64,000 nt of DNA from Azospirillum lipoferum 4B (GTDB lineage: Bacteria > Pseudomonadota > Alphaproteobacteria > Azospirillales > Azospirillaceae): contig NC_016622.1 of assembly GCF_000283655.1 (NCBI RefSeq), positions 2,616,501 to 2,680,500 of the forward strand, in the 5' to 3' direction. The position numbers and the translations under genes were made by a program. The number at the start of each line of letters is the position of its first letter. Position 1 is the stretch's first letter. Below, in pieces: positions 1 through 64,000 of this stretch. The notes under the pieces were generated by a model. That model had not been told where the DNA came from and made no database searches. It saw nothing but the letters and a program-made list of their open reading frames with translations.

Positions 1-36
1 GTGCGGGCGCTTATGGTCGCGATGCGCCGCGCTTGA
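1..36 (+). CDS. 3' end of an unidentified upstream gene (partial)
   Basis: The first 36 bases read in frame 1 as VRALMVAMRRA followed by TGA. This fits the last codons of a gene that begins before the window. Eleven residues are too few to name a family. Bases 37-272 show no convincing gene on either strand. The frame could be fortuitous. Confidence 0.3.
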   Translation: MRALMVAMRRA

Positions 37-272
37 GCATCAGCGTGCCACCGGCCCGCCAAGGCGTCAAGCCCCACCCGTGGCGCTAAACCGTTACGGT
101 ACAACCCTTTTTCAGTCCTCCATCCGCCCGGTCAGGGAAGAAATCGGCTCTTGCGGACAGTGCCGTCCGCGGCAGCGGCGGCAATCTCCGGCACGGATCG
201 TGACGGAAATTTGAAAGCAATCAACGGCTTCGCGAAAGAAATCCCGCCAGTCGGAACGCTCCGCCGAAGGGA

Positions 273-1550
273 TCAGGCTCCGCCCAGCCGCGTCCCCTCC
301 AGGATGGCGCCCTCCAGCACCGCCGAGGAGCGGTCGCAGCCGGTCAGGTCGGCCAGCGTCAGGTCGCTGCCCTTCAGGTTGGTCTGGGCCAGCGAGGCGC
401 CGGCCAACCGCGCCCGCACCAGCGAGGCCCGCATCACCTTGGCCCCGGCGCTGACCAGCAGCATGCCCAGGTTGGCGCCGTCCAGCCGGCTGTCGATCAG
501 GATGGCGCGGTCCAGCTTCACCCCGCGCAGGTCGGCGGAGCGCAGGTCGGCGGAGCGCAGATCGGCGCCGTCGAACTGGGCGGCCTGCAGCTGGGCGCCG
601 TTCAGCCGGGCATGGCGCAGCCGGGCGCCGGTGCCCTTGGCCAGCGTCAGGATCTTGCCCGCCAGATCGGCCCCCTCCAGGTTCAGCCCCGTCAGGTCGA
701 GCTGGCATCCCTGCTTGCCGCTGGTGCCCAGCCAGATCATGTGCTGGCGCAGCATGCCGTCCAGCTGCTCGGCCGGCAGAGCCGGCAGTTCGGCCGCCGC
801 GGCGGTCTCCACCGGCTCCGGTTCGGGTGCCGGTGCCTGCGGCGGCGCCTGCCGGGCGGCCTTGGCCTGCTCGTCGGTGCGGATCGCCCGATCGAGCCCG
901 GCCGCGTCCAGGCTGGCCCCGTCCAGGATGGCGCCGCGCAGGTCGGAGCCGTTGAGGTCCGCCCCGCGCAGGTCGGCGCCGGAGAAGTTGGCGTCGCGCA
1001 GGTCGGTGCGGTCCAGCCGGGCGCCGGCCAGCCGGGTGTTGGTGAAGTCGGCCGCCCGCGCGAAGCTGCCCGACAGCTTGGCCCGCGCCATGTCGGCGTT
1101 GGTCAGCCGGGCGGACGCCATGTCGGCCGGGCCGGGGTCGAAGCCCACCACCTTCAGCTCGCCGGCGCTGTTGCGGTTGACCATGCTGCCGTCGCGCAGG
1201 TCGACCTCGACCATGGTGGCGCCGTCCAGCCGGGCGCCGCGCACGTTGGCGCCGCGCATGTCGGTGCGGAACAGCCGCGCCTCCGACAGGTCGGCCCCGC
1301 GCAGGTCGGCGCCATAGAGGTCGGCATGGTCGAGGATGGTGCCGCGCAGGTCGGCATCGCGCAGGATGGCGCCGGCCAGATGCGCGCCGGTCAGGTTGCG
1401 GCCGGCCAGCGACAGGCCCGACAGGTCGAAGAAGGGCAGGTTGGCGCGGGCACCGTTCGGCCGTCCCTCGGCGAATCGGACATGGCGCTCGCACACGCGG
1501 TCGAGCTGGTCCTGGGTCAGGCGGATTCGGGATTTGCCGTCTTGCGCCAT
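273..1550 (-). CDS. Pentapeptide-repeat protein with two repeat blocks
   Basis: This 425-residue protein is built almost wholly of A(D/N)LXX repeats, which fold as a right-handed beta-helix. There are two blocks, about residues 40-215 and 290-425. Each is preceded by a short helical module with a conserved His (ERHVRF near residue 23; RQHMIWL near 280) leading into a DLTGLNLEG-like first coil. A Pro/Ala/Glu linker lies between them, so the protein looks like an internal duplication. There is no signal peptide or membrane segment, so it is probably cytosolic. The start lies 6 bp after the cheZ stop, so the two are probably co-transcribed. Its function is unknown; the family ranges from gyrase mimics to scaffolds, and the position suggests a chemotaxis link only by inference. 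Confidence 0.85.
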   Translation of the reverse strand: MAQDGKSRIRLTQDQLDRVCERHVRFAEGRPNGARANLPFFDLSGLSLAGRNLTGAHLAGAILRDADLRGTILDHADLYGADLRGADLSEARLFRTDMRGANVRGARLDGATMVEVDLRDGSMVNRNSAGELKVVGFDPGPADMASARLTNADMARAKLSGSFARAADFTNTRLAGARLDRTDLRDANFSGADLRGADLNGSDLRGAILDGASLDAAGLDRAIRTDEQAKAARQAPPQAPAPEPEPVETAAAAELPALPAEQLDGMLRQHMIWLGTSGKQGCQLDLTGLNLEGADLAGKILTLAKGTGARLRHARLNGAQLQAAQFDGADLRSADLRSADLRGVKLDRAILIDSRLDGANLGMLLVSAGAKVMRASLVRARLAGASLAQTNLKGSDLTLADLTGCDRSSAVLEGAILEGTRLGGA

Positions 1551-1556
1551 GGCCGG

Positions 1557-2534
1557 TCACGCGAACAGGGCGTCGATGTCGGCCTGGGAGATCGCACCGC
1601 CGCCATCGCCGCCGCCGGTATCGGCAGGCGGCGGGGGCGGCGGCGGGGCCGGCTTCGCAACGGGTGGAGGCGGGGGAGGGGGAGGAGGTGGTGGTGGTGG
1701 AGGCGGGGGTGGCGGCGGAGAGGGCTCCACGCCGGCCGGCAGCGGCTCCGCCCGTTCCGCCACCTCGGGCACGCTGGCGAACAGCGCGTCGATGGCGTCC
1801 TGGCTGACCTCCGGCCCGCCCAGCTGCGGGCCGTTCAGCAGATGCGCGTCGGGACGGGTGTCGCCCATCTTGCGGTGGGAGGCGACCTCGCCGGGGGCAT
1901 GCTGTTCGGCCACCGCCAGACGCTCTACACCCCAGATCTCGATCATCGTGTTCACGCGCTCTTCGATGTAGCGCAGCGTGTTGACGACCTTGGTGGTGCG
2001 TTGCCCGGTGATGTCCTGGAAGGAGCAGGCGGTCATGATCTCGATGCACCACGCCTCGATCGCGTCGATCCGCTCGGCCAGATCGTCGTCGTCGCGCGGG
2101 ATCGACATGGTGATTTCCTGGATCTTCTCCGTCGCGTTCAGGATATCGGTGGTGGCGCGTTCGGTGGCGGCGACGATCTCGTCCAACTCGCCGGTCGCCG
2201 CCTCGATCCGGTTGGAACCGGTGTCGGTGGCCTTCAGCGCGGCGATGTCGCTGCGCGCCTCGCGCACCACCTGGGTGATGGCGGTCAGTTCCTGCTGGAT
2301 GCGCGGATCCTCGCCCGGCGCCAGGGCGGCGAATGCGCTGGGAGAAGCGCCGCTCAGCCGGTCGACCTGGGTTTCCAGCTTATCCACCAGCCGCTGGAAA
2401 TCGTCGGAGGCGACGACGCGGCTGCGCCGGTCGCGCATGCGCAGGAAGGCGCGACCCCGCGCCGTCTGCGACAGGGCCTCCTCCATCTGCAGATACTCTT
2501 GCTCGGTCAGTTCGAGCAGTGACCCGCCGCTCAT
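1557..2534 (-). CDS. cheZ: Protein phosphatase CheZ, chemotaxis
   Basis: CheZ speeds dephosphorylation of CheY-P and so resets the flagellar motor signal. The 325-residue product has the helical core with the CheZ signature around AWCIEIMTACSFQDITGQRT (about residues 160-185), where the Gln of SFQDITGQR is the catalytic position known from E. coli. The C-terminal third is unusual: a run of 19 prolines, a second run of 7, and two near-identical tails, VSQDAIDALF before the prolines and ISQADIDALFA at the very end. Both resemble the CheY-P-binding peptide at the FliM N-terminus (LSQxEIDALL). The ATG at 2534 follows an AAGGCGG-type ribosome site; a TTG three codons upstream is possible. It heads an operon with the pentapeptide gene. 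Confidence 0.9.
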   Translation of the reverse strand: MSGGSLLELTEQEYLQMEEALSQTARGRAFLRMRDRRSRVVASDDFQRLVDKLETQVDRLSGASPSAFAALAPGEDPRIQQELTAITQVVREARSDIAALKATDTGSNRIEAATGELDEIVAATERATTDILNATEKIQEITMSIPRDDDDLAERIDAIEAWCIEIMTACSFQDITGQRTTKVVNTLRYIEERVNTMIEIWGVERLAVAEQHAPGEVASHRKMGDTRPDAHLLNGPQLGGPEVSQDAIDALFASVPEVAERAEPLPAGVEPSPPPPPPPPPPPPPPPPPPPVAKPAPPPPPPPADTGGGDGGGAISQADIDALFA

Positions 2535-2709
2535 TGCGCTCAACCCGCCTTGTCCAGCAGCCACGCCTTCCCGCCATGCCGGGGACTGCGCCAGCCCTGT
2601 CCTATACCACCGAATTTCTTTACCGGGAGTTTCCGCCGCCGCCACGCTATCATTCTTCCGAACGGATCGGAGTGCCGGCGGATGCCGAAGGCGCCGGGGG
2701 ACGGACAGG

Positions 2710-2738
2710 CTTGAACCCCCTTGCTTTTTGCCCCAAAT
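2710..2738 (+). promoter_or_regulatory. Heat-shock (sigma-32-like) promoter of the DegP-type protease gene
   Basis: CTTGAAC at 2710-2716 and CCCCAAAT at 2731-2738 are separated by 14 bases. This matches the RpoH pattern CTTGAA-N13/14-CCCCATNT closely. The expected transcript start is about 50 bases before the protease ATG. A heat-shock promoter suits a periplasmic protease; no transcript data are available here. Confidence 0.6.
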
Positions 2739-2795
2739 CAGCCCCGGTTCGTAACGGTCTTTGACAGAAATTCCCCTCCAAGAAAGGAAGAAGCC

Positions 2796-3941
2796 ATGAA
2801 AGCGGTGGTGCGTCCGGTGGTGTTTGCGGCTGCGGTCGGGATGGCTGCGCTTGCCGGCGGCGCGCTGGTCGCACCGGCCGATTCGGCACTGGGCCGGGCC
2901 GGCTCCGTGCTCGGGCTGGGCACGTCGCCAGCCGCGGCGGCGCTGCCGCTGGGTGCGGTCGGCGGCGGTGGCACCATCGCCCCGATGCTGGAGCAGGTGA
3001 CCCCGGCGGTGGTCAACATCTCGGTGCTGAGCCAGGCTCCCCAGGCGGAAAACCCGCTGCTGCGCGATCCCTTCTTCCGCCGCTTCTTCAACCTGCCGGA
3101 CCAGATGCCGCAGGGCCGGCCGCAGGTCAGCGCCGGGTCCGGCGTGATCGTCGACGCCGCCAACGGCTATGTCGTCACCAACAGCCATGTGGTGGAGAAT
3201 GCGCAGGAGATCGCCGTCACGCTGAAGGACCGCCGCCGCCTGCGCGCCAAGCTGATCGGCCGCGACGCCGCCACCGACATCGCGCTGCTGCAGATCAAGG
3301 CGGAGAGCCTGACCGCCCTGCCGCTCGGCGACTCGGACCGCGCCAAGGTCGGCGATTTCGTCGTCGCCATCGGCAACCCGTTCGGGCTGGGCCAGACCGT
3401 GACCTCCGGCATCGTCTCCGCGCTCGGCCGCAGCGGGCTGAAGATCGAGGGGTACGAGGACTTCATCCAGACCGACGCCTCGATCAACCCCGGCAACTCC
3501 GGCGGCGCGCTGGTCAATTTCCAGGGCGAGCTGATCGGCATCAACACCGCCATCATCGGTCCGGCCGGCGGCTCGGTCGGCATCGGCTTCGCCGTTCCGG
3601 TCACCATCGTCCGCTCGGTGATGGAACAGCTGCGCGAATATGGCGAGGTGCGGCGCGGCCGGCTGGGCGTCGCCATCCAGGACCTGACGCCCGATCTGGC
3701 GGAAAGCCTGAACCTTAAGGGCGACGAGGGCGCGCTGATCGCCAAGATCGAACGCGGATCGCCCGCCGACAGCGGCGGCCTGCGCAGCGGCGACGTGGTG
3801 GTGGCGGTCGACGGCCGCGCCATCCGCAGCGCCACCGATTTCCGCAACCGCATCGGTCTTCTGCGCGTCGGCACGCCGGTGCAGTTGACGGTGGTGCGCA
3901 ACGGCGGGCAAAAGTCGGTGACCGTCCGCACCCAGCGCTAG
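2796..3941 (+). CDS. DegP/HtrA-type periplasmic serine protease with one PDZ domain
   Basis: The gene encodes a 381-residue periplasmic quality-control protease of the trypsin-fold HtrA family. A signal peptide covers about residues 1-45. The catalytic triad is visible as His131 (TNSHVV), Asp161 (ATDIALL) and Ser235 (NPGNSGGA). A single PDZ domain follows (about 275-375), so the layout is that of DegS or the short alphaproteobacterial Do-like proteins rather than DegP, which has two PDZ domains. The ATG at 2796 has AAGGAAG seven bases upstream; an in-frame Leu start 75 bases upstream lacks such a site and would disturb the signal peptide. It is divergent from cheZ. Confidence 0.92.
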   Translation: MKAVVRPVVFAAAVGMAALAGGALVAPADSALGRAGSVLGLGTSPAAAALPLGAVGGGGTIAPMLEQVTPAVVNISVLSQAPQAENPLLRDPFFRRFFNLPDQMPQGRPQVSAGSGVIVDAANGYVVTNSHVVENAQEIAVTLKDRRRLRAKLIGRDAATDIALLQIKAESLTALPLGDSDRAKVGDFVVAIGNPFGLGQTVTSGIVSALGRSGLKIEGYEDFIQTDASINPGNSGGALVNFQGELIGINTAIIGPAGGSVGIGFAVPVTIVRSVMEQLREYGEVRRGRLGVAIQDLTPDLAESLNLKGDEGALIAKIERGSPADSGGLRSGDVVVAVDGRAIRSATDFRNRIGLLRVGTPVQLTVVRNGGQKSVTVRTQR

Positions 3942-4054
3942 AGTGTGATCGGTTCGAGCGGAAACGCTTGAACCGTGAATCACACGGAAAACCATAAGCT
4001 TAGAGTCTGTCTGGTGCTTCAATAAGCACCAGACAGACTCTAGAGTGTGATCGG
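3938..4054. repeat. Two-hairpin palindromic element flanked by 15-bp direct repeats
   Basis: The 15-mer CTAGAGTGTGATCGG occurs at 3938-3952 and again at 4040-4054. Between the copies lie two hairpins. The first pairs 3943-3960 with 3965-3985 around a GAAA loop, with a small internal bulge. The second is a perfect 19-bp inverted repeat, 4001-4019 with 4024-4042, and a 4-base loop. The first direct repeat overlaps the stop codon of the protease gene. The structure looks like a small non-coding mobile palindrome. It may also end transcription, although it has no T-tract. Confidence 0.7.
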
Positions 4055-4105
4055 CAGAGGCCCGGCGCAGGGTCGCGGACAGCAGAGGAGCCACCCCGTA
4101 CCGGC

Positions 4106-4876
4106 ATGATGCGTTCCAACCCACCCCGCCGCCCGGCCGCCCCGCCGGCCCCCTCGCCCGGCCGCAGCGCGGCCCAGCGCCAGCGCGAGATCGCGACGCT
4201 GCTGATGCGGCTCGACGCCATGCTGAAGCAGTCGGCGGAGCTTGCCCAGACGGCGCGCGAGCGGGTGTCGGTCGGCGGGCTGGCCCGCTACCGCCGCTTC
4301 AGCCGGCGCGTGCGCGACTTCTTCGCGCTTGCCGCCCTGGCGCAGGAACGGCTGGACGCCGCGCCGGAGGAGATGGAGGATCTGATCGATCCCATGACCA
4401 CCGCGCTGGAACGTCTGCACGCCCGCATGGTGGTCCAGTTCGTGGAGGGCAGCGCCGGCTTCTTCTCCAGCTTCGCCCGAGTGAAGGCCCTGCCCATCGG
4501 CACCCACGAGATGTGCGGGGTGGAACTGCGCGGCGTCCTGGAAATCCGCAAGTTCCTCGACGATCCACTCTATGAGGGGGAGCGCGGGCAGGCCCTGCGT
4601 GCCGAGACCGACCGCATCGCCGCCCTGATCCGCCGCGTGATGGACCGCATTCCGCCACTGCCCGATTTCGGCGACGAGCCCAGCATCGGCCCGCGCGGCA
4701 CGCTGAACAGCCCGCTGAAGGGCCCCAACGCCCATCTGCCCGCCGGCCGCAGCGTCGCCCGTCCGGCGCCGCCCCGCCCCGCCGGCATGCCGCCCGCCGC
4801 GCCCCCGGCCCCGAACCCCAGCACCGAGGTCCGGTCGCTGAGCCTCGACCAGTTCGAGGACGACGAGGACGAGTGA
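4106..4876 (+). CDS. Conserved-looking cytosolic protein of unknown function
   Basis: I do not recognise this 256-residue protein. Residues 1-25 are Pro/Arg/Ala-rich. Residues 25-190 are mainly helical, with regularly spaced Leu and Arg/Glu, and include a central Gly/Phe-rich patch (EGSAGFFSSFARVKALP). The C-terminus is Pro/Ala-rich and ends in an acidic tail, SLDQFEDDEDE. There is no signal peptide or membrane segment. The ATG at 4106 comes shortly after a palindromic element, so the gene probably has its own promoter there. Codon use matches its neighbours. Confidence 0.7.
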   Translation: MMRSNPPRRPAAPPAPSPGRSAAQRQREIATLLMRLDAMLKQSAELAQTARERVSVGGLARYRRFSRRVRDFFALAALAQERLDAAPEEMEDLIDPMTTALERLHARMVVQFVEGSAGFFSSFARVKALPIGTHEMCGVELRGVLEIRKFLDDPLYEGERGQALRAETDRIAALIRRVMDRIPPLPDFGDEPSIGPRGTLNSPLKGPNAHLPAGRSVARPAPPRPAGMPPAAPPAPNPSTEVRSLSLDQFEDDEDE

Positions 4877-4927
4877 GCGCCCAAGCGGGCGGCGACACCA
4901 TGCCCCGGGCCGCCCGCCATCGATTCG

Positions 4928-5218
4928 TCAGCGGCGGTGCTTCTTGCCCTCGTCCGCGGTCAGGGCGCCGACCGCGGCGCCGGCCGCACCGCCCAGCAAC
5001 CCGCCATAGATGGCGCTGCCGCCGGTAACCGCGCCGATGGCCGCACCGCCGGCAGCACCGATCGCGCCGCCGGTCAGGGCACGGTTTTCGCGGTGGTTCA
5101 GGTTCGAACAGCCGCCGAGCAGGGCCGCACCGATCAGCAGCACCGTCGCCCCGGTGGTGGCCCTGCTGGCGGTCCGGTTGGTGGCCCTGGTGATGACTGT
5201 CCCCATGGTCGTCTTCAT
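4928..5218 (-). CDS. Small glycine-zipper outer-membrane lipoprotein
   Basis: The 96-residue product has a lipoprotein signal with the lipobox LLGGC (Cys at about 36). It is followed by glycine-zipper repeats of the form GGAIGAAGGAAIGAVTGG and GGLLGGAAGAAVGAL, and a basic tail. Such proteins are secreted, lipidated and often associate with the outer membrane; their role is generally unknown, with envelope stress suggested for some relatives. The ATG at 5218 follows GGAAGAGAG, a good ribosome site. It is convergent with the preceding unknown gene, 51 bp away. Confidence 0.8.
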   Translation of the reverse strand: MKTTMGTVITRATNRTASRATTGATVLLIGAALLGGCSNLNHRENRALTGGAIGAAGGAAIGAVTGGSAIYGGLLGGAAGAAVGALTADEGKKHRR

Positions 5219-5659
5219 CGCTCTCTTCCTTCAAAAAAAGGCTTGGCCGCCGGGTGCCTCTCTCGGGCTGTCGCTGCGGCCATGCTTATGTTTGGTGAGC
5301 CGCGCCTTGCGCTGCTGTGACCATTTCGGGGTAACGACCTCACCCGTTCGATGCGGGGCACATCGTTCGCGTTACAGCGATCAACGAAGACGACGGGGAA
5401 TGAACGACAAGACTTCCCCAAGCCGGCCGGGCCGATTTTCCCCAATCAAAGTATGGTTACCAAATGGTGTGGTAAGACCATTTGAATTGTTTTTGTTAGC
5501 CGACAAATAATTACAACTTTCCGAATGAAATCCGGCCGCGAATTGGTTACGACCTTGCCTTCCCTCTGAAGCATCGTGCTCATGGGGAGACAGAGATCGG
5601 CTCCTTGCGCTGGCATTTCGAAGCCACGCGATGAAAGGCCGGCACAGGGAAGAGTAGAG
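5219..5659. other. Non-coding stretch between two divergent small genes, with an AT-rich patch
   Basis: No supported gene lies here. Bases 5445-5530 are clearly AT-richer than the surroundings and hold a palindrome (5461-5484). They probably contain the promoters for the flanking small genes. The overlapping reverse frame of this region has no recognisable family signature. Confidence 0.5.
5461..5484. promoter_or_regulatory. Candidate operator palindrome
   Basis: CAAATGGT at 5461-5468 is mirrored exactly by ACCATTTG at 5477-5484 with 8 bases between. It sits in the AT-rich patch about 180 bases upstream of the small gene at 5660. The size and symmetry suit a dimeric regulator site; which regulator is unknown. 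Confidence 0.4.
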
Positions 5660-5923
5660 ATGATGTTCGACGAAAAGCACTATGACGACAGCCGCCCACC
5701 CGACCGGAACCGATCCTCCACCCACTCCCCGCCGATGGGCCGGATCATCGAGATGGCATTCAGCGGCTTGTGGGTGATCAAGCGGCAGGGTGTGCTGACG
5801 GAGGTCGGCGGCCGACTCTATTGGCCCGACCGCCAGTCTCTGGAGCGGGCGGCGGCCCAGGCCGGCATTCCGCTGTCGGATGTCGCGGTCCATACCGGAC
5901 GCCTCGACGCCGACTCCCGATAG
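5660..5923 (+). CDS. Small hypothetical protein
   Basis: This 87-residue protein has a charged, Pro-rich first third and a globular remainder (MGRIIEMAFSGLWVIKRQG ... LERAAAQAGIPLSDVAV). I do not recognise it. The ATG at 5660 is preceded by GGAAGAG, which decides the start over an earlier in-frame ATG at 5576 that has no such site. No signal peptide is present. Confidence 0.5.
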   Translation: MMFDEKHYDDSRPPDRNRSSTHSPPMGRIIEMAFSGLWVIKRQGVLTEVGGRLYWPDRQSLERAAAQAGIPLSDVAVHTGRLDADSR

Positions 5924-6061
5924 GGGGACAGGCTCCACCCCTTCCGGGGGATGGAACCGCGACGAAGGGACAGTTGCACAGGCAGGGGGCTTCTTCCAAT
6001 ATCCGGAGTGCGGACAAACAGCTGGTATGGACCGTCCACAATCTCCGTTTCATTGGGGCCC

Positions 6062-6265
6062 ATGGAAGACATCGACCGCCAAAGAACGCTGGATTATTTC
6101 GAAAGGCTGGGGAAAAAGCGCGTGCGCCTTTACACCGCCATCGACTGCGAGCGCTTTCTCGGCGACTGGCAGGTCCGCGAGTTGGCGGACCAGTGGCTCG
6201 ATGCCAAGAATGCGGAAGACACGCCGCAGCCGCTGTGGCGGCGGCTGCTCGCCGACCGCCGCTGA
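6062..6265 (+). CDS. Small hypothetical protein, helical
   Basis: The 67-residue product (MEDIDRQRTLDYFERLGKK...) is predicted mostly helical, charged and soluble. No family is recognised. An in-frame ATG at 5951 would add 37 residues of poor composition, so the start at 6062 is preferred, although its ribosome site is weak. It is convergent with the mtnA remnant. Confidence 0.45.
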   Translation: MEDIDRQRTLDYFERLGKKRVRLYTAIDCERFLGDWQVRELADQWLDAKNAEDTPQPLWRRLLADRR

Positions 6266-6290
6266 CGCTTCTCCTTCCCCGCCTGTCGGC

Positions 6291-6476
6291 CTAGGCCCGT
6301 TCCGGAAACAGCCCGAGCAGCCCGTCGCGCTCCTCGATGGGAGCGTGGGCGGCCTCCTCCAGGCCGGTCAGGCGGACGACGGCGAAATCATGCGGCAGCC
6401 GGGTCTGGTCGATGATGGCGACGCTTCCCCCGCCTTCCGACCAGATGGTGCGATAGGCCGTCCCGTCGATCCGCAT
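6291..6476 (-). pseudogene. mtnA: N-terminal remnant of methylthioribose-1-phosphate isomerase (mtnA)
   Basis: The 61-residue frame begins MRIDGTAYRTIW and continues through VAIIDQTRLPHDF and LTGLEEAAHA. This is the characteristic N-terminus of MtnA, the methionine-salvage isomerase, which is normally about 350-370 residues. After EEAAHA the expected IRDMVVRGAP is missing; the frame runs 16 unrelated residues to a stop. Catalytic residues of MtnA lie further on, so the fragment cannot be an active isomerase. A strong CCGGAGGATG ribosome site remains in front of the ATG. A deletion or recombination breakpoint near 6340 is inferred. A short functional peptide cannot be excluded. Confidence 0.65.
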
Positions 6477-6507
6477 AACACCATCCTCCGGATATCCGCC
6501 ATTCCAC

Positions 6508-6533
6508 CCGACAAAGCAGGATGACTTTGTCGG
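6508..6533 (-). promoter_or_regulatory. Leader hairpin upstream of the mtnA remnant
   Basis: A perfect 9-bp inverted repeat, CCGACAAAG at 6508-6516 and CTTTGTCGG at 6525-6533, closes an 8-base loop in the region just upstream of the mtnA-like ATG. It may be a leftover of the gene's leader control. I could not match it to a known SAM or SAH riboswitch by eye. Confidence 0.35.
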
Positions 6534-6628
6534 CACCTCGCAATAGGTGGTGGCCGCTGCCGCTTCAACACGGGTAGCGTTCGGCGGAACAGTCACCCGC
6601 CGGGCGGTGTTACCGTTTCCGGCCAAGC

Positions 6629-8296
6629 ATGAATGGCCGCACCCCCCACATGGTTTCCGACACGATGCCGTTGCGCGCGCTGCGTTCCCAATCCTCCCCG
6701 CTCTACCGGCTGCCCGGTTCGGCGCTGGTCCTGATCGCCTGCACGGCGGCCGTTCTGCTGACCGTCGGGCTGTCGGCCGTCTTCGCCTGGCGCGACCGCA
6801 ACGAGGCGGTGCAGCAGGCGACCGGGGTCGCCGGCAACATCGGGTTGCTGGCGGCGGAGCATGCCGCCCGCCTGATCGAGACCGGCGACCTGCTGCTGAC
6901 CCAGACGGCGACGCTGGCCGGCACGACCGGCACGCCGCTGCCCGACGACCGGGCGACGCGTGACCGCATGGCCCTGCTGGCGGCCAGCACTCCGCACATG
7001 GTGGGGTTGGAGATCCGCGACGCTTCCGGCGCCCTGCGCCTGTCCAGCCTGCCGGATGCGCCCCCTGCCGCCTCACCGGCACTGCGGCCCGATGGCCGCG
7101 CCATCGGCGACGGCCGCATGGGCGGCCGGGCGGTGGTCACGCTGGCGCAGCCGCTTCCCGGCAGCGCGCCGCGCGGCTGGGCGGTCGCCGGGCTGGACGC
7201 CCGGGCCTTCCGCGACGTCTACCGCGCGCTCGACGTCGGCTATGGCCACAGCATCTCCATCCTGAAGCCGGACGGCACGCCGCTGCTGCGCGAGCCGGAG
7301 GGCGGCGGCACCATGGGCGGGCGCAAGGGCGACGACAACACGGCAAGCCACGCCGACGACATCACCGTGACGCGCCCGATCGGCGACACCGGCCTGTCGA
7401 CGGTGGTGACCATCGCCACCGGCAGCGTTCTGCAGCGCTGGACGGAGCGGCTGTGGATCTACGCCGCCTTCGCCGCGGCGGCCTGCGCCACCGTGGCGGT
7501 GATCGGCGCGCTCGCCATCCAGCGGGCCCGGCGCGAGCGCGAGGCGGAGGACGCCCTTCAGCACGCCTACGACACGCTGGAGGAGCATGTCCACCAGCGC
7601 ACCGCCCAGCTGGAGCGCGCCAATGCCCAGCTGGAAGCCGCAGTGACCGACAAGGAGGTGCTGCTGAAGGAGGTCCAGCACCGGGTGAAGAACAACCTTC
7701 AGGTCATCTGCAGCCTGCTGCGCCTGCAGGCGGCCCGCATCGACGAGCAGGCCCGCCGCGGCTTCGACGAGAGCCTGCGCCGCATCCAGACCATGAGCCT
7801 GCTGCACGAACTGCTCCACCGGTCCGACGAGCCGGCCCACATCAACTTCGCCGAAGCGCTGCGCCAGATGTGCGACGGGCTGGTGCGTTCCGACAACCCG
7901 ACCGCCGCCCGGCTGGAGCTGGAGACGGAGGATTGGATCGTCGATGCCGACCGCGCCACGCCGCTGGCCATCGCCACCAGCGAACTCGTGTCGAACGCCC
8001 TGCTGCACGCCTTCCCGCACGGCCATCCCGGCACCGTGCGCGTGATGCTGGAGCGCGAGGAAAACGGAATGCGGCTGATCGTGCGCGACAACGGCGTCGG
8101 CCTGCCCGCCGGCATGCCGAGCCAGCACAAGCGGCCGAGCCGCGGCGGCGCCGGCAGCGGGCTGGGCCTGAACCTGGTGCAGGCCTTGTCGCATCAGGCC
8201 GGCGCCACCCTGAAGATCGAGCGCGACAGCGGCACCATCTTCACCCTGACCATCCCCAAACTGCCGATCCGCCAGCAGGCCAGGAACGCGGCGTAA
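6629..8296 (+). CDS. Membrane sensor histidine kinase, HisKA_2/HWE type
   Basis: The 555-residue kinase has a membrane segment at about 30-53, an extracytoplasmic PDC/Cache-like sensor region (about 55-270), a second membrane segment at about 275-297, a coiled coil, and a HisKA_2 dimerisation domain carrying the phospho-acceptor motif EVQHRVKNNLQ (about 350). The ATPase domain follows, with the N box ATSELVSNALLHAF, the G1 box DNGVGLP and the G2 box GSGLGLNLV. It should autophosphorylate in response to an unknown external signal. No response regulator gene adjoins, so it is an orphan. The ATG at 6629 gives a short N-terminus; ATGs at 6650 and 6665 are alternatives. Confidence 0.9.
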   Translation: MNGRTPHMVSDTMPLRALRSQSSPLYRLPGSALVLIACTAAVLLTVGLSAVFAWRDRNEAVQQATGVAGNIGLLAAEHAARLIETGDLLLTQTATLAGTTGTPLPDDRATRDRMALLAASTPHMVGLEIRDASGALRLSSLPDAPPAASPALRPDGRAIGDGRMGGRAVVTLAQPLPGSAPRGWAVAGLDARAFRDVYRALDVGYGHSISILKPDGTPLLREPEGGGTMGGRKGDDNTASHADDITVTRPIGDTGLSTVVTIATGSVLQRWTERLWIYAAFAAAACATVAVIGALAIQRARREREAEDALQHAYDTLEEHVHQRTAQLERANAQLEAAVTDKEVLLKEVQHRVKNNLQVICSLLRLQAARIDEQARRGFDESLRRIQTMSLLHELLHRSDEPAHINFAEALRQMCDGLVRSDNPTAARLELETEDWIVDADRATPLAIATSELVSNALLHAFPHGHPGTVRVMLEREENGMRLIVRDNGVGLPAGMPSQHKRPSRGGAGSGLGLNLVQALSHQAGATLKIERDSGTIFTLTIPKLPIRQQARNAA

Positions 8297-8316
8297 GGCG
8301 GGACGCGGCCGGAGCC

Positions 8317-8366
8317 CGAACGGAAAGGGCCTCCCCATCCATGGACGGGGAGGCCCTTTCCGTTCG
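8317..8366. terminator. Bidirectional terminator between the histidine kinase and dps
   Basis: A perfect 20-bp inverted repeat (8317-8336 with 8347-8366) with a 10-base loop lies between two convergent genes. The stem carries an AAAGGG/CCCTTT core, so it offers partial T-tracts in both directions. Confidence 0.8.
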
Positions 8367-8394
8367 AACGCGTGCCAGGAAGACGCTCCCGCGA

Positions 8395-8862
8395 CTACTC
8401 CAGCATGCTGCGCAGCATCCAGGCGGTCTTGTCGTGGATCTGCAGGCGCTGGGTCAGCAGGTCGGCGGTCGGCTCGTCGCTGCCCTGCTCGGCCGCCGGG
8501 AAGACGCTGCGGATGGTGCGGGCGGCGGCCTCGTGGCCTTCGACCAGCTGGCGGATCATGTCGTTCGCCTTCGGAACGCCCACTTCCTCCTTGATCGAGG
8601 CCAGCTCCGCGAACTGCGAGAAGCTGCCCGGCGCCGGATACCCCAGCGCGCGGATGCGCTCCGCGATCTCGTCCAGCGCAGTCCACAGCTCCGTGTACTG
8701 GGTCATGAACATGGTGTGGAGCGTGTTGAACATCGGCCCGGTGACGTTCCAGTGGAACGAATGGGTCTTGATATAGAGCGCGAAGGTGTCGGCCAGAACC
8801 TTGTTCAGCCCTTCGGCAATGGATTTGCGGTCTTCGTCCGAGATCCCGATGTCGATCTTCAT
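8395..8862 (-). CDS. dps: Dps, DNA-binding ferritin-like protein
   Basis: The protein forms a 12-mer that stores iron and protects DNA in starvation or oxidative stress. It is 155 residues, the usual length. The ferroxidase signature is intact: His34 and His37 in HSFHWNVTG, and the downstream Asp64/Glu68 in ALDEIAERI. The N-terminus lacks a long Lys-rich tail, so DNA binding may be weak or depend on other surfaces. The ATG at 8862 has AAGAAGGA in front. It is convergent with the kinase through a shared terminator. Confidence 0.93.
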
Positions 8863-9058
8863 GGTTCGATCCTTCTTGTTCGGTCCTGCATCATACCCCG
8901 GCATCGGCGTGGCCGTCACCGGCCGCCACCCCACCGTCCCCGCACATCAGCTTGGGCGCGGGCGAATGGTTTCAAGGCTGATGCGACCAATCTTCGCGGC
9001 CAATCCTCGCGGAAGGCATGGCAGACCAACGGAAGGTGAATGGCGGAACGGGCGTTCC

Positions 9059-10771
9059 TCAGCCCGCCCGCAGCCGGCCGATGAAGTGCTTGACCTCACG
9101 GCTCAGCGTCACCGCCTGCCCGTCGAGCAGCTCCGCCGCGCGCAGGACCTCGCCGGCGGCGGTGCCGGTCTCGCTTGCGCTGGCGGATACGGTGGTGATG
9201 GTGCGGGACACGTCGCTGGTGCCGGCGGCGGCCTCCTGCACGTTGCGGGTGATTTCCTCGGTCGCAGCGGCCTGCTGTTCCATGGCGCCGGCGATGGACC
9301 CGACGATCTCGTCGATGCCGACCACCGTCTCGCCCACCCCGCGGATGGCGGTGACAGCGGCGCCGGTCACCTGCTGCATGGTTGCGATCTGGGTACCGAT
9401 GTCCTCGGTGGCCTTGGCCGTCTGGTTGGCGAGGTTCTTCACCTCGCTCGCCACCACGGCGAAGCCCTTGCCGGCCTCCCCCGCCCGCGCGGCTTCGATG
9501 GTCGCGTTCAGCGCCAGCAGATTGGTTTGCGCCGCGATGGAGTTGATCAGACCGACGATCTCGCCGATGCGGTGGGCGGCGTCGGACAGGCCGACGACAT
9601 GGCCGTTGGTCTCCTCCACCGCACGCACGGCACCGCGCACCATGTCGAAGGAGCGGCGGACCTGGGCGCCGATCTCGGCGATGGAGGCCGACATCTCCTC
9701 CGTCGCGGCGGCGGCGGTCTGGACGCTGGAGCCCGCCTGGGCGCTGGCGGCGGCGACGGTGGCGGCCTGCCGGTTGGCACTGTCGGCGCGCTCCAGCATG
9801 CCGGCGGCGTTGCTGCGCACCTGATGGGCGCCAGCCCCCACCTGCTGAACCACCTCCGCCACACGGGCCTCGAACAGGTCGGCCAGCTCCTGGATGGCGC
9901 GGTGTTTTTCGGCTTCGGCCTCCGCCTTCTGGCGCTGCTGGTCGGCGGTCAGCCGCTCCACCTCGCGGGCGTTGGTCTGGAACACCTCCAGCGCGCGGGC
10001 CATGGCGCCGATCTCGTTGCGCATCCAGCCGCCCTCGACCACGCCGTCCAGCTTTCCGGCGGCGAGCTCCGTGGTGGTGCGCGAGAGTTGCTGCAACGGC
10101 CTGGTGATGGAGCGGGCGAGCACCAGCCCGGCCGCCATCATCGCCAGCAGCAGCCCGCCCATGACCAGCGCGAAGTCGCGCCGCGCCGCGGCGGTGGCAT
10201 CGCGGGTGGCCTGGGTGGCGGCGGAGGTGGAGCGGCCGATGGCGGCCTGCGTCTCCATCACCTTGGCGGTCAGGGCGTCGAACTGGGCGTCGGTGTGGGC
10301 CATCATCGGGATGCCGATCAGGCGGTCGATGGCCGCCATCTGGTTCATCTCGTCCACCGCCTTGGCATAGGCGCCGAGCCGGACCGACACCTCGTCCAGC
10401 ATCGCCCGCTCCGCCTCGGCCAGCGGAATGGCGCGCAGCTCCGCGATCGCGCTGCGCGCCTTGCCCAGGTTGGCGGCGATGGCGTCGCGCATGGCCTGGA
10501 GCTTCGCCTCTTCGATCCCCGACCCTGACAGGGCCAGATGCCGCGACACGTCACTGTGGATGACATAGGCGATGGCGACCAGCCGGTCGATGCGGCCCAG
10601 ACGCTCCGCCGCCTCGCTGTGGATGCCGTCCACGGCGCCGAGCGCCTGCTCCGATTCACGGTCGGCCAGGACCAGGGCCGCCACCGTCAGGACGATCCCC
10701 ATCAGGGGTGCCGCGAACACCCGGCCCGCCACCGACAGGCCCGACAGACGCGCAAAGACACCGCCGCTCAT
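9059..10771 (-). CDS. Methyl-accepting chemotaxis protein
   Basis: A 570-residue membrane chemoreceptor. The first membrane segment is at about 17-38, a helical periplasmic ligand domain of the four-helix-bundle type runs to about 200, the second segment is at about 205-225, and a HAMP domain follows (SITRPLQQL...). The signalling tip is canonical: [20 protein letters not shown], then [19 protein letters not shown]. No C-terminal CheR-tethering pentapeptide is seen. The ATG at 10771 follows GGGGGAG; a GTG two codons upstream is possible. It lies 65 bp downstream of a secreted Cache-like protein on the same strand, so the two may be co-transcribed and work together. Confidence 0.93.
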
Positions 10772-10836
10772 CCCCACTCCCCCATCAACGTCGCCGTACG
10801 GTCACCGCCGGACGCGGCGGCCGTCATTCGCCGTCG

Positions 10837-11319
10837 TCACTTGTAGATGCCGACATAGGCGACCAGATCCTGGCCGGGCACGCGCTTCACGTAGGTGATC
10901 TTCGGCTCGATCTTGTTGCTGGCGGGGTTCAGCCAGCGATACTCGACCCAGCCCTCGCCCTTGTCCTTGGCGACGGCCAGCACGTCCTGGACGATGAAAC
11001 GGCCATCCGGGTCCTTGACGTTGATGACGCTCTGACCGACGCCGGCCGGACGCGGCGGATAAACCTTCCACACCCCGGCGAAGTCGATGACGTTGACGTA
11101 GATCTCGCCGTACTTGAACGGACCGTCGGCGTTGAAGGCCTTGGCGGCCTCGTCCAGTCCCTGGGCGGCGATCAGCTCCGCCGCCTTCAGGGTGATGGAC
11201 TTCGCGTCCTCCTGGGTCGGCTTGGCCGTCTGGGCCAGGGCGGGGGTGGGCATCGGGGCGGAAACGGCAGTCCCGGCGGCGATCAGGCCGGCCACCAGCA
11301 AACGAAACCACAGGTGCAT
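10837..11319 (-). CDS. Secreted Cache-like sensor protein
   Basis: The 160-residue product has a signal peptide (about 1-30, ending near ALAQ). The single domain resembles a soluble Cache sensor: it begins with a long helix (EDAKSITLKAAELIAAQG) and continues with FKYGEIYVNVIDFAGVWKVYPPRPAGVGQ and GWVEYRWLNPASNKIEPKITYVKRVPG. The latter pattern, ending YVGIYK, is typical of Cache domains that bind small ligands in receptors. No membrane segment or output domain follows, so it is probably a periplasmic binding protein for the chemoreceptor gene just downstream. The ATG at 11319 is chosen because GGGGATAG precedes it; a TTG five codons earlier is possible. Confidence 0.8.
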   Translation of the reverse strand: MHLWFRLLVAGLIAAGTAVSAPMPTPALAQTAKPTQEDAKSITLKAAELIAAQGLDEAAKAFNADGPFKYGEIYVNVIDFAGVWKVYPPRPAGVGQSVINVKDPDGRFIVQDVLAVAKDKGEGWVEYRWLNPASNKIEPKITYVKRVPGQDLVAYVGIYK

Positions 11320-11334
11320 GTGCTCTATCCCCAA

Positions 11335-11955
11335 GGAATGGAGGCCAGCCGGCGGACGCCGGACGGCCCGCAGATTGTTGTCCGGCCGTCGCCGCTTCCG
11401 CGCGCAGCCGTATTCCGATCAAGCTACTAGCAGAAGGTTTCATGCATTTGTCCGTCCTATTTCGACACGGTCATACTGCATTGCGACATAGCAATATTTC
11501 CACAAACCTCCCGATCCACACACTTTTAAAACGTACTCCTTTGAATCCAAACGCCTTATCCGCGCAGGGTCGCCATCGGCACCGGATCCGGAACGGCCGC
11601 TGTCCACAGATGCGGCCTATCGACGCATCGAACGCCTCTCCCCCGCCGCGCCGAGCCTGCCGGATCCCCGGCGCCGCCCGCGGCTGCGTGACGGTTTGCC
11701 GCCCCTTTTTTCCATCGACAGCCGCGCTGATCGGGTGGAGCATCGAAAGTCCGATGCGGGCGTTCCGCCGGCCCCGGACCCGATGCGCCATCCCCGCACC
11801 CGTCCGCCGCCGCCCGTCGCCCCACCCGGACGTGCCGGTTTTCCAAGTGACTGTCTAGAGCCACACGCGAACGGGCCGCCAGAGCGGCCGGCACCAGCGC
11901 CCCATCCCCGGCGCGGCCCGGCCAGGACGGTCCGAAGCTTCCACGGGAGGTGTGA
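11335..11955. other. Long non-coding gap with an AT-rich core
   Basis: There is no supported gene in about 600 bases. Bases 11412-11560 are markedly AT-rich for this genome and could hold promoters for the Cache-MCP operon on the minus strand. Bases 11560-11940 are GC-rich, and the open frames on both strands there lack ribosome sites and family signatures. Confidence 0.5.
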
Positions 11956-13995
11956 ATGCCGCATACGCAAATCCGGACGGCGCGCTGCGCGGCGCTGGTC
12001 GGCCCCTATCTCGCCGGCAAGACGACGCTGCTCGAAAGCCTGCTGTTCGCGGCGGGGGCCGTCACCCGCAAGGGCAGCGTGCGCGACGGCAACGCCGTGG
12101 GCGACAATTCGCCGGAGGCGAAAGCCCGGTCGATGAGCACCGAGTTGAACGTCGCCTCCTTCGATTACCTGGGTGAACGCTGGTCGATCCTGGACTGCCC
12201 CGGCTCGGTGGAGCTGGCGGGCGAAGCGCAGGCGGCGCTGATGGCCGCCGACATCGCCATCGTGGTGGCGGAAGCGGCGCCGGAGAAGGCGGTCTTGCTG
12301 GCCCCGCTGTTCAAGGTGCTGGACGACCACCGCATCCCGCATCTGCTGTTCATCAACAAGATCGACACGCTGGGCGACCTGCGGGTGCGCGACGTCGTCG
12401 CCGCCTATCAGGAGGTCTCGGCCCGCAAGCTGGTCCTGCGCGAGGTGCCGCTGCGGGAGAACGGCCAGATCACCGGGCTGGTCGATCTGGTCAGCGAGCG
12501 CGCCTGGCGCTTCAACCCGCACAAGCCGTCCGATCTGGTGGCCCTGCCCGACAGCGTCCGCGACTGGGAGGCGGAGGCGCGGCAGGCGATGCTGGAATCG
12601 GCCGCCGACTTCGACGACGCCCTGCTGGAAAAACTGCTGGAGGATATGGCCCCCGACAGTACGGAGCTGTACGAGACGCTGGCGCATGAGCTGGCCGACG
12701 ACCTGATCGTTCCCGTCTTCTTCGGATCGGCGGAGAACGACAACGGCATCCGCCGCCTGCTGAAGGCCCTGCGCCATGACGGGCCGGAGGTCGGCGTCGC
12801 CGCCGCCCGCATCGATATCCCGTCGGATGCGGCGGTGGCGGCCCAGGTGGTCAGGACGATGGTGGGGTCCCATGCCGGGAAGCTCAGCCTTGCCCGCATC
12901 TGGCGCGGCACCGTCACCGACGGCATGACGCTGGGCGGAGAACGGGTGTCCGGCATCTTCCAGCTGTTCGGCCGCGACCAGACCAAGGTGCCGCAGGCGG
13001 CGGCGGGCGATCTCGTGGCGCTCGGCCGGCTGGAGAAGGCGGCGACCGGCGACCGGCTGACCGAGAAGGCCAATCTCGGCCCGCCCGCCGACTGGCCGGC
13101 CGCCGCCCCGCCGGTGCATGGGCTGGCGCTGCGCGCCGAGAACCGCAATGACGAGGTGAAGCTGTCCGCCGCCCTGCAGAAGCTGCGGGAGGAGGACCCG
13201 TCCCTGACGCTCGACCAGTCGCCCGAAACCGGGGAGCTGGTTCTGTGGGGCCAGGGCGACGTGCATCTGAAGCTGGCGATGGACCGGCTGCGCAGCCGCT
13301 TCAACGTCGCGGTGAAGGGCCAGCCGCCGCAGGTTCCCTATAAGGAGACGATCCGCAAGAGCACCAGCCACCACGCCCGCTTCAAGCGCCAGACCGGCGG
13401 CCACGGCCAGTTCGCCGACATCCATGTGGAGATCCGGCCGCAGCCGCGCGGCTCCGGCATCCAGTTCGAGGATGCGGTTGTCGGCGGCGCCGTGCCGCGC
13501 CAGTACATCCCGGCGGTGGAGGCCGGCGTGCGCGAGGCGGCGGTGCGCGGGCCGCTCGGCTTCCCGGTGGTGGACTTCGCGGTGAGGCTGACCGGCGGCC
13601 AGTTCCACGCCGTCGACAGTTCCGACATGGCCTTCAAGACGGTGGCGCGGCAGGCGATGGCCGAAGCCCTGCCGGCCTGCGAGCCGGTGCTGCTGGAGCC
13701 GATCCTGACCGTCACCATCGCGGTGCCCAGCGCCTTCACGCCCAAGGTGCAGCGTCTGGTCAGCGGCCGGCGCGGCCAGCTGCTGGGCTTCGACGCCCGG
13801 CCGGGCTGGCCCGGCTGGGACGAGGTGAAGGCGTGCATGCCGCAGGCCGACATGCAGGACCTGATCGTCGAGCTGCGGTCGCTGACCTTCGGCGTCGGCA
13901 GCTACAGCGCCGAATTCGAACGCCTGCAGGAGGTGGTGGGCAAGGCCGCCGACCGCGCGGTGGAGATCCGCAAGGACATGCTGGCGGCGCAATAG
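11956..13995 (+). CDS. Elongation factor G-like GTPase paralogue
   Basis: A 679-residue translational-GTPase-fold protein with EF-G architecture: GTPase domain, beta-barrel domain II, domain III, and a C-terminal domain IV/V (FADIHVEIRPQPRGSG ... ACEPVLLEPILTVTIAVP). G1 is GPYLAGKT (16-23) and G4 is NKID. G3 reads DCPGSVEL in place of DTPGHVDF, so the catalytic His of EF-G is Ser84. The switch I region is also altered. It is therefore not the main EF-G but a member of the EF-G-like group found in alphaproteobacteria, whose job is unsettled; slow or no GTP hydrolysis is inferred. The ATG at 11956 follows GGGAGG. No str-operon neighbours are present. Confidence 0.88.
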   Translation: MPHTQIRTARCAALVGPYLAGKTTLLESLLFAAGAVTRKGSVRDGNAVGDNSPEAKARSMSTELNVASFDYLGERWSILDCPGSVELAGEAQAALMAADIAIVVAEAAPEKAVLLAPLFKVLDDHRIPHLLFINKIDTLGDLRVRDVVAAYQEVSARKLVLREVPLRENGQITGLVDLVSERAWRFNPHKPSDLVALPDSVRDWEAEARQAMLESAADFDDALLEKLLEDMAPDSTELYETLAHELADDLIVPVFFGSAENDNGIRRLLKALRHDGPEVGVAAARIDIPSDAAVAAQVVRTMVGSHAGKLSLARIWRGTVTDGMTLGGERVSGIFQLFGRDQTKVPQAAAGDLVALGRLEKAATGDRLTEKANLGPPADWPAAAPPVHGLALRAENRNDEVKLSAALQKLREEDPSLTLDQSPETGELVLWGQGDVHLKLAMDRLRSRFNVAVKGQPPQVPYKETIRKSTSHHARFKRQTGGHGQFADIHVEIRPQPRGSGIQFEDAVVGGAVPRQYIPAVEAGVREAAVRGPLGFPVVDFAVRLTGGQFHAVDSSDMAFKTVARQAMAEALPACEPVLLEPILTVTIAVPSAFTPKVQRLVSGRRGQLLGFDARPGWPGWDEVKACMPQADMQDLIVELRSLTFGVGSYSAEFERLQEVVGKAADRAVEIRKDMLAAQ

Positions 13996-14064
13996 GGGGG
14001 AACCCGGTCACGGCCGGCAGGCTGAACGTGTCGGCGGTCACGGGCTTGCCGGGCCGCCGCCGCA

Positions 14065-14088
14065 TACGTATCTTACGTAAAGAACGTA
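14065..14088 (+). promoter_or_regulatory. Candidate autoregulatory operator of the toxin-antitoxin pair
   Basis: Three ACGT-centred sites lie just upstream of the antitoxin ATG: TACGTA at 14065-14070, the palindrome TTACGTAA at 14073-14080, and AACGTA at 14083-14088. Repeats of this kind commonly bind the antitoxin itself. The patch is AT-rich in an otherwise GC-rich leader and may overlap the promoter. Confidence 0.45.
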
Positions 14089-14100
14089 GCGGAGTGAGCC

Positions 14101-14379
14101 ATGACCGTGCCAGTGGTCGCCCAACTGTCATCGACGGACCTCAACAAGGCATCCGGCAGGGTGCTCGACAGGGCGGCGGAGGGGCCGGTGCGCATCCTGC
14201 GGCGCAACCAGAGCTTCGTCCTGCTGCGCGAAGAGGCTCTGGACGAAATGCTTGAAGCCGCGCGCGACGACAGGCCGCAATCGCTGGAGGACATGCTGGA
14301 CGGCTACGATCCCGACAAGATCCGCCGGCTGGCCGGCGGCTTCCTGTCCGATCCGCCAACCGGCAAGGAAATGCTCTGA
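14101..14379 (+). CDS. Type II antitoxin, Phd/YefM-like
   Basis: The 92-residue protein has the Phd/YefM N-terminal DNA-binding fold: QLSSTDLNKASGRVLDRAAEGPVRILRRNQSFVLLREEAL (about 8-47). The C-terminus is acidic and probably disordered, wrapping the toxin. It should neutralise the MazF/PemK-like toxin encoded one base downstream and repress the promoter. The ATG at 14101 follows GGAGTGAGCC, a fair ribosome site. Confidence 0.8.
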   Translation: MTVPVVAQLSSTDLNKASGRVLDRAAEGPVRILRRNQSFVLLREEALDEMLEAARDDRPQSLEDMLDGYDPDKIRRLAGGFLSDPPTGKEML

Positions 14380-14380
14380 G

Positions 14381-14743
14381 GTGCCGCGTCCAGGCGACAA
14401 TTTCGCCCGCAACGGCTATGTGCCGGCCATGGGCCATGTGGTGCATCTGGACTGGGCGCCGGCTCTGGGCCACGAGATGACCGGGCCGCATTACGGTTTG
14501 GTGCTGTCCGCCGACGCCTTCAATCTCGGGACCGGGCTGTGCATGCTGTGTCCGATCACCTCGAAGGTCGGCAAGCTCAGCGGCTTCGAACTGCCCATCG
14601 CGGCCGGCAAGGTGCGGGGTGCGGCCATCCTGTCGGCCCTGCGTTCGGTCGATTACCAGACTCGCGACATCCAGTTCGCCGCCGCCGCGGATCAGGCGGA
14701 CGTGGCCGAAGCCAACCGCCGCGTCCGCATGATCTTTCCTTAA
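14381..14743 (+). CDS. Type II toxin, MazF/PemK-like endoribonuclease
   Basis: The 120-residue product aligns by motif with the MazF/PemK fold: VPAMGHVVHLDWAPALGHEMTGPHYGLVLSADAFN, then LCMLCPITSKVG and GAAILSALRSVDY. Such toxins cleave RNA. In the family's usual pattern the first strand reads RGDIVWLDF; here it is MGHVVHLDW, so the common Asp is replaced, while the Arg of RSVDY remains. The start is GTG at 14381, one base after the antitoxin stop, with AAGGAA upstream; this implies coupled translation. A Phd-type antitoxin with a MazF-type toxin is a known mixed pairing. Confidence 0.78.
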   Translation: MPRPGDNFARNGYVPAMGHVVHLDWAPALGHEMTGPHYGLVLSADAFNLGTGLCMLCPITSKVGKLSGFELPIAAGKVRGAAILSALRSVDYQTRDIQFAAAADQADVAEANRRVRMIFP

Positions 14744-14754
14744 GCCCAAAACGA

Positions 14755-14786
14755 AAAGGGCCGGCACCCTTGCGGCGCCGGCCCTT
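14755..14786 (+). terminator. Terminator after the toxin gene
   Basis: AAGGGCCGGC (14756-14765) pairs with GCCGGCCCTT (14777-14786). The stem is GC-rich and followed by TCCCTTA. The IS630 element begins nine bases further on, so the insertion lies at the edge of this terminator. Confidence 0.7.
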
Positions 14787-14794
14787 CCCTTATA

Positions 14795-15957
14795 CCAGCG
14801 GCTTTGAAGTGTGACTCGTCACGGTGGATTCCCTTTTGGTCCGCCCTGTGATTCGCTGCCAGCTCTCGGAAGGAGGCGGGTATGGCGGCGATTGCGATCA
14901 CGCGGCTGGAGCTGAGTTCAGCGGAGTTGCGCCAGCGGGCGGTGCGTTTTGGCGATCCGGATGTAGCGCGGCGCCTTCTCGCCCTAGCTCTGGTTTTGGA
15001 GGGGCGATCTCGCGAGGACGCCGCGCGGTCTTGCGGGATGGATCGGCAAACGTTGCGGGATTGGGTTCACCGCTACAACGCCCAAGGCGTGGCGGGGCTG
15101 CGGGATCGTAAGGCACCGGGAGCCAAGCCGAAGCTGTCGGCGGAGCAGGAAGCGGAGGTGGCGTCCTGGGTCCGCTCCGGTCCGGACCTCGCCGAGGATG
15201 GCGTGGTTCGGTGGCGGCGGTGCGATCTGGCCCGCAAGATCGAGCGCCGGTTCGGCGTGGTGCTGGCCGAGCGCAGCGTTGGCGGGCTGTTGCGCCGTCT
15301 GGGGTTCCGTCGCCTGTCGGTGCGCCCCCAGCATCCTCAGCAGGATGGCGAGGCGCTCGAGGCTCACAAAAAAACTTTGCCGCTCTGGTTGCCGGCGCCC
15401 TCCCCGACACCGCCCGCGGCAAGCCGCTGGAGCTCTGGTGGCAGGACGAAGCCCGGGTCGGCCAGCAAGGGACCCTGACCCGGGTGTGGGCCGCCAAGGG
15501 CAGCCGGCCACGCGCGCCCCGCGACCAGCGCCATAGCTGGGCCTACCTGTTCGGCGCCGTCTGCCCGAGCCGTGGCGCCGCCGCGGCCTTGGTCCTGCCC
15601 AAGGCCAACGCCGCGGCAATGACCCTGCACATGGCCGAGATCAGCGGCCAAGTGAGCGACGGCCACCATGCGGTGCTCATCCTCGACGGCGCAGGCTGGC
15701 ACCAGCCGGGCGACAAGCTGGTCGTGCCCGAAAACATCAGCCTTCTGCATCTCCCGCCCTATTGCCCGGAACTCAATCCGGTCGAAAACATCTGGCAGTT
15801 CCTGCGACAGAACCACCTCAGCCATCGCGTCTTCGATTCCTATGCCGCCATCGTCGAGGCCTGCTGCGAGGCGTGGAACGCTCTCGCCCAGGCACCCGAA
15901 ATCATTCGCTCAATCGCCTCACGCTCGTGGGCAGCGGTCAATGTCTAAAGCCGCTGG
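14795..15957 (+). mobile_element. Complete IS630-family insertion sequence
   Basis: The element is 1,163 bp. Its ends are CCAGCGGCTTT at 14795 and the exact complement AAAGCCGCTGG ending at 15957; a further 10 bases match partially. It is flanked by TA on both sides (14793-14794 and 15958-15959), the usual IS630/Tc1 target duplication. Both transposase frames are intact apart from the programmed shift, so the copy could be active. It lies between the toxin terminator and the aspartate aminotransferase stop, 27 bp away from the latter. Confidence 0.9.
14882..15948 (+). CDS. IS630-family transposase, produced by a -1 frameshift
   Basis: Two overlapping frames make one DDE transposase. The first (from ATG 14882) carries helix-turn-helix domains (RSREDAARSCGMDRQTLRDW) and reaches the slippery run of seven A at 15368-15374, where codons read CAC AAA AAA ACT. 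A -1 slip continues as NFAALVAGALPD in the second frame, ending at 15948. The joined product is about 355 residues, the normal IS630 length. The catalytic DDE residues lie in the second frame: WWQDEARVG, LILDGAGWH and CPELNPVENIW. Without the shift the first frame stops at 15478 with no catalytic domain. The ATG follows GGAGGCGGGT. Confidence 0.9.
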
Positions 15958-15984
15958 TATTACTCAATCACCGCAGCGGCGCGG

Positions 15985-17601
<1,617 letters not shown>

Positions 17602-18030
17602 GTGTTTTCCCGTATCGTGCTTGCGGCCTCGGCCGCACTGATGCTGACCGGCGGCGTTGCTCTGGCCCAGGACGTCATCCAGACCCGCAAGGCCGGGTTC
17701 GAGGACTACAAGAAGGCGATGGGCGAGATCAAGGACGCGGTGGGCAAGGGCGATCTGGCCGCCGTCGGTCCGGTGGCCGACCGCGTCGACGCCTTCGCCG
17801 CCAAGATCCCCGGCCTGTTCCCGCCCGGCTCCGACAAGGGCAAGACGGCGGCCAAGGAAGTGATCTGGGCGAATTTCCCGGACTTCACCGCCAAGGCACA
17901 GGATCTGCAGGCCTCCGCCAAGGCGCTGAAGGTCGCCGCCGCCTCGGGCGACAAGGCCGCGACGGGCAAGGCGTTCGGCGCCATGGCCGACAGCTGCAAG
18001 GCCTGCCACCAGCGCTACCGCTCCGAATAA
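17602..18030 (+). CDS. Periplasmic cytochrome c' (c-556 type)
   Basis: The 142-residue protein has a signal peptide (about 1-22, cut near ALAQ) and a four-helix bundle with the heme-binding motif CKACH close to the C-terminus, as in cytochromes c' and c-556. Class II cytochromes of this type act in periplasmic electron transfer or in binding NO and other gases. The start is GTG at 17602, preceded by GGAAGGGAT. It sits beside a di-heme peroxidase and a cytochrome b561 gene on the opposite strand, forming a redox group. Confidence 0.9.
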   Translation: MFSRIVLAASAALMLTGGVALAQDVIQTRKAGFEDYKKAMGEIKDAVGKGDLAAVGPVADRVDAFAAKIPGLFPPGSDKGKTAAKEVIWANFPDFTAKAQDLQASAKALKVAAASGDKAATGKAFGAMADSCKACHQRYRSE

Positions 18031-18045
18031 GCGGCAGCCCTTATG

Positions 18046-18085
18046 GAAAAGGCCCTTCCCCGCCGACGTGGGGAAGGGCCTTTTC
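18046..18085. terminator. Terminator between cytochrome c' and the di-heme peroxidase
   Basis: A perfect 16-bp stem, GAAAAGGCCCTTCCCC with its complement at 18070-18085, and an 8-base loop, with T/A runs on both outer edges. It separates convergent genes and can serve both directions. Confidence 0.85.
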
Positions 18086-18106
18086 TTTGGCGGAACGCTG
18101 CCTGAA

Positions 18107-18140
18107 TCCTTACTTGAACACGATTCCTTACTTGAACACG
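18107..18140. repeat. 16-bp tandem repeat at the 3' end of the peroxidase gene
   Basis: TCCTTACTTGAACACG occurs at 18107-18122 and 18125-18140. The second copy holds the stop codon and last codons (VFK) of the peroxidase gene; the first is an echo of it just outside the gene. A small slippage duplication is the simplest explanation. Confidence 0.75.
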
Positions 18141-19231
18141 GGCTGCGGCGTGGCCGGCGTGCTGGCCGGCAGCAGCGGATACTCGACGCGCGGCTGCTGG
18201 CCGGTCAGCGTCGTCAGGAAAGCGGTGATCTTGTCGATCTCCTGGTCGGACAGGGTGGCGCCGAGCTGGCTCGACCCCATCACCGCCACCGCCTGGCGCA
18301 GATCCCACACCTTGCCGGAATGGAAATAGGGGGCGGTCAGCGTGACGTTGCGCAGGGTGGGCGCGCGGAAGACATATTCGTCGTCGGCGGTCTTGGTGAC
18401 GGCGAAGCGGCCCTTGTCGCCCGGCGGCAGGATTTCCGCGCCCGGCTTGGCCACCACGCCGAAGGGGAAGTAATCGTGGCCGCCGACATTGACGCCGTTG
18501 TGGCAACCGGCGCAGCCCTTGTCGATGAACAGCTCCAGCCCGGCCTTCTGCGTGTCGGTCAGCGCGTCGGCCTTGCCCTCCAGATACTGGTCGAAGGGGG
18601 CGGCTGGGGTGGTCAGCGTCGCCTCGAACGCCTCGATCGCCATGGCGACATTGTCGAAGGTCACCGGATCCTTCTCGTTCGGGAAGGCGTCGGCGAACTT
18701 GGCCTTGTAGGTGGGGATGCTGTTCAGCACGGCCATCACACGGTCGGGCGTGCTGTTCATTTCGACGCCGGCCTGGATCGGACCCTTGGCCTGGGCCTTC
18801 AGGTCTTCCGCCCGGCCGTCCCAGAACTGGGCGACGTTCAGCACGGCGTTCAGCACGGTCGGCGCGTTGCGCGGCCCCTTCTGCCAGCCATGACCGACCG
18901 AGGTCTCCAGCCCGTCGACGCCGCCGAGCCCCAGATTGTGGCAGCTGTTGCACGAGAAGATGCCGCTGGCCGACAGGCGCGGATCGAAGAACAGCATCTT
19001 GCCGAGTTCGATCTTCTCGCGCGTGACCGCATTGTTGCGGATCGCCGGCAGGGTGGCGGGCAGCGGCTTGAACAGTTCGCGCGCACGGCCCATCAGGGCG
19101 TCGCCGGCTGCAGGGGGGTCGGCGGCCGGCGCCGTGCCGGCGGTTGCGGCAAGGATGCCCAGGGCGGCGGCGGTCGCAACCAGCAGGCCTTTCAGCGCTG
19201 CGGTCGGACGATGTCCGGATTGTGCGTGCAT
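18128..19231 (-). CDS. Di-heme cytochrome c peroxidase (CcpA/MauG family)
   Basis: The periplasmic enzyme reduces hydrogen peroxide with electrons from small c-type cytochromes. The 367-residue precursor has a signal peptide (about 1-37) and two heme-binding motifs, CNSCHNL (about 95) and CAGCHNG (about 240), as required. The surrounding motifs LGKMLFFDPRLSASG and FRAPTLRNVTLTAPYFHSG are typical of the family. The Pro-rich C-terminus is an extension. Its likely donor is the cytochrome c' encoded convergently or the membrane b561 nearby; this is inferred from position. Confidence 0.9.
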   Translation of the reverse strand: MHAQSGHRPTAALKGLLVATAAALGILAATAGTAPAADPPAAGDALMGRARELFKPLPATLPAIRNNAVTREKIELGKMLFFDPRLSASGIFSCNSCHNLGLGGVDGLETSVGHGWQKGPRNAPTVLNAVLNVAQFWDGRAEDLKAQAKGPIQAGVEMNSTPDRVMAVLNSIPTYKAKFADAFPNEKDPVTFDNVAMAIEAFEATLTTPAAPFDQYLEGKADALTDTQKAGLELFIDKGCAGCHNGVNVGGHDYFPFGVVAKPGAEILPPGDKGRFAVTKTADDEYVFRAPTLRNVTLTAPYFHSGKVWDLRQAVAVMGSSQLGATLSDQEIDKITAFLTTLTGQQPRVEYPLLPASTPATPQPVFK

Positions 19232-19450
19232 GGCTGGCTATCCCCCGGCGCGGCCGACATCCACCACAACCTTCGGCTTCAATCAGGCAAAGGCCGATCG
19301 ATCCCGGAAGTCGGGCCTGCGTCATTGGTTCGTTGAGGTTTGGCTGGGATCAATCTGGAGTCATTCTAGACAAGCAGGCGTCCAGCCATAGACGACGAGT
19401 TGTCGCACACAACCAATGACATATGTCCGCATCCGGGGGAGGAGGCGGGT

Positions 19451-20149
19451 TCAGCCGGCGGCGCGCAGCACCAGGAAGACCAGTCCGGCCGACGCGACCA
19501 GGATCGCCAGCGCCAATGCCGCAGGCGCCCGCCACGGCTCCGCCGTCGCGAGGCGGCCGGGCAGGCTCTTGCGGCCGGTCACCATCGGCCGGATCAGATT
19601 GTCCTTCTTGACCAGCAGATAGAAGAACACAGCCGCCACATGCAGCCCGACCAGCACGAAGATGCCGTTGGCCAGCAGGCGGTGGACCGTGCTCAGCGCC
19701 GCCACCGTGGCGCCGGAGGCCATCGGCACCAGCGGCCCGTCGACCAGGATATCGTCGCTGGTGAACAGGCCGCTCGACGCCTGGACCAGCAGGACCAGCA
19801 GCAGCGCCACCACCATCAGCGCGCCCAGCGGGTTGTGCCCCAGGGTGAAGGCGGCTTCCCCGCCCGCCCGCGACCGCCTCAGATAGTCCAGGATGGCGCC
19901 CGGCCCCTTCACGAAATCGGCGAAGCGTGCGGTCTGGCTGCCCACCACGCCCCAGGCCAGCCGGAACAGCACGAGAATTAGGACTGTTTCCCCCGCCAAC
20001 ATATGAATGGGAAGCATACCAAGCTCGGCCGACAGAATCGCGACAGCCACCGCTGCGACCAGCGCCCAATGAAACAGCCGGGTCGGCAGGTCCCAGACCC
20101 GAACCTCACGCCCATGTTTCTCCCGAGTCGCGGTATGACCACTTGCCAT
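19451..20149 (-). CDS. Cytochrome b561-type membrane protein
   Basis: The 232-residue integral membrane protein has four strong membrane segments and the heme-ligand histidines expected of the bacterial cytochrome b561/b6 family: LFHWALV in the first, HMLAGETV in the second, and HRLLANGIFVLVGLHVAAV near the fourth. It should move electrons across or within the inner membrane to periplasmic cytochromes. The C-terminus has an extra hydrophobic helix (ALALAILVASAGLVFLVL). The ATG at 20149 follows GAGGATCG. It may supply the cytochrome c'/peroxidase pair. Confidence 0.88.
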   Translation of the reverse strand: MASGHTATREKHGREVRVWDLPTRLFHWALVAAVAVAILSAELGMLPIHMLAGETVLILVLFRLAWGVVGSQTARFADFVKGPGAILDYLRRSRAGGEAAFTLGHNPLGALMVVALLLVLLVQASSGLFTSDDILVDGPLVPMASGATVAALSTVHRLLANGIFVLVGLHVAAVFFYLLVKKDNLIRPMVTGRKSLPGRLATAEPWRAPAALALAILVASAGLVFLVLRAAG

Positions 20150-20390
20150 CGCTCGATCCTCGCAGTGTTCGGCCGTAATTTCGGCGCTTGTCGTCTGCGG
20201 CAAAGGGACGGATTCTTTATCCTGATCCTGAGAATGCCGCAGTTCCGTGGTGGCATCGGTCGAATGGCCTGTCAACAGGCTTGAAGCGGCGCCCGGCCGG
20301 CGGATATGAGAATGCGACGCATCAGCCGGCCTGCCGGCGCAAAGACAGCCATAACTCCCCCTCACCCCCCGGTTACAAGGACCAAAGGCC

Positions 20391-20627
20391 ATGCCCGACA
20401 AACAGCTCCTCCACCTCGTGTTCGGCGGCGAACTCGTGCGTCCGGACTCGGACCAGTTCGTCGATCCGTCGAAGCTGCACATCGTCGGCATCTTCCCGAG
20501 CTATGAGGACGCCTACAAGGCATGGCGCGGCGCCACCGGCCAGACCATCGACGACGCCCACACCCGCTATTACATCGTCCACCTGCACCGCTTCCTCGAC
20601 CCGGCGGCGGACGATCACAAGCACTGA
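20391..20627 (+). CDS. DUF4170 family protein
   Basis: The 78-residue protein matches the short alphaproteobacterial DUF4170 pattern: LHLVFGGEL, then SKLHIVGIFPSYEDAYKAWRGA, then DDAHTRYYIVHLHRFLDP. The family is cytosolic, conserved and of unknown function. The C-terminal DDHKH is an additional charged end. AAGGACC precedes the ATG. Confidence 0.85.
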   Translation: MPDKQLLHLVFGGELVRPDSDQFVDPSKLHIVGIFPSYEDAYKAWRGATGQTIDDAHTRYYIVHLHRFLDPAADDHKH

Positions 20628-20703
20628 AGCCTGCGAACCGGCGCGCGGCGGGTGAGACCCTGGTGCAGGGAACCGCCCGCCGCACGGCGGCGTTGACCGG
20701 TCG

Positions 20704-21237
20704 ATGACCGTCTATTTCACCAGCGACACCCATTTCGGCCATGGCGGCGCCCGCGGGCGCTTCCGCCGCCCCTTCGACTCGACGGCCGAGATGGACGCGG
20801 CGATGGAGGCGAACTGGAACGCCACCGTCGGCCCCGGCGACGAGGTCTGGCACCTCGGGGACTTCGCCCTGCACATGCGGCCGGACGCCATGGCGGAGCT
20901 GCTCGGCCGGCTGAACGGCACCAAGCATCTGATCGCCGGCAACAACGACGGCCCGGCCACGCTGGCGCTGCCCGGCTGGGCCAGCGTGCAGCATTACGCC
21001 GAACTGACGCTGGACGGCGTCGATCTGGTGATGTGCCACTATGCCTTCCGCAGCTGGAACGGCATGCACCGCAAGGCGCTGAACCTGCACGGCCACAGCC
21101 ATGGCCAGTTGAAGCCGCAGCCGCGGCAGATCGATGTCGGCGTCGATGTGTGGAATTTCCGCCCCGTCACCCTCGCCGAACTGACCGTCCCGCGCCAGCG
21201 GCGCAAGAAGGCGCCCGAAGGCGAAACGCCCCCCTGA
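20704..21237 (+). CDS. Calcineurin-like metallophosphoesterase
   Basis: A 177-residue soluble hydrolase with the di-metal motifs of the family: DTHFGHGG (8-15), GDEVWHLGDF (about 40-50), GNND (about 80), CHYAF (about 110) and HGHSHG (about 130). It belongs to the short phage- and bacteria-type phosphoesterases; the substrate (phosphoester, nucleotide or protein) is not predictable. The Lys/Arg-rich C-terminus is an addition. ATG at 20704 is preceded by a GC-rich leader without an ideal ribosome site. Confidence 0.85.
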   Translation: MTVYFTSDTHFGHGGARGRFRRPFDSTAEMDAAMEANWNATVGPGDEVWHLGDFALHMRPDAMAELLGRLNGTKHLIAGNNDGPATLALPGWASVQHYAELTLDGVDLVMCHYAFRSWNGMHRKALNLHGHSHGQLKPQPRQIDVGVDVWNFRPVTLAELTVPRQRRKKAPEGETPP

Positions 21238-23607
21238 TCACGCGATCTGCCGCAGCCGTTCCGTCAGCAGCCCGCAGGCGGCGTCCGCCGGCACCGGGCG
21301 GCCGGTCAGCCAGCCCTGCACCTGGGTGCAGTTGTGGTGGCGCAGGAAATTGGCCTGCTCGGTCTTCTCCACCCCTTCGGCGACCACATGCAGGCCCAGC
21401 ATGTCGGCCATGGCGATGATGGTGGACACGATGCCGGCATCCTCGCGCTCGTTCGGCACGCCGTTGATGAAGGAGCGGTCGATCTTCAGCGTGGTGATCG
21501 GCAGCCGCTTCAGATAGCTCAAGCTGGAATGGCCGGTGCCGAAATCGTCCACCGCCACGCGGATGCCCATCGCCTTCAGCGCCGCCAGCACGCTCAGCGC
21601 ATGGTCGAGGTCCTGCATCACGGCACCCTCGGTGATCTCCAGCTCGATCAATCCGGGGGGCAGGCCATGGCGGTCGATGATGCGGCGGAAATCATCGGCG
21701 CTGCGGTTGCGCAGATGCTTGGGCGAGATGTTGACGGCGACCGGCACCGGCTCCATGCCCGCATCCAGCCACTCGCGCATCTGCCGGCAGGCCTCGTCCA
21801 GCACCCAGTCGCCGAGCGGAACGATGAAGCCGGTCTCCTCCGCCACGGGAATGAACTCGCCGGGCGGGATCATCGTTGCCCGCTCCGGCCCCTGCCCCGG
21901 CTTTTCCCAGCGCAGCAGCGCCTCGAACCCCTCCAGCGAGAAGTCGATCAACGACACCTTCGGCTGGTAATGCAGGCGGAACTGCTTCAGCGCCAGCGCC
22001 GCGCGCAGGTCGCCGTCCAGCGCCAGCTGGCGCCGCGCCTGTTCGGCCAGCTCGGGGCGGAAGAAGGCATGGCGGCGACCGCCCATCCGCTTGGCGGCAT
22101 AAAGCGCCGTCTCGGCGGCGCGCAGCAACGCCTGTGGGTCCATGACGTCAGCCGCCGCGTTCCAGCCCGCAGCCCCCGCCAGATCGTCGGGGTAGACGGC
22201 GATGCCCACCGCCGGACGGACATAATGCTCGCAGCCCGGCAGCGTCACCGGAGCGTCGAAGGAATCGAGGATGCGTTCGGCGATGGCCGCAGCCTCCTGG
22301 GCGCCGCGGATATCCTCGACGATCACGGCGAAATCGTCGGTGCCGATGCGGCCGACCGGATCGTCCGGGCGGACGGCGGCGGCCATCCGCCGCGCCACCT
22401 CCTGCAGCAGCGCATCGCCGGCCTGATGGCCCAGCGTGTCGGTGATCAGCTTGAAGCGCGACAGGTCCAGGCACAGCACGGCGAAGGGGCGGCGGTCGCG
22501 ATGGCTGCGCTCCACCGCCTTTTCCAGCCGCGACTCGATCATCGCCCGGTTGGGCAGGCCGGTCAGCCGGTCGCGGGTGGCCAGCCGAATCAGCTCGCGT
22601 TCGTGCCGCAGCCGGTCGGTCACGTCGGCCAGCGCGCAGACGAAACCACGCCGCCCCCGCACCACCAGCGGCGAGACGCTGAGCGAGGCGTCGATGCGGC
22701 CGCCCTCTCCGGGCCGTTCGATCCCCAGCGCCTGCTCCCGCACCGGCGCCGCCGTCTCCGCGTCACCGGCCATGGCGGCCAGCAGTGACTCGATCCGGGC
22801 GCGGTCGGGGGCGGCGAACAGGCTGGACAGCGGACGCCCGCGCAGCTTTTCGGCAGGTACGCCGAGCAGGGCGACGGCGGCGGGATTGTGCTCCTCGATC
22901 CGGCCGCGGGCATCGACCAGCAGGATCGCCTCGCTGACATTGTTCATGATGCCGGCCAGCCGCTCGTCCCGTTCGATCAGGGCGATGGCGGCACGGCGGA
23001 AGAACTCCATGGCGCGGGCCATCGCGCCGAATTCGTCGCGACGCTCGCGGCCGGGAATGTCGATGTCGGTCCGCCCCTCCGTCAGCTGGCGCATGCGGTC
23101 GGACAGGATTTCCAGCGGGCCGACGACATGCTGCGACAGGAACAGCGATCCGGGCCAGCTCAGCACCAGCAACACCGCCAGGAACAGCAGGAATCCCGAC
23201 GCCTCCATCAGGAAGGCGCGGTCGAGATCGCCGACATCGCCGGCAGCGGCGATGGCCCAGCCCCATGGTTCGAACCGGCCTTCGGCCGTCACGGAGCGAT
23301 CCATCGGCGGCCAGCCGGGCCGAACGACGCCGTCCGTGAAAATCGTGACGTGGAAAGGCTTGGCCGCCAGCGCCCGCAGGGCCGTCTGCGCCCGGTCGCG
23401 CGCCTCCTCGGCCGACATGGCGCCCGACGCGGCCGACCGGTCCAGGTCGCGCAGAAGCCCGCCCGCGGACTCCACCAGCGCGGCTGCGACCCGTTCGCGT
23501 TCGGCGATCATGCCCTGGCGCAACAGGTAGAGCGCCGGGATCGCCGCCATCAGGCAGCCGATCAGGCCGATCCAGGTCAGCCAGCGAATCTTGCGGCGCA
23601 GCGTCAT
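21238..23607 (-). CDS. Membrane PAS-GGDEF-EAL cyclic-di-GMP signalling protein
   Basis: A 789-residue inner-membrane protein. N-terminal membrane segments at about 7-28 and 130-155 enclose a periplasmic sensor. A HAMP-like segment, a PAS domain (about 210-300), a GGDEF domain and an EAL domain follow. The diguanylate-cyclase motif reads GTDDF instead of GG(D/E)EF, so cyclase activity is doubtful. The EAL motif is intact (FEALLRW), as are DDFGTGHSSLSYL and the downstream EGVE, which suggests a phosphodiesterase. It should lower cyclic-di-GMP in response to a periplasmic signal. A perfect palindrome lies 22 bases upstream of the ATG. Confidence 0.92.
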   Translation of the reverse strand: MTLRRKIRWLTWIGLIGCLMAAIPALYLLRQGMIAERERVAAALVESAGGLLRDLDRSAASGAMSAEEARDRAQTALRALAAKPFHVTIFTDGVVRPGWPPMDRSVTAEGRFEPWGWAIAAAGDVGDLDRAFLMEASGFLLFLAVLLVLSWPGSLFLSQHVVGPLEILSDRMRQLTEGRTDIDIPGRERRDEFGAMARAMEFFRRAAIALIERDERLAGIMNNVSEAILLVDARGRIEEHNPAAVALLGVPAEKLRGRPLSSLFAAPDRARIESLLAAMAGDAETAAPVREQALGIERPGEGGRIDASLSVSPLVVRGRRGFVCALADVTDRLRHERELIRLATRDRLTGLPNRAMIESRLEKAVERSHRDRRPFAVLCLDLSRFKLITDTLGHQAGDALLQEVARRMAAAVRPDDPVGRIGTDDFAVIVEDIRGAQEAAAIAERILDSFDAPVTLPGCEHYVRPAVGIAVYPDDLAGAAGWNAAADVMDPQALLRAAETALYAAKRMGGRRHAFFRPELAEQARRQLALDGDLRAALALKQFRLHYQPKVSLIDFSLEGFEALLRWEKPGQGPERATMIPPGEFIPVAEETGFIVPLGDWVLDEACRQMREWLDAGMEPVPVAVNISPKHLRNRSADDFRRIIDRHGLPPGLIELEITEGAVMQDLDHALSVLAALKAMGIRVAVDDFGTGHSSLSYLKRLPITTLKIDRSFINGVPNEREDAGIVSTIIAMADMLGLHVVAEGVEKTEQANFLRHHNCTQVQGWLTGRPVPADAACGLLTERLRQIA

Positions 23608-23907
23608 CGTGCCTGGCGTCGCTCTCTTATCCGTTACGATAACGGATGGTTAGTCGTTTTGGGAAAGTGACGACTTCGTTTCAATCGTGCAATTTAATTT
23701 TTACTTCGCACGCGCAACAGACGGCCGTCCAATCGATACGAAGGTTGCAGACTGCGGCGCTTTGCCTCGCCTGAAGCTTTCTTAGCGATTACAGGCAGCG
23801 ATGTTTCAAGCAGACTTGCCCGGCCGTATCTTCCACCGAAGCGGAAAGGCCTGCCGGGCAAGGGCGATCGATGTTGAGTGTCAGAGCTTTACCGCATCCG
23901 ACCTGCC
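23608..23907. other. Non-coding gap upstream of the GGDEF/EAL gene
   Basis: Holds the operator-like palindrome at 23629-23647 and an AT-rich stretch (about 23660-23720) likely to contain the promoter. No major capsid gene, which normally follows a phage scaffold gene, is present in the remainder. Confidence 0.55.
23629..23647 (-). promoter_or_regulatory. Operator-like palindrome before the GGDEF/EAL gene
   Basis: ATCCGTTA (23629-23636), CGA, TAACGGAT (23640-23647): perfect 8-bp arms and a 3-base centre, 22 bases upstream of the start codon. Size and placement suit a dimeric repressor. The cognate regulator is unknown. Confidence 0.5.
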
Positions 23908-24708
23908 TCAGCCCTGGCTGGGATAGAGCCGCTGGAAGCCGTCGGTGACGCGGGCGATCACCGCCGGGTCGCGGTCGCGCCAATAGCGGGGGTCACGCAT
24001 CAGGGTGCGCAGTTCGGCCTCGCCATCCCCGCCGCCGGGGCGGGATCCCGCCATCGACAGGGCGGACGGCTCGCTGCCGGTCATCATCGAATAGAGCGCC
24101 ATGACACCTTCGTAGGAGGTCGCCAGCCCTTCGACCGCGGCCGGCGGCAGAGTCTTGCCGGCCCAGGCCAGCAGTTGCCGCGACACCTCGCGCCAGCGCT
24201 CCTCGCCGCCGAACCGGGCGACCAGCCGTTCGACCTCGCGTTCCGCCTGGAACTCGGCAGCGACGGTCTGGATCAGCGGGACCATCCGCTCGGCCGCGAG
24301 GTCGTACAGAAGCTGCGCCTGCGCCGGGGTGTAGCCGGCCTCGAACAGGCGGCCGTTGATCTCCGGGTCCGGCTGGAACAGCCCATGGTCGCAGGCGATG
24401 CAATAGCCCTCCGCCGACTCCGGCGCGCCCAGCAGGCGACGAAGCTGCACCGGATCGAGGCTGGACAAATCGAGGCTGGCCGGATCGAAGGACGCGGGGT
24501 CGGGAGGCGCCACGGCCGACTCGGCCGGCTGCTGCTGCTGGGATTGGGAAAGCCGGTGCTCCAGCTCCAGATAGGATTTCAGCAGCGCCTCGACGCGCAG
24601 CGCGCCGGTCTTGGGATCGCGGAACTTCTCGGGGATCGGCAGCGGCGGAACCGCATCGGCAGCGGGTGCGGCGGCGGATGCCTCGGTCAGCAGAGTGTCG
24701 GCCATCAT
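23908..24708 (-). CDS. Phage capsid scaffold-type protein
   Basis: The 266-residue protein fits phage head-assembly scaffolds: an acidic, Pro/Ala-rich N-terminus with IPEKFRDPKTGALRVEALLKSYLELE (about 25-50), a Gln-rich linker, and a long helical region. In podoviral head modules the scaffold follows the portal, and here it lies downstream of the portal and Bbp19-like genes, which supports the call. An ATG at 24708 is preceded by AGGAG; a TTG one codon earlier is possible. It would guide shell assembly and then be lost, but no capsid gene is present here. Confidence 0.65.
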   Translation of the reverse strand: MMADTLLTEASAAAPAADAVPPLPIPEKFRDPKTGALRVEALLKSYLELEHRLSQSQQQQPAESAVAPPDPASFDPASLDLSSLDPVQLRRLLGAPESAEGYCIACDHGLFQPDPEINGRLFEAGYTPAQAQLLYDLAAERMVPLIQTVAAEFQAEREVERLVARFGGEERWREVSRQLLAWAGKTLPPAAVEGLATSYEGVMALYSMMTGSEPSALSMAGSRPGGGDGEAELRTLMRDPRYWRDRDPAVIARVTDGFQRLYPSQG

Positions 24709-24751
24709 CAACTCCTGCAGGATAGGGAAAGGGGGAAGGGCATGCCGCCGG

Positions 24752-25036
24752 TCAGCCCGCCCGCCCGCGCGCGATCAGCGCGAGGATGGTGGCGACCAGC
24801 TGGCGCTGTCCTTCGAGGTGGCGCAGGGCGGCCTCCGGCGCGTCGGGTCCCAGCGCGCGGTCGAGCGTCATCGCCCGCAGCACCGCCAGCACCCGCGCAC
24901 CGTCGCCGCCGGCGAAGCAGCGGGCGAAGCTGGGCGCCGGATCGGTCCCGGCCGCCGCGGCGGGGATTGGACCGGCCGGGGGCGGCGTCTCCAGCCAATC
25001 CCAGCCGGCCCGTTCGACCATCGGCGGCTCAGCCAT
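24752..25036 (-). CDS. Bbp19-like small phage protein
   Basis: The 94-residue product carries the pattern FARCFAGGDGARVLAVLRAMTLDRALGPDAPEAALRHLEGQRQLVATI, seen in the phage Bbp19-like family of unknown function found next to portal genes. The start is ATG at 25036, which overlaps the portal stop codon, so translation is coupled. An upstream in-frame start exists but would run further into the portal gene. Confidence 0.65.
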   Translation of the reverse strand: MAEPPMVERAGWDWLETPPPAGPIPAAAAGTDPAPSFARCFAGGDGARVLAVLRAMTLDRALGPDAPEAALRHLEGQRQLVATILALIARGRAG

Positions 25037-26570
25037 TGGGGACCCCGGCATTGGACAACTCGGCATCCGGGGTCGCCCCGGTCTCCGCCCGCATCAGCTT
25101 GGCCGGCACGCCGAAGGCCTCGCCCAGCCAGCGGGCGGTCGCCGCCGCGTCGACGGCGGTCTCGGCCTCCGGCCCCAGCGCCTTGACGCTGTCCAGCCAG
25201 CGCAGCGCCGCCTGGACGTCGCGCTGCGCCTGCGCCTGCGCCAGCGGGGAGCGGTGCTGCAACTCCACCAGACGGCCATCCACGGTGATGTCGGGGATCT
25301 CGCCGCGCCGGCGCAGGATCGCCACCGCCCGCAGCAGAAGCGGCGTCATCAGCTCCGCCTGCAGCCGGCCATAGGTGGCGCCGAGCAGCCGGGCCATCTC
25401 CACCGAGCGTTCCAGCACCTCGGTCGCAGTCATGCGCGCCGACTCCACCGGCCCCAGCCGGTCGATCAGCAGCGCGTGGCGGATGCGCCCGCGCAGGTCG
25501 TCCAGCACCAGCTGCGACACGTCGAACCGGCCGGGATTGGCCAGCGGCGTCAGCCCGGCCGACCCCATCGCCTTCGGGATGATGGTGCCGGGCACCAGCC
25601 GGACGGTGGCGGGATTCAGCACCCCGTCATCCTCCGCCTGCCAGATGCCGGTGACGGCGATGGAGGCGTTCTTCAGCACCAGCTCCACCACCTTGTTGGC
25701 GGTCTTGATGTCGGGCAGCGCCTTCATCACCGGCGAGCGGCCATAGGTCTCCCCCGGCGCCTTCAGCCAGCGGAAATTGACGAAGGGCGACTGGGCGAAG
25801 CGCCCCTGCGCCAGCCAGGACGGCTCGGCCAGCCCGCTGTCCAGCACCACCGCCCAGCGATAGGCCGTGCCGTCGGGCAGCACCGCTTCGACCAGCGGGA
25901 AGCGGCTGTCGGGTTCGTCGGCCGCTTGTTTGCGCAGCTCGTCGGGCAGCTCCGCACCGGGAAAGCGCTGGAGGATTTGGGCCAGCGTCGCCTCGCTGCG
26001 GCGGAAGGTGGCGTCGAGCCGGCCGTCCGGCCCCTCCTCCAGCACCGCTTCGGCCAGCGGCACGGCGGTGAAGCGCAGGCTGGACGGCGCGCCGGGTGCG
26101 GCCTCCTCCATCAGGAGGCTGGCGGTGCCGACGGTGACGAGGTCGAGGAAGGCCTGATGCACCTCCACCGCGAAGTTGGAGCGGTCGAAATGGGCCTGCA
26201 CGATCCCGGCGGCCCGGTCGAGCAGCGGAGCGATGCGGTCGCGCTCCGCCCCCACCAGTGCCGGACCGGGCTGGAAGCCGAACCAGCGCGACCAGGGCGG
26301 CGTCAGCTCCGACAGCAGGCTGGCGGCCAGCTGTTCCACCGCATCGGGGGCGGTGCCGTCGAACAGGCGGTCGACGCGCCGCTCGCCCGGCGTTCCGTCG
26401 CCGCGGAAGGGCCGGCCGTTGGGCAGCGCATGGTCGTAGCAATCCTGCCAGTGGCTTTCCCAAACGGCCCGGCGTTCGCGGGCGGCGCGGTAACGCTCCA
26501 GCAGGGCCTCCGGCTCCGACAGGTCCTTAGACCTGCCTGCGGCGGGTTTCACGGCTGCGGATGCGGGCAT
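25029..26570 (-). CDS. Phage portal (head-to-tail connector) protein
   Basis: The 513-residue product matches the podoviral head-tail connector family: LLERYRAARERRAVWESHWQDCYDHALP (about 22-50), RLFDGTAPDAVEQLAASLLSELTPPWSRWFGF (about 65-100), then long helical and beta regions with GRSPVMKALPDIKTANKVVELVLKNASIAVTG. Portals form the 12-subunit ring at one capsid vertex through which DNA is pumped. The length is normal, so the gene is intact. The ATG at 26570 follows GGAGG. No terminase, capsid or tail genes lie in the window, so the module is incomplete. Confidence 0.85.
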   Translation of the reverse strand: MPASAAVKPAAGRSKDLSEPEALLERYRAARERRAVWESHWQDCYDHALPNGRPFRGDGTPGERRVDRLFDGTAPDAVEQLAASLLSELTPPWSRWFGFQPGPALVGAERDRIAPLLDRAAGIVQAHFDRSNFAVEVHQAFLDLVTVGTASLLMEEAAPGAPSSLRFTAVPLAEAVLEEGPDGRLDATFRRSEATLAQILQRFPGAELPDELRKQAADEPDSRFPLVEAVLPDGTAYRWAVVLDSGLAEPSWLAQGRFAQSPFVNFRWLKAPGETYGRSPVMKALPDIKTANKVVELVLKNASIAVTGIWQAEDDGVLNPATVRLVPGTIIPKAMGSAGLTPLANPGRFDVSQLVLDDLRGRIRHALLIDRLGPVESARMTATEVLERSVEMARLLGATYGRLQAELMTPLLLRAVAILRRRGEIPDITVDGRLVELQHRSPLAQAQAQRDVQAALRWLDSVKALGPEAETAVDAAATARWLGEAFGVPAKLMRAETGATPDAELSNAGVPNG

Positions 26571-26944
26571 GCGCGGGTTCCTCCGATCAGGTGGCGGTGC
26601 AGTTGCCAGGGGGTCAGCACCCAGCGGGCGCGCAGGCCGATCAGGCGCTTGACCGCCTCGACGCAGGTGAAGGGTCCCCAGGGGGCGGGGCCGTCGGGGC
26701 GGCGCAGCGGGGCGGGATCGACCGTCAGCCCCTGGGCGCGGTACCAGCCCGGCAGGTCGAAATCGGCCGGCAGATCCAGCACCGCGACGTCGGTGAAGCC
26801 CGCCAGCGGATCGACCGCCACCCAGCGCCGCCCGTCGTTCAGCAGGGCCAGACAGTGGCGGAAACCCGGCTTCAGCAGCCGCAGCCACCACAGCGGCGCC
26901 TCCCCGCGATAGACCACCCAGGCACCGGTCAGGGCCGTCGTCAT
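26549..26944 (-). CDS. Phage-module hypothetical protein
   Basis: The 131-residue protein begins MTTALTGAWVVYRGEAPLWWLRLLKPGFRHC and has several Trp/Arg-rich strands, with a later FTCVEAVKRLIGLRARWVLTPWQLHRHL. The His and Cys spacing (GFRHC ... FTCVEAVK) is suggestive of a small papain-like or NlpC-like fold, but this is weak. It overlaps the stop codon of the preceding gene by ATGA and overlaps the portal start by 22 bases, so it is part of the same operon. Confidence 0.6.
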   Translation of the reverse strand: MTTALTGAWVVYRGEAPLWWLRLLKPGFRHCLALLNDGRRWVAVDPLAGFTDVAVLDLPADFDLPGWYRAQGLTVDPAPLRRPDGPAPWGPFTCVEAVKRLIGLRARWVLTPWQLHRHLIGGTRACPHPQP

Positions 26945-27345
26945 CGGGCGATGCCCTTGTCGCGCAGCGCTGGGGCGATCACCTCGAAGGCTTCCTTCCA
27001 CAGGGAATGGGCGCGCTGTTCGCGGAAGCGCTCCGGCTCCGGTGCGCTCTGGCGGCGGCCGTAATGGACCAGCACATGCAGGTGGTCGCGCAGCAGCTTG
27101 CGCGCCCGATACAGCCGGTCTACCACGCGCAGCACATCCTGCGGTTCGCAGGGCCGCTCGACCAGCCCGCGGCCGGCGACGACGCGCGCGCCGGCCGCCT
27201 TGGCGTCCTGTGCCTGCACCGCCCAGAACCACGCCTCCTCCGCCCCGGCGAAGGGCTCGCCATCGGCACGGTAAGGCCCGGCGTGCAGCGGAACGACATG
27301 GGACAGGCGGGCGGCGGGCAAAGCGGGGGCGGCCGGACTCAGCAT
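26941..27345 (-). CDS. First gene of the phage module, unknown function
   Basis: The 134-residue protein is not recognised. It has a compact N-terminus (LSHVVPLHAGPYRADGEPFAGAEEAWFWAVQAQDAKAAG) and an Arg-rich helical C-terminus. AAGGAGACC precedes the ATG at 27345. It leads the five-gene set and starts about 70 bases after the predicted promoter. Its residues do not match a small terminase that I can recognise. Confidence 0.6.
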   Translation of the reverse strand: MLSPAAPALPAARLSHVVPLHAGPYRADGEPFAGAEEAWFWAVQAQDAKAAGARVVAGRGLVERPCEPQDVLRVVDRLYRARKLLRDHLHVLVHYGRRQSAPEPERFREQRAHSLWKEAFEVIAPALRDKGIAR

Positions 27346-27421
27346 GCTGGTCTCCTTGCGGCTTCGGATTTTTGAAAGAGAGCGGCGCCGGGCCAGGATT
27401 GCGGCCGCGCCATCTGTTTGC

Positions 27422-27450
27422 GTTATGTTCCGGCCAATGGACGCGGTCAA
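27422..27450 (-). promoter_or_regulatory. Promoter of the phage-module operon
   Basis: On the minus strand TTGACC (27450-27445) and CATAAC (27427-27422) are spaced by 17 bases, matching sigma-70 at 5 of 6 and 4 of 6 positions. It faces the phage genes, and the S24 repressor gene points the other way. Confidence 0.55.
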
Positions 27451-27453
27451 TAG

Positions 27454-27507
27454 ATTTATGAAAAAGTTCCTAGGGACGCTGTCGCCCATTTATGAGATTA
27501 TCGTCCC
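27454..27507. promoter_or_regulatory. Candidate S24-repressor operators
   Basis: ATTTATGA occurs at 27454-27461 and 27488-27495, and an inverted pair GGGACG (27473-27478) / CGTCCC (27502-27507) is interleaved, the latter ending at the repressor ATG. The stretch is AT-rich and lies between the divergent genes, where an autoregulated repressor would bind. Confidence 0.4.
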
Positions 27508-28140
27508 ATGCTGAAACATACGGACATCTGGCGGGCCATCGACCGCCTCGCGGCACAGCACGGGCTCTCCGCCTCCGGGCTGGCGCGGCGCGCCGGACTG
27601 GACCCGACCACCTTCAACAAGAGCAAGCGCACGACCAGCGACGGCAAGCTGCGCTGGCCATCGACGGAAAGCATCTCCAAGGTGCTGGACGCCACCGGCG
27701 CGTCCCTGTCGGAATTCGTGTCGCTGGTCGGCGACGGCGCCGGCACCACCCCGCTGCAGCGGGTTCCGGTGATCGGCTATGCCCAGGCCGGTTCCGCCGG
27801 CTATTTCGACGACGCCGGCTTCCCCGCCGGCAGCGGCTGGGACGAGCTGCTGTTCCCCAGCCTGGGCGACCCGCATGCCTATGCGCTGGAGATTTCCGGC
27901 GACAGCATGGAACCGGTCTATCGCGACGGCGACACCATCATCGTGTCCCCCGCGGCACAAATCCGCCGCAACGACCGCGTCGTCGTCCGCACCAAGGGCG
28001 GCGAGGTGATGGCCAAGCAGCTGATCCGCGAGACCGCGACCAGGATCGAGCTTCTGTCGATCAACCGCGCCCACCCCGACCGCAGCATCCCGCTGTCGGA
28101 GGTCGCCTGGATGGCGCGGATCATCTGGGCGAGCCAGTGA
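27508..28140 (+). CDS. LexA/CI-type S24 repressor
   Basis: The 210-residue regulator has an N-terminal helix-turn-helix (about 5-70; SASGLARRAGLDPTTFNK) and a C-terminal peptidase S24 domain. The self-cleavage residues are visible: Ser133 in GDSMEPVYRDGD and Lys170 in EVMAKQL, with an Ala94-Gly95 cleavage site in YAQAGSAG. This is the layout of lambda-CI-like and LexA-like repressors that split on RecA activation after DNA damage. It is divergent from the phage head genes, so it probably represses them. The ATG at 27508 overlaps the candidate operator, implying autoregulation. Confidence 0.9.
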   Translation: MLKHTDIWRAIDRLAAQHGLSASGLARRAGLDPTTFNKSKRTTSDGKLRWPSTESISKVLDATGASLSEFVSLVGDGAGTTPLQRVPVIGYAQAGSAGYFDDAGFPAGSGWDELLFPSLGDPHAYALEISGDSMEPVYRDGDTIIVSPAAQIRRNDRVVVRTKGGEVMAKQLIRETATRIELLSINRAHPDRSIPLSEVAWMARIIWASQ

Positions 28141-28630
28141 GGTAGGGTTCGGCTTCGGGTGCCCCCTCCCCATCCCTCCCCCTCTTCGAGGGAGAGGGGG
28201 TAGGAGCTTTGTCGACGCACGGCGGCAGTCCCCTCTCCCACCGAAGGTGGGGGAGGGTTAGGGAGGGGGCAAAAGCCTCTCGCACCCCCAACCCTTCCTA
28301 GGAAAATTTCCCTTTACCGCCGCCCCCGGCAAGCGCTACCGTCCATTCCATGGACCGCGCCGCAAGCCTGGACAGCCTTCACCGCACCCATGACGCCCGC
28401 CCGCCGACGCCCGAGCTGCGCACCGCTTTGTTCGGCGGTGCCGCCCGCGCCAACGCCGTCAAGCGCGCTGCAACGCTCCGCCTGCACACGGACCTCGCGG
28501 CCGAGGCGCGCCTCGCCACCGCCCGGCGTCGCCGCGCATTGAGCGCCGCAACCTGCAGGACCGACGCGTGGCTGACCCGTTTGGCCGCCACGCTGGCCCA
28601 TCACCGCCGGGCGGCGGTGGCTCTGCTCGA
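28141..28630. other. Gap with a dispersed palindrome and one doubtful small frame
   Basis: The stretch holds a type I palindromic repeat (28161-28270). The remainder, 28280-28630, is covered by a weak plus-strand frame listed separately. No other signal is evident. Confidence 0.5.
28161..28270. repeat. Dispersed palindromic repeat, type I, copy A
   Basis: The repeat starts GCCCCCTCCCCATCCCTCCC and ends with the near complement GGGAGGGTTAGGGAGGGGGC, with internal hairpins CCCTCTTCGAGGG and CCCACCGAAGGTGGG. The same sequence recurs at 42015-42136 (nearly identical at both ends, with a longer spacer) and inverted at 46569-46693. It looks like a genome-wide REP-type element. Confidence 0.85.
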
Positions 28631-28655
28631 TCAGCGGAACGCGTATTCCCAATAG
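28350..28655 (+). CDS. Doubtful small Arg/Ala-rich protein
   Basis: This 101-residue frame (MDRAASLDSLHRTHDARPP...) has no ribosome site, an Ala/Arg-heavy composition and no known family. Its last 25 bases overlap the end of the aminotransferase gene on the other strand. It may be a chance frame in GC-rich DNA. Confidence 0.3.
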   Translation: MDRAASLDSLHRTHDARPPTPELRTALFGGAARANAVKRAATLRLHTDLAAEARLATARRRRALSAATCRTDAWLTRLAATLAHHRRAAVALLDQRNAYSQ

Positions 28656-29479
28656 AGCGCCCGCGCCCGCTGGAAGATCGGACCGGCCGCGAAGCTGCGG
28701 TCCTCCACCTTGGTCACCGGCACGCATTTGGCGTGGTTGCCGGTGGAGAAGACCTCGTCGGCCTCCAGCACATCCCGAGTGGTCAGGGTGCATTCCTCCA
28801 CCGTCACCCCGTCGCCCCGCAGCAGGGCGATGACGCGCTGGCGGGTGATGCCGTTCAGGAAGCAGCCGTTGGGAACCGGCGTCCGCACCACGCCGTCCTT
28901 GGCGATGAAGATGTTCGACGTGGCGAACTCCGCCACATTGCCGATGGCGTCCAGCATGATCGCGTTCTGGAAACCGCGCTTGCGCGCCTCGGTCAGCGCC
29001 AGCCCGGCGTTGGGATACAGGCAGGCCGCCTTGGCCTCGGTCGGGGCCATGGTCGGAATCGGGCGGCGGCGGGTGGAGATGCAGGCGGCGAAGCCGGTCG
29101 GCTGCGGCAGCGGGTCCTCGTAGATCGACAGGACGAAACGCGTGCTCTCCGGCGCCGGGGCGACGAAGCCGTCATCGGCGTAGAACATCGGACGGATGTA
29201 CAGCTCCGCATCCTTGGGGAAGCGGCGGATGCCGTCCCAGCACAGCTCCTCGATCTCGCCGGCGGTGACCATCGGCTCCAGCCCCAGGACCAGGGCCGAG
29301 CGGATGGCGCGGGCGCAATGCAGGTCCAGGTCGGGGGCCACGCCCTGGAAGGCGCGCGCGCCGTCGAAGACCGTCGAAGAGAGCCACAGCGTGTGGGACA
29401 GCGGTCCGACAATCGGCGGATTGCCCTCCACCCATTCGCCCTGGATCCAGCTCCACGCCTGGCCTGCCATGCCGCCCAT
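28631..29479 (-). CDS. ilvE: Branched-chain amino acid aminotransferase, class IV
   Basis: The cytosolic PLP enzyme carries out the last step of valine, leucine and isoleucine synthesis. It is 282 residues, within the fold-type IV range. The PLP-lysine motif is PTEAKAACLYPNAGLALTEA (about 150-170), followed by the binding segment GFQNAIMLDAIGNVAEFATSNIFI and the C-terminal FSTGNHAKCVPVT loop. The first domain is WIQGEWVEGNPPIVGPLSHTLWLSSTVFDGARAF. D-amino acid or aromatic specificity cannot be excluded. The ATG at 29479 has GGAAGGA upstream. Confidence 0.85.
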   Translation of the reverse strand: MGGMAGQAWSWIQGEWVEGNPPIVGPLSHTLWLSSTVFDGARAFQGVAPDLDLHCARAIRSALVLGLEPMVTAGEIEELCWDGIRRFPKDAELYIRPMFYADDGFVAPAPESTRFVLSIYEDPLPQPTGFAACISTRRRPIPTMAPTEAKAACLYPNAGLALTEARKRGFQNAIMLDAIGNVAEFATSNIFIAKDGVVRTPVPNGCFLNGITRQRVIALLRGDGVTVEECTLTTRDVLEADEVFSTGNHAKCVPVTKVEDRSFAAGPIFQRARALYWEYAFR

Positions 29480-29709
29480 GATTGGTCCTTCCCTAGGATA
29501 GAAATGTGTTCGTCCGCTGGGCGACGCCGGTTCGCGCCGCCCATTGGTGGTTCGTCGTCGTTGGTGATCTCCCGAAGAGCATACCCCCTCGCCGCCGCCG
29601 GTCAACCGGTCCGCACGCAATCGTCCCGTGCGATGGAGCGGAATGCGGAGTCGGCCGTTGATAGGGGAGAGCGCGCAATCGCCACCGGCCAACAGAGGGA
29701 GAGCATCCC

Positions 29710-29886
29710 ATGCCGACCACCGCCCCCAGCCCGTTCCCCGGTCCTCACGAGGATGTCCCGGTCGTCGACCTGCCGGGCACCGACAACCCCGACCTGCCCG
29801 ATCCCGGCGGCCCCGGCACCACCGACAGCCCGGCTCCCGGCAACGACCTGCCGCCGTCGCGCCCGACCGACCCGGATTTCGTCTGA
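29710..29886 (+). CDS. Small proline-rich protein
   Basis: The 58-residue frame is rich in Pro, Asp and Gly (VPVVDLPGTDNPDLPDPGGPG). It starts at an ATG with GAGGGAGAG upstream and is followed 15 bases later by a strong terminator, which supports a real transcript. No family is recognised; it is probably disordered. Confidence 0.55.
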   Translation: MPTTAPSPFPGPHEDVPVVDLPGTDNPDLPDPGGPGTTDSPAPGNDLPPSRPTDPDFV

Positions 29887-29900
29887 GGCCCGCAAAACGA

Positions 29901-29928
29901 AAAAGGCGCCCCCGAAGGGGCGCCTTTT
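29901..29928. terminator. Terminator of the small proline-rich gene and of sdhB
   Basis: AAAAGGCGCCCC (29901-29912) and GGGGCGCCTTTT (29917-29928) form a perfect 12-bp stem with a CGAA loop. Runs of A and T on both sides make it effective in both directions between convergent genes. Confidence 0.88.
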
Positions 29929-29952
29929 CCTTGTCGCAGACGCTGCCCGCGA

Positions 29953-30729
29953 TCAGCGGCGCACGACCATCAGCTTCTTGATCTCGGCGATGGCCTTGGC
30001 GGGGTTCAGACCCTTCGGGCACGCCTTGGTGCAGTTCATGATGGTGTGGCAGCGATAGAGGCGGAACGGATCCTCGAGGTTGTCGAGGCGCTCGCCCGTC
30101 ATCTCGTCGCGGCTGTCGACGATCCAGCGATAGGCCTGGAGCAGGATCGATGGGCCGAGGTAACGGTCGCCGTTCCACCAGTAGCTGGGGCAGGAGGTCG
30201 AGCAGCAGAAGCACAGGATGCACTCGTAGAGGCCGTCCAGCTTGGCGCGGTCCTCCGGCGACTGCAGCCGCTCGCGGCTCGGGGCCGGCGACTGCGACTG
30301 CAGCCACGGCTTGATCGAGGCGAGCTGGGCATAGATGTGCTTCAGGTCGGGGACCAGATCCTTCACCACCGGCATGTGCGGCAGCGGGTAGATCTTGACG
30401 TCGCCCGGAACCTCGTCGATGGCCTTCAGGCAGGCCAGCGTGTTCGTGCCGTCGATGTTCATCGCGCACGACCCGCAGATGCCCTCGCGGCAGGACCGCC
30501 GGAAGGTCAGCGTGCTGTCGACCTGATTCTTGATGTAGATGATCGCGTCCAGGATCATCGGCCCGAACTTGTCGAGGTCGACCACATAGGTGTCGACGCG
30601 CGGGTTCTGGCCGTCGTCCGGGTTCCAGCGGTAGATCTTGAAGCTCTTGGCCCGCTTGGCGCCGTTCGCGACGTTGACGGTCTTGCCGACACCGACCTTG
30701 GAGTTGGCTGGCAGGTTGAATTCAACCAT
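29953..30729 (-). CDS. sdhB: Succinate dehydrogenase iron-sulfur subunit
   Basis: SdhB carries electrons from the flavin of SdhA to quinone in complex II at the inner membrane. All three cluster motifs are visible in the 258 residues: CREGICGSC with a downstream Cys for [2Fe-2S] (about 80-110), [12 protein letters not shown] for [4Fe-4S] (about 170), and [15 protein letters not shown] for the [3Fe-4S] site (about 225-240). It is the last gene of the sdhCDAB operon, starting 26 bp after sdhA. Confidence 0.97.
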
Positions 30730-30755
30730 GGCTGATTTCCTTTATCCGGCGGGCC

Positions 30756-32540
30756 TTAGTACACACGGGCCTTCGGCGGGAAGACCTCGACCTCATCGGT
30801 CAGGGTGTACATGTGGACCGGGCGGTAATCGATCTTCGTCTCGCCATTGTCCGCGACCCAGATGACGGTGTGCTTCATCCAGCCTTCGTCGTCGCGGTTC
30901 GGATAGTCTTCACGCGCATGCGCGCCGCGGCTTTCCGGACGGTTCTGGGCGGAGTGCAGGGTGGCGACCGCCTGACCCAGCAGGTTGTCCAGTTCCAGCG
31001 CCTCGACCAGATCGGAGTTCCAGACCAGCGAACGGTCGGAGATGGCGATCTCGCCCTTCTTGGCATAGACCGCGTCGATCTTCTTCACGCCCTCGTCCAG
31101 GACCTCGCCGGTGCGGAAGACGGCGCAGTTGTTCTGCATCGTCCGCTGCATCTCCAGCCGCAGGTCGGCCGACTTGATCGAGCCCTTGGCGTTGCGGATG
31201 CGGTCGAACCGCTCCAGCGCCTTGTCGCAAGAGTCCGGCTTGACCGACGGGGCCTTGCCCGGCTTGACGATCTCGGCGGCGCGGATGGCGGCCGCACGGC
31301 CGAACACCACCAGATCGAGCAGCGAGTTGGAGCCCAGGCGGTTGGCGCCGTGCACCGACACGCAGGCCGCCTCGCCGATGGCCATCAGGCCCGGGACCAC
31401 CTGGTCCGGGTTCTCGGCCGTCGGCGACAGCACCTCGCAGTGAACGTTGGTCGGGATGCCGCCCATGTTGTAGTGGACGGTCGGCAGGACCGGGATCGGC
31501 TCCTTGGTCACGTCCACGCCGGCGAAGATCTTGGCCGTCTCGGCGATGCCGGGCAGGCGCTGGTGGATGATCTCCGGCGGCAGATGCTCCAGGTGCAGGT
31601 GGATGTGGTCCTTGTGCTCACCCACGCCGCGGCCTTCGCGGATCTCGATGGTCATCGAGCGGGACACGACGTCGCGCGACGCCAGATCCTTGGCCGACGG
31701 GGCATAGCGCTCCATGAAGCGCTCGCCGTTGGAGTTGGTCAGATAGCCGCCCTCGCCGCGCACGCCCTCGGTGATGAGGCAGCCGGAGCCGTAGATGCCG
31801 GTCGGGTGGAACTGCACGAACTCCATGTCCTGCAGCGGCAGGCCGGCGCGCAGGATCATGCCGCCGCCGTCGCCGGTGCAGGTGTGGGCCGAGGTCGCCG
31901 AGAAATAGGCGCGGCCGTAGCCGCCGGTCGCCAGCACCACCAGCTGGCCGCGGAAGCGGTGCAGCGTGCCGTCGTCCAGGTTCCAGGCCAGCACGCCCTT
32001 GCAGACGCCGTCCTCCATGATGAGGTCGAGCGCGAAGTATTCGACGAAGAACTCCGCCTCGTGCTTCAGCGACTGCTGGTAGAGGGTGTGCAGGATGGCG
32101 TGGCCGGTGCGGTCGGCGGCGGCGCAGGTCCGGTAGGCCTGGGTCTTGCCGTACTGCGCGGTCATGCCGCCGAAGGCGCGCTGGTAGATCTTGCCTTCGG
32201 GCGTGCGGCTGAACGGAACGCCGTAATGCTCCAGCTCGATGATCGCCGGAATGGCCTCGCGGCACATGTACTCGATGGCGTCCTGGTCGCCCAGCCAGTC
32301 CGACCCCTTCACGGTGTCGTACATGTGGTAGCGCCAGTCGTCCTCGCCCATGTTGCCGAGCGCGGCCGAGATGCCGCCCTGCGCCGCCACGGTGTGGCTG
32401 CGGGTCGGGAACACCTTGGTGATGCAGGCGGTCTTCAGGCCCTTTTCGGCCATGCCGAAGGTGGCGCGCAGACCGGCGCCGCCGGCGCCGACGACGACGA
32501 CGTCATAAGTGTGGTCGATGATGTTGTAGGCGGTCGCCAT
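30756..32540 (-). CDS. sdhA: Succinate dehydrogenase flavoprotein subunit
   Basis: SdhA oxidises succinate to fumarate in the TCA cycle. The 594-residue protein has the FAD-binding Rossmann motif [20 protein letters not shown] (about 16-35), the covalent-flavin His in [15 protein letters not shown], and the active-site motifs [21 protein letters not shown] and [22 protein letters not shown]. The C-terminal [16 protein letters not shown] is conserved. The ATG at 32540 is 5 bp after sdhD. Longer in-frame starts would overlap sdhD and are rejected. Confidence 0.97.
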
Positions 32541-32545
32541 GGTCG

Positions 32546-32941
32546 TCAGGCTCCGATGAAGATCTTCACGACGGCCAGCACGCAGGCGGCCGCCAGGGCG
32601 AAGGACAGGAACTTGACGCCGATGATCAGCGCCATCTTCTGCCATTCGACATGCACATAGTCCTCGATGACCATCTGCAGCCCGGACTGGGCATGGTGGA
32701 AGGTGACCACGGCGGTGAGGACCATCATGACGGCCGAGAAGGGCGACTTCATCCAGGCGACGAAGGCGGCGTGATCGGCACCCAGGTGACCGATGACCCC
32801 GAAGACGAACCAGACGGTCAGCGGGACCAGGGCGATCGCGGTCAGACGCTGCGACCACCAATGTTCGGTACCATGCTTGGCGGAACCCAGACCGCGCGCG
32901 ACCTGCAGCGGCGAACGGAGGGTCTTGCTATTGGACGCCAT
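32546..32941 (-). CDS. sdhD: Succinate dehydrogenase membrane anchor SdhD
   Basis: The 131-residue protein has three membrane helices and anchors complex II. The first half carries [23 protein letters not shown]. The second helix ends in [16 protein letters not shown], where a His is the likely heme b ligand and the Asp-Tyr pair lies near the quinone site. The start is 11 bp after sdhC and it is co-transcribed. Confidence 0.93.
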
Positions 32942-32952
32942 GTCTTATCTCC

Positions 32953-33342
32953 TCACCACACGGCCAGGCCGACGATCCAGGTCAGCACGGTCAGCACCGC
33001 CGCCGCGCCGAGGACGACCTTGTTGTTGCGGTCGGCGTCGGTCAGTTCGAACGACTTGCCGGCATCCCAGACCAGATGGCGGACGCCGTTGCACAGGTGG
33101 TAGTACAGCGCCGCCGACCAGCCGAACATCAGGAGCAGGCCGAAGAAGGAGCCGATGAAACCCTGCGCGCGCGCGAACGCCTCCGGACCGGCGGCGGCGG
33201 CGACCAGCCACCAGACCAGCAGAAGCGTGCCCACAGCCAGCCCGACGCCCGTGATGCGGTGCGTGATGGACATGACTGCGGTCAACGGGAGTTTGTAGAC
33301 TTGAAGGTGCGGGGAGAGCGGCCGACCGCTGCCGTTTGCCAT
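32953..33342 (-). CDS. sdhC: Succinate dehydrogenase cytochrome b556 subunit
   Basis: The 129-residue membrane subunit begins with RPLSPHLQVYKLPLTAVMSITHRITGVGL, the family signature for the quinone-binding region. The second heme ligand lies in YYHLCNGVRHLVWD (about 85-98). Three hydrophobic segments are present. AGAGGACGA precedes the ATG at 33342; a longer frame begins at 33381 but lacks a good site. It is the first gene of sdhCDAB. Confidence 0.93.
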   Translation of the reverse strand: MANGSGRPLSPHLQVYKLPLTAVMSITHRITGVGLAVGTLLLVWWLVAAAAGPEAFARAQGFIGSFFGLLLMFGWSAALYYHLCNGVRHLVWDAGKSFELTDADRNNKVVLGAAAVLTVLTWIVGLAVW

Positions 33343-33617
33343 TGCGTCGTCCTCTGTTCGCGGCCGGGCGCGGCGCAACATGACGATTGCCGCGGCGGCT
33401 GGGTGGTGCGTGCCCTTTTGGGACGGCTGTCCGTCCTATTGGTTGGCGCAATGAATTACGCTCACGCAGCATCCGAGTCAACGGCGGGGGGTGGCCGAAA
33501 GTGCTGGTGTGACGATTTTGGCGCAGCGCGGGAAGTGGCTGAAAAGAAACGGCCTTCGGGTCCTGTGGTAATACCAGCGAAAGCGGCCAGTCGCAGGCCG
33601 TCGCGCTTGGCTCCCCG

Positions 33618-33881
33618 CTACTTGTCGAAGCGGCGCACGTTCTCGACCATCATCGAGTACATCTGCGTAATCAGTTCCGCCGGACGCAGGCGGCCGAACG
33701 GAATGTTGTCCTTGGCCCATTCGACCAAGCCCGGCGGCGGCTTCACCGGCGCCACCTCGTACCCCGCCTTCTTCAGCGCGGCGGTCACCGCCTTCGCCTG
33801 CTTGGCATAATCCTCGTTGAAGAAGGACTTGTCGGCGTCCTTGATCGCCTTGGCGATGATGTCCTCGATGGGGGCGGGCAT
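33618..33881 (-). CDS. Conserved small protein of unknown function
   Basis: The 87-residue soluble protein has the pattern IIAKAIKDADKSFFNEDYAKQAKAVTAALKKAGYEVAPV, then EWAKDNIPFGRLRPAELITQMYSMMVENVRRF, which resembles a small alphaproteobacterial family of unknown function. The start is uncertain: ATG at 33881 is chosen because the alternative GTG at 33923 adds a Pro/Ser stretch. Neither has a strong ribosome site. It lies upstream of, and in the same direction as, sdhC. Confidence 0.65.
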   Translation of the reverse strand: MPAPIEDIIAKAIKDADKSFFNEDYAKQAKAVTAALKKAGYEVAPVKPPPGLVEWAKDNIPFGRLRPAELITQMYSMMVENVRRFDK

Positions 33882-33980
33882 GCCGATGCTGGAACCGGGT
33901 CTGGTTGGCGTGGATGGCGACACCCTGTCACAGACAGCGGGGATGGCGCAATCCGCTCGCCGGCTCCGGCGGTCCGCCGG

Positions 33981-34868
33981 TCAGGCCGGCAGGTCGCCCG
34001 CCTGCATCCGGGCGAGAATGTCCTGGTGGTCGCGCAGGGCATGACGGAAGGGAGAGCGCATATGGTCCGACATCCGCTCCATCGCCTTGGCATGCAGCCG
34101 CTCAGGATCCCCCAACAAGGCGGCCAGCGCATGGATTTCCGCCATTCCATAGGCGCAGCGCCGCGGTTTGGAGCGCAGCAGGAAATGCATCGATCCGGCG
34201 GTGATCAGCCCGCGCCCGTGCCGGCGCGCGATCGATTCCAACCCTTTGCGGCTGTAGAAGAAGACATGCTGGCCGTTGTTCTCGCCGAAGTAATACCAGC
34301 TGCGGTCCTGTCCGCTGTAAAGCTCGGTCGTGACGATCAGGATGTCCGGATCGAAGCCGAACAACGCCTCGATGTCGCGCGCCGGATCGGGCAGATGCTC
34401 CAGCACCTCGAATGCGGTGACCACGTCCGCCCGCTCCACCCCGGCCTGTTCGGCGGAATGGAAGGGCACATAGAAGTTCGGCGTATAGGGCTCGTGCAGG
34501 AAGACGTTCCAACCGCGGTCCCGCATGATCCTTGCGAACAGGCCGTTGCCGCCGGCCCAGTCGAGGCAGACGGCATCCGCGCCGACGCCGAGCATCGACA
34601 GGATCAGGTCCACCCGCATCGACAGATCGAAGCTGCGGGCGACGATGCCGACATCGGTGAGAGGACGGGGATCGGCATAGGCGTCGGCCAGCCAGTACGG
34701 CCTTTCCGTCTGCATCGATCCGCAGCCCTTGCATTCGAAGAAGCCGGCCCGGTGACGCCCCATCAGCAGCAATTCGAACCTGGGAACGCTGTCGGCACCG
34801 CACAGGCGGCAGGGCACCGGTACCGGATCGCCTTGTCCGATCCCCATTGCGCTGCCTTCCGCGGCCAT
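33981..34868 (-). CDS. SAM-dependent methyltransferase with an N-terminal zinc ribbon
   Basis: A 295-residue protein. Residues about 18-50 hold two CxxC pairs (CRLCGAD and CKGCGSM), a probable zinc ribbon. A class I methyltransferase domain follows: VCLDWAGGNGLFARIMRDRGW (SAM-binding glycine motif), and DVVTAFEVLEHLPDP as the post-motif. Members of this group methylate sugars in polysaccharide or lipid synthesis; no such gene lies nearby, so the substrate is open. The ATG at 34868 has AAAGGACGC upstream, and an ATG ten codons earlier is rejected. It starts 37 bp after rlmN in the same direction. Confidence 0.85.
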   Translation of the reverse strand: MAAEGSAMGIGQGDPVPVPCRLCGADSVPRFELLLMGRHRAGFFECKGCGSMQTERPYWLADAYADPRPLTDVGIVARSFDLSMRVDLILSMLGVGADAVCLDWAGGNGLFARIMRDRGWNVFLHEPYTPNFYVPFHSAEQAGVERADVVTAFEVLEHLPDPARDIEALFGFDPDILIVTTELYSGQDRSWYYFGENNGQHVFFYSRKGLESIARRHGRGLITAGSMHFLLRSKPRRCAYGMAEIHALAALLGDPERLHAKAMERMSDHMRSPFRHALRDHQDILARMQAGDLPA

Positions 34869-34905
34869 GTCGAAGCGTCCTTTCGCAATGCCCTGCAATC
34901 CGCCC

Positions 34906-36075
34906 TTACGACGCCAGCGCCGCGTCCTTCTCCGCGATGACGGCGGCTATGGCGGCGCGTTCGGCGGCGGTCATGCGCAGGCTGGCGCTCTTCAGCTGGC
35001 CGCAGGCGGCCATGATGTCCTCGCCGCGCGGGGTGCGCACCGGGCTGGCATAGCCGGCATTGTTGACGATGTCGCCGAAGACCTGGATCGCCCGCGCGGT
35101 CGACCGCTCGTAGGGCGCGCCCGGCCATTCGTTGAAGGGGATCAGGTTGATCTTGGCCGGGATGCCTTCCAGCAGCTTCACCAGCGCCCGCGCATCGGCC
35201 GGCGTGTCGTTCACGCCCTTCAGCATCACATATTCGAAGGTGATGCGCCGGGCGTTGGACAGGCCGGGATAATTGCGGCAGGCCTCCATCAAATCCCGCA
35301 GCGGATATTTGCGGTTGATGGGCATGATGAGGTTGCGCAGCTCGTCGGTCACCGCATGCAGGCTGACCGCGAGGTTGACGTTCAGCTCCTCGCCGCAGCG
35401 CTCCATCATCGGCACGACGCCGGAGGTCGACAGGGTGATGCGCCGCTTGGAGATCGAGATGCCGTCGCCGTCCATCACGATCTTCAGCGCCTTGGCGACG
35501 TTGTCGTAATTGAACAGCGGTTCGCCCATGCCCATCATGACGATGTTGGACAGCATGCGCCCGTCGGGCGGCGCCGGCCATTCGCCCAGCATGTCGCGCG
35601 CCAGCATCACCTGCGCGACGATTTCCGCCGAATCCAGGTTGCGGACCAGACGCTGGGTGCCGGTGTGGCAGAAGCGGCAGGTCAGCGTGCAGCCCACCTG
35701 CGAGGAGACGCAGAGCGTGCCGCGATCCTCCTCCGGAATGTGGACGCTCTCCACCTCCTGCCCGTCGGGCATGCGCAGCAGCCACTTGCGGGTGCCGTCC
35801 GCCGACTTCAGGTCCTTCACCACCGTCGGCCGCGCCACGATATAGGCGTCGGCCAGCTTTTCCCGCACCGGCTTGGCCAGCGTGGTCATCTCGGCGAAAT
35901 CGGTGGAACCGCGGTGATAGATCCAGTGCCAGAGCTGGCGTGCCCGGAACTTTTCCAGGCCGACGGCCAGCATCTCGGCTTCCAGCTCTTCGCGGGACAG
36001 GCCGACAAGGTTCTTGCGTCCGTCGGCATCGGTCGCCGGCAGAACGAAGGCGGAGGCATGATTGGAGGCGCTCAT
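34906..36075 (-). CDS. rlmN: 23S rRNA/tRNA adenine-C2 methyltransferase RlmN
   Basis: RlmN is a radical SAM enzyme that methylates A2503 of 23S rRNA and A37 of some tRNAs. The 389-residue product has the CxxxCxxC cluster motif in [11 protein letters not shown] (about 130), the [10 protein letters not shown] motif, and two further functional Cys, including the C-terminal AACGQLKS Cys. The upstream HWIYHRG region is also typical. The ATG at 36075 gives the usual length; an ATG at 36096 is possible. Confidence 0.95.
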
Positions 36076-36152
36076 GGCCCCATTACATAGGGCCATGAGC
36101 GTGCGGAGTCAAAAGACTCGAAGGGAAAAACCCGAGTAAACCGCTGCGGCGA

Positions 36153-36704
36153 TCAGCGCTTCACGCCGCAGGCCTCGTTGATCGCATCGTAGGCCTGCCC
36201 GACGCCGGCCAGGCTGTAGGTGTCGGTGGTCCTGGTGCCGCGGCTGGACACGCCCTTCACCACCATCTGCCTGCCGTCGCGAAGCGCCGCCGTCACCGCG
36301 CGGTCGCTCTCGGCATCGCGGGCCCAGGCGGTCTCGCCGTCGGTGAACAGCTTGAACTCCTTGCCGTCGACCGAGACCTCGGCTTCGCTGCCCTTCTTGA
36401 ACGGATAGCCGACGATGATGCTGACGACGTCCAGGGTCTTTTCCGACGGGCGGTGAGTCACCAGCGCATAGATGTCGCCGCGCTTGGCCTTCGGCTCGGT
36501 CTTCTTGGGCTGGCTGGAGATGTAGCAGACCTTCTGCCCCTTCTCCTCGAACGCGAAGGCGTTCCAATCCTTGAAGGTGCCGAGATGGCGCGGATCGGCG
36601 GCGGCGGCCGGCGCGGCAGTCAGGGCGACGGCGAAGAGGGTGGAGAGGACAGAACCGGCAAAGGCGGCCCCGGCAAATCGGCGGACGGCGTTGGGAAGCA
36701 ACAT
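36153..36704 (-). CDS. IalB-family secreted protein
   Basis: The 183-residue precursor has a signal peptide (about 1-37) and an invasion-associated locus B domain: FKDWNAFAFEEKGQKVCYISSQPKK, then VVSIIVGYPFKKGSEAEVSVDGKEFKLFTDGETAWAR. In Bartonella the founding member affects erythrocyte invasion, but in free-living alphaproteobacteria the role is unknown and pathogenicity is not implied. Two Cys (VCYIS and NEACG) may form a disulfide. ATG at 36704 opens the signal peptide. Confidence 0.85.
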   Translation of the reverse strand: MLLPNAVRRFAGAAFAGSVLSTLFAVALTAAPAAAADPRHLGTFKDWNAFAFEEKGQKVCYISSQPKKTEPKAKRGDIYALVTHRPSEKTLDVVSIIVGYPFKKGSEAEVSVDGKEFKLFTDGETAWARDAESDRAVTAALRDGRQMVVKGVSSRGTRTTDTYSLAGVGQAYDAINEACGVKR

Positions 36705-36937
36705 CGGTCTTGCGTCTGCTCGTTGTTGGTCCGTGGGGTGCGGGGCGGACACTACCCCAAACGGACAGACCATTCCAAGACCGGCGGGTCCGGATTGGCC
36801 CGTTTCTCACAGCCGGCATTGCACGCCGCGTGACATTTCGGCACGCTTGATGACAATGATCGGCCATGAACTTGCCGCTGGCGTAACCCTGGGTTCACGC
36901 TATACCTGCGCCCGGCATGAACGCGACGGGGACTGGC

Positions 36938-37312
36938 ATGGCAAAGCTGCTGGTGGTGGAAGACGATCCGGTCACGCGCAACCTGATCCGCGCGATCCTG
37001 ACCCGCGAGGGCCATGAACTGACCCTGTGCGCCAGCGCTCCGGAAGCCATCGGCATCCTCTATGTGGAAAAGTTCGATCTCGTCCTGACCGACATCATCA
37101 TGCCGGACCATGACGGGTTCGAAGTGATCAAGGCCGCCCGCACCCTGCGGCCGGAGATGCCGGTCGTCATCCTGTCGGCCATCGAGGACAAGGTTCCGTC
37201 CGAATTGACCGCCGCCGCTTTCGCCAGGCTGGGCGTGACGCGCGTCATCTCCAAGCCGGTCAACCCGACCCTTCTCGCGTCCGAGGTGGTGGCGGCCATC
37301 GTTGCGGGTTGA
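36938..37312 (+). CDS. Single-domain response regulator
   Basis: The 124-residue protein is only a receiver domain (CheY-like). The phosphorylation site is Asp52 in LVLTDIIMPDHDG, with acidic EDD at 8-10 and Lys in ISKPVNP (about 110). It has no output domain, so it probably acts by protein binding. The ATG at 36938 has a GACGGGGAC stretch upstream; an earlier ATG at 36917 would add seven residues. It may pair with the adjacent HD-GYP protein, 178 bp downstream. Confidence 0.9.
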   Translation: MAKLLVVEDDPVTRNLIRAILTREGHELTLCASAPEAIGILYVEKFDLVLTDIIMPDHDGFEVIKAARTLRPEMPVVILSAIEDKVPSELTAAAFARLGVTRVISKPVNPTLLASEVVAAIVAG

Positions 37313-37490
37313 GGGCTGAGGTTTCCGGCCGACATTTCCGGTCGGGCGGTACGTCACGGCGCCGCAGGCGTGGTTCCATCGTCGCAGGCGCGGATATCGC
37401 CGGCCGACCTTTCGTCATCGGTTGAATGAATGGTCATATGGGATTACTTTGGCGGACGCGCAGCACGCACGCGCAACCGCTGAGAATGCC

Positions 37491-39131
37491 ATGCTCCACG
37501 ACGATGCACGGCCGGAGACGGCCGGTCCGGTCGCCAAGCCGCCCTTCAAGATCCTGGTCGTCGATCCCGATCCGTCGCTGCTGGCGACATCGCGGGCGGC
37601 GCTGGACGGGCTGTCCATCGAAGGCGCCGGCGTCGCGCTGGTGGGTGCCGCCTCCGCCGCCGAAGCGCGCAACGCGCTGCAGCAGCATCCCGACACCGCC
37701 CTGATCCTGCTGGAGATCGCGCTGGAAAGCGAACGGGCCGGGCTGGATCTGGTGACCCACCTGCGCCGCGAGCTCGGCAACCAGCGCACCCGTATCCTGG
37801 TCTGCGCCGGCGACGCCGGGATGCCGGCGGAGGACGAGACAATCGCCGCCAACGATGTCGGCGACTGGCGGGTGAAGGCGGAGCTGACGCCGCGAGCGCT
37901 CCGTGCCGCCGTGGCCGGACAGCTGCGCACCTTCGCCAGCCTCCAGGCGCTGGCCGCCGGGCGCAAGGGGCTGGCCCGCATGCTGGTCGCCACCACCGGC
38001 CTCCTGGAGATGCGCACGCCCGACGTGCTGTTCCCCAACATCCTGCCGCGCGTGGTCGGGCTTCTCGGCATCGGCCACCATGCGCTTTTGTGCATCCAGG
38101 GCGACACGCTGCCGCGCGACCGCAAGATCCGCGTGCGCGCCTCCACCGGCCGCTTCGCCAAATGGAAGGACGTCGAGGTGTCGGCGCTCGGCGAACCGCG
38201 GGTGGAGGCTGCGCTGGAGCGGCTGTCGCCCAGCAGCGAAACCATCATCGAGCCGGATTTCTGCGCGCTTCGCCTGCGTGCCAACGGCGGCATCACCGGC
38301 ATGATCTATGTCGAGGGCCGCAACGACGGCACCGCCCGCGAATGGCAGCTGCTGGAGCTGTTCCGCAACAAATGCTCCATCGCCTTCGAGAACGCCCTGC
38401 TGATCGAGGAGCTGAACACCTCGCAGAAGGCCACCGTCCTGGCGATGGGGGCGCTCGCCGAATACAAGGACAACGCCGCCAGCGGCCACCTGCAGCGCAT
38501 CGAGAGGCTGGTGGGGTCCATCGCCCGCGAGCTGCACCAGCGCGGCAAGTTCGGTGACGAGCTGGACGCCGATTTCGTCGAGAAGGTCGGGCTGGCCGCC
38601 CTGCTGCACGATGTCGGCATGCTGAGCGTGTCCGACGAGACGCTGGGCATGCCGGGCGAGTTGACCGGCATCGACATGCAGATGATCCAGCGCCACACCG
38701 AGATCGGCCACCGCATCCTGGCCGAGGCGGCGGTGCCGCTGCGCGGGCGCTCGCTGCTGTCCATCGCGGCGGAGATAGCGCGCTATCACCATGAACGCTA
38801 TGACGGGTCGGGCTATCTGGAAGGGCTGAAGGGCAACGCCATTCCCATCGGCGCCCGCATCATGGCGGTGGCCGACGTGTTCGACGCGCTGATCACCAGC
38901 CGCCAGTACCGCAGCGCCTGGGCGGTGGAGGACGCGATCTCCTGGATCGTCGAACGGGCCGGGCGCGACTTCGACCCCGACGTGGTCGACGCCTTCGTCC
39001 ATGTCATCCGCCGCTTCCAGACCGACGATCCCGGCTGGTTCCCCAAGGCCGGCGGCGGCCACGGCATGCTGGGCGGCGCCATCGGCCGCAAGCTGCGCGC
39101 CCTCTTCGGCCGCCGGGCGGAGGCGATGTAG
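37491..39131 (+). CDS. Receiver-DUF3369-HD-GYP protein, probable cyclic-di-GMP phosphodiesterase
   Basis: The 546-residue protein has a receiver-like domain (about 18-140), a DUF3369 middle domain and an HD-GYP domain (about 310-500). In the receiver the Asp that is normally phosphorylated (ILLDVVMET in relatives) is Glu75 (LILLEIALES), so phosphate control is probably lost. The HD motif is HDVGML; the GYP motif reads GSGYL rather than GYP, with HHERYDGSGY and ARIMAVADVFDAL intact, so activity is possible but non-canonical. The start is uncertain; a TTG at 37422 would add 23 residues. It would break cyclic-di-GMP to pGpG or GMP. Confidence 0.87.
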   Translation: MLHDDARPETAGPVAKPPFKILVVDPDPSLLATSRAALDGLSIEGAGVALVGAASAAEARNALQQHPDTALILLEIALESERAGLDLVTHLRRELGNQRTRILVCAGDAGMPAEDETIAANDVGDWRVKAELTPRALRAAVAGQLRTFASLQALAAGRKGLARMLVATTGLLEMRTPDVLFPNILPRVVGLLGIGHHALLCIQGDTLPRDRKIRVRASTGRFAKWKDVEVSALGEPRVEAALERLSPSSETIIEPDFCALRLRANGGITGMIYVEGRNDGTAREWQLLELFRNKCSIAFENALLIEELNTSQKATVLAMGALAEYKDNAASGHLQRIERLVGSIARELHQRGKFGDELDADFVEKVGLAALLHDVGMLSVSDETLGMPGELTGIDMQMIQRHTEIGHRILAEAAVPLRGRSLLSIAAEIARYHHERYDGSGYLEGLKGNAIPIGARIMAVADVFDALITSRQYRSAWAVEDAISWIVERAGRDFDPDVVDAFVHVIRRFQTDDPGWFPKAGGGHGMLGGAIGRKLRALFGRRAEAM

Positions 39132-39253
39132 GCGGCCCTGGGGAGGGCGCATCGCTTTTGGCAGGTTCTTCACGCCCATCGGCATCCGCGCCACTCTCCA
39201 CCCGCCGCGTCCCCCGCTATCCTCATGGCGCATCCCACACCGGAGACCACGCC

Positions 39254-39502
39254 ATGCTGGACCTGCGCCCCAACTGCGAATGCTGCGACCGCGACCTGCC
39301 GCCCGCGGCGGAGAACGCCTATATCTGTTCCTTCGAATGCACCTTCTGCGCGGATTGCCGCGCCCGGCTGCCGGGGCAGCGCTGCCCGAACTGCGGGGGC
39401 GAGCTGGTGCGGCGGCCGATCCGTCCGGCAGCCAAGCTGGCGGCCAACCCGCCCTCGGCCACCCGCATCGTGAAGCCGGACGGCTGCGCCGCACTTTTCT
39501 GA
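39254..39502 (+). CDS. DUF1272 zinc-ribbon-like protein
   Basis: The 82-residue protein matches DUF1272: MLDLRPNCECCDRDLPP, then YICSFECTFCADC and RCPNCGGELVRRP. Eight or more Cys in CxxC-type pairs point to bound metal. The function is unknown; it is a small soluble protein. The ATG is at 39254 without a strong ribosome site. Confidence 0.85.
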   Translation: MLDLRPNCECCDRDLPPAAENAYICSFECTFCADCRARLPGQRCPNCGGELVRRPIRPAAKLAANPPSATRIVKPDGCAALF

Positions 39503-39611
39503 AGTCAGCCGAATTGCCAGCGCTGTCGCTGGCGTTCGCCGCGCAAATCGGCCAGACTGTGCCATCGCTCCCGGGGAAACGCCCCGTGCAGAGCGCAGGG
39601 ACCGTCACCGC

Positions 39612-40262
39612 ATGCTTACGCTCTACAGCTTCCCCACGCCCAACGGACGCAAGGCCTCCATCCTGCTGGAGGAGCTGGGGCTGACCTACGCCGTCCACCG
39701 CGTCGATCTGGCCGCCGGCGAGAACAAGCGGCCCGATTTCCTGGCGATCAGCCCGATCACCAAGATCCCCGCCCTGGTGGAGGTTCTGCCGGGCGGCCGG
39801 GTGCGACGCCTGTTCGGTTCCGGCGCCATCCTGCTGCATTTCGCCGAGCGCACCGGCCGCCTGCTGCCCGAGGACGAGGACGAGCGGGCGGAGGCGATGA
39901 GCTGGTTCATGCTGGGCGTCAGCGACCTCGGCCCGACCGCCATCGACATGCAGCGCTTCGCCGCCCGCGCCCCCGACCGCATCCCCCACGCCATCGACCT
40001 CTACAAGGGCGAGCTGATGCGCTGCTATTCGGCGCTGGAGGACCGGCTGGGCGCCGCGGAGCACCTGGGCGGCACCACCTATTCCATCGCCGACATCGCC
40101 TGCTTCCCTTTCATCGCCGCCGCGGCGGTGGCGGGCGGCGGGCTGCTCGACCGCTTCCCCCACCTGAAGCGCTGGCACGATGCCATGGCCGAGCGGCCGG
40201 CGGTGCGGCGCGGCATGGCCGTTCCCGACATGGCCGTTCCCGATACGGCGGCTCCCGGTTAG
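39612..40262 (+). CDS. Glutathione S-transferase family protein
   Basis: The 216-residue cytosolic protein begins with a thioredoxin-fold domain (MLTLYSFPTPNGRKASILLEELGLTY) including the cis-Pro (KIPALVE) and Ser (GSGAILLHFAERTG) positions that bind glutathione. A helical C-terminal domain follows. It resembles YghU- or Gst-type enzymes. The last 15 residues carry a small duplication (MAVPDMAVPDTAAP), which seems a recent addition. The substrate is unknown. Confidence 0.85.
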   Translation: MLTLYSFPTPNGRKASILLEELGLTYAVHRVDLAAGENKRPDFLAISPITKIPALVEVLPGGRVRRLFGSGAILLHFAERTGRLLPEDEDERAEAMSWFMLGVSDLGPTAIDMQRFAARAPDRIPHAIDLYKGELMRCYSALEDRLGAAEHLGGTTYSIADIACFPFIAAAAVAGGGLLDRFPHLKRWHDAMAERPAVRRGMAVPDMAVPDTAAPG

Positions 40263-40337
40263 CCATTCCGTTTCCGTAACGACAATTGCACCACCTTCCC
40301 AGAACGGCATCCGGCCGTTCCAACCAGTGTTAGAGAC

Positions 40338-41519
40338 ATGCCGATCAACAACCGCATCGCCGCTTTCCAGGACGACATGACCGCGTGGCGGCGCGACATC
40401 CACGCCCACCCGGAACTCGGGTTCGAGGAAAAGCGCACCTCCGACATCGTCGCCGCGAAGCTGGCGGAGTTCGGCATCGCGGTGCATCGCGGCCTGGGCG
40501 GGACCGGCGTGGTCGGCACGCTGAAGGGGCTGGGCACCGGCAGCGGCCGGGCCATCGGCCTGCGCGCCGACATGGACGCGCTGCCGATGCCGGAAGCCAA
40601 CGACTTCGACCATGCCTCGCGCCATGCCGGCAAGATGCATGCCTGCGGCCATGACGGCCACACCGCCATGCTGCTGGGCGCCGCCCGCTATCTGGCAGAG
40701 ACGCGGAACTTCGACGGCACCGTCCACTTCATCTTCCAGCCGGCCGAGGAAGGGCTGGGCGGCGCGAAGCGGATGATCGACGACGGCCTGTTCCGGCAGT
40801 TCGACTGCGAGCAGGTCTATGGCCTGCACAACTGGCCGGAGCTGCCGGCCGGCCAGATCGCCGTCCATCCCGGCCCGGTGATGGCGGCGGCCAACCAGTT
40901 CGAGATCCATGTGACCGGCCACGGCGCGCATGCCGCCATGCCCCATCGCGGCATCGACCCGGTGCTGGTGTCCGCCCACATCATCACCGCGGCGCAGAGC
41001 CTGGTCAGCCGCGGCACCAACCCGGCCGACAGCGCGGTGGTGTCGATCACGGTGGTGGAGGCCGGAACCGCGGCCAACGTCATCCCCGACGGCGCGCGGA
41101 TGCTCGGCACCATGCGCACCTTCACCGAAGAGAACCACCGCCGCATCCAGGAACAGTTCGCCCGCCTCGTCTCCAGCATCGCCGAGGGGCTGGGCGCCAA
41201 GGCCGAGCTGCGCTTCCGCCCCGGCTATCCCGCCACGGTGAACAGCGAGCCGGAGGCGCGAGTCGCGGCGGCGGCGGCGGCCAGGGTGGTGGGCGAGGAG
41301 AATGTCGTCTGGGCCCCCGCCCCGACCATGGCGGCGGAAGACTTCGGCTATATGCTGAAGGAGCGGCCGGGCGCCTACATCTGGCTCGGCCATGGCGGCC
41401 ACAGCGGTCCGTCCTGCCGCCTGCACAACCCGCATTACGATTTCAACGACGCGATCCTGACCACCGGCGCCGGCTATTGGGCCTCGCTGGTCGAGACGAT
41501 CCTGCCGCGGAGCGCCTGA
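40338..41519 (+). CDS. M20 family metal-dependent amidohydrolase (hippurate-hydrolase-like)
   Basis: The 393-residue enzyme has the hallmarks of the M20D amidohydrolases that release amino acids from N-acyl derivatives: WRRDIHAHPELGFEE (about 17-31), RADMDALP, the metal motif MHACGHDGHTAMLLGAA, PAEEGLGGAKRMI, and C-terminal GHGGHSGPSC. Hippurate, IAA-amino acid or N-acetyl amino acid are possible substrates. It is soluble. It overlaps no neighbour and lies 7 bp ahead of a lipoprotein gene. Confidence 0.9.
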   Translation: MPINNRIAAFQDDMTAWRRDIHAHPELGFEEKRTSDIVAAKLAEFGIAVHRGLGGTGVVGTLKGLGTGSGRAIGLRADMDALPMPEANDFDHASRHAGKMHACGHDGHTAMLLGAARYLAETRNFDGTVHFIFQPAEEGLGGAKRMIDDGLFRQFDCEQVYGLHNWPELPAGQIAVHPGPVMAAANQFEIHVTGHGAHAAMPHRGIDPVLVSAHIITAAQSLVSRGTNPADSAVVSITVVEAGTAANVIPDGARMLGTMRTFTEENHRRIQEQFARLVSSIAEGLGAKAELRFRPGYPATVNSEPEARVAAAAAARVVGEENVVWAPAPTMAAEDFGYMLKERPGAYIWLGHGGHSGPSCRLHNPHYDFNDAILTTGAGYWASLVETILPRSA

Positions 41520-41526
41520 CCGTCCC

Positions 41527-41994
41527 ATGAAGCTGCCGTCCCGTCTCCGCCTGATCCCGCTGGTTTTCGCCCCCATCCTGCTGCTGGCCGGCTGCCAGAC
41601 CGGCACCGACCGCGCCGGGGGCAACCTGCTGCCGGCCCAGGCCGAGGCCGGCACCGTCTGGCAGGGCAACCACAGCAGCGCCGCCGAACGCGCCTATGTG
41701 GTCGCCCGCGACGGCGCCGAATGGACGGCGCTGTGGGCACGGGTCGGCGAACCGGCCCCGACCTCCCTGCCCGGCGGCCGGATGGCGGTTGCGGTGTTCC
41801 TCGGCCCCCGCGACACGGCGGGTTACGGCGTCAGCATCGACAGCGTGCAGCAGAAGGGCGCCGATCTGGTCGTCGGCTACCGCGAGACGGTTCCCGGCCC
41901 GGCCCAGGCAGTGGCGCAGAGCCGCACCAGCCCCTACGCCATCCGCCTGCTGCCCAGCGCGGCGGGAACGCCGAAGTTCGTGCGGGGGAAGTGA
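41527..41994 (+). CDS. PrcB-like lipoprotein
   Basis: The 155-residue product has a lipoprotein signal with the lipobox LLLAGC (Cys at about 23). The body matches the PrcB C-terminal domain pattern: WTALWARVG, then MAVAVFLGPRDTAGYGVSI, LVVGYRETVPGPAQAVAQ and SPYAIRLLP. In spirochetes the founding protein supports a protease complex; here the role is unknown. It would be anchored in the envelope. It follows the M20 gene by 7 bp and may be co-transcribed. Confidence 0.8.
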   Translation: MKLPSRLRLIPLVFAPILLLAGCQTGTDRAGGNLLPAQAEAGTVWQGNHSSAAERAYVVARDGAEWTALWARVGEPAPTSLPGGRMAVAVFLGPRDTAGYGVSIDSVQQKGADLVVGYRETVPGPAQAVAQSRTSPYAIRLLPSAAGTPKFVRGK

Positions 41995-42014
41995 GGTTCG
42001 GGGTAAGGCGTATT

Positions 42015-42136
42015 GCCCCCTCCCCATCCCTCCCCCTCTTCGAGGGAGAGGGGGTAGGACGCTTGCGGGAGTTCTAAGCAAAAGGCAGCGGCAGTCCCCT
42101 CTCCCACCGAAGGTGGGGGAGGGTTAGGGAGGGGGC
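42015..42136. repeat. Dispersed palindromic repeat, type I, copy B
   Basis: Matches copy A (28161-28270) over its first 45 and last 48 bases, but its middle is longer and different. Complementary outer arms would form one large stem. It sits between convergent genes. Confidence 0.85.
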
Positions 42137-42152
42137 ACCGCCAAACCACCCC

Positions 42153-43898
42153 TCACCGCGGCATCTGCCAAGGCAACTCCCCACCCACCAGCTTGCCCGC
42201 CACGTCCGGCGGCAGCGGGCGGGCGAAGTGATAGCCCTGGCCGTAGTCGCAGGCCAGCGCCCGCAGCAGATTGGCGTCGGCGCTGGTCTCGATGCCCTCG
42301 GCGATGACGTCGAAGCCCAGCAGGCGCGCCAGATCCATGATGATGCGGACGATGGCGCGGTTTTCCTCCGACTGGTGCATGGCCGAGACGAAGGAACGGT
42401 CGACCTTCAGGCTGTCGATGGGCAGCTTGTGCAGGTAGGACAGCGACGAATAGCCGGTGCCGAAATCGTCGATCGACAGCTTGATGCCCAGCGCCCGCAG
42501 GTCGCGCAGCAGGCGGATCGACTGCTCGGCCTTGTCCATGACGGCGCTTTCCGTCAGCTCCAGCTTGATCCAGGACGGCTCCACCCCGGTCTCGCGCAGC
42601 ACCTCGCGCACGACCTGGACGAAGTTGGGATCGGACAGCTGGTGGGTGGACAGGTTGACGCTCATGAACAGCGGGGCGGAGCCCGGTTCGCGCCGGTCCT
42701 GCCACTCCGCGATCTGCAGACAGGCCTGCCGCAGCACCCAGGTGCCGAGCGACACCACAAGGCCGGTGCTCTCGGCGATGGGGATGAAGATGCCGGGCGG
42801 GATGTTGCCGCGTTCGGGATGGTTCCAGCGCATCAGCGCCTCGAACCCGGCAAGCCCGCCGGTCACCATCTCCACGATGGGCTGATAGGCCACCCACAGG
42901 TCGCTGCCGCTGGCCAGCGCGCCGCGCAGGTCATGCTCCAGCCGCACCTGTTCGACCACATGGGAATGCATCGCCGGATCGAACCAGGCCTGCCGGCCGC
43001 CGCCCTGTTCGCGGGCGCGGGCGGTGGCGATCTCGGCGTCGCGCAGCACGTCCTCCGGCCGCTCGTGGCCGGGCTGGGCCTCCACCACGCCGATGCTGGC
43101 CGACAGGAACACCGTACCGCCGGAGCTGGAGCGGGCGGAGCGCACCACCGCCGCCAGCTCGTCGATGGCGGCCTCCAGCGCCGGCCGGTCGCAGGTGCCG
43201 CCGGCCAGCATCGCGAAGGCATGGTCGCTGACCCGCGCGATCAGGTCGAAGGCGGCGGCCTGCGCCCCCATCCGCTGCGCCAGATCGTCCAGCAGCTCGT
43301 TGGCGAAGCCCTGGCCCATGCTGCTGCGGATTTCGGCGAATCGGTCGATGTCGAGGATGACCAGCGTGAACGGCTCGCCCATGTTGCCGTAGTCCGCCAT
43401 GTGCTTCAGCAGCATCAGGCGGTTGGCCAGCCCGGTCACGGGATCGTAATAGGCGAGGCGGAACAGGTCGTCCTGCACCTGCCGGCGTTCGGTCATGTCC
43501 TGCAGGATGACGAAATAGCCGGTTATGGCGCCGTCTTCCGACCGGTGCGGGGCGTGCAGCCGCGTCACGTAGCGCTGCTGCCCGTCGGCCTGGGTGACCC
43601 ACCCCTCCGTCTGCACCGTCTCGCCCGACAGCGCCCGTTCGGCCAGCGCCTTGGTGCTGCGTTGCAGTTCCGGTCCCAGATGCTGACCGATGGTGGTGCC
43701 GACCGCCTTGTCCAGGCTGGTCCCCATCATCTCCAGATAGGCACGATTGGCGTAGATGTGCCGCCGCTGCGGATCCATCAGCGCCACCCTCACGGTCATG
43801 GCGTCGAGAATCTGACGCAGGGCGTCAAGCCCCGGCGCACCGGAGGCGGCACCCGACAGAGCGTCGGCCAGCGCGGAGATTCGGGGATCTGGACTCAT
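42153..43898 (-). CDS. PAS-GGDEF-EAL cyclic-di-GMP protein
   Basis: A 581-residue soluble protein: an N-terminal PAS domain (about 20-140, ending in the GYFVILQDMTERRQ segment), a GGDEF domain (about 155-300) and an EAL domain (about 315-570). The cyclase motif reads VSDHAF in place of GGDEF, so it is probably inactive as a cyclase. EAL is canonical: FEALMRWNHP, VNLSTHQL, ELTES, DDFGTGYSSLSYL and EGIET, so a phosphodiesterase is likely. With the 21238-23607 protein this makes two EAL proteins with degraded GGDEF parts. No membrane segment is visible. The start is ATG at 43898. Confidence 0.9.
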   Translation of the reverse strand: MSPDPRISALADALSGAASGAPGLDALRQILDAMTVRVALMDPQRRHIYANRAYLEMMGTSLDKAVGTTIGQHLGPELQRSTKALAERALSGETVQTEGWVTQADGQQRYVTRLHAPHRSEDGAITGYFVILQDMTERRQVQDDLFRLAYYDPVTGLANRLMLLKHMADYGNMGEPFTLVILDIDRFAEIRSSMGQGFANELLDDLAQRMGAQAAAFDLIARVSDHAFAMLAGGTCDRPALEAAIDELAAVVRSARSSSGGTVFLSASIGVVEAQPGHERPEDVLRDAEIATARAREQGGGRQAWFDPAMHSHVVEQVRLEHDLRGALASGSDLWVAYQPIVEMVTGGLAGFEALMRWNHPERGNIPPGIFIPIAESTGLVVSLGTWVLRQACLQIAEWQDRREPGSAPLFMSVNLSTHQLSDPNFVQVVREVLRETGVEPSWIKLELTESAVMDKAEQSIRLLRDLRALGIKLSIDDFGTGYSSLSYLHKLPIDSLKVDRSFVSAMHQSEENRAIVRIIMDLARLLGFDVIAEGIETSADANLLRALACDYGQGYHFARPLPPDVAGKLVGGELPWQMPR

Positions 43899-44433
43899 GG
43901 CGAGGTAAGAGCGGGGTACTCATCAGGAAAACGATACCCAACACTTACGCGAAGTGTCACCCGCCCGTCAAAACCAAAGGCACCCGGTCGCAGCAGAGCT
44001 TGGAGGTTTCTACAGCCGGTGCGACGAAGACACAGCCGCATATTATAGTATTCACTCAAGCCGGGGTTGCAAACTGAATCGAACCTCAATCCCGGCTTTT
44101 TGTGTCGTCCGGCACCTTCGTTCGGGGAAGATCGATATTTCGGCTGCACTCCTTGCCACACTCCTTGCGGCCTGGGATTGTATCCTTGCGCAGCCATCCG
44201 CTCCGGAGTCGTTTGTGTGCACTGCAGGAACGCGAACAGGGCATGGCTGTGCCCTGTAAAGGAAAGACATCGGCAACCGCCAGCGGTTCTATACTGCCAA
44301 GGCAAGTGGGGCCAACGCGTGCGGGCCACCGCAAGTGAGGTTACCGCCGCCCGGCACCGCCCCGCCCGTGCATCGCCCCCGTCTCGATTGGCGATGACGG
44401 CAACGGTCACAATCAATGGGCAGGAATCACGCC
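43899..44433. other. Long gap upstream of divergent genes
   Basis: No gene is supported; the one 101-residue plus-strand frame has poor composition. A perfect minus-strand -10 box TATAAT at 44047-44042 may drive the PAS-GGDEF-EAL gene, with a weak TTGCAA 19 bases upstream. A terminator-like hairpin is at 44058-44098. The region 43980-44260 is AT-richer than average. Confidence 0.5.
44058..44098 (+). terminator. Terminator-like hairpin, possibly of a small RNA
   Basis: AAGCCGGGGTTG (44058-44069) pairs with CAATCCCGGCTT (44087-44098) through one G-T pair, and TTT follows. On the plus strand it is a good rho-independent terminator, but no gene lies upstream of it in that direction. It might end a short non-coding transcript or antisense transcription. 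Confidence 0.4.
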
Positions 44434-45273
44434 ATGGCTCTCAAGGACATTCTGGTGGTCGTCGACGATACGCCCGCGTCCGCAGCGCGTCTCGACCTCG
44501 CGGCCAGGCTCGCGGTCCGGTGCGATGCGCATCTGACCGCGCTCTACGCCTTCACCGACATCGTGTTCCCCGGCTATATCGAGGCCGAATTTCCGCAGGA
44601 ACTGCGCGAGAGCCGTCGCCAGACGCGCAACGACCAGACGGCCGGCATGGCTGCGGCCTTCGAGGATGCCATGCGCCACCATGGCCTGACCGACCGCTCG
44701 GAATGGCTGGTTCAGGAGGGCGACCCCACCATCGCCGCCGCGGTGCGCGGCCGCTATGCCGATCTGGTGGTGGTCGGCCAGCCGGCGCCGGAGCGCGACC
44801 GCGATCAACCCGTCGCACAGCCGGCCGACCTGCTGTTCGAATGCGGCCGGCCGCTTCTGGTCGTACCCTATGCCGGCCGCTTCCCGACCGTCGGCGAACG
44901 GGTGCTGGTCGGCTGGAACGGCAGCCGCGAGGCGGCGCGCGCCATCGGCGACGCCATGCCCCTGCTGGCCGCCGCCAAGCGCGTCGTGGTGATGGCCGCC
45001 AATCCGAAGCCCGGCCCCAACGGCCTGGGCGACGAGCCCTGCGCCGACATCGCCCGCCACCTGTCCCGCCACGGCTGCCGCGTGGAGGCCACCCACGTCG
45101 CCACCGATGTGGTGGAGCCCGGCGACACCGTGCTGAACATGGCCGCCGACGAAAGCTGCGACCTGCTGGTGATGGGCGCCTACGGCCGCTCCCGCTTCCG
45201 CGAGCTGGTGCTGGGCGGCATGACCCGCTTCATGCTGCAGCACATGACGGTTCCGGTGCTGATGAGCCATTGA
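44434..45273 (+). CDS. Tandem universal stress protein
   Basis: The 279-residue protein has two UspA-type domains, about 1-145 and 150-279. The first begins KDILVVVDDTPASAARLD. The second ends in the ATP-binding signature MGAYGRSRFRELVLGGMTRFML; the first lacks the full GxxG-9x-G(S/T) motif. Such proteins bind ATP and help during starvation, hypoxia or oxidative stress. The ATG at 44434 has CAGGAA upstream; an ATG six codons earlier is possible. Confidence 0.87.
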   Translation: MALKDILVVVDDTPASAARLDLAARLAVRCDAHLTALYAFTDIVFPGYIEAEFPQELRESRRQTRNDQTAGMAAAFEDAMRHHGLTDRSEWLVQEGDPTIAAAVRGRYADLVVVGQPAPERDRDQPVAQPADLLFECGRPLLVVPYAGRFPTVGERVLVGWNGSREAARAIGDAMPLLAAAKRVVVMAANPKPGPNGLGDEPCADIARHLSRHGCRVEATHVATDVVEPGDTVLNMAADESCDLLVMGAYGRSRFRELVLGGMTRFMLQHMTVPVLMSH

Positions 45274-45604
45274 GGCGGGATGGGGGTAGGCTTCGGGTGC
45301 CCCCTCCCCACCCGTGGGGTTAAGCGACCACCCGTCTCCCGAGTCCCTCCGCAACCGTCGCGAGTCGCCCCTTGCCGCCCGTGGGGAAAAGCGACCGGCC
45401 GGTCTTTTCCACCTCCATCCCCGTGGGGCAAAGCGGCTGATTCGTGGGGAAAAGCGGCGCGACTCGGGCTTTCCCCATGGGGTTAAGCGGCGACTCAACT
45501 AATAGGTCTAACAACTAACCGTCGACTAGCACGGTCGCCTAACCCCACATTGACTCAGGCGCCCGCCGCTCACCAGGATGCCACAACATCTGGGCGGGGC
45601 GGCG
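45274..45604 (+). other. Origin-like region upstream of repA
   Basis: The gap holds five direct and one inverted iteron-type repeats (listed separately) and an AT-richer stretch at 45493-45540, next to them, which could be the melting region. The left edge begins with a 20-base piece that matches the first part of the type I palindrome. Together with the adjacent RepA gene this is the arrangement of an iteron-controlled plasmid origin. Confidence 0.65.
45314..45548 (+). repeat. Iterons of the RepA replicon
   Basis: The core is GTGGGGNNAAGCG. Direct copies start at 45314 (GTGGGGTTAAGCG), 45381 (GTGGGGAAAAGCG), 45423 (GTGGGGCAAAGCG), 45444 (GTGGGGAAAAGCG) and 45477 (ATGGGGTTAAGCG). Most are extended by CCC on the left and a GRC-type end on the right. 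An inverted copy with one change is at 45536-45548. Starts are spaced 67, 42, 21 and 33 bases, near whole numbers of helical turns, so a protein would meet them on the same face. Confidence 0.8.
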
Positions 45605-46525
45605 ATGGGCGACATACACAGGCTGGTGATCGAACATGGGCGGGACAAGGCGCGCGCCCTGGTCCGGCCCGAGGAACGGACGCTGGTGGACATCGCCGCC
45701 GACATCCTGGCGGACGAGAACCAGCATCTCGGCATCACCTACAGCGGCTTCTGCCTGACCAGCCTGCCGCACAAGAAGCTGGCCGACGACGCCCCCTGGG
45801 AAAAGCGCGGCCATCAGGTGACGCTGCTGGTCGAACCGGGCCGGCTGAAGGTGAACGGCAAGGTGAAGCTGTTCGGCGTGCCCTATGGCGCGCGGGCGCG
45901 GATGATCCTGATCTATCTGCAGACCCAGGCGGTACGCACCGGCCGGCGCGAGGTGGAGCTCGGCCGCTCCATGCGCGACTGGCTGACCCGCATGGGCATC
46001 AGCGTCGGCGGCGAGACCTTCCGCGGCTTCCGCGAGCAGTCGCTGCGCATCTCCGCCTGCACCCTGAAATTCTTCTGGGACGGCGAGAATGCCGACGTGT
46101 TCGAGAAGGGCGGCATCGTCAAGCGCGGCCTGATCTTCCACGACGACCTCGGCGACGACCGCCAGGGCACGCTGTGGAACGACGTGGTGCAGTTGGACGA
46201 GACCTTCTTCCAGGCCCTGCGCGACCACCCGGTCCCGCTGCTGGAGGAGGCGGTGCGGCAGTTGAAGGACCGCTCGCTCAGCCTCGACCTCTATGTCTGG
46301 CTGGCCTACCGGCTGCATTCGCTGAGCCGGCCGCAGCCGATCTCCTGGCCGTCGCTCTATGCCCAGTTCGGCGCCGGCTACGACCAGATGAAGCATTTCA
46401 AGCCGCGCTTCGTGCAGGCCCTGCAATACGCCCTGGCGGCCTACCCCGACGCCAAGGTGGAGCCGACCGACGAGGGCGTCGTCCTCCACCCCAGCCGCCC
46501 ACCCATCGCCCGCCTGCTGGCGTGA
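45605..46525 (+). CDS. repA: RepA-type plasmid replication initiator
   Basis: The 306-residue protein matches the alphaproteobacterial plasmid RepA family (PF04796-type). Signatures are MGDIHRLVIEHGRDKARALVRPEERTLVDIAADIL, GITYSGFCLTSLPHKKLADD, WEKRGHQVTLLVEPGRL, YGARARMILIYLQTQAVRTGRREVELGRSMRDWLTRMG and DIYVWLAYRLHSL-like LDLYVWLAYRLHSL. The protein binds iterons and opens the origin. The ATG at 45605 is chosen by homology to the family N-terminus; an ATG at 45578 adds nine residues. The gene is intact. It lies among housekeeping genes, with no parAB or transfer genes in the window. Confidence 0.85.
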   Translation: MGDIHRLVIEHGRDKARALVRPEERTLVDIAADILADENQHLGITYSGFCLTSLPHKKLADDAPWEKRGHQVTLLVEPGRLKVNGKVKLFGVPYGARARMILIYLQTQAVRTGRREVELGRSMRDWLTRMGISVGGETFRGFREQSLRISACTLKFFWDGENADVFEKGGIVKRGLIFHDDLGDDRQGTLWNDVVQLDETFFQALRDHPVPLLEEAVRQLKDRSLSLDLYVWLAYRLHSLSRPQPISWPSLYAQFGAGYDQMKHFKPRFVQALQYALAAYPDAKVEPTDEGVVLHPSRPPIARLLA

Positions 46526-46529
46526 CGGC

Positions 46530-46542
46530 GTGGGGTTAAGCG
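46530..46542 (+). repeat. Iteron copy after repA
   Basis: An exact GTGGGGTTAAGCG copy begins four bases after the repA stop codon and continues with ACC, like the first copy upstream. Iterons on both sides of the initiator gene are unusual and could serve in copy control or handcuffing. Confidence 0.8.
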
Positions 46543-46568
46543 ACCGGGGTGAAGTCGTCGTCGCGCTT

Positions 46569-46693
46569 GCCCCCTCCCTAACCCTCCCCCACCTTCGGTG
46601 GGAGAGGGAACTCCGCCGCTCTGGCGATTAACCTTACGCCCGCAAGCATCCTACCCCCTCCACCGCGAAGCGGGGGAGGGATGGGGAGGGGGC
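46569..46693. repeat. Dispersed palindromic repeat, type I, copy C (inverted)
   Basis: The reverse complement of copies A and B; its outer arms read CCCTCCCTAACCCTCCCCCA and the complement-like GGGGAGGGATGGGGAGGGGG. The spacer differs. It lies directly downstream of the repA locus. Confidence 0.8.
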
Positions 46694-46827
46694 AGTTGCA
46701 GCAATCACCCCCCGGTCGCTTCCCCCCACACCCCCGAAAACGCACCAAATCCATTGACCCACGTCATTGGACCGCCCTCCCCTCCCCCTTAAGATCGCCG
46801 CCAGTTCCCGAACCGGAGAGGTCCGCC

Positions 46828-47598
46828 TTGGACGCCCTGTCGCTGCTGGATGCCGGACTGAACCAGTGCGCCGTGGTCATCGACCGCGACAGTGGGCTGC
46901 TGCTGGCCCTGCTGACCGCCGGGCTGGTCGGCGGCACCACCCATTGCACCGGCATGTGCGGCCCCTTCGTGCTGGCCCAGGTCTCGGCTCGGCTGGAGCG
47001 GGTACCGCTGTCGGCGATGTCGGAATTCCGGCGCCTGACCGGGGCGGCGGTGCTGCCCTACCATGCCGGCCGGGCGACGACCTATGCGCTGATCGGCGCG
47101 CTGTCGGCCTCGGTCGCCGGCCATATCGGGGCGCTGCCCGGACTGCGCTGGCTGTTGGTGGCGCTGCTGGCGCTGGCGGCGCTGTTCTTCCTCGGCTATG
47201 CCGCGGGCAGCGTGCTGTCCTGGCTGCCGAAAGCGCCGTCGCTGGGAAGCGGCGGAGTTCAGCGCTGGTGGGGGGAGCGGGTGTCCGGCATCGCCCGGCC
47301 GCTGTTCGGCAACCCGACCGGCTGGCGCGGCTATGGGCTGGGGGTGGCGCTGGGCTTCATTCCCTGCGGGATGCTCTATGGCGCCATCGCGGTGGCGGCG
47401 GCGAGCGGCAGCGCGCTGACCGGCGCGCTCGGCATGGCCGCCTTCGCGCTCGGCACGGTGCCGAGCCTGCTGGCGGTTGGGCTGGCCGGCCATGTCGCCG
47501 GCCGCACCTGGCGCACCGCCGTCGCCCGGGTCGCCCCGGCGATCATGCTGGTGAACGCCGGGGTGCTGGGCTGGATGGCCTGGAAGCTGGTTGCGTAA
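46828..47598 (+). CDS. SafE/DsbD_2-like membrane protein
   Basis: The 256-residue inner-membrane protein has about six membrane helices. The conserved motifs HCTGMCGPFVLAQ (about 33-47) and GFIPCGMLYGA (about 185) are typical of the sulfite exporter TauE/SafE (urease accessory UreH-like) family, members of which are linked to copper or thiol handling and cbb3-oxidase assembly. The start is TTG at 46828, with GGAGAGG seven bases upstream. No cbb3 genes are nearby, so the role is open. Confidence 0.8.
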   Translation: MDALSLLDAGLNQCAVVIDRDSGLLLALLTAGLVGGTTHCTGMCGPFVLAQVSARLERVPLSAMSEFRRLTGAAVLPYHAGRATTYALIGALSASVAGHIGALPGLRWLLVALLALAALFFLGYAAGSVLSWLPKAPSLGSGGVQRWWGERVSGIARPLFGNPTGWRGYGLGVALGFIPCGMLYGAIAVAAASGSALTGALGMAAFALGTVPSLLAVGLAGHVAGRTWRTAVARVAPAIMLVNAGVLGWMAWKLVA

Positions 47599-47617
47599 AC
47601 CGGCCCCTCAACCTGCT

Positions 47618-48523
47618 TCAGTGGATACCGCAGCCGCCGCCCTTCAGCGCGTCGCCGAGCGGAACCTGCCCGCTGCCGGGCTTCAGGGGCTGCTGCTGGC
47701 TTTCATGCGGTGACCAGCCGGCGAGATAGAGCACCTCGAAGGTCACCGGGATGCGCCCGTCCGGCTCGGCGTAGAGTTCGGCATAGCGCCGCGCCGCGTC
47801 GAACAGCAGCCCGCGGCTTGCGGGAACCTTGCGCCGCGCCAGCACCGCGTTGGTCTCGCCCATGCCGCGCAGGTCGCGCATCAGGGCGAAGGCGTCGGAA
47901 TAGGTGACGGTGATGACGTCGCTGTCGACCACCGGCAGGGCGAAGCCGGCGCGTTGCAGCAACCCGCCGGCATCCTTGATCTCGGCGAAGGGCGACACGC
48001 GGGGGGAGACGCCGCCGGCAACCTCCATCTCCGCCTCGTACAGGCAGCGGCGCAGCTCGGCCAGGGTCTGGCCGCCCAGCATCGAGGCGCAGAAGAAGCC
48101 GTCGGGCTTCAGCGCCTGCCTGATCTGCACCAGGGCGCCCGGCAGGTCGTTGACCCAGTGCAGGCTGAGATTGCTGACCACCAGATCGAAACTGCCGGGG
48201 GCGAAGGGCAGGAACTCCTCGTCTGCCGCGATGGCTGGGTTGCCCAGGCCGCCGGCGGCCCGGGCGAAGTCCGGCGACAGGTCGCAGGCGACCAGCCGTT
48301 CGATCCCTTTGCGGCCTTTCAGGATGCGGGCCATCGCCCCGTCGTGGCAGCCGACGTCCAGCGCCAGCGGGAAGGGACGGATCACATCCTCCAGCCGGTC
48401 GGCCAGCCGGTCGGCGATCTCCTCGAACAGGAAGGAGTGGTCGGAGAATTCGGCGACGGCGCGGTCGCGGCGGCGGCGGACCAGCGCGCGGTCGAAGACG
48501 GTCATGCTGTCGGGGCTTGTCAT
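47618..48523 (-). CDS. NDUFAF5-like methyltransferase (complex I assembly)
   Basis: The 301-residue SAM-dependent methyltransferase-fold protein has the NDUFAF5/BioC-like signature: MTVFDRALVRRRRDRAV at the N-terminus, LDVGCHDGAMARILKG as the SAM motif, VVSNLSLHWVNDLPGAL and GFFCASMLGGQTL. Human NDUFAF5 hydroxylates an Arg of the NDUFS7 subunit of complex I, and the alphaproteobacterial relatives probably do the same for NuoB. BioC, of the biotin pathway, is a more distant alternative. The C-terminus has a His-rich end. ATG at 48523 or the internal ATG at 48505 may be used. Confidence 0.78.
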   Translation of the reverse strand: MTSPDSMTVFDRALVRRRRDRAVAEFSDHSFLFEEIADRLADRLEDVIRPFPLALDVGCHDGAMARILKGRKGIERLVACDLSPDFARAAGGLGNPAIAADEEFLPFAPGSFDLVVSNLSLHWVNDLPGALVQIRQALKPDGFFCASMLGGQTLAELRRCLYEAEMEVAGGVSPRVSPFAEIKDAGGLLQRAGFALPVVDSDVITVTYSDAFALMRDLRGMGETNAVLARRKVPASRGLLFDAARRYAELYAEPDGRIPVTFEVLYLAGWSPHESQQQPLKPGSGQVPLGDALKGGGCGIH

Positions 48524-48635
48524 GGCCGCACTATACCCCAGCCCGGCGGCACGACAACCGTGCTACACTCGCAGCCCAGCCGTCTTCTCCACAGCACCAC
48601 TCCCGAACGGGCCTTCAAACCGGACAGGCATCTGC

Positions 48636-48902
48636 ATGGGCATCGACGAGGCCATCGCCGTCAGTCACGAAGCGCTGATGGTCATTCTGAAGATTTCGCT
48701 GCCGCCGCTGGGCATCACCGCCCTTCTGTCCGCAGTGATCATGCTGTTCCAGAGCGCCACCCAGATCAATGAAGCATCGCTGCAGCAGGACACCAAGTTC
48801 TTCGCCACGTTGCTGATCCTGTTCGTCACCGGCCCGGCGATCTTTTTGGCGCTGCGCGACTACACCGGCGTGATCTTCGAACGCATCGCCATGCTGCAGT
48901 GA
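48636..48902 (+). CDS. fliQ: FliQ, flagellar export gate subunit (orphan copy)
   Basis: The 88-residue membrane protein has the length and two-helix hairpin of FliQ/SctS: EALMVILKISLPPLGITALLSAVIMLFQSATQINEASLQQD, then FFATLLILFVTGPAIFLAL. FliQ forms part of the type III export channel with FliP and FliR. Neither partner gene is adjacent; fliP and fliR normally flank it. GGACAGG precedes the ATG at 48636. The match to FliQ is good in the first helix region but ends differ, so a divergent copy or another type III system is possible. Confidence 0.72.
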   Translation: MGIDEAIAVSHEALMVILKISLPPLGITALLSAVIMLFQSATQINEASLQQDTKFFATLLILFVTGPAIFLALRDYTGVIFERIAMLQ

Positions 48903-48915
48903 CGGGACCGTCCGG

Positions 48916-49695
48916 ATGCAGGCGCCTGTTCCCTTCTCCGCTCCCCTTGCAAGATTGGGCCGCACCGCCGCCGGCGCCGCCACCCGGCTGCTGGACGCCC
49001 TGCTGCCACCGCGCTGCCTCAGCTGCGGCGAGGCGGTCGACCGGCAGGGGGGACTCTGCGCGCGCTGCTGGAGCGGCCTGACCTTCATCGCCCCGCCGCT
49101 GTGTGCCTGCTGCGGCCTGCCCTTCGAATACGAGGCGCAGGAGGGCACCCTGTGCGGTGCCTGCATGGCCGCCCGTCCGCCCTTCGCCCGCGCCCGCGCC
49201 GTTCTGATCTATGACGACGGCAGCCGGCCGCTGGTGCTGGGCTTCAAGCATGGCGACCGCATCCATGCCGCCAAGGCCTACGGCGTCTGGCTGGCCCGCG
49301 CCGGGCGGGAGTTGCTGGAGGACGCCGACCGGCTGGTGCCGGTGCCGCTGCACCGCGCCCGGCTGTTCCACCGCCGCTACAACCAGGCCGCCCTGCTGGC
49401 GCAGGCGCTGTCGCGGCACAGCGGCGTGCCGGCCATGCCCGACCTGCTGCAACGGCAGCGCGCCACCCCGACCCAGGGCGGGCTGGACCGTCAGGGCCGC
49501 CACCGCAACGTCAAGGGCGCCTTCCGCCTGCGGCCGGGGCAATCGGTCCAAGGGCTGGTGACGGGGCAGCGGCTGATTCTGGTCGACGACGTGTTGACCA
49601 CCGGGGCGACGCTGGCGGAATGCACGCGGGTCCTGCTGCGTGCCGGGGCGGCCAGGGTGGATGTGCTGACGCTGGCCCGCGTGGTGCTCCGCTGA
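48916..49695 (+). CDS. comF: ComF-family phosphoribosyltransferase-like protein
   Basis: A 259-residue protein. The N-terminal half carries zinc-ribbon Cys pairs (CLSCGEAV, CARCWSGL, CACCGLPF, CGACMAARPP). The C-terminal half has the PRPP-binding motif RLILVDDVLTTGATLAECTRVLLRAGA (about 215-240). ComF aids DNA uptake in competent bacteria, but here its job is not known. The start codon ATG is 13 bp after fliQ. It precedes glutaredoxin. Confidence 0.88.
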   Translation: MQAPVPFSAPLARLGRTAAGAATRLLDALLPPRCLSCGEAVDRQGGLCARCWSGLTFIAPPLCACCGLPFEYEAQEGTLCGACMAARPPFARARAVLIYDDGSRPLVLGFKHGDRIHAAKAYGVWLARAGRELLEDADRLVPVPLHRARLFHRRYNQAALLAQALSRHSGVPAMPDLLQRQRATPTQGGLDRQGRHRNVKGAFRLRPGQSVQGLVTGQRLILVDDVLTTGATLAECTRVLLRAGAARVDVLTLARVVLR

Positions 49696-49825
49696 CGCTT
49701 GAAAAGGGCCGGATCCGGCGGTTCTGATCGGCGATGCTGACCGGCGTTGCGCGCGGGTTGCAACGTCTGGCGCCTCTCGCAGGTTGATCCTATACTTTCT
49801 CCACGTCCAAAAGGAGCCCAGCGGC

Positions 49826-50089
49826 ATGGCCGACGTCGTCATCTACACCACGCCCTTCTGCCCCTACTGCATGCGGGCCAAGAGCCTGCTCGACGGCAAG
49901 GGCGTGACATACGAGGAAATCGACCTCTACGCCCAGCCCGGCCGCCGCAGCGAGATGATCGAGCGGTCGGAAGGCCGGACCACCGTCCCGCAGATCTTCA
50001 TCGACGGGAAGCCCTATGGCGGCAGCGACGACATCCACGCGCTGGACCGCGCCGGCAAGCTCGATCCGCTGCTCGGCATCGCGGCATGA
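49826..50089 (+). CDS. grxC: Glutaredoxin 3
   Basis: The 87-residue thiol reductase uses glutathione to reduce disulfides and protein-glutathione bonds in the cytosol. The dithiol active site is Cys12-Pro-Tyr-Cys15 (TTPFCPYCMRAK), and TVPQIFIDGK and GGSDDIHALD provide the cis-Pro and glutathione-binding loops. The length is normal. AAGGAG lies upstream of the ATG at 49826. It overlaps the nitrilase gene by ATGA. Confidence 0.95.
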   Translation: MADVVIYTTPFCPYCMRAKSLLDGKGVTYEEIDLYAQPGRRSEMIERSEGRTTVPQIFIDGKPYGGSDDIHALDRAGKLDPLLGIAA

Positions 50090-50937
50090 GCGAAGCCATC
50101 GCCGGCAGCGGCATGCTGAAGGCCGCCTGCGTCCAGGTGAATGCGGGCACGGAGCTTGAGCCGAACCTGCGCGCGGCGGGCGACCTCGTCCGCCGCGCCC
50201 GCGATGCCGGGGCGGATTTCATCGCCCTGCCCGAGAATGTCGGCTGGATCGTCCAGGGCCGCGACAAGACCATGCAACGCGTCCGCAGCGAGGCGGAGCA
50301 TCCCGGCATCCCCTTCTTCGCCGATCTGGCGCGGGAGACCGGGGCCTGGATCCTGGGCGGCACCCTGCATGTCCTGCTCGACGACGGGCGCGCCGCCAAC
50401 CGCAGTTACCTGTTCGACGCCGGCGGGCGGATCGTCGCCTCCTACGACAAGATCCACATGTTCGACGTCACGCTGAAGAACGGCGAAGCCTATCGCGAAT
50501 CGGCCAGCTTCCGGCCGGGCGAGCGTGCCGTGGTGGCGTCCAGCCCGTGGGGCGGCATCGGCATGACCGTCTGCTACGACGTTCGATTCGCCTATCTGTA
50601 CCGGGCGCTGGCCCAGGCGGGGGCGTCGATCCTGACCGTGCCGGCCGCCTTCACCGTGCCGACCGGCCGCGCCCACTGGCACACGCTTCTGCGCGCCCGC
50701 GCCATCGAGACCGGCTGTTTCGTGATCGCCCCGGCCCAGACCGGCAGCCACGACCAGGGCCGCCAGACCTACGGCCATTCCCTGCTGATCGCCCCCTGGG
50801 GCGAGGTGCTGGCCGATGCGGGCACCGATGTCGGCTTCATCACCGCCGACCTCGACCTGGACCGCGTGGCGGAAGCCCGCGGCATGGTCCCGTCGCTGAC
50901 CCACGACCGTGCCTTCGAGGTGGAGCGGGTGGGGTAG
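50086..50937 (+). CDS. Nitrilase-superfamily amidase (Nit1/deaminated-glutathione-amidase-like)
   Basis: The 283-residue carbon-nitrogen hydrolase has its catalytic triad at Glu50 (ALPENVGW), Lys122 (YDKIHMFD) and Cys163 (VCYDVRF). The motifs, mainly DKIHMFDVTLKNGEAYRES and RAIETGCFVIAPAQTG, match the Nit1/YbeM group that hydrolyses deaminated glutathione. Co-transcription with grxC by ATGA overlap supports a glutathione-related role. Omega-amidase is an alternative. It is followed by a palindrome. Confidence 0.88.
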   Translation: MSEAIAGSGMLKAACVQVNAGTELEPNLRAAGDLVRRARDAGADFIALPENVGWIVQGRDKTMQRVRSEAEHPGIPFFADLARETGAWILGGTLHVLLDDGRAANRSYLFDAGGRIVASYDKIHMFDVTLKNGEAYRESASFRPGERAVVASSPWGGIGMTVCYDVRFAYLYRALAQAGASILTVPAAFTVPTGRAHWHTLLRARAIETGCFVIAPAQTGSHDQGRQTYGHSLLIAPWGEVLADAGTDVGFITADLDLDRVAEARGMVPSLTHDRAFEVERVG

Positions 50938-51002
50938 CGCCCTCTCCCGGCACCTGGGAAAACCGCGTTTGGGGTTTGAGCGACGACGTTGCACTTCGGA
51001 TG

Positions 51003-51117
51003 CCCTTCTCCCCCTGCGGGAGAAGGGTTGGGATGAGGGGTGTTGCCGGCTGAAAGCCGGTGGAAATCAGATTCGCGACCCCTCACCCCAACCCCTCTCC
51101 CGCAAGGGGAGAGGGGC
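51003..51117. repeat. Dispersed palindromic repeat, type II, copy D
   Basis: Outer arms CCCTTCTCCCCCTGCGGGAG and the complement-like CCTCTCCCGCAAGGGGAGAG, with an inner GCCGGCTGAAAGCCGG hairpin. A second, inverted copy with the same GGCTGAAAGCC core lies at 61706-61812. Confidence 0.75.
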
Positions 51118-51181
51118 TTTGTATGCGCACGAAATCCATGCCATAGCCCTGCCCTGCATCAGGGGACGGGGACAGCTCCCT

Positions 51182-51685
51182 TCAGCGCCCCTCCTGGGTC
51201 AGCCGCAGCCACGCCATGGCCACAGCCAGCGCGGTGCCGATGGCCCCCTCGGCGCGCACCGGCAGGTCGAGGTCGCGGATCATGCTGTCCAGCCGCAGGT
51301 CGACCGCATGCTTCACCGCGTTGCGGATCTTGCGGTCGTAATAGAGGCCCGACACCTCCACCCGCTCCTGCGTCAGCGGCCGGCCGGTCAGCCGTTCCGC
51401 CATGGCGACGGAGAAGTCCAGGTAATAGCCGACCAGTGGTCGGTCGCCGATGAAGGCATGCAGCAGGTCGCCGGCCTCCCCCAGCCCGCTGTCGCTGCCG
51501 GGATGGAGCAGCAGGGCGCTGCCGGTCAGGATGCGCGGCCCGCGGATGCGGATGGCGGCGAAGGCCAGCGGCCTCGCGGCCTCAAGATCGAAGCCGGTCG
51601 CCTCGCAATGGATCGCCACATGTTCGCGACGGTCGCCGTGGCGGTCGCCGTGACGGTCGATGTCGGTGTGGGTTGACTGGACCAT
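51182..51685 (-). CDS. Degenerate DnaQ-like exonuclease-fold protein
   Basis: The 167-residue protein resembles the 3'-5' exonuclease fold of the DnaQ family that normally accompanies DUF294 proteins. Catalytic positions look lost. The first motif, normally DxE, reads HCEATGF, with His26 in place of Asp. The middle motif reads LVGYYLDFSVA. The last, normally HxAxxDA, reads EGAIGTALAVA, without His or Asp. A role as a partner or regulator rather than nuclease is inferred. The N-terminus has a Asp-Arg-His repeat. It starts 7 bp after the DUF294 gene. Confidence 0.65.
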   Translation of the reverse strand: MVQSTHTDIDRHGDRHGDRREHVAIHCEATGFDLEAARPLAFAAIRIRGPRILTGSALLLHPGSDSGLGEAGDLLHAFIGDRPLVGYYLDFSVAMAERLTGRPLTQERVEVSGLYYDRKIRNAVKHAVDLRLDSMIRDLDLPVRAEGAIGTALAVAMAWLRLTQEGR

Positions 51686-51692
51686 CGCCGCC

Positions 51693-53561
51693 TCAGTGGT
51701 TCAGGCGGAAATGATGGGCGATCAGCTCCTTGAAGCTCTTCACCAACGCCAGGCAGTCCTTGAACTGGTCGTGGTCGAGCTTGCCCAGCCGGTCGGGATA
51801 AACGAGGTTGTCGATCGCCAGTTCCGCCCCCTCCTCCGCCCCTTCGGTGTCCTGGGGCAGATCGACGCGCGCCTTCAGCCGGATCGTCGACAGGATGGTG
51901 AAGGCCTCCACCAGATCGCCGGCCATCTTGCGGTCCAGCGCGCCCAGTTCGGCCAGAACCTGGATGCGCTCCACCGTGTTGGTCTCCGCCCGGTGCTTTT
52001 CCAGCGCCAGCGCCCGCACGCCATGGACGATCGGGAAGATACCGGCCTTCTTGATGTCCACCGGCTCCCCCCGCCGCCGGTCGAACAGGGCGGCGAACAG
52101 GCCGCCCGGCGTGTCGAAGGACAGGGTCGGGCGGGCGAACTGGGTGAAGAACATCTGGTTGTCCTGCAGCCGGCCCAGCAGATAGTCCTTCGCGTCCTGC
52201 AGCAGCGTGGCGTCGCCGGCCACCGGAGCGGCATCGTAGAAGATGGCGAGGTTCATCTGCGCCGCCTCGTCGGGGCGGTGGATCCAGCTGAAGATCGCAT
52301 CCTTGTAGCCGGCGAGCGGCCGCGTCCATTCCGGGTTGGACAGCATGATGTTGCCCGGACAGGGCGGATAGCCGAACGCGACCAGATGGCTGGTGAACTC
52401 GGCGGCGATGCGCGGCAGGTCGGGGCAGTCGAAGCCGTCGCGCAGGATCAGGCCGTTGTCCTGGTCGGTCTTCAGCAGCTGTTCGCCGCGGCCCTCGCTG
52501 CCCATCACGATCAGGCAGCTGTTCGCCAGCAGCTCCGGCGGGGCCAGCAGTTCGAACAGCTTGCGGAAGATGCGGCGGTTCAGCTCCGTCACCAGATCGG
52601 CGATGAAGGACACCTTGACCCCGGTGGCGTGCAGGGTGCGGATCAGCTCGACGATGGAGCGGCTGGCCCGGCGCAGGTCGTCGGGGTTGGTCGCATGCTC
52701 CACCTGCACGCCGATGACCTGGGAATGGTTGGACAGCACCGCCAGCAGGTCGCTCTGCCCCAGCAGCCCGGCGATGGCCCCGTTTTCCGTCACCACGACG
52801 CGGCGCACCGCATGCTTGGTCATCAGGACCAGCGCGTTGAACAGCAGGTCGTCGCGGTCCAGCGTCAGCAGGCCATAGCGGGCGAGCGGCCCGACCGGGT
52901 CGGTCACCGGCCGGCCGTCCAGCACCACCAGATCGCGCAGGTCGGTGCCGGTCAGGATGCCGACGGCACCGTCGACCCCGCGCACCAGAACGCTGCTGGC
53001 GCGGTTCTGCCGCATCGCCTCGGCCGCGTCGCGCAGGCTGGCGCCGGCCTCCACGAACAGCGGCGGGTGCAGGTAGGCCTGCCGGATGCGGGCCATGGTC
53101 AGCGCCGCCATCTCGCGGTTGGAGCGCTCGGCCGCCAGATCGCGCATGCGCTGGGCGAAATCGCCGAGGATGGCGGTGCCGAAGGCGGGATTCTCGGCGG
53201 CCAACGCCTCCAGCGCCGGGCGCGGGATCAGGTGGCAGACGCAGTCCTCCGCCGCGACGAAGCGGCGGGCGCCGGTACCGTACCCTCCTCCCGCCGTGCC
53301 ATAGAGCGCCTGCAGGCCGAAGCGGTCACCCGGCCCGTAGACCGCCGCCACCTCGCCGCCGCGGCGTTCCTGCACGCTCCCGCGCAGGACGACGAACAGC
53401 GAGTCGGTCGGCTCCTCCCGGCAGAGGATCACGGCCTCGCGCGGATAAAGGGCGATGTCCAGCGCGCCGGCCAGCGCCGCGCGCTGGTCCGCCGTCAGCA
53501 GGTCGAAGGGGGGCCGGCCGAAATCGAAGTCCGGGGAGGCGGTCGGCGTCGCGTGCTGCAC
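51693..53561 (-). CDS. cNMP-binding, CBS and DUF294 nucleotidyltransferase-like protein
   Basis: A 622-residue cytosolic protein. Domains in order: a cyclic-nucleotide-binding fold (about 20-150; FVVLRGSVQERRGGE), two CBS domains (about 165-290; SSVLVRGVDGAVGILTGTDLRDLV), then the DUF294 putative nucleotidyltransferase (VMGSEGRGEQLLKTDQDNGLI about 345-365) and its substrate-binding C-terminal part. Members lie beside acetate or other solute transporters and probably regulate them. CBS domains sense adenylates. It precedes the degenerate exonuclease and follows the ActP gene on the same strand, 254 bp away. Confidence 0.9.
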   Translation of the reverse strand: MQHATPTASPDFDFGRPPFDLLTADQRAALAGALDIALYPREAVILCREEPTDSLFVVLRGSVQERRGGEVAAVYGPGDRFGLQALYGTAGGGYGTGARRFVAAEDCVCHLIPRPALEALAAENPAFGTAILGDFAQRMRDLAAERSNREMAALTMARIRQAYLHPPLFVEAGASLRDAAEAMRQNRASSVLVRGVDGAVGILTGTDLRDLVVLDGRPVTDPVGPLARYGLLTLDRDDLLFNALVLMTKHAVRRVVVTENGAIAGLLGQSDLLAVLSNHSQVIGVQVEHATNPDDLRRASRSIVELIRTLHATGVKVSFIADLVTELNRRIFRKLFELLAPPELLANSCLIVMGSEGRGEQLLKTDQDNGLILRDGFDCPDLPRIAAEFTSHLVAFGYPPCPGNIMLSNPEWTRPLAGYKDAIFSWIHRPDEAAQMNLAIFYDAAPVAGDATLLQDAKDYLLGRLQDNQMFFTQFARPTLSFDTPGGLFAALFDRRRGEPVDIKKAGIFPIVHGVRALALEKHRAETNTVERIQVLAELGALDRKMAGDLVEAFTILSTIRLKARVDLPQDTEGAEEGAELAIDNLVYPDRLGKLDHDQFKDCLALVKSFKELIAHHFRLNH

Positions 53562-53594
53562 GGGCGGGCTCCGTCACAGGAGGGCGGGGCATAA

Positions 53595-53629
53595 AAAAGC
53601 GCCCCCGGATCGGATCCGGAGGCGCTTTT
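53595..53629. terminator. Terminator between actP and the DUF294 gene
   Basis: AAAAGCGCC (53595-53603) and GGCGCTTTT (53621-53629) pair, and the inner CCGGATC/GATCCGG extends the stem. On the minus strand TTTTTTAT follows, so it should end transcripts arriving from actP. Confidence 0.8.
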
Positions 53630-53815
53630 CAGGATACACCCGCCGGGCGCGGTGCCGGAAGCGGGTGCGACATTTGGCGGCGTGGTTCGGTCACCGCACG
53701 GGCTTGAGCGTCCCCCGAAAGGGGGGAAGGGTGCGGTGCGAGGCGCGATCCCTTCCCTGGTCTTCCTGCTCCGCCCGTTTTGTCCGGACGGCAAGCCGCT
53801 TGGTGGGCTGACCGC

Positions 53816-55543
53816 TTAGTGGGCGGAGGCACCCTCGGCACCCAGGCCGGTCTGCGACCGGATGTACTGGGCTTCGAAGTCCTTGCGCTCCTTCTCGGCC
53901 TGCGCGCTGTTGTCGGTGATCGAGAAGAACCAGATGCCGACGAAGGCGATGGTGATCGAGAACAGGCCGGGGTTGTCGTAGGGGAACAGCGCGGCCGGGT
54001 TGCCCAGAACCGCCTTCCACACCGTCGGACCCAGGACCAGCATAGAGACCGCCGAAACCAGGCCCAGGGTGCCGCCGATGACGGCGCCGCGGGTGGTCAT
54101 CTTGTTCCAGAACATCGACATCAGCAGGATCGGGAAGTTGGCCGAAGCGGCGATGACGAAGGCCAGACCGACCATGAAGGCGACGTTCTGGTTCTCGAAG
54201 GCGATGCCCAGGACGATCGACAGGACGCCGATGACGACGGTGGTGATCTTCGAGACGCGGATTTCGTCGGCCTCGTTGACGCGGCCCTTGGCGAAGACCG
54301 AGGCGTAGAGGTCATGGGAGACCGCCGAGGCGCCGGCCAGCGTCAGACCCGCGACCACCGCCAGGATGGTGGCGAAGGCGACCGCCGAGATGAAGCCGTA
54401 GAACAGATCGCCGCCGACCGCATGGGCGGTGTGGATGGCCGCCATGTTGGTGCCGCCGATGACGTTGGCGATCACCGCCTTGGCGCCGGCCGCCGGGGCC
54501 GCCGTCAGGAAGGGATAGGCGCCGGTGGCGTCGGGGGCCAGGATCATCAGGATGGCGCCGAAGCCGATGATGAAGGTCAGGATGTAGAAGTAGCCGATGA
54601 AGCCGGTGGCGTAGAAGACCGACTTGCGGGCTTCCTTGGCGTCGGCGACGGTGAAGAAGCGCATCAGGATATGCGGCAGGCCGGCGGTGCCGAACATCAG
54701 CGCCATGCCCAGCGAGATCGCGGAGACCGGATCGCTGATCAGCGCGCCCGGCGACATGATCGCCAGACCCTTCGGGTGGATGTCGACGGCGGCCTTGAAC
54801 ATCGCCTCGGGGCTGAAGCCGAACTTCGCCAGGATCATGAAGGCCATGAAGGAGGCGCCGGACAGCAGCATCACCGCCTTGATGATCTGCACCCAGGTGG
54901 TGGCCAGCATGCCGCCGAAGGTCACGTAACCGATCATCAGCACGCCGACGATGATGACGGCGACCAGATAGTCGAGGCCGAACAGCAGCTGGATCAGCTT
55001 GCCGGCACCCACCATCTGGGCGATCAGGTAGAAGGTGACGGTCGCCAGCGAGCCGCAGGCCGACAGGGTGCGGATCGGCGTCTGCTGGAAGCGGTAGGAG
55101 GCGACGTCGGCGAAGGTGTATTTGCCGAGGTTGCGCAGCCGTTCCGCGATCAGGAACAGGATGATCGGCCAGCCGACCAGCCAGCCCACCGAGAAGATCA
55201 GGCCGTCGAAGCCGTTGGCGTACACCAGGCCGGCGATGCCCAGGAAGGACGCGGCCGACATGTAGTCGCCGGCGATGGCCAGACCGTTCTGGAAGCCGGT
55301 GATGCCGCCGCCGGCGGCGTAGAAGTCCTTGGCCGACTTCGTCCGGCGGGCCGCCCAGAAGGTGATGCCCAGCGTCAGGAGGACGAAGATCATGAACATG
55401 ATGATGGCGGACCAGTTCGTCGCCTGCTTCGTCACGGCGCCTTCGACGGCGGCGGCGTAAGCGGAGGCGGGAACCAGCGCGCCCGCCATGGACGCCAGGG
55501 CGGCGGCCGGGGCGGCGATGCGGGTGGTGGCGGCGCGGATCAC
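53816..55543 (-). CDS. actP: ActP-type acetate/solute:cation symporter
   Basis: The 575-residue inner-membrane protein has about 13 membrane helices and the sodium:solute symporter family pattern: [50 protein letters not shown] and [39 protein letters not shown]. ActP takes up acetate and related short acids (glycolate in E. coli). It starts at a GTG that overlaps the stop codon of the DUF485 gene, as in the yjcH-actP operon. The N-terminus looks like a cleavable signal. Confidence 0.93.
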
Positions 55544-55842
55544 TTCGATTCCTCCAGAATCTGGCGGTTCAGCTCGTCGAATTCGCCGTTCGCCCGATAG
55601 ACGTAGATGCCGGTCAGGATGAAGGCGGACACGATGGTGAAGACGCCGACCGGAATGCCCCAGGTCGTAACGCCGGAGCCGATCGGCGTGCCCAGGAAGC
55701 TCTTCCCGAACGCCACCAGCAGAATGAAGCCGAAATAGATGACCAGCATGGCAATCGACAAAGTCCAGGCGAAGGCGGACCGTTTGGCCACCAGTTCCTG
55801 GAACTTTGGATTGTTCAGGATCCGTGTTGCATTTGGAGTCAT
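55540..55842 (-). CDS. yjcH: DUF485 membrane protein, YjcH-like
   Basis: The 100-residue protein has two membrane helices ([21 protein letters not shown] and [20 protein letters not shown]) and the family pattern [16 protein letters not shown]. It is always coupled to ActP and may support its insertion or regulation. The ATG at 55842 has GAGGGG in front. An Fnr/FixK-like box lies about 126-139 bases upstream. Confidence 0.92.
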
Positions 55843-55967
55843 GTGCGTCCCCTCATCGAGTGCCGGCGATTGTTCGACGGTCTTTAAGACACTCGGGCAT
55901 TTTCCGTCCGGGCGATCGCGTCCGGGCTTCTCCCCGTAATTCGTACGCCCTTGACCTGCCCAATTGT

Positions 55968-55981
55968 TTGATACAGATCAT
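55968..55981. promoter_or_regulatory. Fnr/FixK-like box upstream of yjcH-actP
   Basis: TTGATACAGATCAT matches the TTGAT-N4-ATCAA consensus at nine of ten fixed positions. It lies 126 bases upstream of the yjcH start and no other gene starts nearby. Oxygen-limited control of acetate uptake is inferred. Confidence 0.5.
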
Positions 55982-56081
55982 TGTTGGGCGCACCCCCTAC
56001 CTTGGTCGATGGGAAGGCGCACCGACCAGGGACGATCCCCCGGAAACCGAGGCTCGGGCAGGGCTGCAGCCGGACATGAGA

Positions 56082-56109
56082 AAGGCGCGCCAGTTTCCGG
56101 GCGCGCCTT
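56082..56109. terminator. Terminator of the DUF1178 gene
   Basis: AAGGCGCGCC (56082-56091) and GGCGCGCCTT (56100-56109) form a 10-bp stem. On the minus strand it is followed by TCTCATG, so the T-run is short. It may still help end the DUF1178 transcript. Confidence 0.55.
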
Positions 56110-56183
56110 ACAAACAGTCAGCTTTTCAAATGGTTTCGTTGGGAATCAGTGGTGCGCCGCATCCGGCGCGGCGGTCCGGTCCC

Positions 56184-56771
56184 TCAGGAATCGGTCCGCG
56201 GGATCCACGGAATGCGGTGAAATGTCACACCCTCCTCGTGGAGTTCGGCGACCTCGTCGTCCGACGCCTCGCCATAGATGCCGCGGGGATCGGTCTCGCC
56301 GTAATGGATGCGCCGCGCCTCCTCGGCGAAGCGGTCGCCGACATAATCGCAGTTCTTCTCCACGCTGCGCCGCACCTCGGTCAGCTGCCGCATCACCTCG
56401 GCCACCGCCTCGCGCTGGGCGTCGTTCAGGCTGGGCGGCAGGGCGGCGACCATGTCGGCGGCGCTGGGCAGTGGAACCGGGGCGGGAATCGGCGCCGGCA
56501 GGGTTGCGGGCGCGGCGTTGGACGGGGCAGCCGGGGCAGCGGACGGCGGGGCGTTCGCCGCGACGGCTTCGGCCTGGTCGCGGGCGCGGTCGGCGGCCCT
56601 GGCGACTCCCTTGGCGATGCGCGGGGCCATCGGCGCCTTGCCGACGACGGTGTCGCCGCAGATCGGGCAGGCGATCTGGTGCGCCGCCGCCTGTTCGTCA
56701 TAGGCGGCGCCGTTGCGGAACCACGCCTCGAACCGGTGGTCGGCCGAGCATCTCAACGCGAAGAGGATCAT
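56184..56771 (-). CDS. DUF1178 family protein
   Basis: The 195-residue soluble protein matches DUF1178: MILFALRCSADHRFEAWFRNGAAYDEQ, with CPICGDTVVGKAPMAPRI as a short zinc-ribbon, and the C-terminal VEKNCDYVGDRFAEEARRIHYGETDPRGIYGEAS. A Pro/Ala linker fills the middle. The function is unknown; alphaproteobacterial members are often near glutaredoxin-nitrilase genes, and here those are about 5 kb away. Confidence 0.88.
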   Translation of the reverse strand: MILFALRCSADHRFEAWFRNGAAYDEQAAAHQIACPICGDTVVGKAPMAPRIAKGVARAADRARDQAEAVAANAPPSAAPAAPSNAAPATLPAPIPAPVPLPSAADMVAALPPSLNDAQREAVAEVMRQLTEVRRSVEKNCDYVGDRFAEEARRIHYGETDPRGIYGEASDDEVAELHEEGVTFHRIPWIPRTDS

Positions 56772-56972
56772 ATCCCCACAAGCCCCAAACTAACCCGCAG
56801 CTGGAAGATCCGCCCCGGTGCGCCGGTCCGGGTTGCGGCGCGACTCGGTATTTGTCCTAATTCAGCACGACCGGGCCGCGCCGTCAAACGCCGGGCGGGT
56901 CCGTTGTCCATACCTCCTGTGATATCGTTCCCGCGGCCCCGGAAAAGAAGTCCCGCCGAGGAGAATCCGACC

Positions 56973-57533
56973 ATGTCCACGCCCCACCCGCTTTCGCCGC
57001 CCTCCCCCTGGGTGGAGCGCTTCGCCCCGCTGGTGCGGGCGGGCGGCCCGGTGCTCGACCTCGCCTGCGGCGGCGGGCGGCATCTTCGGCTGTTCCACCG
57101 GCGCGGCCATCCGGTGGCCGGGCTGGACCGCGACCTCGGCGGCGTCGCCGACCTGGACGGCAGCGCGGGCGTCACCCTGATCCAGGCCGATCTGGAGAGC
57201 GGCGACTCGGGCAGCCACACCCCCTCCCTGCCGACCGCCGGCCGCTTCGCCGGGATCGTCGTCACCAACTACCTGCACCGCCCGCTCTTCCCCGCCATCC
57301 TGGCGGCGCTGGAACCGGGCGGCGTGCTGATCTACGAGACCTTCGCCGACGGCAACGCCCGCTTCGGCCGCCCGTCCTCCCCCGACTTCCTGCTGCGCCG
57401 GGGCGAGCTGCTGGAGGCGGTGCGCGGCACGCTTCAGGTGGTGGCCTTCGAACAGGGAGAGATATCAGTGCCCAAGCCCGCGGTGGTGCAGCGGATCTGC
57501 GCCGTCGCCGGGAACGATCCGCTGCCGCTCTGA
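56973..57533 (+). CDS. Small class I SAM-dependent methyltransferase
   Basis: The 186-residue protein has the SAM motif GGPVLDLACGGGRHLRLFHRRGH and the acidic VAGLDRD strand (about 45-55), as in TehB-type methyltransferases. The later GGVLIYETFADGNARFGRPSSPDFLLRRGELLEA is also of that group. The substrate is unknown; tellurite or thiol methylation is a guess. A CGAGGAGA stretch precedes the ATG at 56973. Confidence 0.82.
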   Translation: MSTPHPLSPPSPWVERFAPLVRAGGPVLDLACGGGRHLRLFHRRGHPVAGLDRDLGGVADLDGSAGVTLIQADLESGDSGSHTPSLPTAGRFAGIVVTNYLHRPLFPAILAALEPGGVLIYETFADGNARFGRPSSPDFLLRRGELLEAVRGTLQVVAFEQGEISVPKPAVVQRICAVAGNDPLPL

Positions 57534-57540
57534 GGCATCC

Positions 57541-58125
57541 TTACTCGTCGCTGTCGTCGGGAACCGGCTTCTGCTCCCCGCGGATGCGGCGGCGGCGGTC
57601 CTCCTTGCGCATGATCTGCTTGCCATGCTTGTGCTGCGCCGGCCCCTCCAGCGGGCCGCCGGGACGCACCGGGCGCTCGGCGAAGCGGCCCAGCGAGATC
57701 ATCCGGTCATACATCACCAGCGCCCCGGCGACGCCGACATTGATGCAGAAGGACATCGGGATCTTCACCACATGGTCGCAGCGCGCCAGCAGGGCGGGCG
57801 ACAGGCTGTCGCGCTCCGGCCCCAGCACATAGGCGGCGCGCGACGGGTGGCGGAAGCTGGGCAGCTCCACCGCATCGTCGGTCAGCTCCACCCCGACCAG
57901 CATGCAGTCCCTGGGCAGGGTGAAGTCGGCGACCCGCTCGTGGATGTAGAGCGGCAGGTGCAGCGTGGCGCCCGAGGTATCGACCAGCTTCGTCTCCCGC
58001 AGATCCGGTTCCGGATCGATGGCGAAGAAGAAGGAGGCGCCGAAGGCATGGGCGGTGCGCATCAGGTTGCCGACATTGCCCGGCTTGCTGATCCGCTCCA
58101 CCCCGATTCCGAAATAACCACGCAT
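57541..58125 (-). CDS. SpoU-family RNA 2'-O-methyltransferase
   Basis: The 194-residue enzyme has the SPOUT knot motifs: ISKPGNVGNLMRTAHAFGA (motif 1), YVLGPERDSLSPALLARCDH (motif 2) and IPMSFCINVGVAGALVMYD (motif 3, normally SLNVSVAAAI). Substrate may be tRNA or rRNA; small SpoU enzymes of this kind include TrmL- and TrmH-like types. The Lys/Arg-rich C-terminus suits RNA binding. ATG at 58125 opens the fold directly. Confidence 0.87.
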   Translation of the reverse strand: MRGYFGIGVERISKPGNVGNLMRTAHAFGASFFFAIDPEPDLRETKLVDTSGATLHLPLYIHERVADFTLPRDCMLVGVELTDDAVELPSFRHPSRAAYVLGPERDSLSPALLARCDHVVKIPMSFCINVGVAGALVMYDRMISLGRFAERPVRPGGPLEGPAQHKHGKQIMRKEDRRRRIRGEQKPVPDDSDE

Positions 58126-58202
58126 GAAGAACCCGCTGCTCCAGGTAAGGATAACCGGGCCGGAGCTTGCCGCCGCCGCCCGCCCGAGGCAAGCTTGCCG
58201 GC

Positions 58203-59324
58203 ATGAGCCAAGACCATACGCACGACCACTCCTGCTGCGGTGGGGATCACCACCACGGCCATTCCCACCAGAATAGCGAGGGCGCCGAGGGCCGCGCCGA
58301 TCTGTCCGGCCCGGCGGAAAGCCCGATCACCGTCGAGGTGACGCGCGGCAGCCTGGTGGAATCGGTCCACCGCGCCCGCGCCTGCATCGTCGATGCCGGC
58401 GGTCATGTGCTGGCGCGCTGGGGCGACATCGACGCCTCCGTCTACCCGCGCTCCGCCATCAAGTCGCTGCAGGCGATCCCGCTGGTGGAAAGCGGCGCGC
58501 TCGACGCCTTCGGGCTGGGGGACGAGGAACTGGCGCTCGCCTGCTCCTCCCACAATGGCGAGGCGCGGCATACCGAACTGGTGCGGTCCTGGGCGGAGCG
58601 GGTCGGGCTGACGCTCGACGATTACGAATGCGGCGCGCAGATCCCCTACGATCCGGCCACCGCCGCGGATCTGGTCCGCCGCGGCGAGGCGCCGACCGCC
58701 TTCCACAACAACTGCTCCGGCAAGCACAGCGGCTTCCTGACCACGGCGAAGCACAGGGGCGAGCGGCTGAAGGGCTATGTCCGCTACGAACACCCGGTGC
58801 AGCAGCGCATCCTGGGCGTGATTGAGCAGATGACCGGCCAGGACCTGTTCGGCGCGCCCTGGGGTGTGGACGGCTGTTCCATCCCCACCATCGGCATCCC
58901 GCTGGGCGCCATCGCCTATGCCATGGCCCGCATCGCCGACCCGGTCGACCTGCCCGACGCGCGGGCTGCGGCCGTCACCCGCATCGCCGCCGCCTGGGGC
59001 AGGCACCCCTTCCTGATCGGCGGCACCGGCACCTTCGACACCGCGCTGATGGAGGCGGCCGGCGGCGCCGTGCTGGTCAAGGGCGGGGCCGAGGGCGTCG
59101 GCTGCGCCGTGATCCCGGAGCAGGGCATCGGCATCGCGCTGAAGATCGAGGACGGCGCAGCCCGCGCCCGCGATGTTGCCTTGGCCGCGCTGATCCGCTC
59201 GACCGGGGCGCTGACCGAGGCGCAATGGGCGCGCGTGCCGCAATTGCTGACCGCCCCGCTGCTGAACCGCGCCGGCACGCGGGTGGGCGAGGTGCGGCCG
59301 GCGGCGGGCTGGCCGGCGGCTTAA
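58203..59324 (+). CDS. L-asparaginase II family enzyme (rhizobial type) with His-rich N-terminus
   Basis: The 373-residue enzyme hydrolyses asparagine to aspartate and ammonia. It belongs to the ReAV-like group: VTRGSLVESVHRARACIVDAGG, YPRSAIKSLQAIPLVESGA (active Ser-x-x-Lys), ACSSHNGEARHTELVRSW, and NNCSGKHSGFLTTAKH. Residues 1-23 form a His/Cys-rich stretch (HTHDHSCCGGDHHHGHSHQ) that looks like a metal-binding tail, not usual in the family. No signal peptide is visible. The ATG at 58203 is at the start of that tail; a later start would drop it. Confidence 0.85.
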   Translation: MSQDHTHDHSCCGGDHHHGHSHQNSEGAEGRADLSGPAESPITVEVTRGSLVESVHRARACIVDAGGHVLARWGDIDASVYPRSAIKSLQAIPLVESGALDAFGLGDEELALACSSHNGEARHTELVRSWAERVGLTLDDYECGAQIPYDPATAADLVRRGEAPTAFHNNCSGKHSGFLTTAKHRGERLKGYVRYEHPVQQRILGVIEQMTGQDLFGAPWGVDGCSIPTIGIPLGAIAYAMARIADPVDLPDARAAAVTRIAAAWGRHPFLIGGTGTFDTALMEAAGGAVLVKGGAEGVGCAVIPEQGIGIALKIEDGAARARDVALAALIRSTGALTEAQWARVPQLLTAPLLNRAGTRVGEVRPAAGWPAA

Positions 59325-59385
59325 CTCCGCAAGCGCGATCAAGCGGCTGCCGGCTAGCATCGGCGGGACTGGAGGATGTCACCCC

Positions 59386-60291
59386 ATGGCCCACGACAGC
59401 ATCTCCGCCGAACTGCCTGTACCTTGCTCCGCCGTCGCGGCGAAGCCCGGCACCCGGCTCGATTACGGCGACCGGACCGAACGGGTGGTGGCCTATATCG
59501 CCGCCAACCTGGACGAACCGCTCGACCTCGATCGGCTGGCGGAGGTCGCCTGCTTCTCGCCCTACCATTTTCACCGCATTTACCGGGCGATCACCGGCGA
59601 GACGGCGGCGGAAACCCTGCGCCGGCTGCGCCTGCACCGGGCGGCCGGCGATCTGGTGCGCGACAGCATCGCCATCCCGACCATCGCCCGGCGGGCGGGC
59701 TACGGCAGCGTCGAGGCCTTCACCCGTGCCTTCGGGCAAAGCTACGGCGTGACGCCGGCAGCCTATCGCAGGCAAGGACGGCTCAATCCTCCGGTTCCGA
59801 CCACTCATCGAACGGAGGACAGCATGCACGAGGTCGAGATCCGCGACCTGCCCGCCTATCGCATCGTCGGGCTGCCGCACACCGGTCCCTACATGACCAT
59901 CGGCGTCAGCTTCGACCGGCTCTATGCCTGGGCGTCGAAACAGGGGCTGATCGGTCCGGGCACCCGCAGCTTCGCCATCTATTACGACGATCCCGAATCG
60001 GTGAAGCCGGAGGAGTTGCGCTCCTTCGCCGGGCTGATGCTGAACCTGGGTGTCGTGGAGGACGGGGCGATCCGCGTGGTGGACATCCCCGGCGGGCGTC
60101 ATGCCGTGGTCCGGCACCAGGGACCCTATGCCGAACTCGGCGCGGTCTACCGCTGGCTCTACGGCGAGTGGCTGCCCAGCAGCGGCCACACGCCGGGCGA
60201 CGCCCCCTGCTACGAGGAATACCTCAACAACCCAAGGGCCTTGCCGCCGGCCGAGTGGCTGACCGAGATCTGCGTTCCGCTGGCGGACTGA
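59386..60291 (+). CDS. AraC-family regulator with GyrI-like effector domain
   Basis: A 301-residue regulator. The AraC helix-turn-helix comes first (about 30-130): DLDRLAEVACFSPYHFHRIYRAITGET and IARRAGYGSVEAFTRAFGQSYGVTPAAYRR. A GyrI-like small-molecule-binding domain follows (about 145-300; VEIRDLPAYRIVGLPHTGPYMTIG). This is the Rob/SoxS-type layout of drug- or stress-responsive activators. Target genes are unknown; no transporter adjoins. The ATG is at 59386. Confidence 0.9.
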   Translation: MAHDSISAELPVPCSAVAAKPGTRLDYGDRTERVVAYIAANLDEPLDLDRLAEVACFSPYHFHRIYRAITGETAAETLRRLRLHRAAGDLVRDSIAIPTIARRAGYGSVEAFTRAFGQSYGVTPAAYRRQGRLNPPVPTTHRTEDSMHEVEIRDLPAYRIVGLPHTGPYMTIGVSFDRLYAWASKQGLIGPGTRSFAIYYDDPESVKPEELRSFAGLMLNLGVVEDGAIRVVDIPGGRHAVVRHQGPYAELGAVYRWLYGEWLPSSGHTPGDAPCYEEYLNNPRALPPAEWLTEICVPLAD

Positions 60292-60379
60292 GCTCGGCCA
60301 CGCTCCCGCCACCGAACGGCTGCCATCGGACAGGCGCGGTGCTATGGTCGCCGCGCCCGTCCCTTATGAGCAGTCCCCC

Positions 60380-61606
60380 ATGAGCATCGACGACCTGCGC
60401 GCCCAGTACGAAGCCTATCCCTACCCGGCGCGCAACCCGGCCGACGAATCCAAGCGCCTGATCACCGGGTCGCCCAGCCATCTGGACGAGCTGGTCCAGC
60501 ATGTCTTCGGCGGCCGGATCGACCATTCCAAGCCGCTGCGCGTGCTGGTGGCCGGCGGCGGCACGGGGGACGGCACCATCATGCTGGCGCAGCAGATGGC
60601 CGATGCCGGCAATCCCGGCCGCATCACCTACATCGACTTGTCCGACGCCAGCCGCGCCGTCGCCGAGGCGCGGGCCAAGGCGCGCGGCCTGACCAACATC
60701 GACTTCCGCCGCGGATCGCTGCTGGAGCTCGATGGACTGGGACCGTTCGACTACATCGACTGCTGCGGCGTGCTGCACCATCTGGACGATCCGGCGGCGG
60801 GTCTGCGCTCGCTGGCCGGCGCACTGGCGCCCGGCGGCGGCATCGGCATCATGGTCTACGCCCCCTATGGCCGCACCGGCGTCTATCCGATGCAGGAGGC
60901 TCTGCGCGGCATGACCGAGGGGCTGCCGCCGACCGAGAAGGTGGCGCTGGCCCGCCGGCTGATCCAGGCTCTGCCGTCGACCAACTGGCTGCTGAACAAC
61001 CCGCATATCAGCGACCACCGCCTCGCCGACGCCAACCTCTACGACCTGCTGCTGCACAGCTGCGACCGTCCCTACAGCATGCCGCAGCTGGCGGAGCTGG
61101 CGGACAGCGCCGGGCTGGCCATCGCGACGCTGATCGACCCGTTGCGCTACGAACCGTCGCTGTGGATCAAGGACGCCCGCGTGCTGAAGCGGCTGGAGGG
61201 GATGGGCATGCTGGAGCGCGCCGCCTGGACCGAGCGCATCACCGGCGCCTTCACCAAGCACATCGCCTATCTGCTGCGCCCGGCCGATCTGGATGCCGCC
61301 CGCATCGCGCCGGACGGGCCGGACGTTATCCCGGTCCTGCGCGACATCGACGGCCCGATGGTGGCGAAGACCGCGCCGCCCGGCGGCAGCCTGGAATTCG
61401 ACCTGATGGGCAGCGTCGTGGCCCTGCCCCTGCCCCGGCTGGCCGGCCCGATCCTGTCGCGGATCGACGGCAAGACCAGCCTCGGCGCCCTGCACACCGC
61501 CATCGAGCCGACGACGAAGGCGACCTGGGAGCAGTTCCTCACCCAGTTCCGCCAGCTGTTCGACGCGCTGGGCGGCCTGGGCAAGATGCACCTGCGGCGG
61601 GGTTGA
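60380..61606 (+). CDS. Class I SAM-dependent methyltransferase with C-terminal extension
   Basis: A 408-residue protein. The N-terminal domain has YEAYPYPARNPADE and the SAM motif RVLVAGGGTGDGTIMLAQQM (about 55-75), DLSDAS and CCGVLHHLDDP. The C-terminal 140 residues (GPDVIPVLRDIDGPMVAKTAPPGG...) are a separate domain I do not recognise. The substrate is unknown. The ATG at 60380 is preferred; an ATG twelve codons upstream has no ribosome site. It may be independent of the AraC gene 88 bp away. Confidence 0.8.
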   Translation: MSIDDLRAQYEAYPYPARNPADESKRLITGSPSHLDELVQHVFGGRIDHSKPLRVLVAGGGTGDGTIMLAQQMADAGNPGRITYIDLSDASRAVAEARAKARGLTNIDFRRGSLLELDGLGPFDYIDCCGVLHHLDDPAAGLRSLAGALAPGGGIGIMVYAPYGRTGVYPMQEALRGMTEGLPPTEKVALARRLIQALPSTNWLLNNPHISDHRLADANLYDLLLHSCDRPYSMPQLAELADSAGLAIATLIDPLRYEPSLWIKDARVLKRLEGMGMLERAAWTERITGAFTKHIAYLLRPADLDAARIAPDGPDVIPVLRDIDGPMVAKTAPPGGSLEFDLMGSVVALPLPRLAGPILSRIDGKTSLGALHTAIEPTTKATWEQFLTQFRQLFDALGGLGKMHLRRG

Positions 61607-62022
61607 GTGCCCTCTCCCTACAGGCTTTTCTCCCTCTCCCCCCGGGGCTACCGGATGCACACATTTCGCATTTGCGAAAGGACGTGCAGCTTGGCATTGA
61701 GGACAGCCCCTCTCCCCTCGCGGGAGAGGGGTTGGGGTGAGGGGCGGAAACTTGATTTCCACGGGCTTTCAGCCGGTCGCACCCCTCATCCCGCCCCGCA
61801 AGGGGAGAAGGGCTTTTCACCACCGGTGGTTGCCGCCATTTCGCAGAGGCGAGATGTGTGAATGCCATAGCCCCCCGGGGAGAGGGTCGGGGTGAGGGGG
61901 ACGCACCGCATGGATCACGGGAAAACGAGACGCGCGGGTTCCTGAATCAAATCTCGCCGCGCCTCCCCCTAACCCTCTCCCCGGGGGGGAGAGGGGATCT
62001 CGGGGGCGGGAGAGGGTGCCCC
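61607..62022. other. Repeat-rich gap between convergent genes
   Basis: Holds the type II palindrome copy E (61706-61812) and a third inverted-repeat pair at about 61871-61901 and 61962-61993 (AGAGGGTCGGGGTGAGGGGG / CCTCCCCCTAACCCTCTCC). No gene is present. Several hairpins could end transcription from both sides. Confidence 0.6.
61706..61812. repeat. Dispersed palindromic repeat, type II, copy E
   Basis: Inverted relative to copy D at 51003-51117: it shares the outer CCCCTCTCCC...GGGAGAGGGG arms and the GGCTTTCAGCC core. The sequence between differs by several bases. Confidence 0.75.
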
Positions 62023-63405
62023 TTACCCCCGCAGAACCGGCACCGCGGCGTCGAGCGCCTTGGTCAGCCGGTCGAAGGTCTCGTGGATTTCCGCCTCGGT
62101 GATGACCAGCGGCGGGCAGAGCGCGATGGAATCGCCCATGGCGCGGACAATCAGCCCATTGTCCTGGGCCAGCCCGTTGACCAGCGCACCGGCGCGGCCG
62201 GGCGGGTCGAAGGGCATTTTGGTCGCCTTGTCCGCCACCAGCTCCAGCGCGCCGATCAGGCCGGTGCCGCGGGCCTCGCCGACCAGCGGATGCGCCGCCA
62301 GCGCCTTCAGACGGTTCTGGAACGCCGGGGCGACCGAGCGGACATGGCCGACGATGTCGCGCTCCTCGTAGATCTTCAGCGTTTCCAGCGCCACCGCCGC
62401 CGCCACCGGATGGGCGGAATAGGTGTAGCCATGGCCGAAGGTGCCGATCTTCCGGCTCTCGTCGACGCAGGCGCGATAGATGGCGTCCGTCACCATGACG
62501 GCGGAGATCGGCAGATAGCCCGACGACAGCTGCTTGGCGCAGGTCAGAATGTCCGGCTGCATGCCCATGGTCTGGCTGCCCCAGAAATTGCCGGTGCGGC
62601 CGAAGCCGCAGATCACCTCGTCGGCGACCAGCAGGATGTCGTATTTCTTCAACACCGGCTGGATCTTGGCGAAATAGGTCGCGGGCGGCACCACGACGCC
62701 GCCGGCACCCATGATCGGCTCGGCAAACATGGCGGCGATGGTGTCCGGCCCCTCGGCCAGGATCAGCGCCTCCAGCTGTTCGGCCAAGCGGGTGGCGAAG
62801 GCCTCTTTGCTCTCGCCCTCAAGCCCGTTGCGGTAATGGTGCGGGCAGTCGCCGTGAATGATGCGGGCGATCGGCAGGTCGAAGTCGCGGTGGTTGTTGG
62901 GCAGCCCGGTCAGGCTGGCGGTCGCCACCGTCACGCCGTGATAGGCGCGCTGGCGCGACAGGATCTTCTTCTTCTCCGGCCGGCCGAGCGCGTTGTTGTA
63001 GTACCAGATCAGCTTGATCGCGGTGTCGTTGGCTTCCGACCCCGAATTGGCGAAGAAGACCTTCGACATCGGCACCGGCGCCAGCCCGATCAGCTTTTCC
63101 GCCAGATCGATGCCGGGCTCGTGCGACTTGTGGCCGAAGATGTGATAGCTGGACAGCTGCCGCATCTGCTTGGCCGCCGCCTGCACCAGCCGCTCCTCCC
63201 CCCAGCCGAGCGAGACGCACCACAGGCTGGCCATGCCCTCGATGTAATCCCGGCCGCCGTCGTCGAAGACGCGCACGCCCTCACCGCGCTCGATGATCAT
63301 CGGCCCCTGCGTCTCGTGGACGTCCAGGTTGGTGTAGGGATGGAGGATGAAGGCCTTGTCGCGGCTGGCCGCGGAGTTGCCGGCGGTGCTGACGGGAGCG
63401 GTCAT
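62023..63405 (-). CDS. Class III omega-aminotransferase
   Basis: The 460-residue PLP enzyme belongs to the class III (omega-amino acid:pyruvate) aminotransferases. Motifs: FFANSGSEANDTAIKLIWYYNNA (PLP phosphate), AYHGVTVATASLTG, FAEPIMGAGGVVVPP, LVADEVICGFGRTGNFWGSQ and the PLP-lysine stretch DILTCAKQLSSGYLPIS. Substrate candidates are putrescine, taurine, beta-alanine or aromatic amines. A palindrome (63460-63502) lies upstream. The ATG at 63405 begins MTAPVSTAG. Confidence 0.88.
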   Translation of the reverse strand: MTAPVSTAGNSAASRDKAFILHPYTNLDVHETQGPMIIERGEGVRVFDDGGRDYIEGMASLWCVSLGWGEERLVQAAAKQMRQLSSYHIFGHKSHEPGIDLAEKLIGLAPVPMSKVFFANSGSEANDTAIKLIWYYNNALGRPEKKKILSRQRAYHGVTVATASLTGLPNNHRDFDLPIARIIHGDCPHHYRNGLEGESKEAFATRLAEQLEALILAEGPDTIAAMFAEPIMGAGGVVVPPATYFAKIQPVLKKYDILLVADEVICGFGRTGNFWGSQTMGMQPDILTCAKQLSSGYLPISAVMVTDAIYRACVDESRKIGTFGHGYTYSAHPVAAAVALETLKIYEERDIVGHVRSVAPAFQNRLKALAAHPLVGEARGTGLIGALELVADKATKMPFDPPGRAGALVNGLAQDNGLIVRAMGDSIALCPPLVITEAEIHETFDRLTKALDAAVPVLRG

Positions 63406-63459
63406 GGAAGGTGGCTTCCTGTTCGGGCGTTCGGGTGCATTGCTCCGCCGTCCGCGAGG

Positions 63460-63502
63460 GATCGGCGGAAACTGTTCGATATGTTAAACAGTTCCGCCGA
63501 TC
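63460..63502 (-). promoter_or_regulatory. Large palindrome upstream of the aminotransferase
   Basis: GATCGGCGGA and TCCGCCGATC mirror each other at the ends, and AACTGTT / AACAGT continue inward, leaving a 10-base centre (CGATATGTTA). It lies 55 bases before the aminotransferase start and 69 bases after clpB. A regulator site is likely; with no T-run it is a poor terminator. Confidence 0.5.
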
Positions 63503-63570
63503 ATACGCACAGTTCACCCACCCGACAAAGCCGCGTCGCAGTCATCGGTGCAATGCGGCGGGCACAGACG

Positions 63571-64000
63571 TCAGCCCTTGCGAACCAGACTGCTCACCGG
63601 CTGGCCGTCGATGGTCAGCGAACCGCCTTCCGCGCCGACCGCCACCGTCTGGCCGTCCTTGATGCGGCCTTCCAGGATCAGGGTCGCCATCGGGTTTTGC
63701 AGCTCGCGCTGGATCACCCGCTTCAGCGGTCGCGCGCCGTAGACCGGATCGTAGCCGGCCTCGGCCAGCCATTCGGTCGCGGCCTCGTCCACCGTCAGCG
63801 TGATCTCGCGGTCGGCGAGCATCTTCGTCAGGCGGCCGAGCTGGATCTTGACGATGCCGCCCATATGCCGGCGGTCGAGCCGGTGGAACAGCAGGATCTC
63901 GTCCAGGCGGTTCAGGAATTCCGGCCGGAAATGGGCGCGGACGGCTTCCATCACCTCCTCGCGCACGGCAGCGCTGTCCTCGCCCTCCGGCTGCTCGGCC
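63571..64000 (-). CDS. clpB: ClpB disaggregase, C-terminal part (partial)
   Basis: The 143-residue fragment (reading through the window edge) is the C-terminal end of ClpB, the ATP-driven chaperone that dissolves aggregates with DnaK. It begins EGEDSAAVREEVMEAVRAHFRPEFLNRLDEILLFHRL, with the sensor-2 motif GYDPVYGARPLKRVIQRELQNP. The stop is at 63571. The 5' part and the two AAA+ cores lie beyond the window. Confidence 0.93.
   Translation of the reverse strand, partial: AEQPEGEDSAAVREEVMEAVRAHFRPEFLNRLDEILLFHRLDRRHMGGIVKIQLGRLTKMLADREITLTVDEAATEWLAEAGYDPVYGARPLKRVIQRELQNPMATLILEGRIKDGQTVAVGAEGGSLTIDGQPVSSLVRKG

Follow-up and report, generated by a model that had tools for sequence, protein, structure and literature searches.

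An intact replication module, in which iterons stand together with a gene for a RepA initiator, occupies positions 45314 to 46729 of a 64,000-nucleotide stretch of the Azospirillum lipoferum 4B genome (contig NC_016622.1); this whole stretch is referred to as the window. We consider the chances about even that the module is a domesticated accessory second origin of the main chromosome, located near oriC and licensed by RepA. Bacterial chromosomes are taught as single-origin replicons. A plasmid-type origin near oriC is present in over thirty species (17 genomes with the type of the window, here type A, and 17 with a type C), occurs in at least three sequence types, and one type has apparently been replaced by another. 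If true, ordinary main chromosomes would either have had two origins for a long time or possess a new device for excluding plasmids, and both readings are relevant to how Azospirillum coordinates its six or more replicons. Azospirillum has been described as having a typical oriC only on its biggest replicon and repABC or parAB systems on all others; the portion of that report accessible to us makes no mention of a chromosomal repA (PMC3899980). In the open-access literature, no earlier account of a RepA module on an Azospirillum chromosome was found.

The module and its flanks are arranged as follows. Identities are means over 15 chromosomal loci of the lipoferum clade, with genome G028 and the plasmid rows excluded; p7 is a plasmid homologue described below.

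44416..45273, + strand: left flank, universal stress protein gene (usp), chromosomal neighbour
45314..45326, + strand: iteron 1, GTGGGGTTAAGCG, exact; core 92% identical
45381..45393, + strand: iteron 2, exact; core 99%
45405..45413, + strand: DnaA-box-like site TTTTCCACC, a pattern match in clade loci
45423..45435, + strand: iteron 3, exact; core 97%
45444..45456, + strand: iteron 4, exact; core 100%, plasmid homologue included
45457..45475, + strand: conserved 19-base block between iterons 4 and 5; 96% identical, 80% to p7
45477..45489, + strand: iteron 5, one mismatch; arm on the left of the AT-rich stretch
45492..45530: presumed unwinding element, AT-rich and containing short repeats of ACTAA type; 92%, 59% to p7
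45536..45548, - strand: inverted iteron, one mismatch; arm on the right of the AT-rich stretch, 5' of repA
45605..46525, + strand: repA, initiator of the RepA_C family, 306 aa counted from the likely start; frame open from 45578
46530..46542, + strand: downstream iteron, exact; left arm of the downstream pair
46568..46694: dispersed inverted-repeat element, enclosed by the downstream pair but no part of the module
46717..46729, - strand: downstream iteron, exact; right arm of the downstream pair
46828..47598, + strand: right flank, DsbD_2-domain membrane protein gene (dsbD2), chromosomal neighbour; frame open from 46681

The iteron motif is GTGGGGNNAAGCG, and its copies on the + strand start at 45314, 45381, 45423, 45444, 45477 and 46530. 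An earlier note on this DNA had described five direct repeats and one inverted repeat, at intervals of 67, 42, 21 and 33 bases, and a seventh copy behind the RepA gene. All of them were found in place, the seventh being exact and on the + strand at 46530; the eighth, the exact inverted copy at 46717-46729, had been overlooked. With one mismatch at most, the motif matches 11 times in the window against 2.45 matches expected, and none of 100 shuffles reaches 11. Eight of the 11 belong to the module, and the other three (at 10765, 46564 and 57018) are apparently incidental. The AT-richer stretch reported between the repeats and the gene is likewise real, with 56% AT at 45492-45530 versus about 32% around it. 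Its single-strand fold is unremarkable (z -1.57), and a scan for promoters and terminators gave no match. The DnaA-box-like pattern TTNTCCAC[AC] occurs at 12 of the 15 clade chromosomal loci (shuffled mean 0.03, maximum 2); it is missing at the remaining three, in G028 and in both plasmid rows.

The partial palindromes bordering the module, once taken as a sign of integration, are ruled out as integration scars: they consist of a dispersed inverted-repeat element and the module's own downstream iteron pair. This pair belongs to the module because in the plasmid homologue p7 it forms one uninterrupted palindrome; in the chromosomes it is split by unrelated inserts. The dispersed element, about 100-120 bases long with CCCTCCCTAACCCTCCCC-type inverted ends, has copies in the window at 28164-28267, 42018-42133 and 46572-46690.

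The frame at 45578-46525 matches the Pfam family RepA_C (PF04796) with 95.5 bits (cut-off 26), and the same family is matched by all 12 aligned relatives; the plasmid-type RepA gene is thus intact, as had been claimed. Translation likely begins at 45605, judging from the annotated start of the p7 homologue. The predicted fold is a tandem winged-helix resembling RctB and RepE. A sequence search against solved structures yielded no real match to RepA, and searches of PHROGs and NCBIfam gave none. In the RepA tree the plasmid rows sit on long branches, so that the deep relations between A, C and plasmid-type RepA are unsure.

In relatives the module lies on the main chromosome. The genome closest to the window among those compared has 32% of sampled words in common with it. 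The orthologous repA is found on the best-scoring (chromosomal) parB contig in eight of eight type A genomes and on the dnaA contig in seven, the exception being G001, a 60-contig draft with dnaA on another contig. Regarding two further genomes, repA and dnaA lie together in G068 and on different contigs in the draft G069. In seven of these eight genomes repA lies 142-176 kb from the chromosomal parB; in G008, whose contig (about 7.5 Mb, many parB genes) looks like joined replicons, the distance is 1.8 Mb. The G005 contig (3,311,395 bp) carries hemE, ppsR, maf, aroE, coaE and dnaQ at coordinate 1, with gene names assigned by reading translations; of these genes, hemE and ppsR were recovered in the other genomes as well. 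A gene setting of the hemE/ppsR type is the known alphaproteobacterial oriC context. DnaA-box-like sites at hemE/ppsR are conserved in the four genomes compared, which include type A, type C and module-free ones. On the same contig, the module is 178 kb from this oriC in G005 and 189 kb in G015. Since repA shares its contig with dnaA, the chromosomal parB and the hemE/ppsR oriC in relatives, the window belongs to the main chromosome; the orthologous repA contigs of type A genomes are not separate replicons devoid of oriC and dnaA. For the relatives that allowed a test of linkage to parB and dnaA, this rules out the second alternative of the earlier note, a chromid using the module as its origin. 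Its statement that partition and transfer genes are absent agrees with our searches: two plasmid ParA queries found no homologue in the window, and a Pfam scan of 13 flanking proteins (3 + 10) detected no partition or transfer family.

A RepA 97-99% identical to that of the window is encoded, in one copy each, by 14 of 37 Azospirillum genomes and by 17 of 45 in a larger set, and the frame is open in all 17. Fourteen of the 37 genomes are of type A, 17 of type C and six of neither, a count that concerns A and C alone and leaves room for other chromosomal types. As these six genomes do without A or C, neither type is indispensable. The gene lies between usp and dsbD2 in 13 of the 14 type A genomes, and in G028 dsbD2 is 6.6 kb off. 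G028 and its relative G036 are collinear at the locus, except that the gene after usp is separated from it by the RepA module in G028 and by about 45 bases in G036. The difference amounts to the clean gain or loss of a 1.3-kb core, unaccompanied by further plasmid genes. The first alternative of the earlier note, an integrated plasmid replicon still intact, is borne out by this presence and absence in two species, by the strong purifying selection described below and by phage-plasmid kin having the same iterons, an AT-rich region and an 87% identical RepA. The module is inherited vertically: in a tree of rlmN (31 rows) eleven type A rows form one supported clade. G028 is placed among four species without a module. 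Relative to the window, G028 shows a dS of 0.24 in repA and twice as much (0.48) in usp, a hint that the module was exchanged between clades.

Type C, the second chromosomal type, encodes a RepA about 55% identical to A and has the iteron TTGGCAATCGCCGAC. Its plan is that of A, with an AT-rich stretch (three CAAATAG-type repeats), an inverted iteron, repA and inverted iterons behind it. The iterons stand at about -172, -150 and -117, giving intervals of 22 and 33 bases as against 21 and 33 between the last three A iterons. At least seven matches to the C iteron with one mismatch at most were found in 18 of 37 genomes, namely 17 taken as type C and G001; the module was read directly in 13 of the 17. 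Among these 13 it lies between glnD and murJ-trpS in seven, next to murJ-trpS alone in two and glnD alone in one, and near none of them in three. In G009 it is 71 kb from oriC. The C RepA of G009 shows not a single amino-acid difference from that of five other species at a dS of 0.10-0.16, while dN/dS in the same species comparison is 0.04-0.09 for GlnD and 0.10-0.21 for TrpS; in the brasilense clade RepA thus lies below a tRNA synthetase gene. More distant genomes (G002, G004, G024, G034) give RepA dN/dS values to G009 of 0.11-0.18, a weaker constraint. Because the C RepA tree broadly follows species order, C looks ancestral in Azospirillum and A looks like a replacement in the lipoferum clade. 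In eight brasilense-clade genomes, two predicted genes that converge on each other also have an inverted pair of C iterons between them, remote from the module, at about 2060-2400 of each of the loci L217-L224 (G009, G018, G020, G021, G032, G035, G014, G019). The arms are 71 bases apart in six genomes, 70 in G009 and 108 in G019, and the pair lies 0.45-0.62 Mb from repA in the four genomes in which this was measurable. The pair is reminiscent of a distant initiator-binding control site.

A third type is found in the sister genus g34. In three genomes (L277, L278, L279) it has the iteron CCGGACTTTACCGGCC, a perfect TTATCCACA DnaA box and a CAAATA-rich stretch. Its RepA is 98-99.7% identical among g34 genomes, and the module lies 33-50 kb from dnaA in five of five g34 genomes with both positions. 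In G078, from another genus, RepA and dnaA are on different contigs, hence chromosomal placing is not family-wide.

Selection acts on the protein and on each element of the origin. Measured against the window, dN/dS of repA is 0.033-0.072 in lipoferum-clade loci and 0.097 in G028 (dS 0.11-0.26), well under the values of the neighbours usp (0.138-0.246; G028 0.316) and dsbD2 (0.126-0.369); three genomes were reached twice in this set and locus L036 gave no usp match. At the 15 chromosomal loci identity amounts to 92-100% in the iteron cores, 96% in the block, 92% in the AT-rich stretch, 98.5% at the inverted iteron (45532-45548) and 86% at the DnaA-box-like site. The spacers reach 59-73% and the stretch upstream of the iteron array 37%. 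Very likely, the type A module still does something.

The nearest extrachromosomal relative is p7 of A. argentinense MTCC4035 (NZ_CP032328.1), a 164-kb phage-plasmid that carries genes for a phage tail, capsid cement and CII. It shares with the module an 87% identical RepA, the iteron motif, the order of elements (iterons, block, AT-rich stretch, inverted iteron) and the downstream inverted pair. It differs in being extrachromosomal, in having ParA directly downstream of RepA and phage structural genes, in its uninterrupted downstream pair and in its AT-rich stretch, which is only 59% alike. Other extrachromosomal kin are contig C111 of G014, which carries an additional, 87% identical RepA copy together with ParA, and a 116-kb viral contig of IMG/VR. 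p7 (L275, L276) also has a type I-E CRISPR-Cas locus, Qat genes and several methyltransferases.

As we picture it, the module would be a domesticated plasmid replicon core, an iteron origin with its initiator, lacking partition and transfer genes. RepA monomers would bind the phased iterons, with DnaA helping at the TTNTCCAC site; RepA would then melt the AT-rich stretch that the inverted iterons enclose, and the replisome would be loaded. The inverted iterons before and behind repA may restrain RepA synthesis and handcuff origins, and a module handcuffed in this way would fire rarely, late, or only upon failure of initiation at oriC. More tentatively, at somewhat less than even chances, we propose that most Azospirillum species and the sister genus are naturally dual-origin, with oriC and, separated from it by no more than a few per cent of the chromosome's length, an RctB-like RepA-iteron origin firing routinely or conditionally, and that the iteron type was swapped between clades (A for C) with its function kept.

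The strand skew from oriC to repA gives a weak and inconsistent hint of firing. From oriC to the module the skew contrast is 1-2 standard errors, with two type A genomes that are not independent. In the control genome G011 the skew is near zero as well, there on the opposite side of oriC (+0.0015 from -90 to 0 kb), so even without a module oriC can be flanked by a neutral interval. A GC-skew check had been suggested at the outset; carried out in relatives, it placed the raw change point close to repA in G005, at 153 kb from oriC (90% interval 129-179; windows below -70 kb, a low-GC island, omitted), but in G015 at 61 kb (-1 to 147), which excludes repA at 189 kb. G009 was uninformative (-125 to 223) and G011 gave -25 kb (-69 to 19). 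Raw GC skew, noisy and inconsistent between genomes, was therefore rejected as proof of origin use. The G005 interval, nearer repA than oriC, and the negative GC3 strand component in the interval from oriC to the C module of G009 (-0.032, SE 0.015) would suit a RepA module that is the chromosome's main origin, the hemE/ppsR oriC being silent. We regard this as very improbable, given the exclusion of repA in G015, the DnaA-box-like sites kept at hemE/ppsR in A, C and module-free genomes and the existence of genomes with neither module. Nor need an intact origin fire: in Vibrio NSCV2 the integrated ori2 stays silent although it is functional once isolated, according to the part of the report available to us (PMC6284228). 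The weaker constraint on the C RepA over longer distances, the loci devoid of the DnaA-box-like site and the genomes with neither A nor C likewise count against a second origin.

Other functions than a second origin are conceivable. Chromosomal RepA and iterons might handcuff, titrate or switch off replicons with the same iterons, chiefly phage-plasmids, and so act as an incompatibility guard. Cognate elements exist in p7 and the 116-kb viral contig; in the few cases observed, the placing of copies is reciprocal, an A-like copy with ParA occurring in G014, which has a C chromosome, and a C-like copy in G001, which has an A chromosome; and a second RepA of at least 85% identity occurs in none of 17 type A genomes. 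We still hold such a guard to be unlikely. The cognate elements are just a handful and hence allow no statistics, a guard has no need for a conserved AT-rich stretch or DnaA-box-like site, and a C-type RepA of at least 60% identity is present on none of 72,556 PLSDB plasmids, so that the C module would be directed against an element that is almost never encountered. The C-like copy of G001 (C32, L004; on another contig, away from the C chromosome site) comprises a RepA 79% identical to type C and ten near-C iterons; behind it lies a further RepA piece, which is truncated.

At marginally lower odds, RepA could be a DNA-binding regulator of the oriC region or a replication-timing sensor, in a module that no longer opens DNA. 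The extra inverted iterons behind repA in both A and C and the remote C-iteron pair kept in the eight brasilense-clade genomes read would fit this, as would seven extra A-type sites, each seen at two or three loci and four of them situated close to where a response-regulator frame begins. All seven, however, lie within predicted frames and may be explained by coding constraint, and the unwinding stretch is conserved. An inverted A-type pair with 30-60 bases between its arms turned out, in three of 14 genomes, to be the module's own downstream pair, and the exact pattern revealed no other in the 14. RepA as a many-site regulator was rejected, extra A-type matches being few in seven type A genomes and the seven examined all intragenic. 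Finally, a dormant relic of an old integration might be suspected, since no par genes were found adjoining the module and some species lack it. We consider this the least probable reading, close to negligible. Relaxed selection and broken parts were looked for and not found; the frame is open in 17 of 17 type A genomes, six C species show no amino-acid change, and the low repA dN/dS together with origin elements kept over diverged spacers therefore argues against a relic. The earlier note had reasoned that an oriC elsewhere, together with no skew change at the module and repeats not bound by RepA, would leave only a dormant relic; oriC does lie elsewhere, but selection speaks against a relic.

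The second-origin reading we prefer has partial parallels in known iteron systems. In the F plasmid and other iteron plasmids, iterons, a DnaA box, an AT-rich element and inverted-repeat control are combined much as in the module, where the DnaA-box-like site is the putative counterpart of the box. RepE, the initiator acting at oriS of F, resembles RepA in its predicted winged-helix fold; it belongs to another Pfam family than RepA_C and is plasmid borne, with partition. RctB, which acts at ori2 of Vibrio chromosome 2, is likewise similar in predicted initiator fold, but it is 13% identical to RepA and runs a separate second chromosome. Closest in arrangement are the fused chromosomes of Vibrio cholerae NSCV1 and NSCV2, which, as far as the accessible part of the report goes, combine a DnaA origin and an iteron origin on one chromosome (PMC6284228); there, a whole second chromosome was fused in single strains, whereas Azospirillum has a 1.3-kb core near oriC in many species. 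RepA_C replicons of Azospirillum plasmids and chromids are of the same family, mostly 54-59% identical and present in the same cells; those read differ in having other iterons and being replicons of their own, with par nearby in some and none within the stretch examined in others. In G012 a second plasmid-type RepA with its own parB lies at about 3.11 Mb of contig C1 (L212), the contig that also bears dnaA and the A module; perhaps this is a whole integrated replicon or a joined contig.
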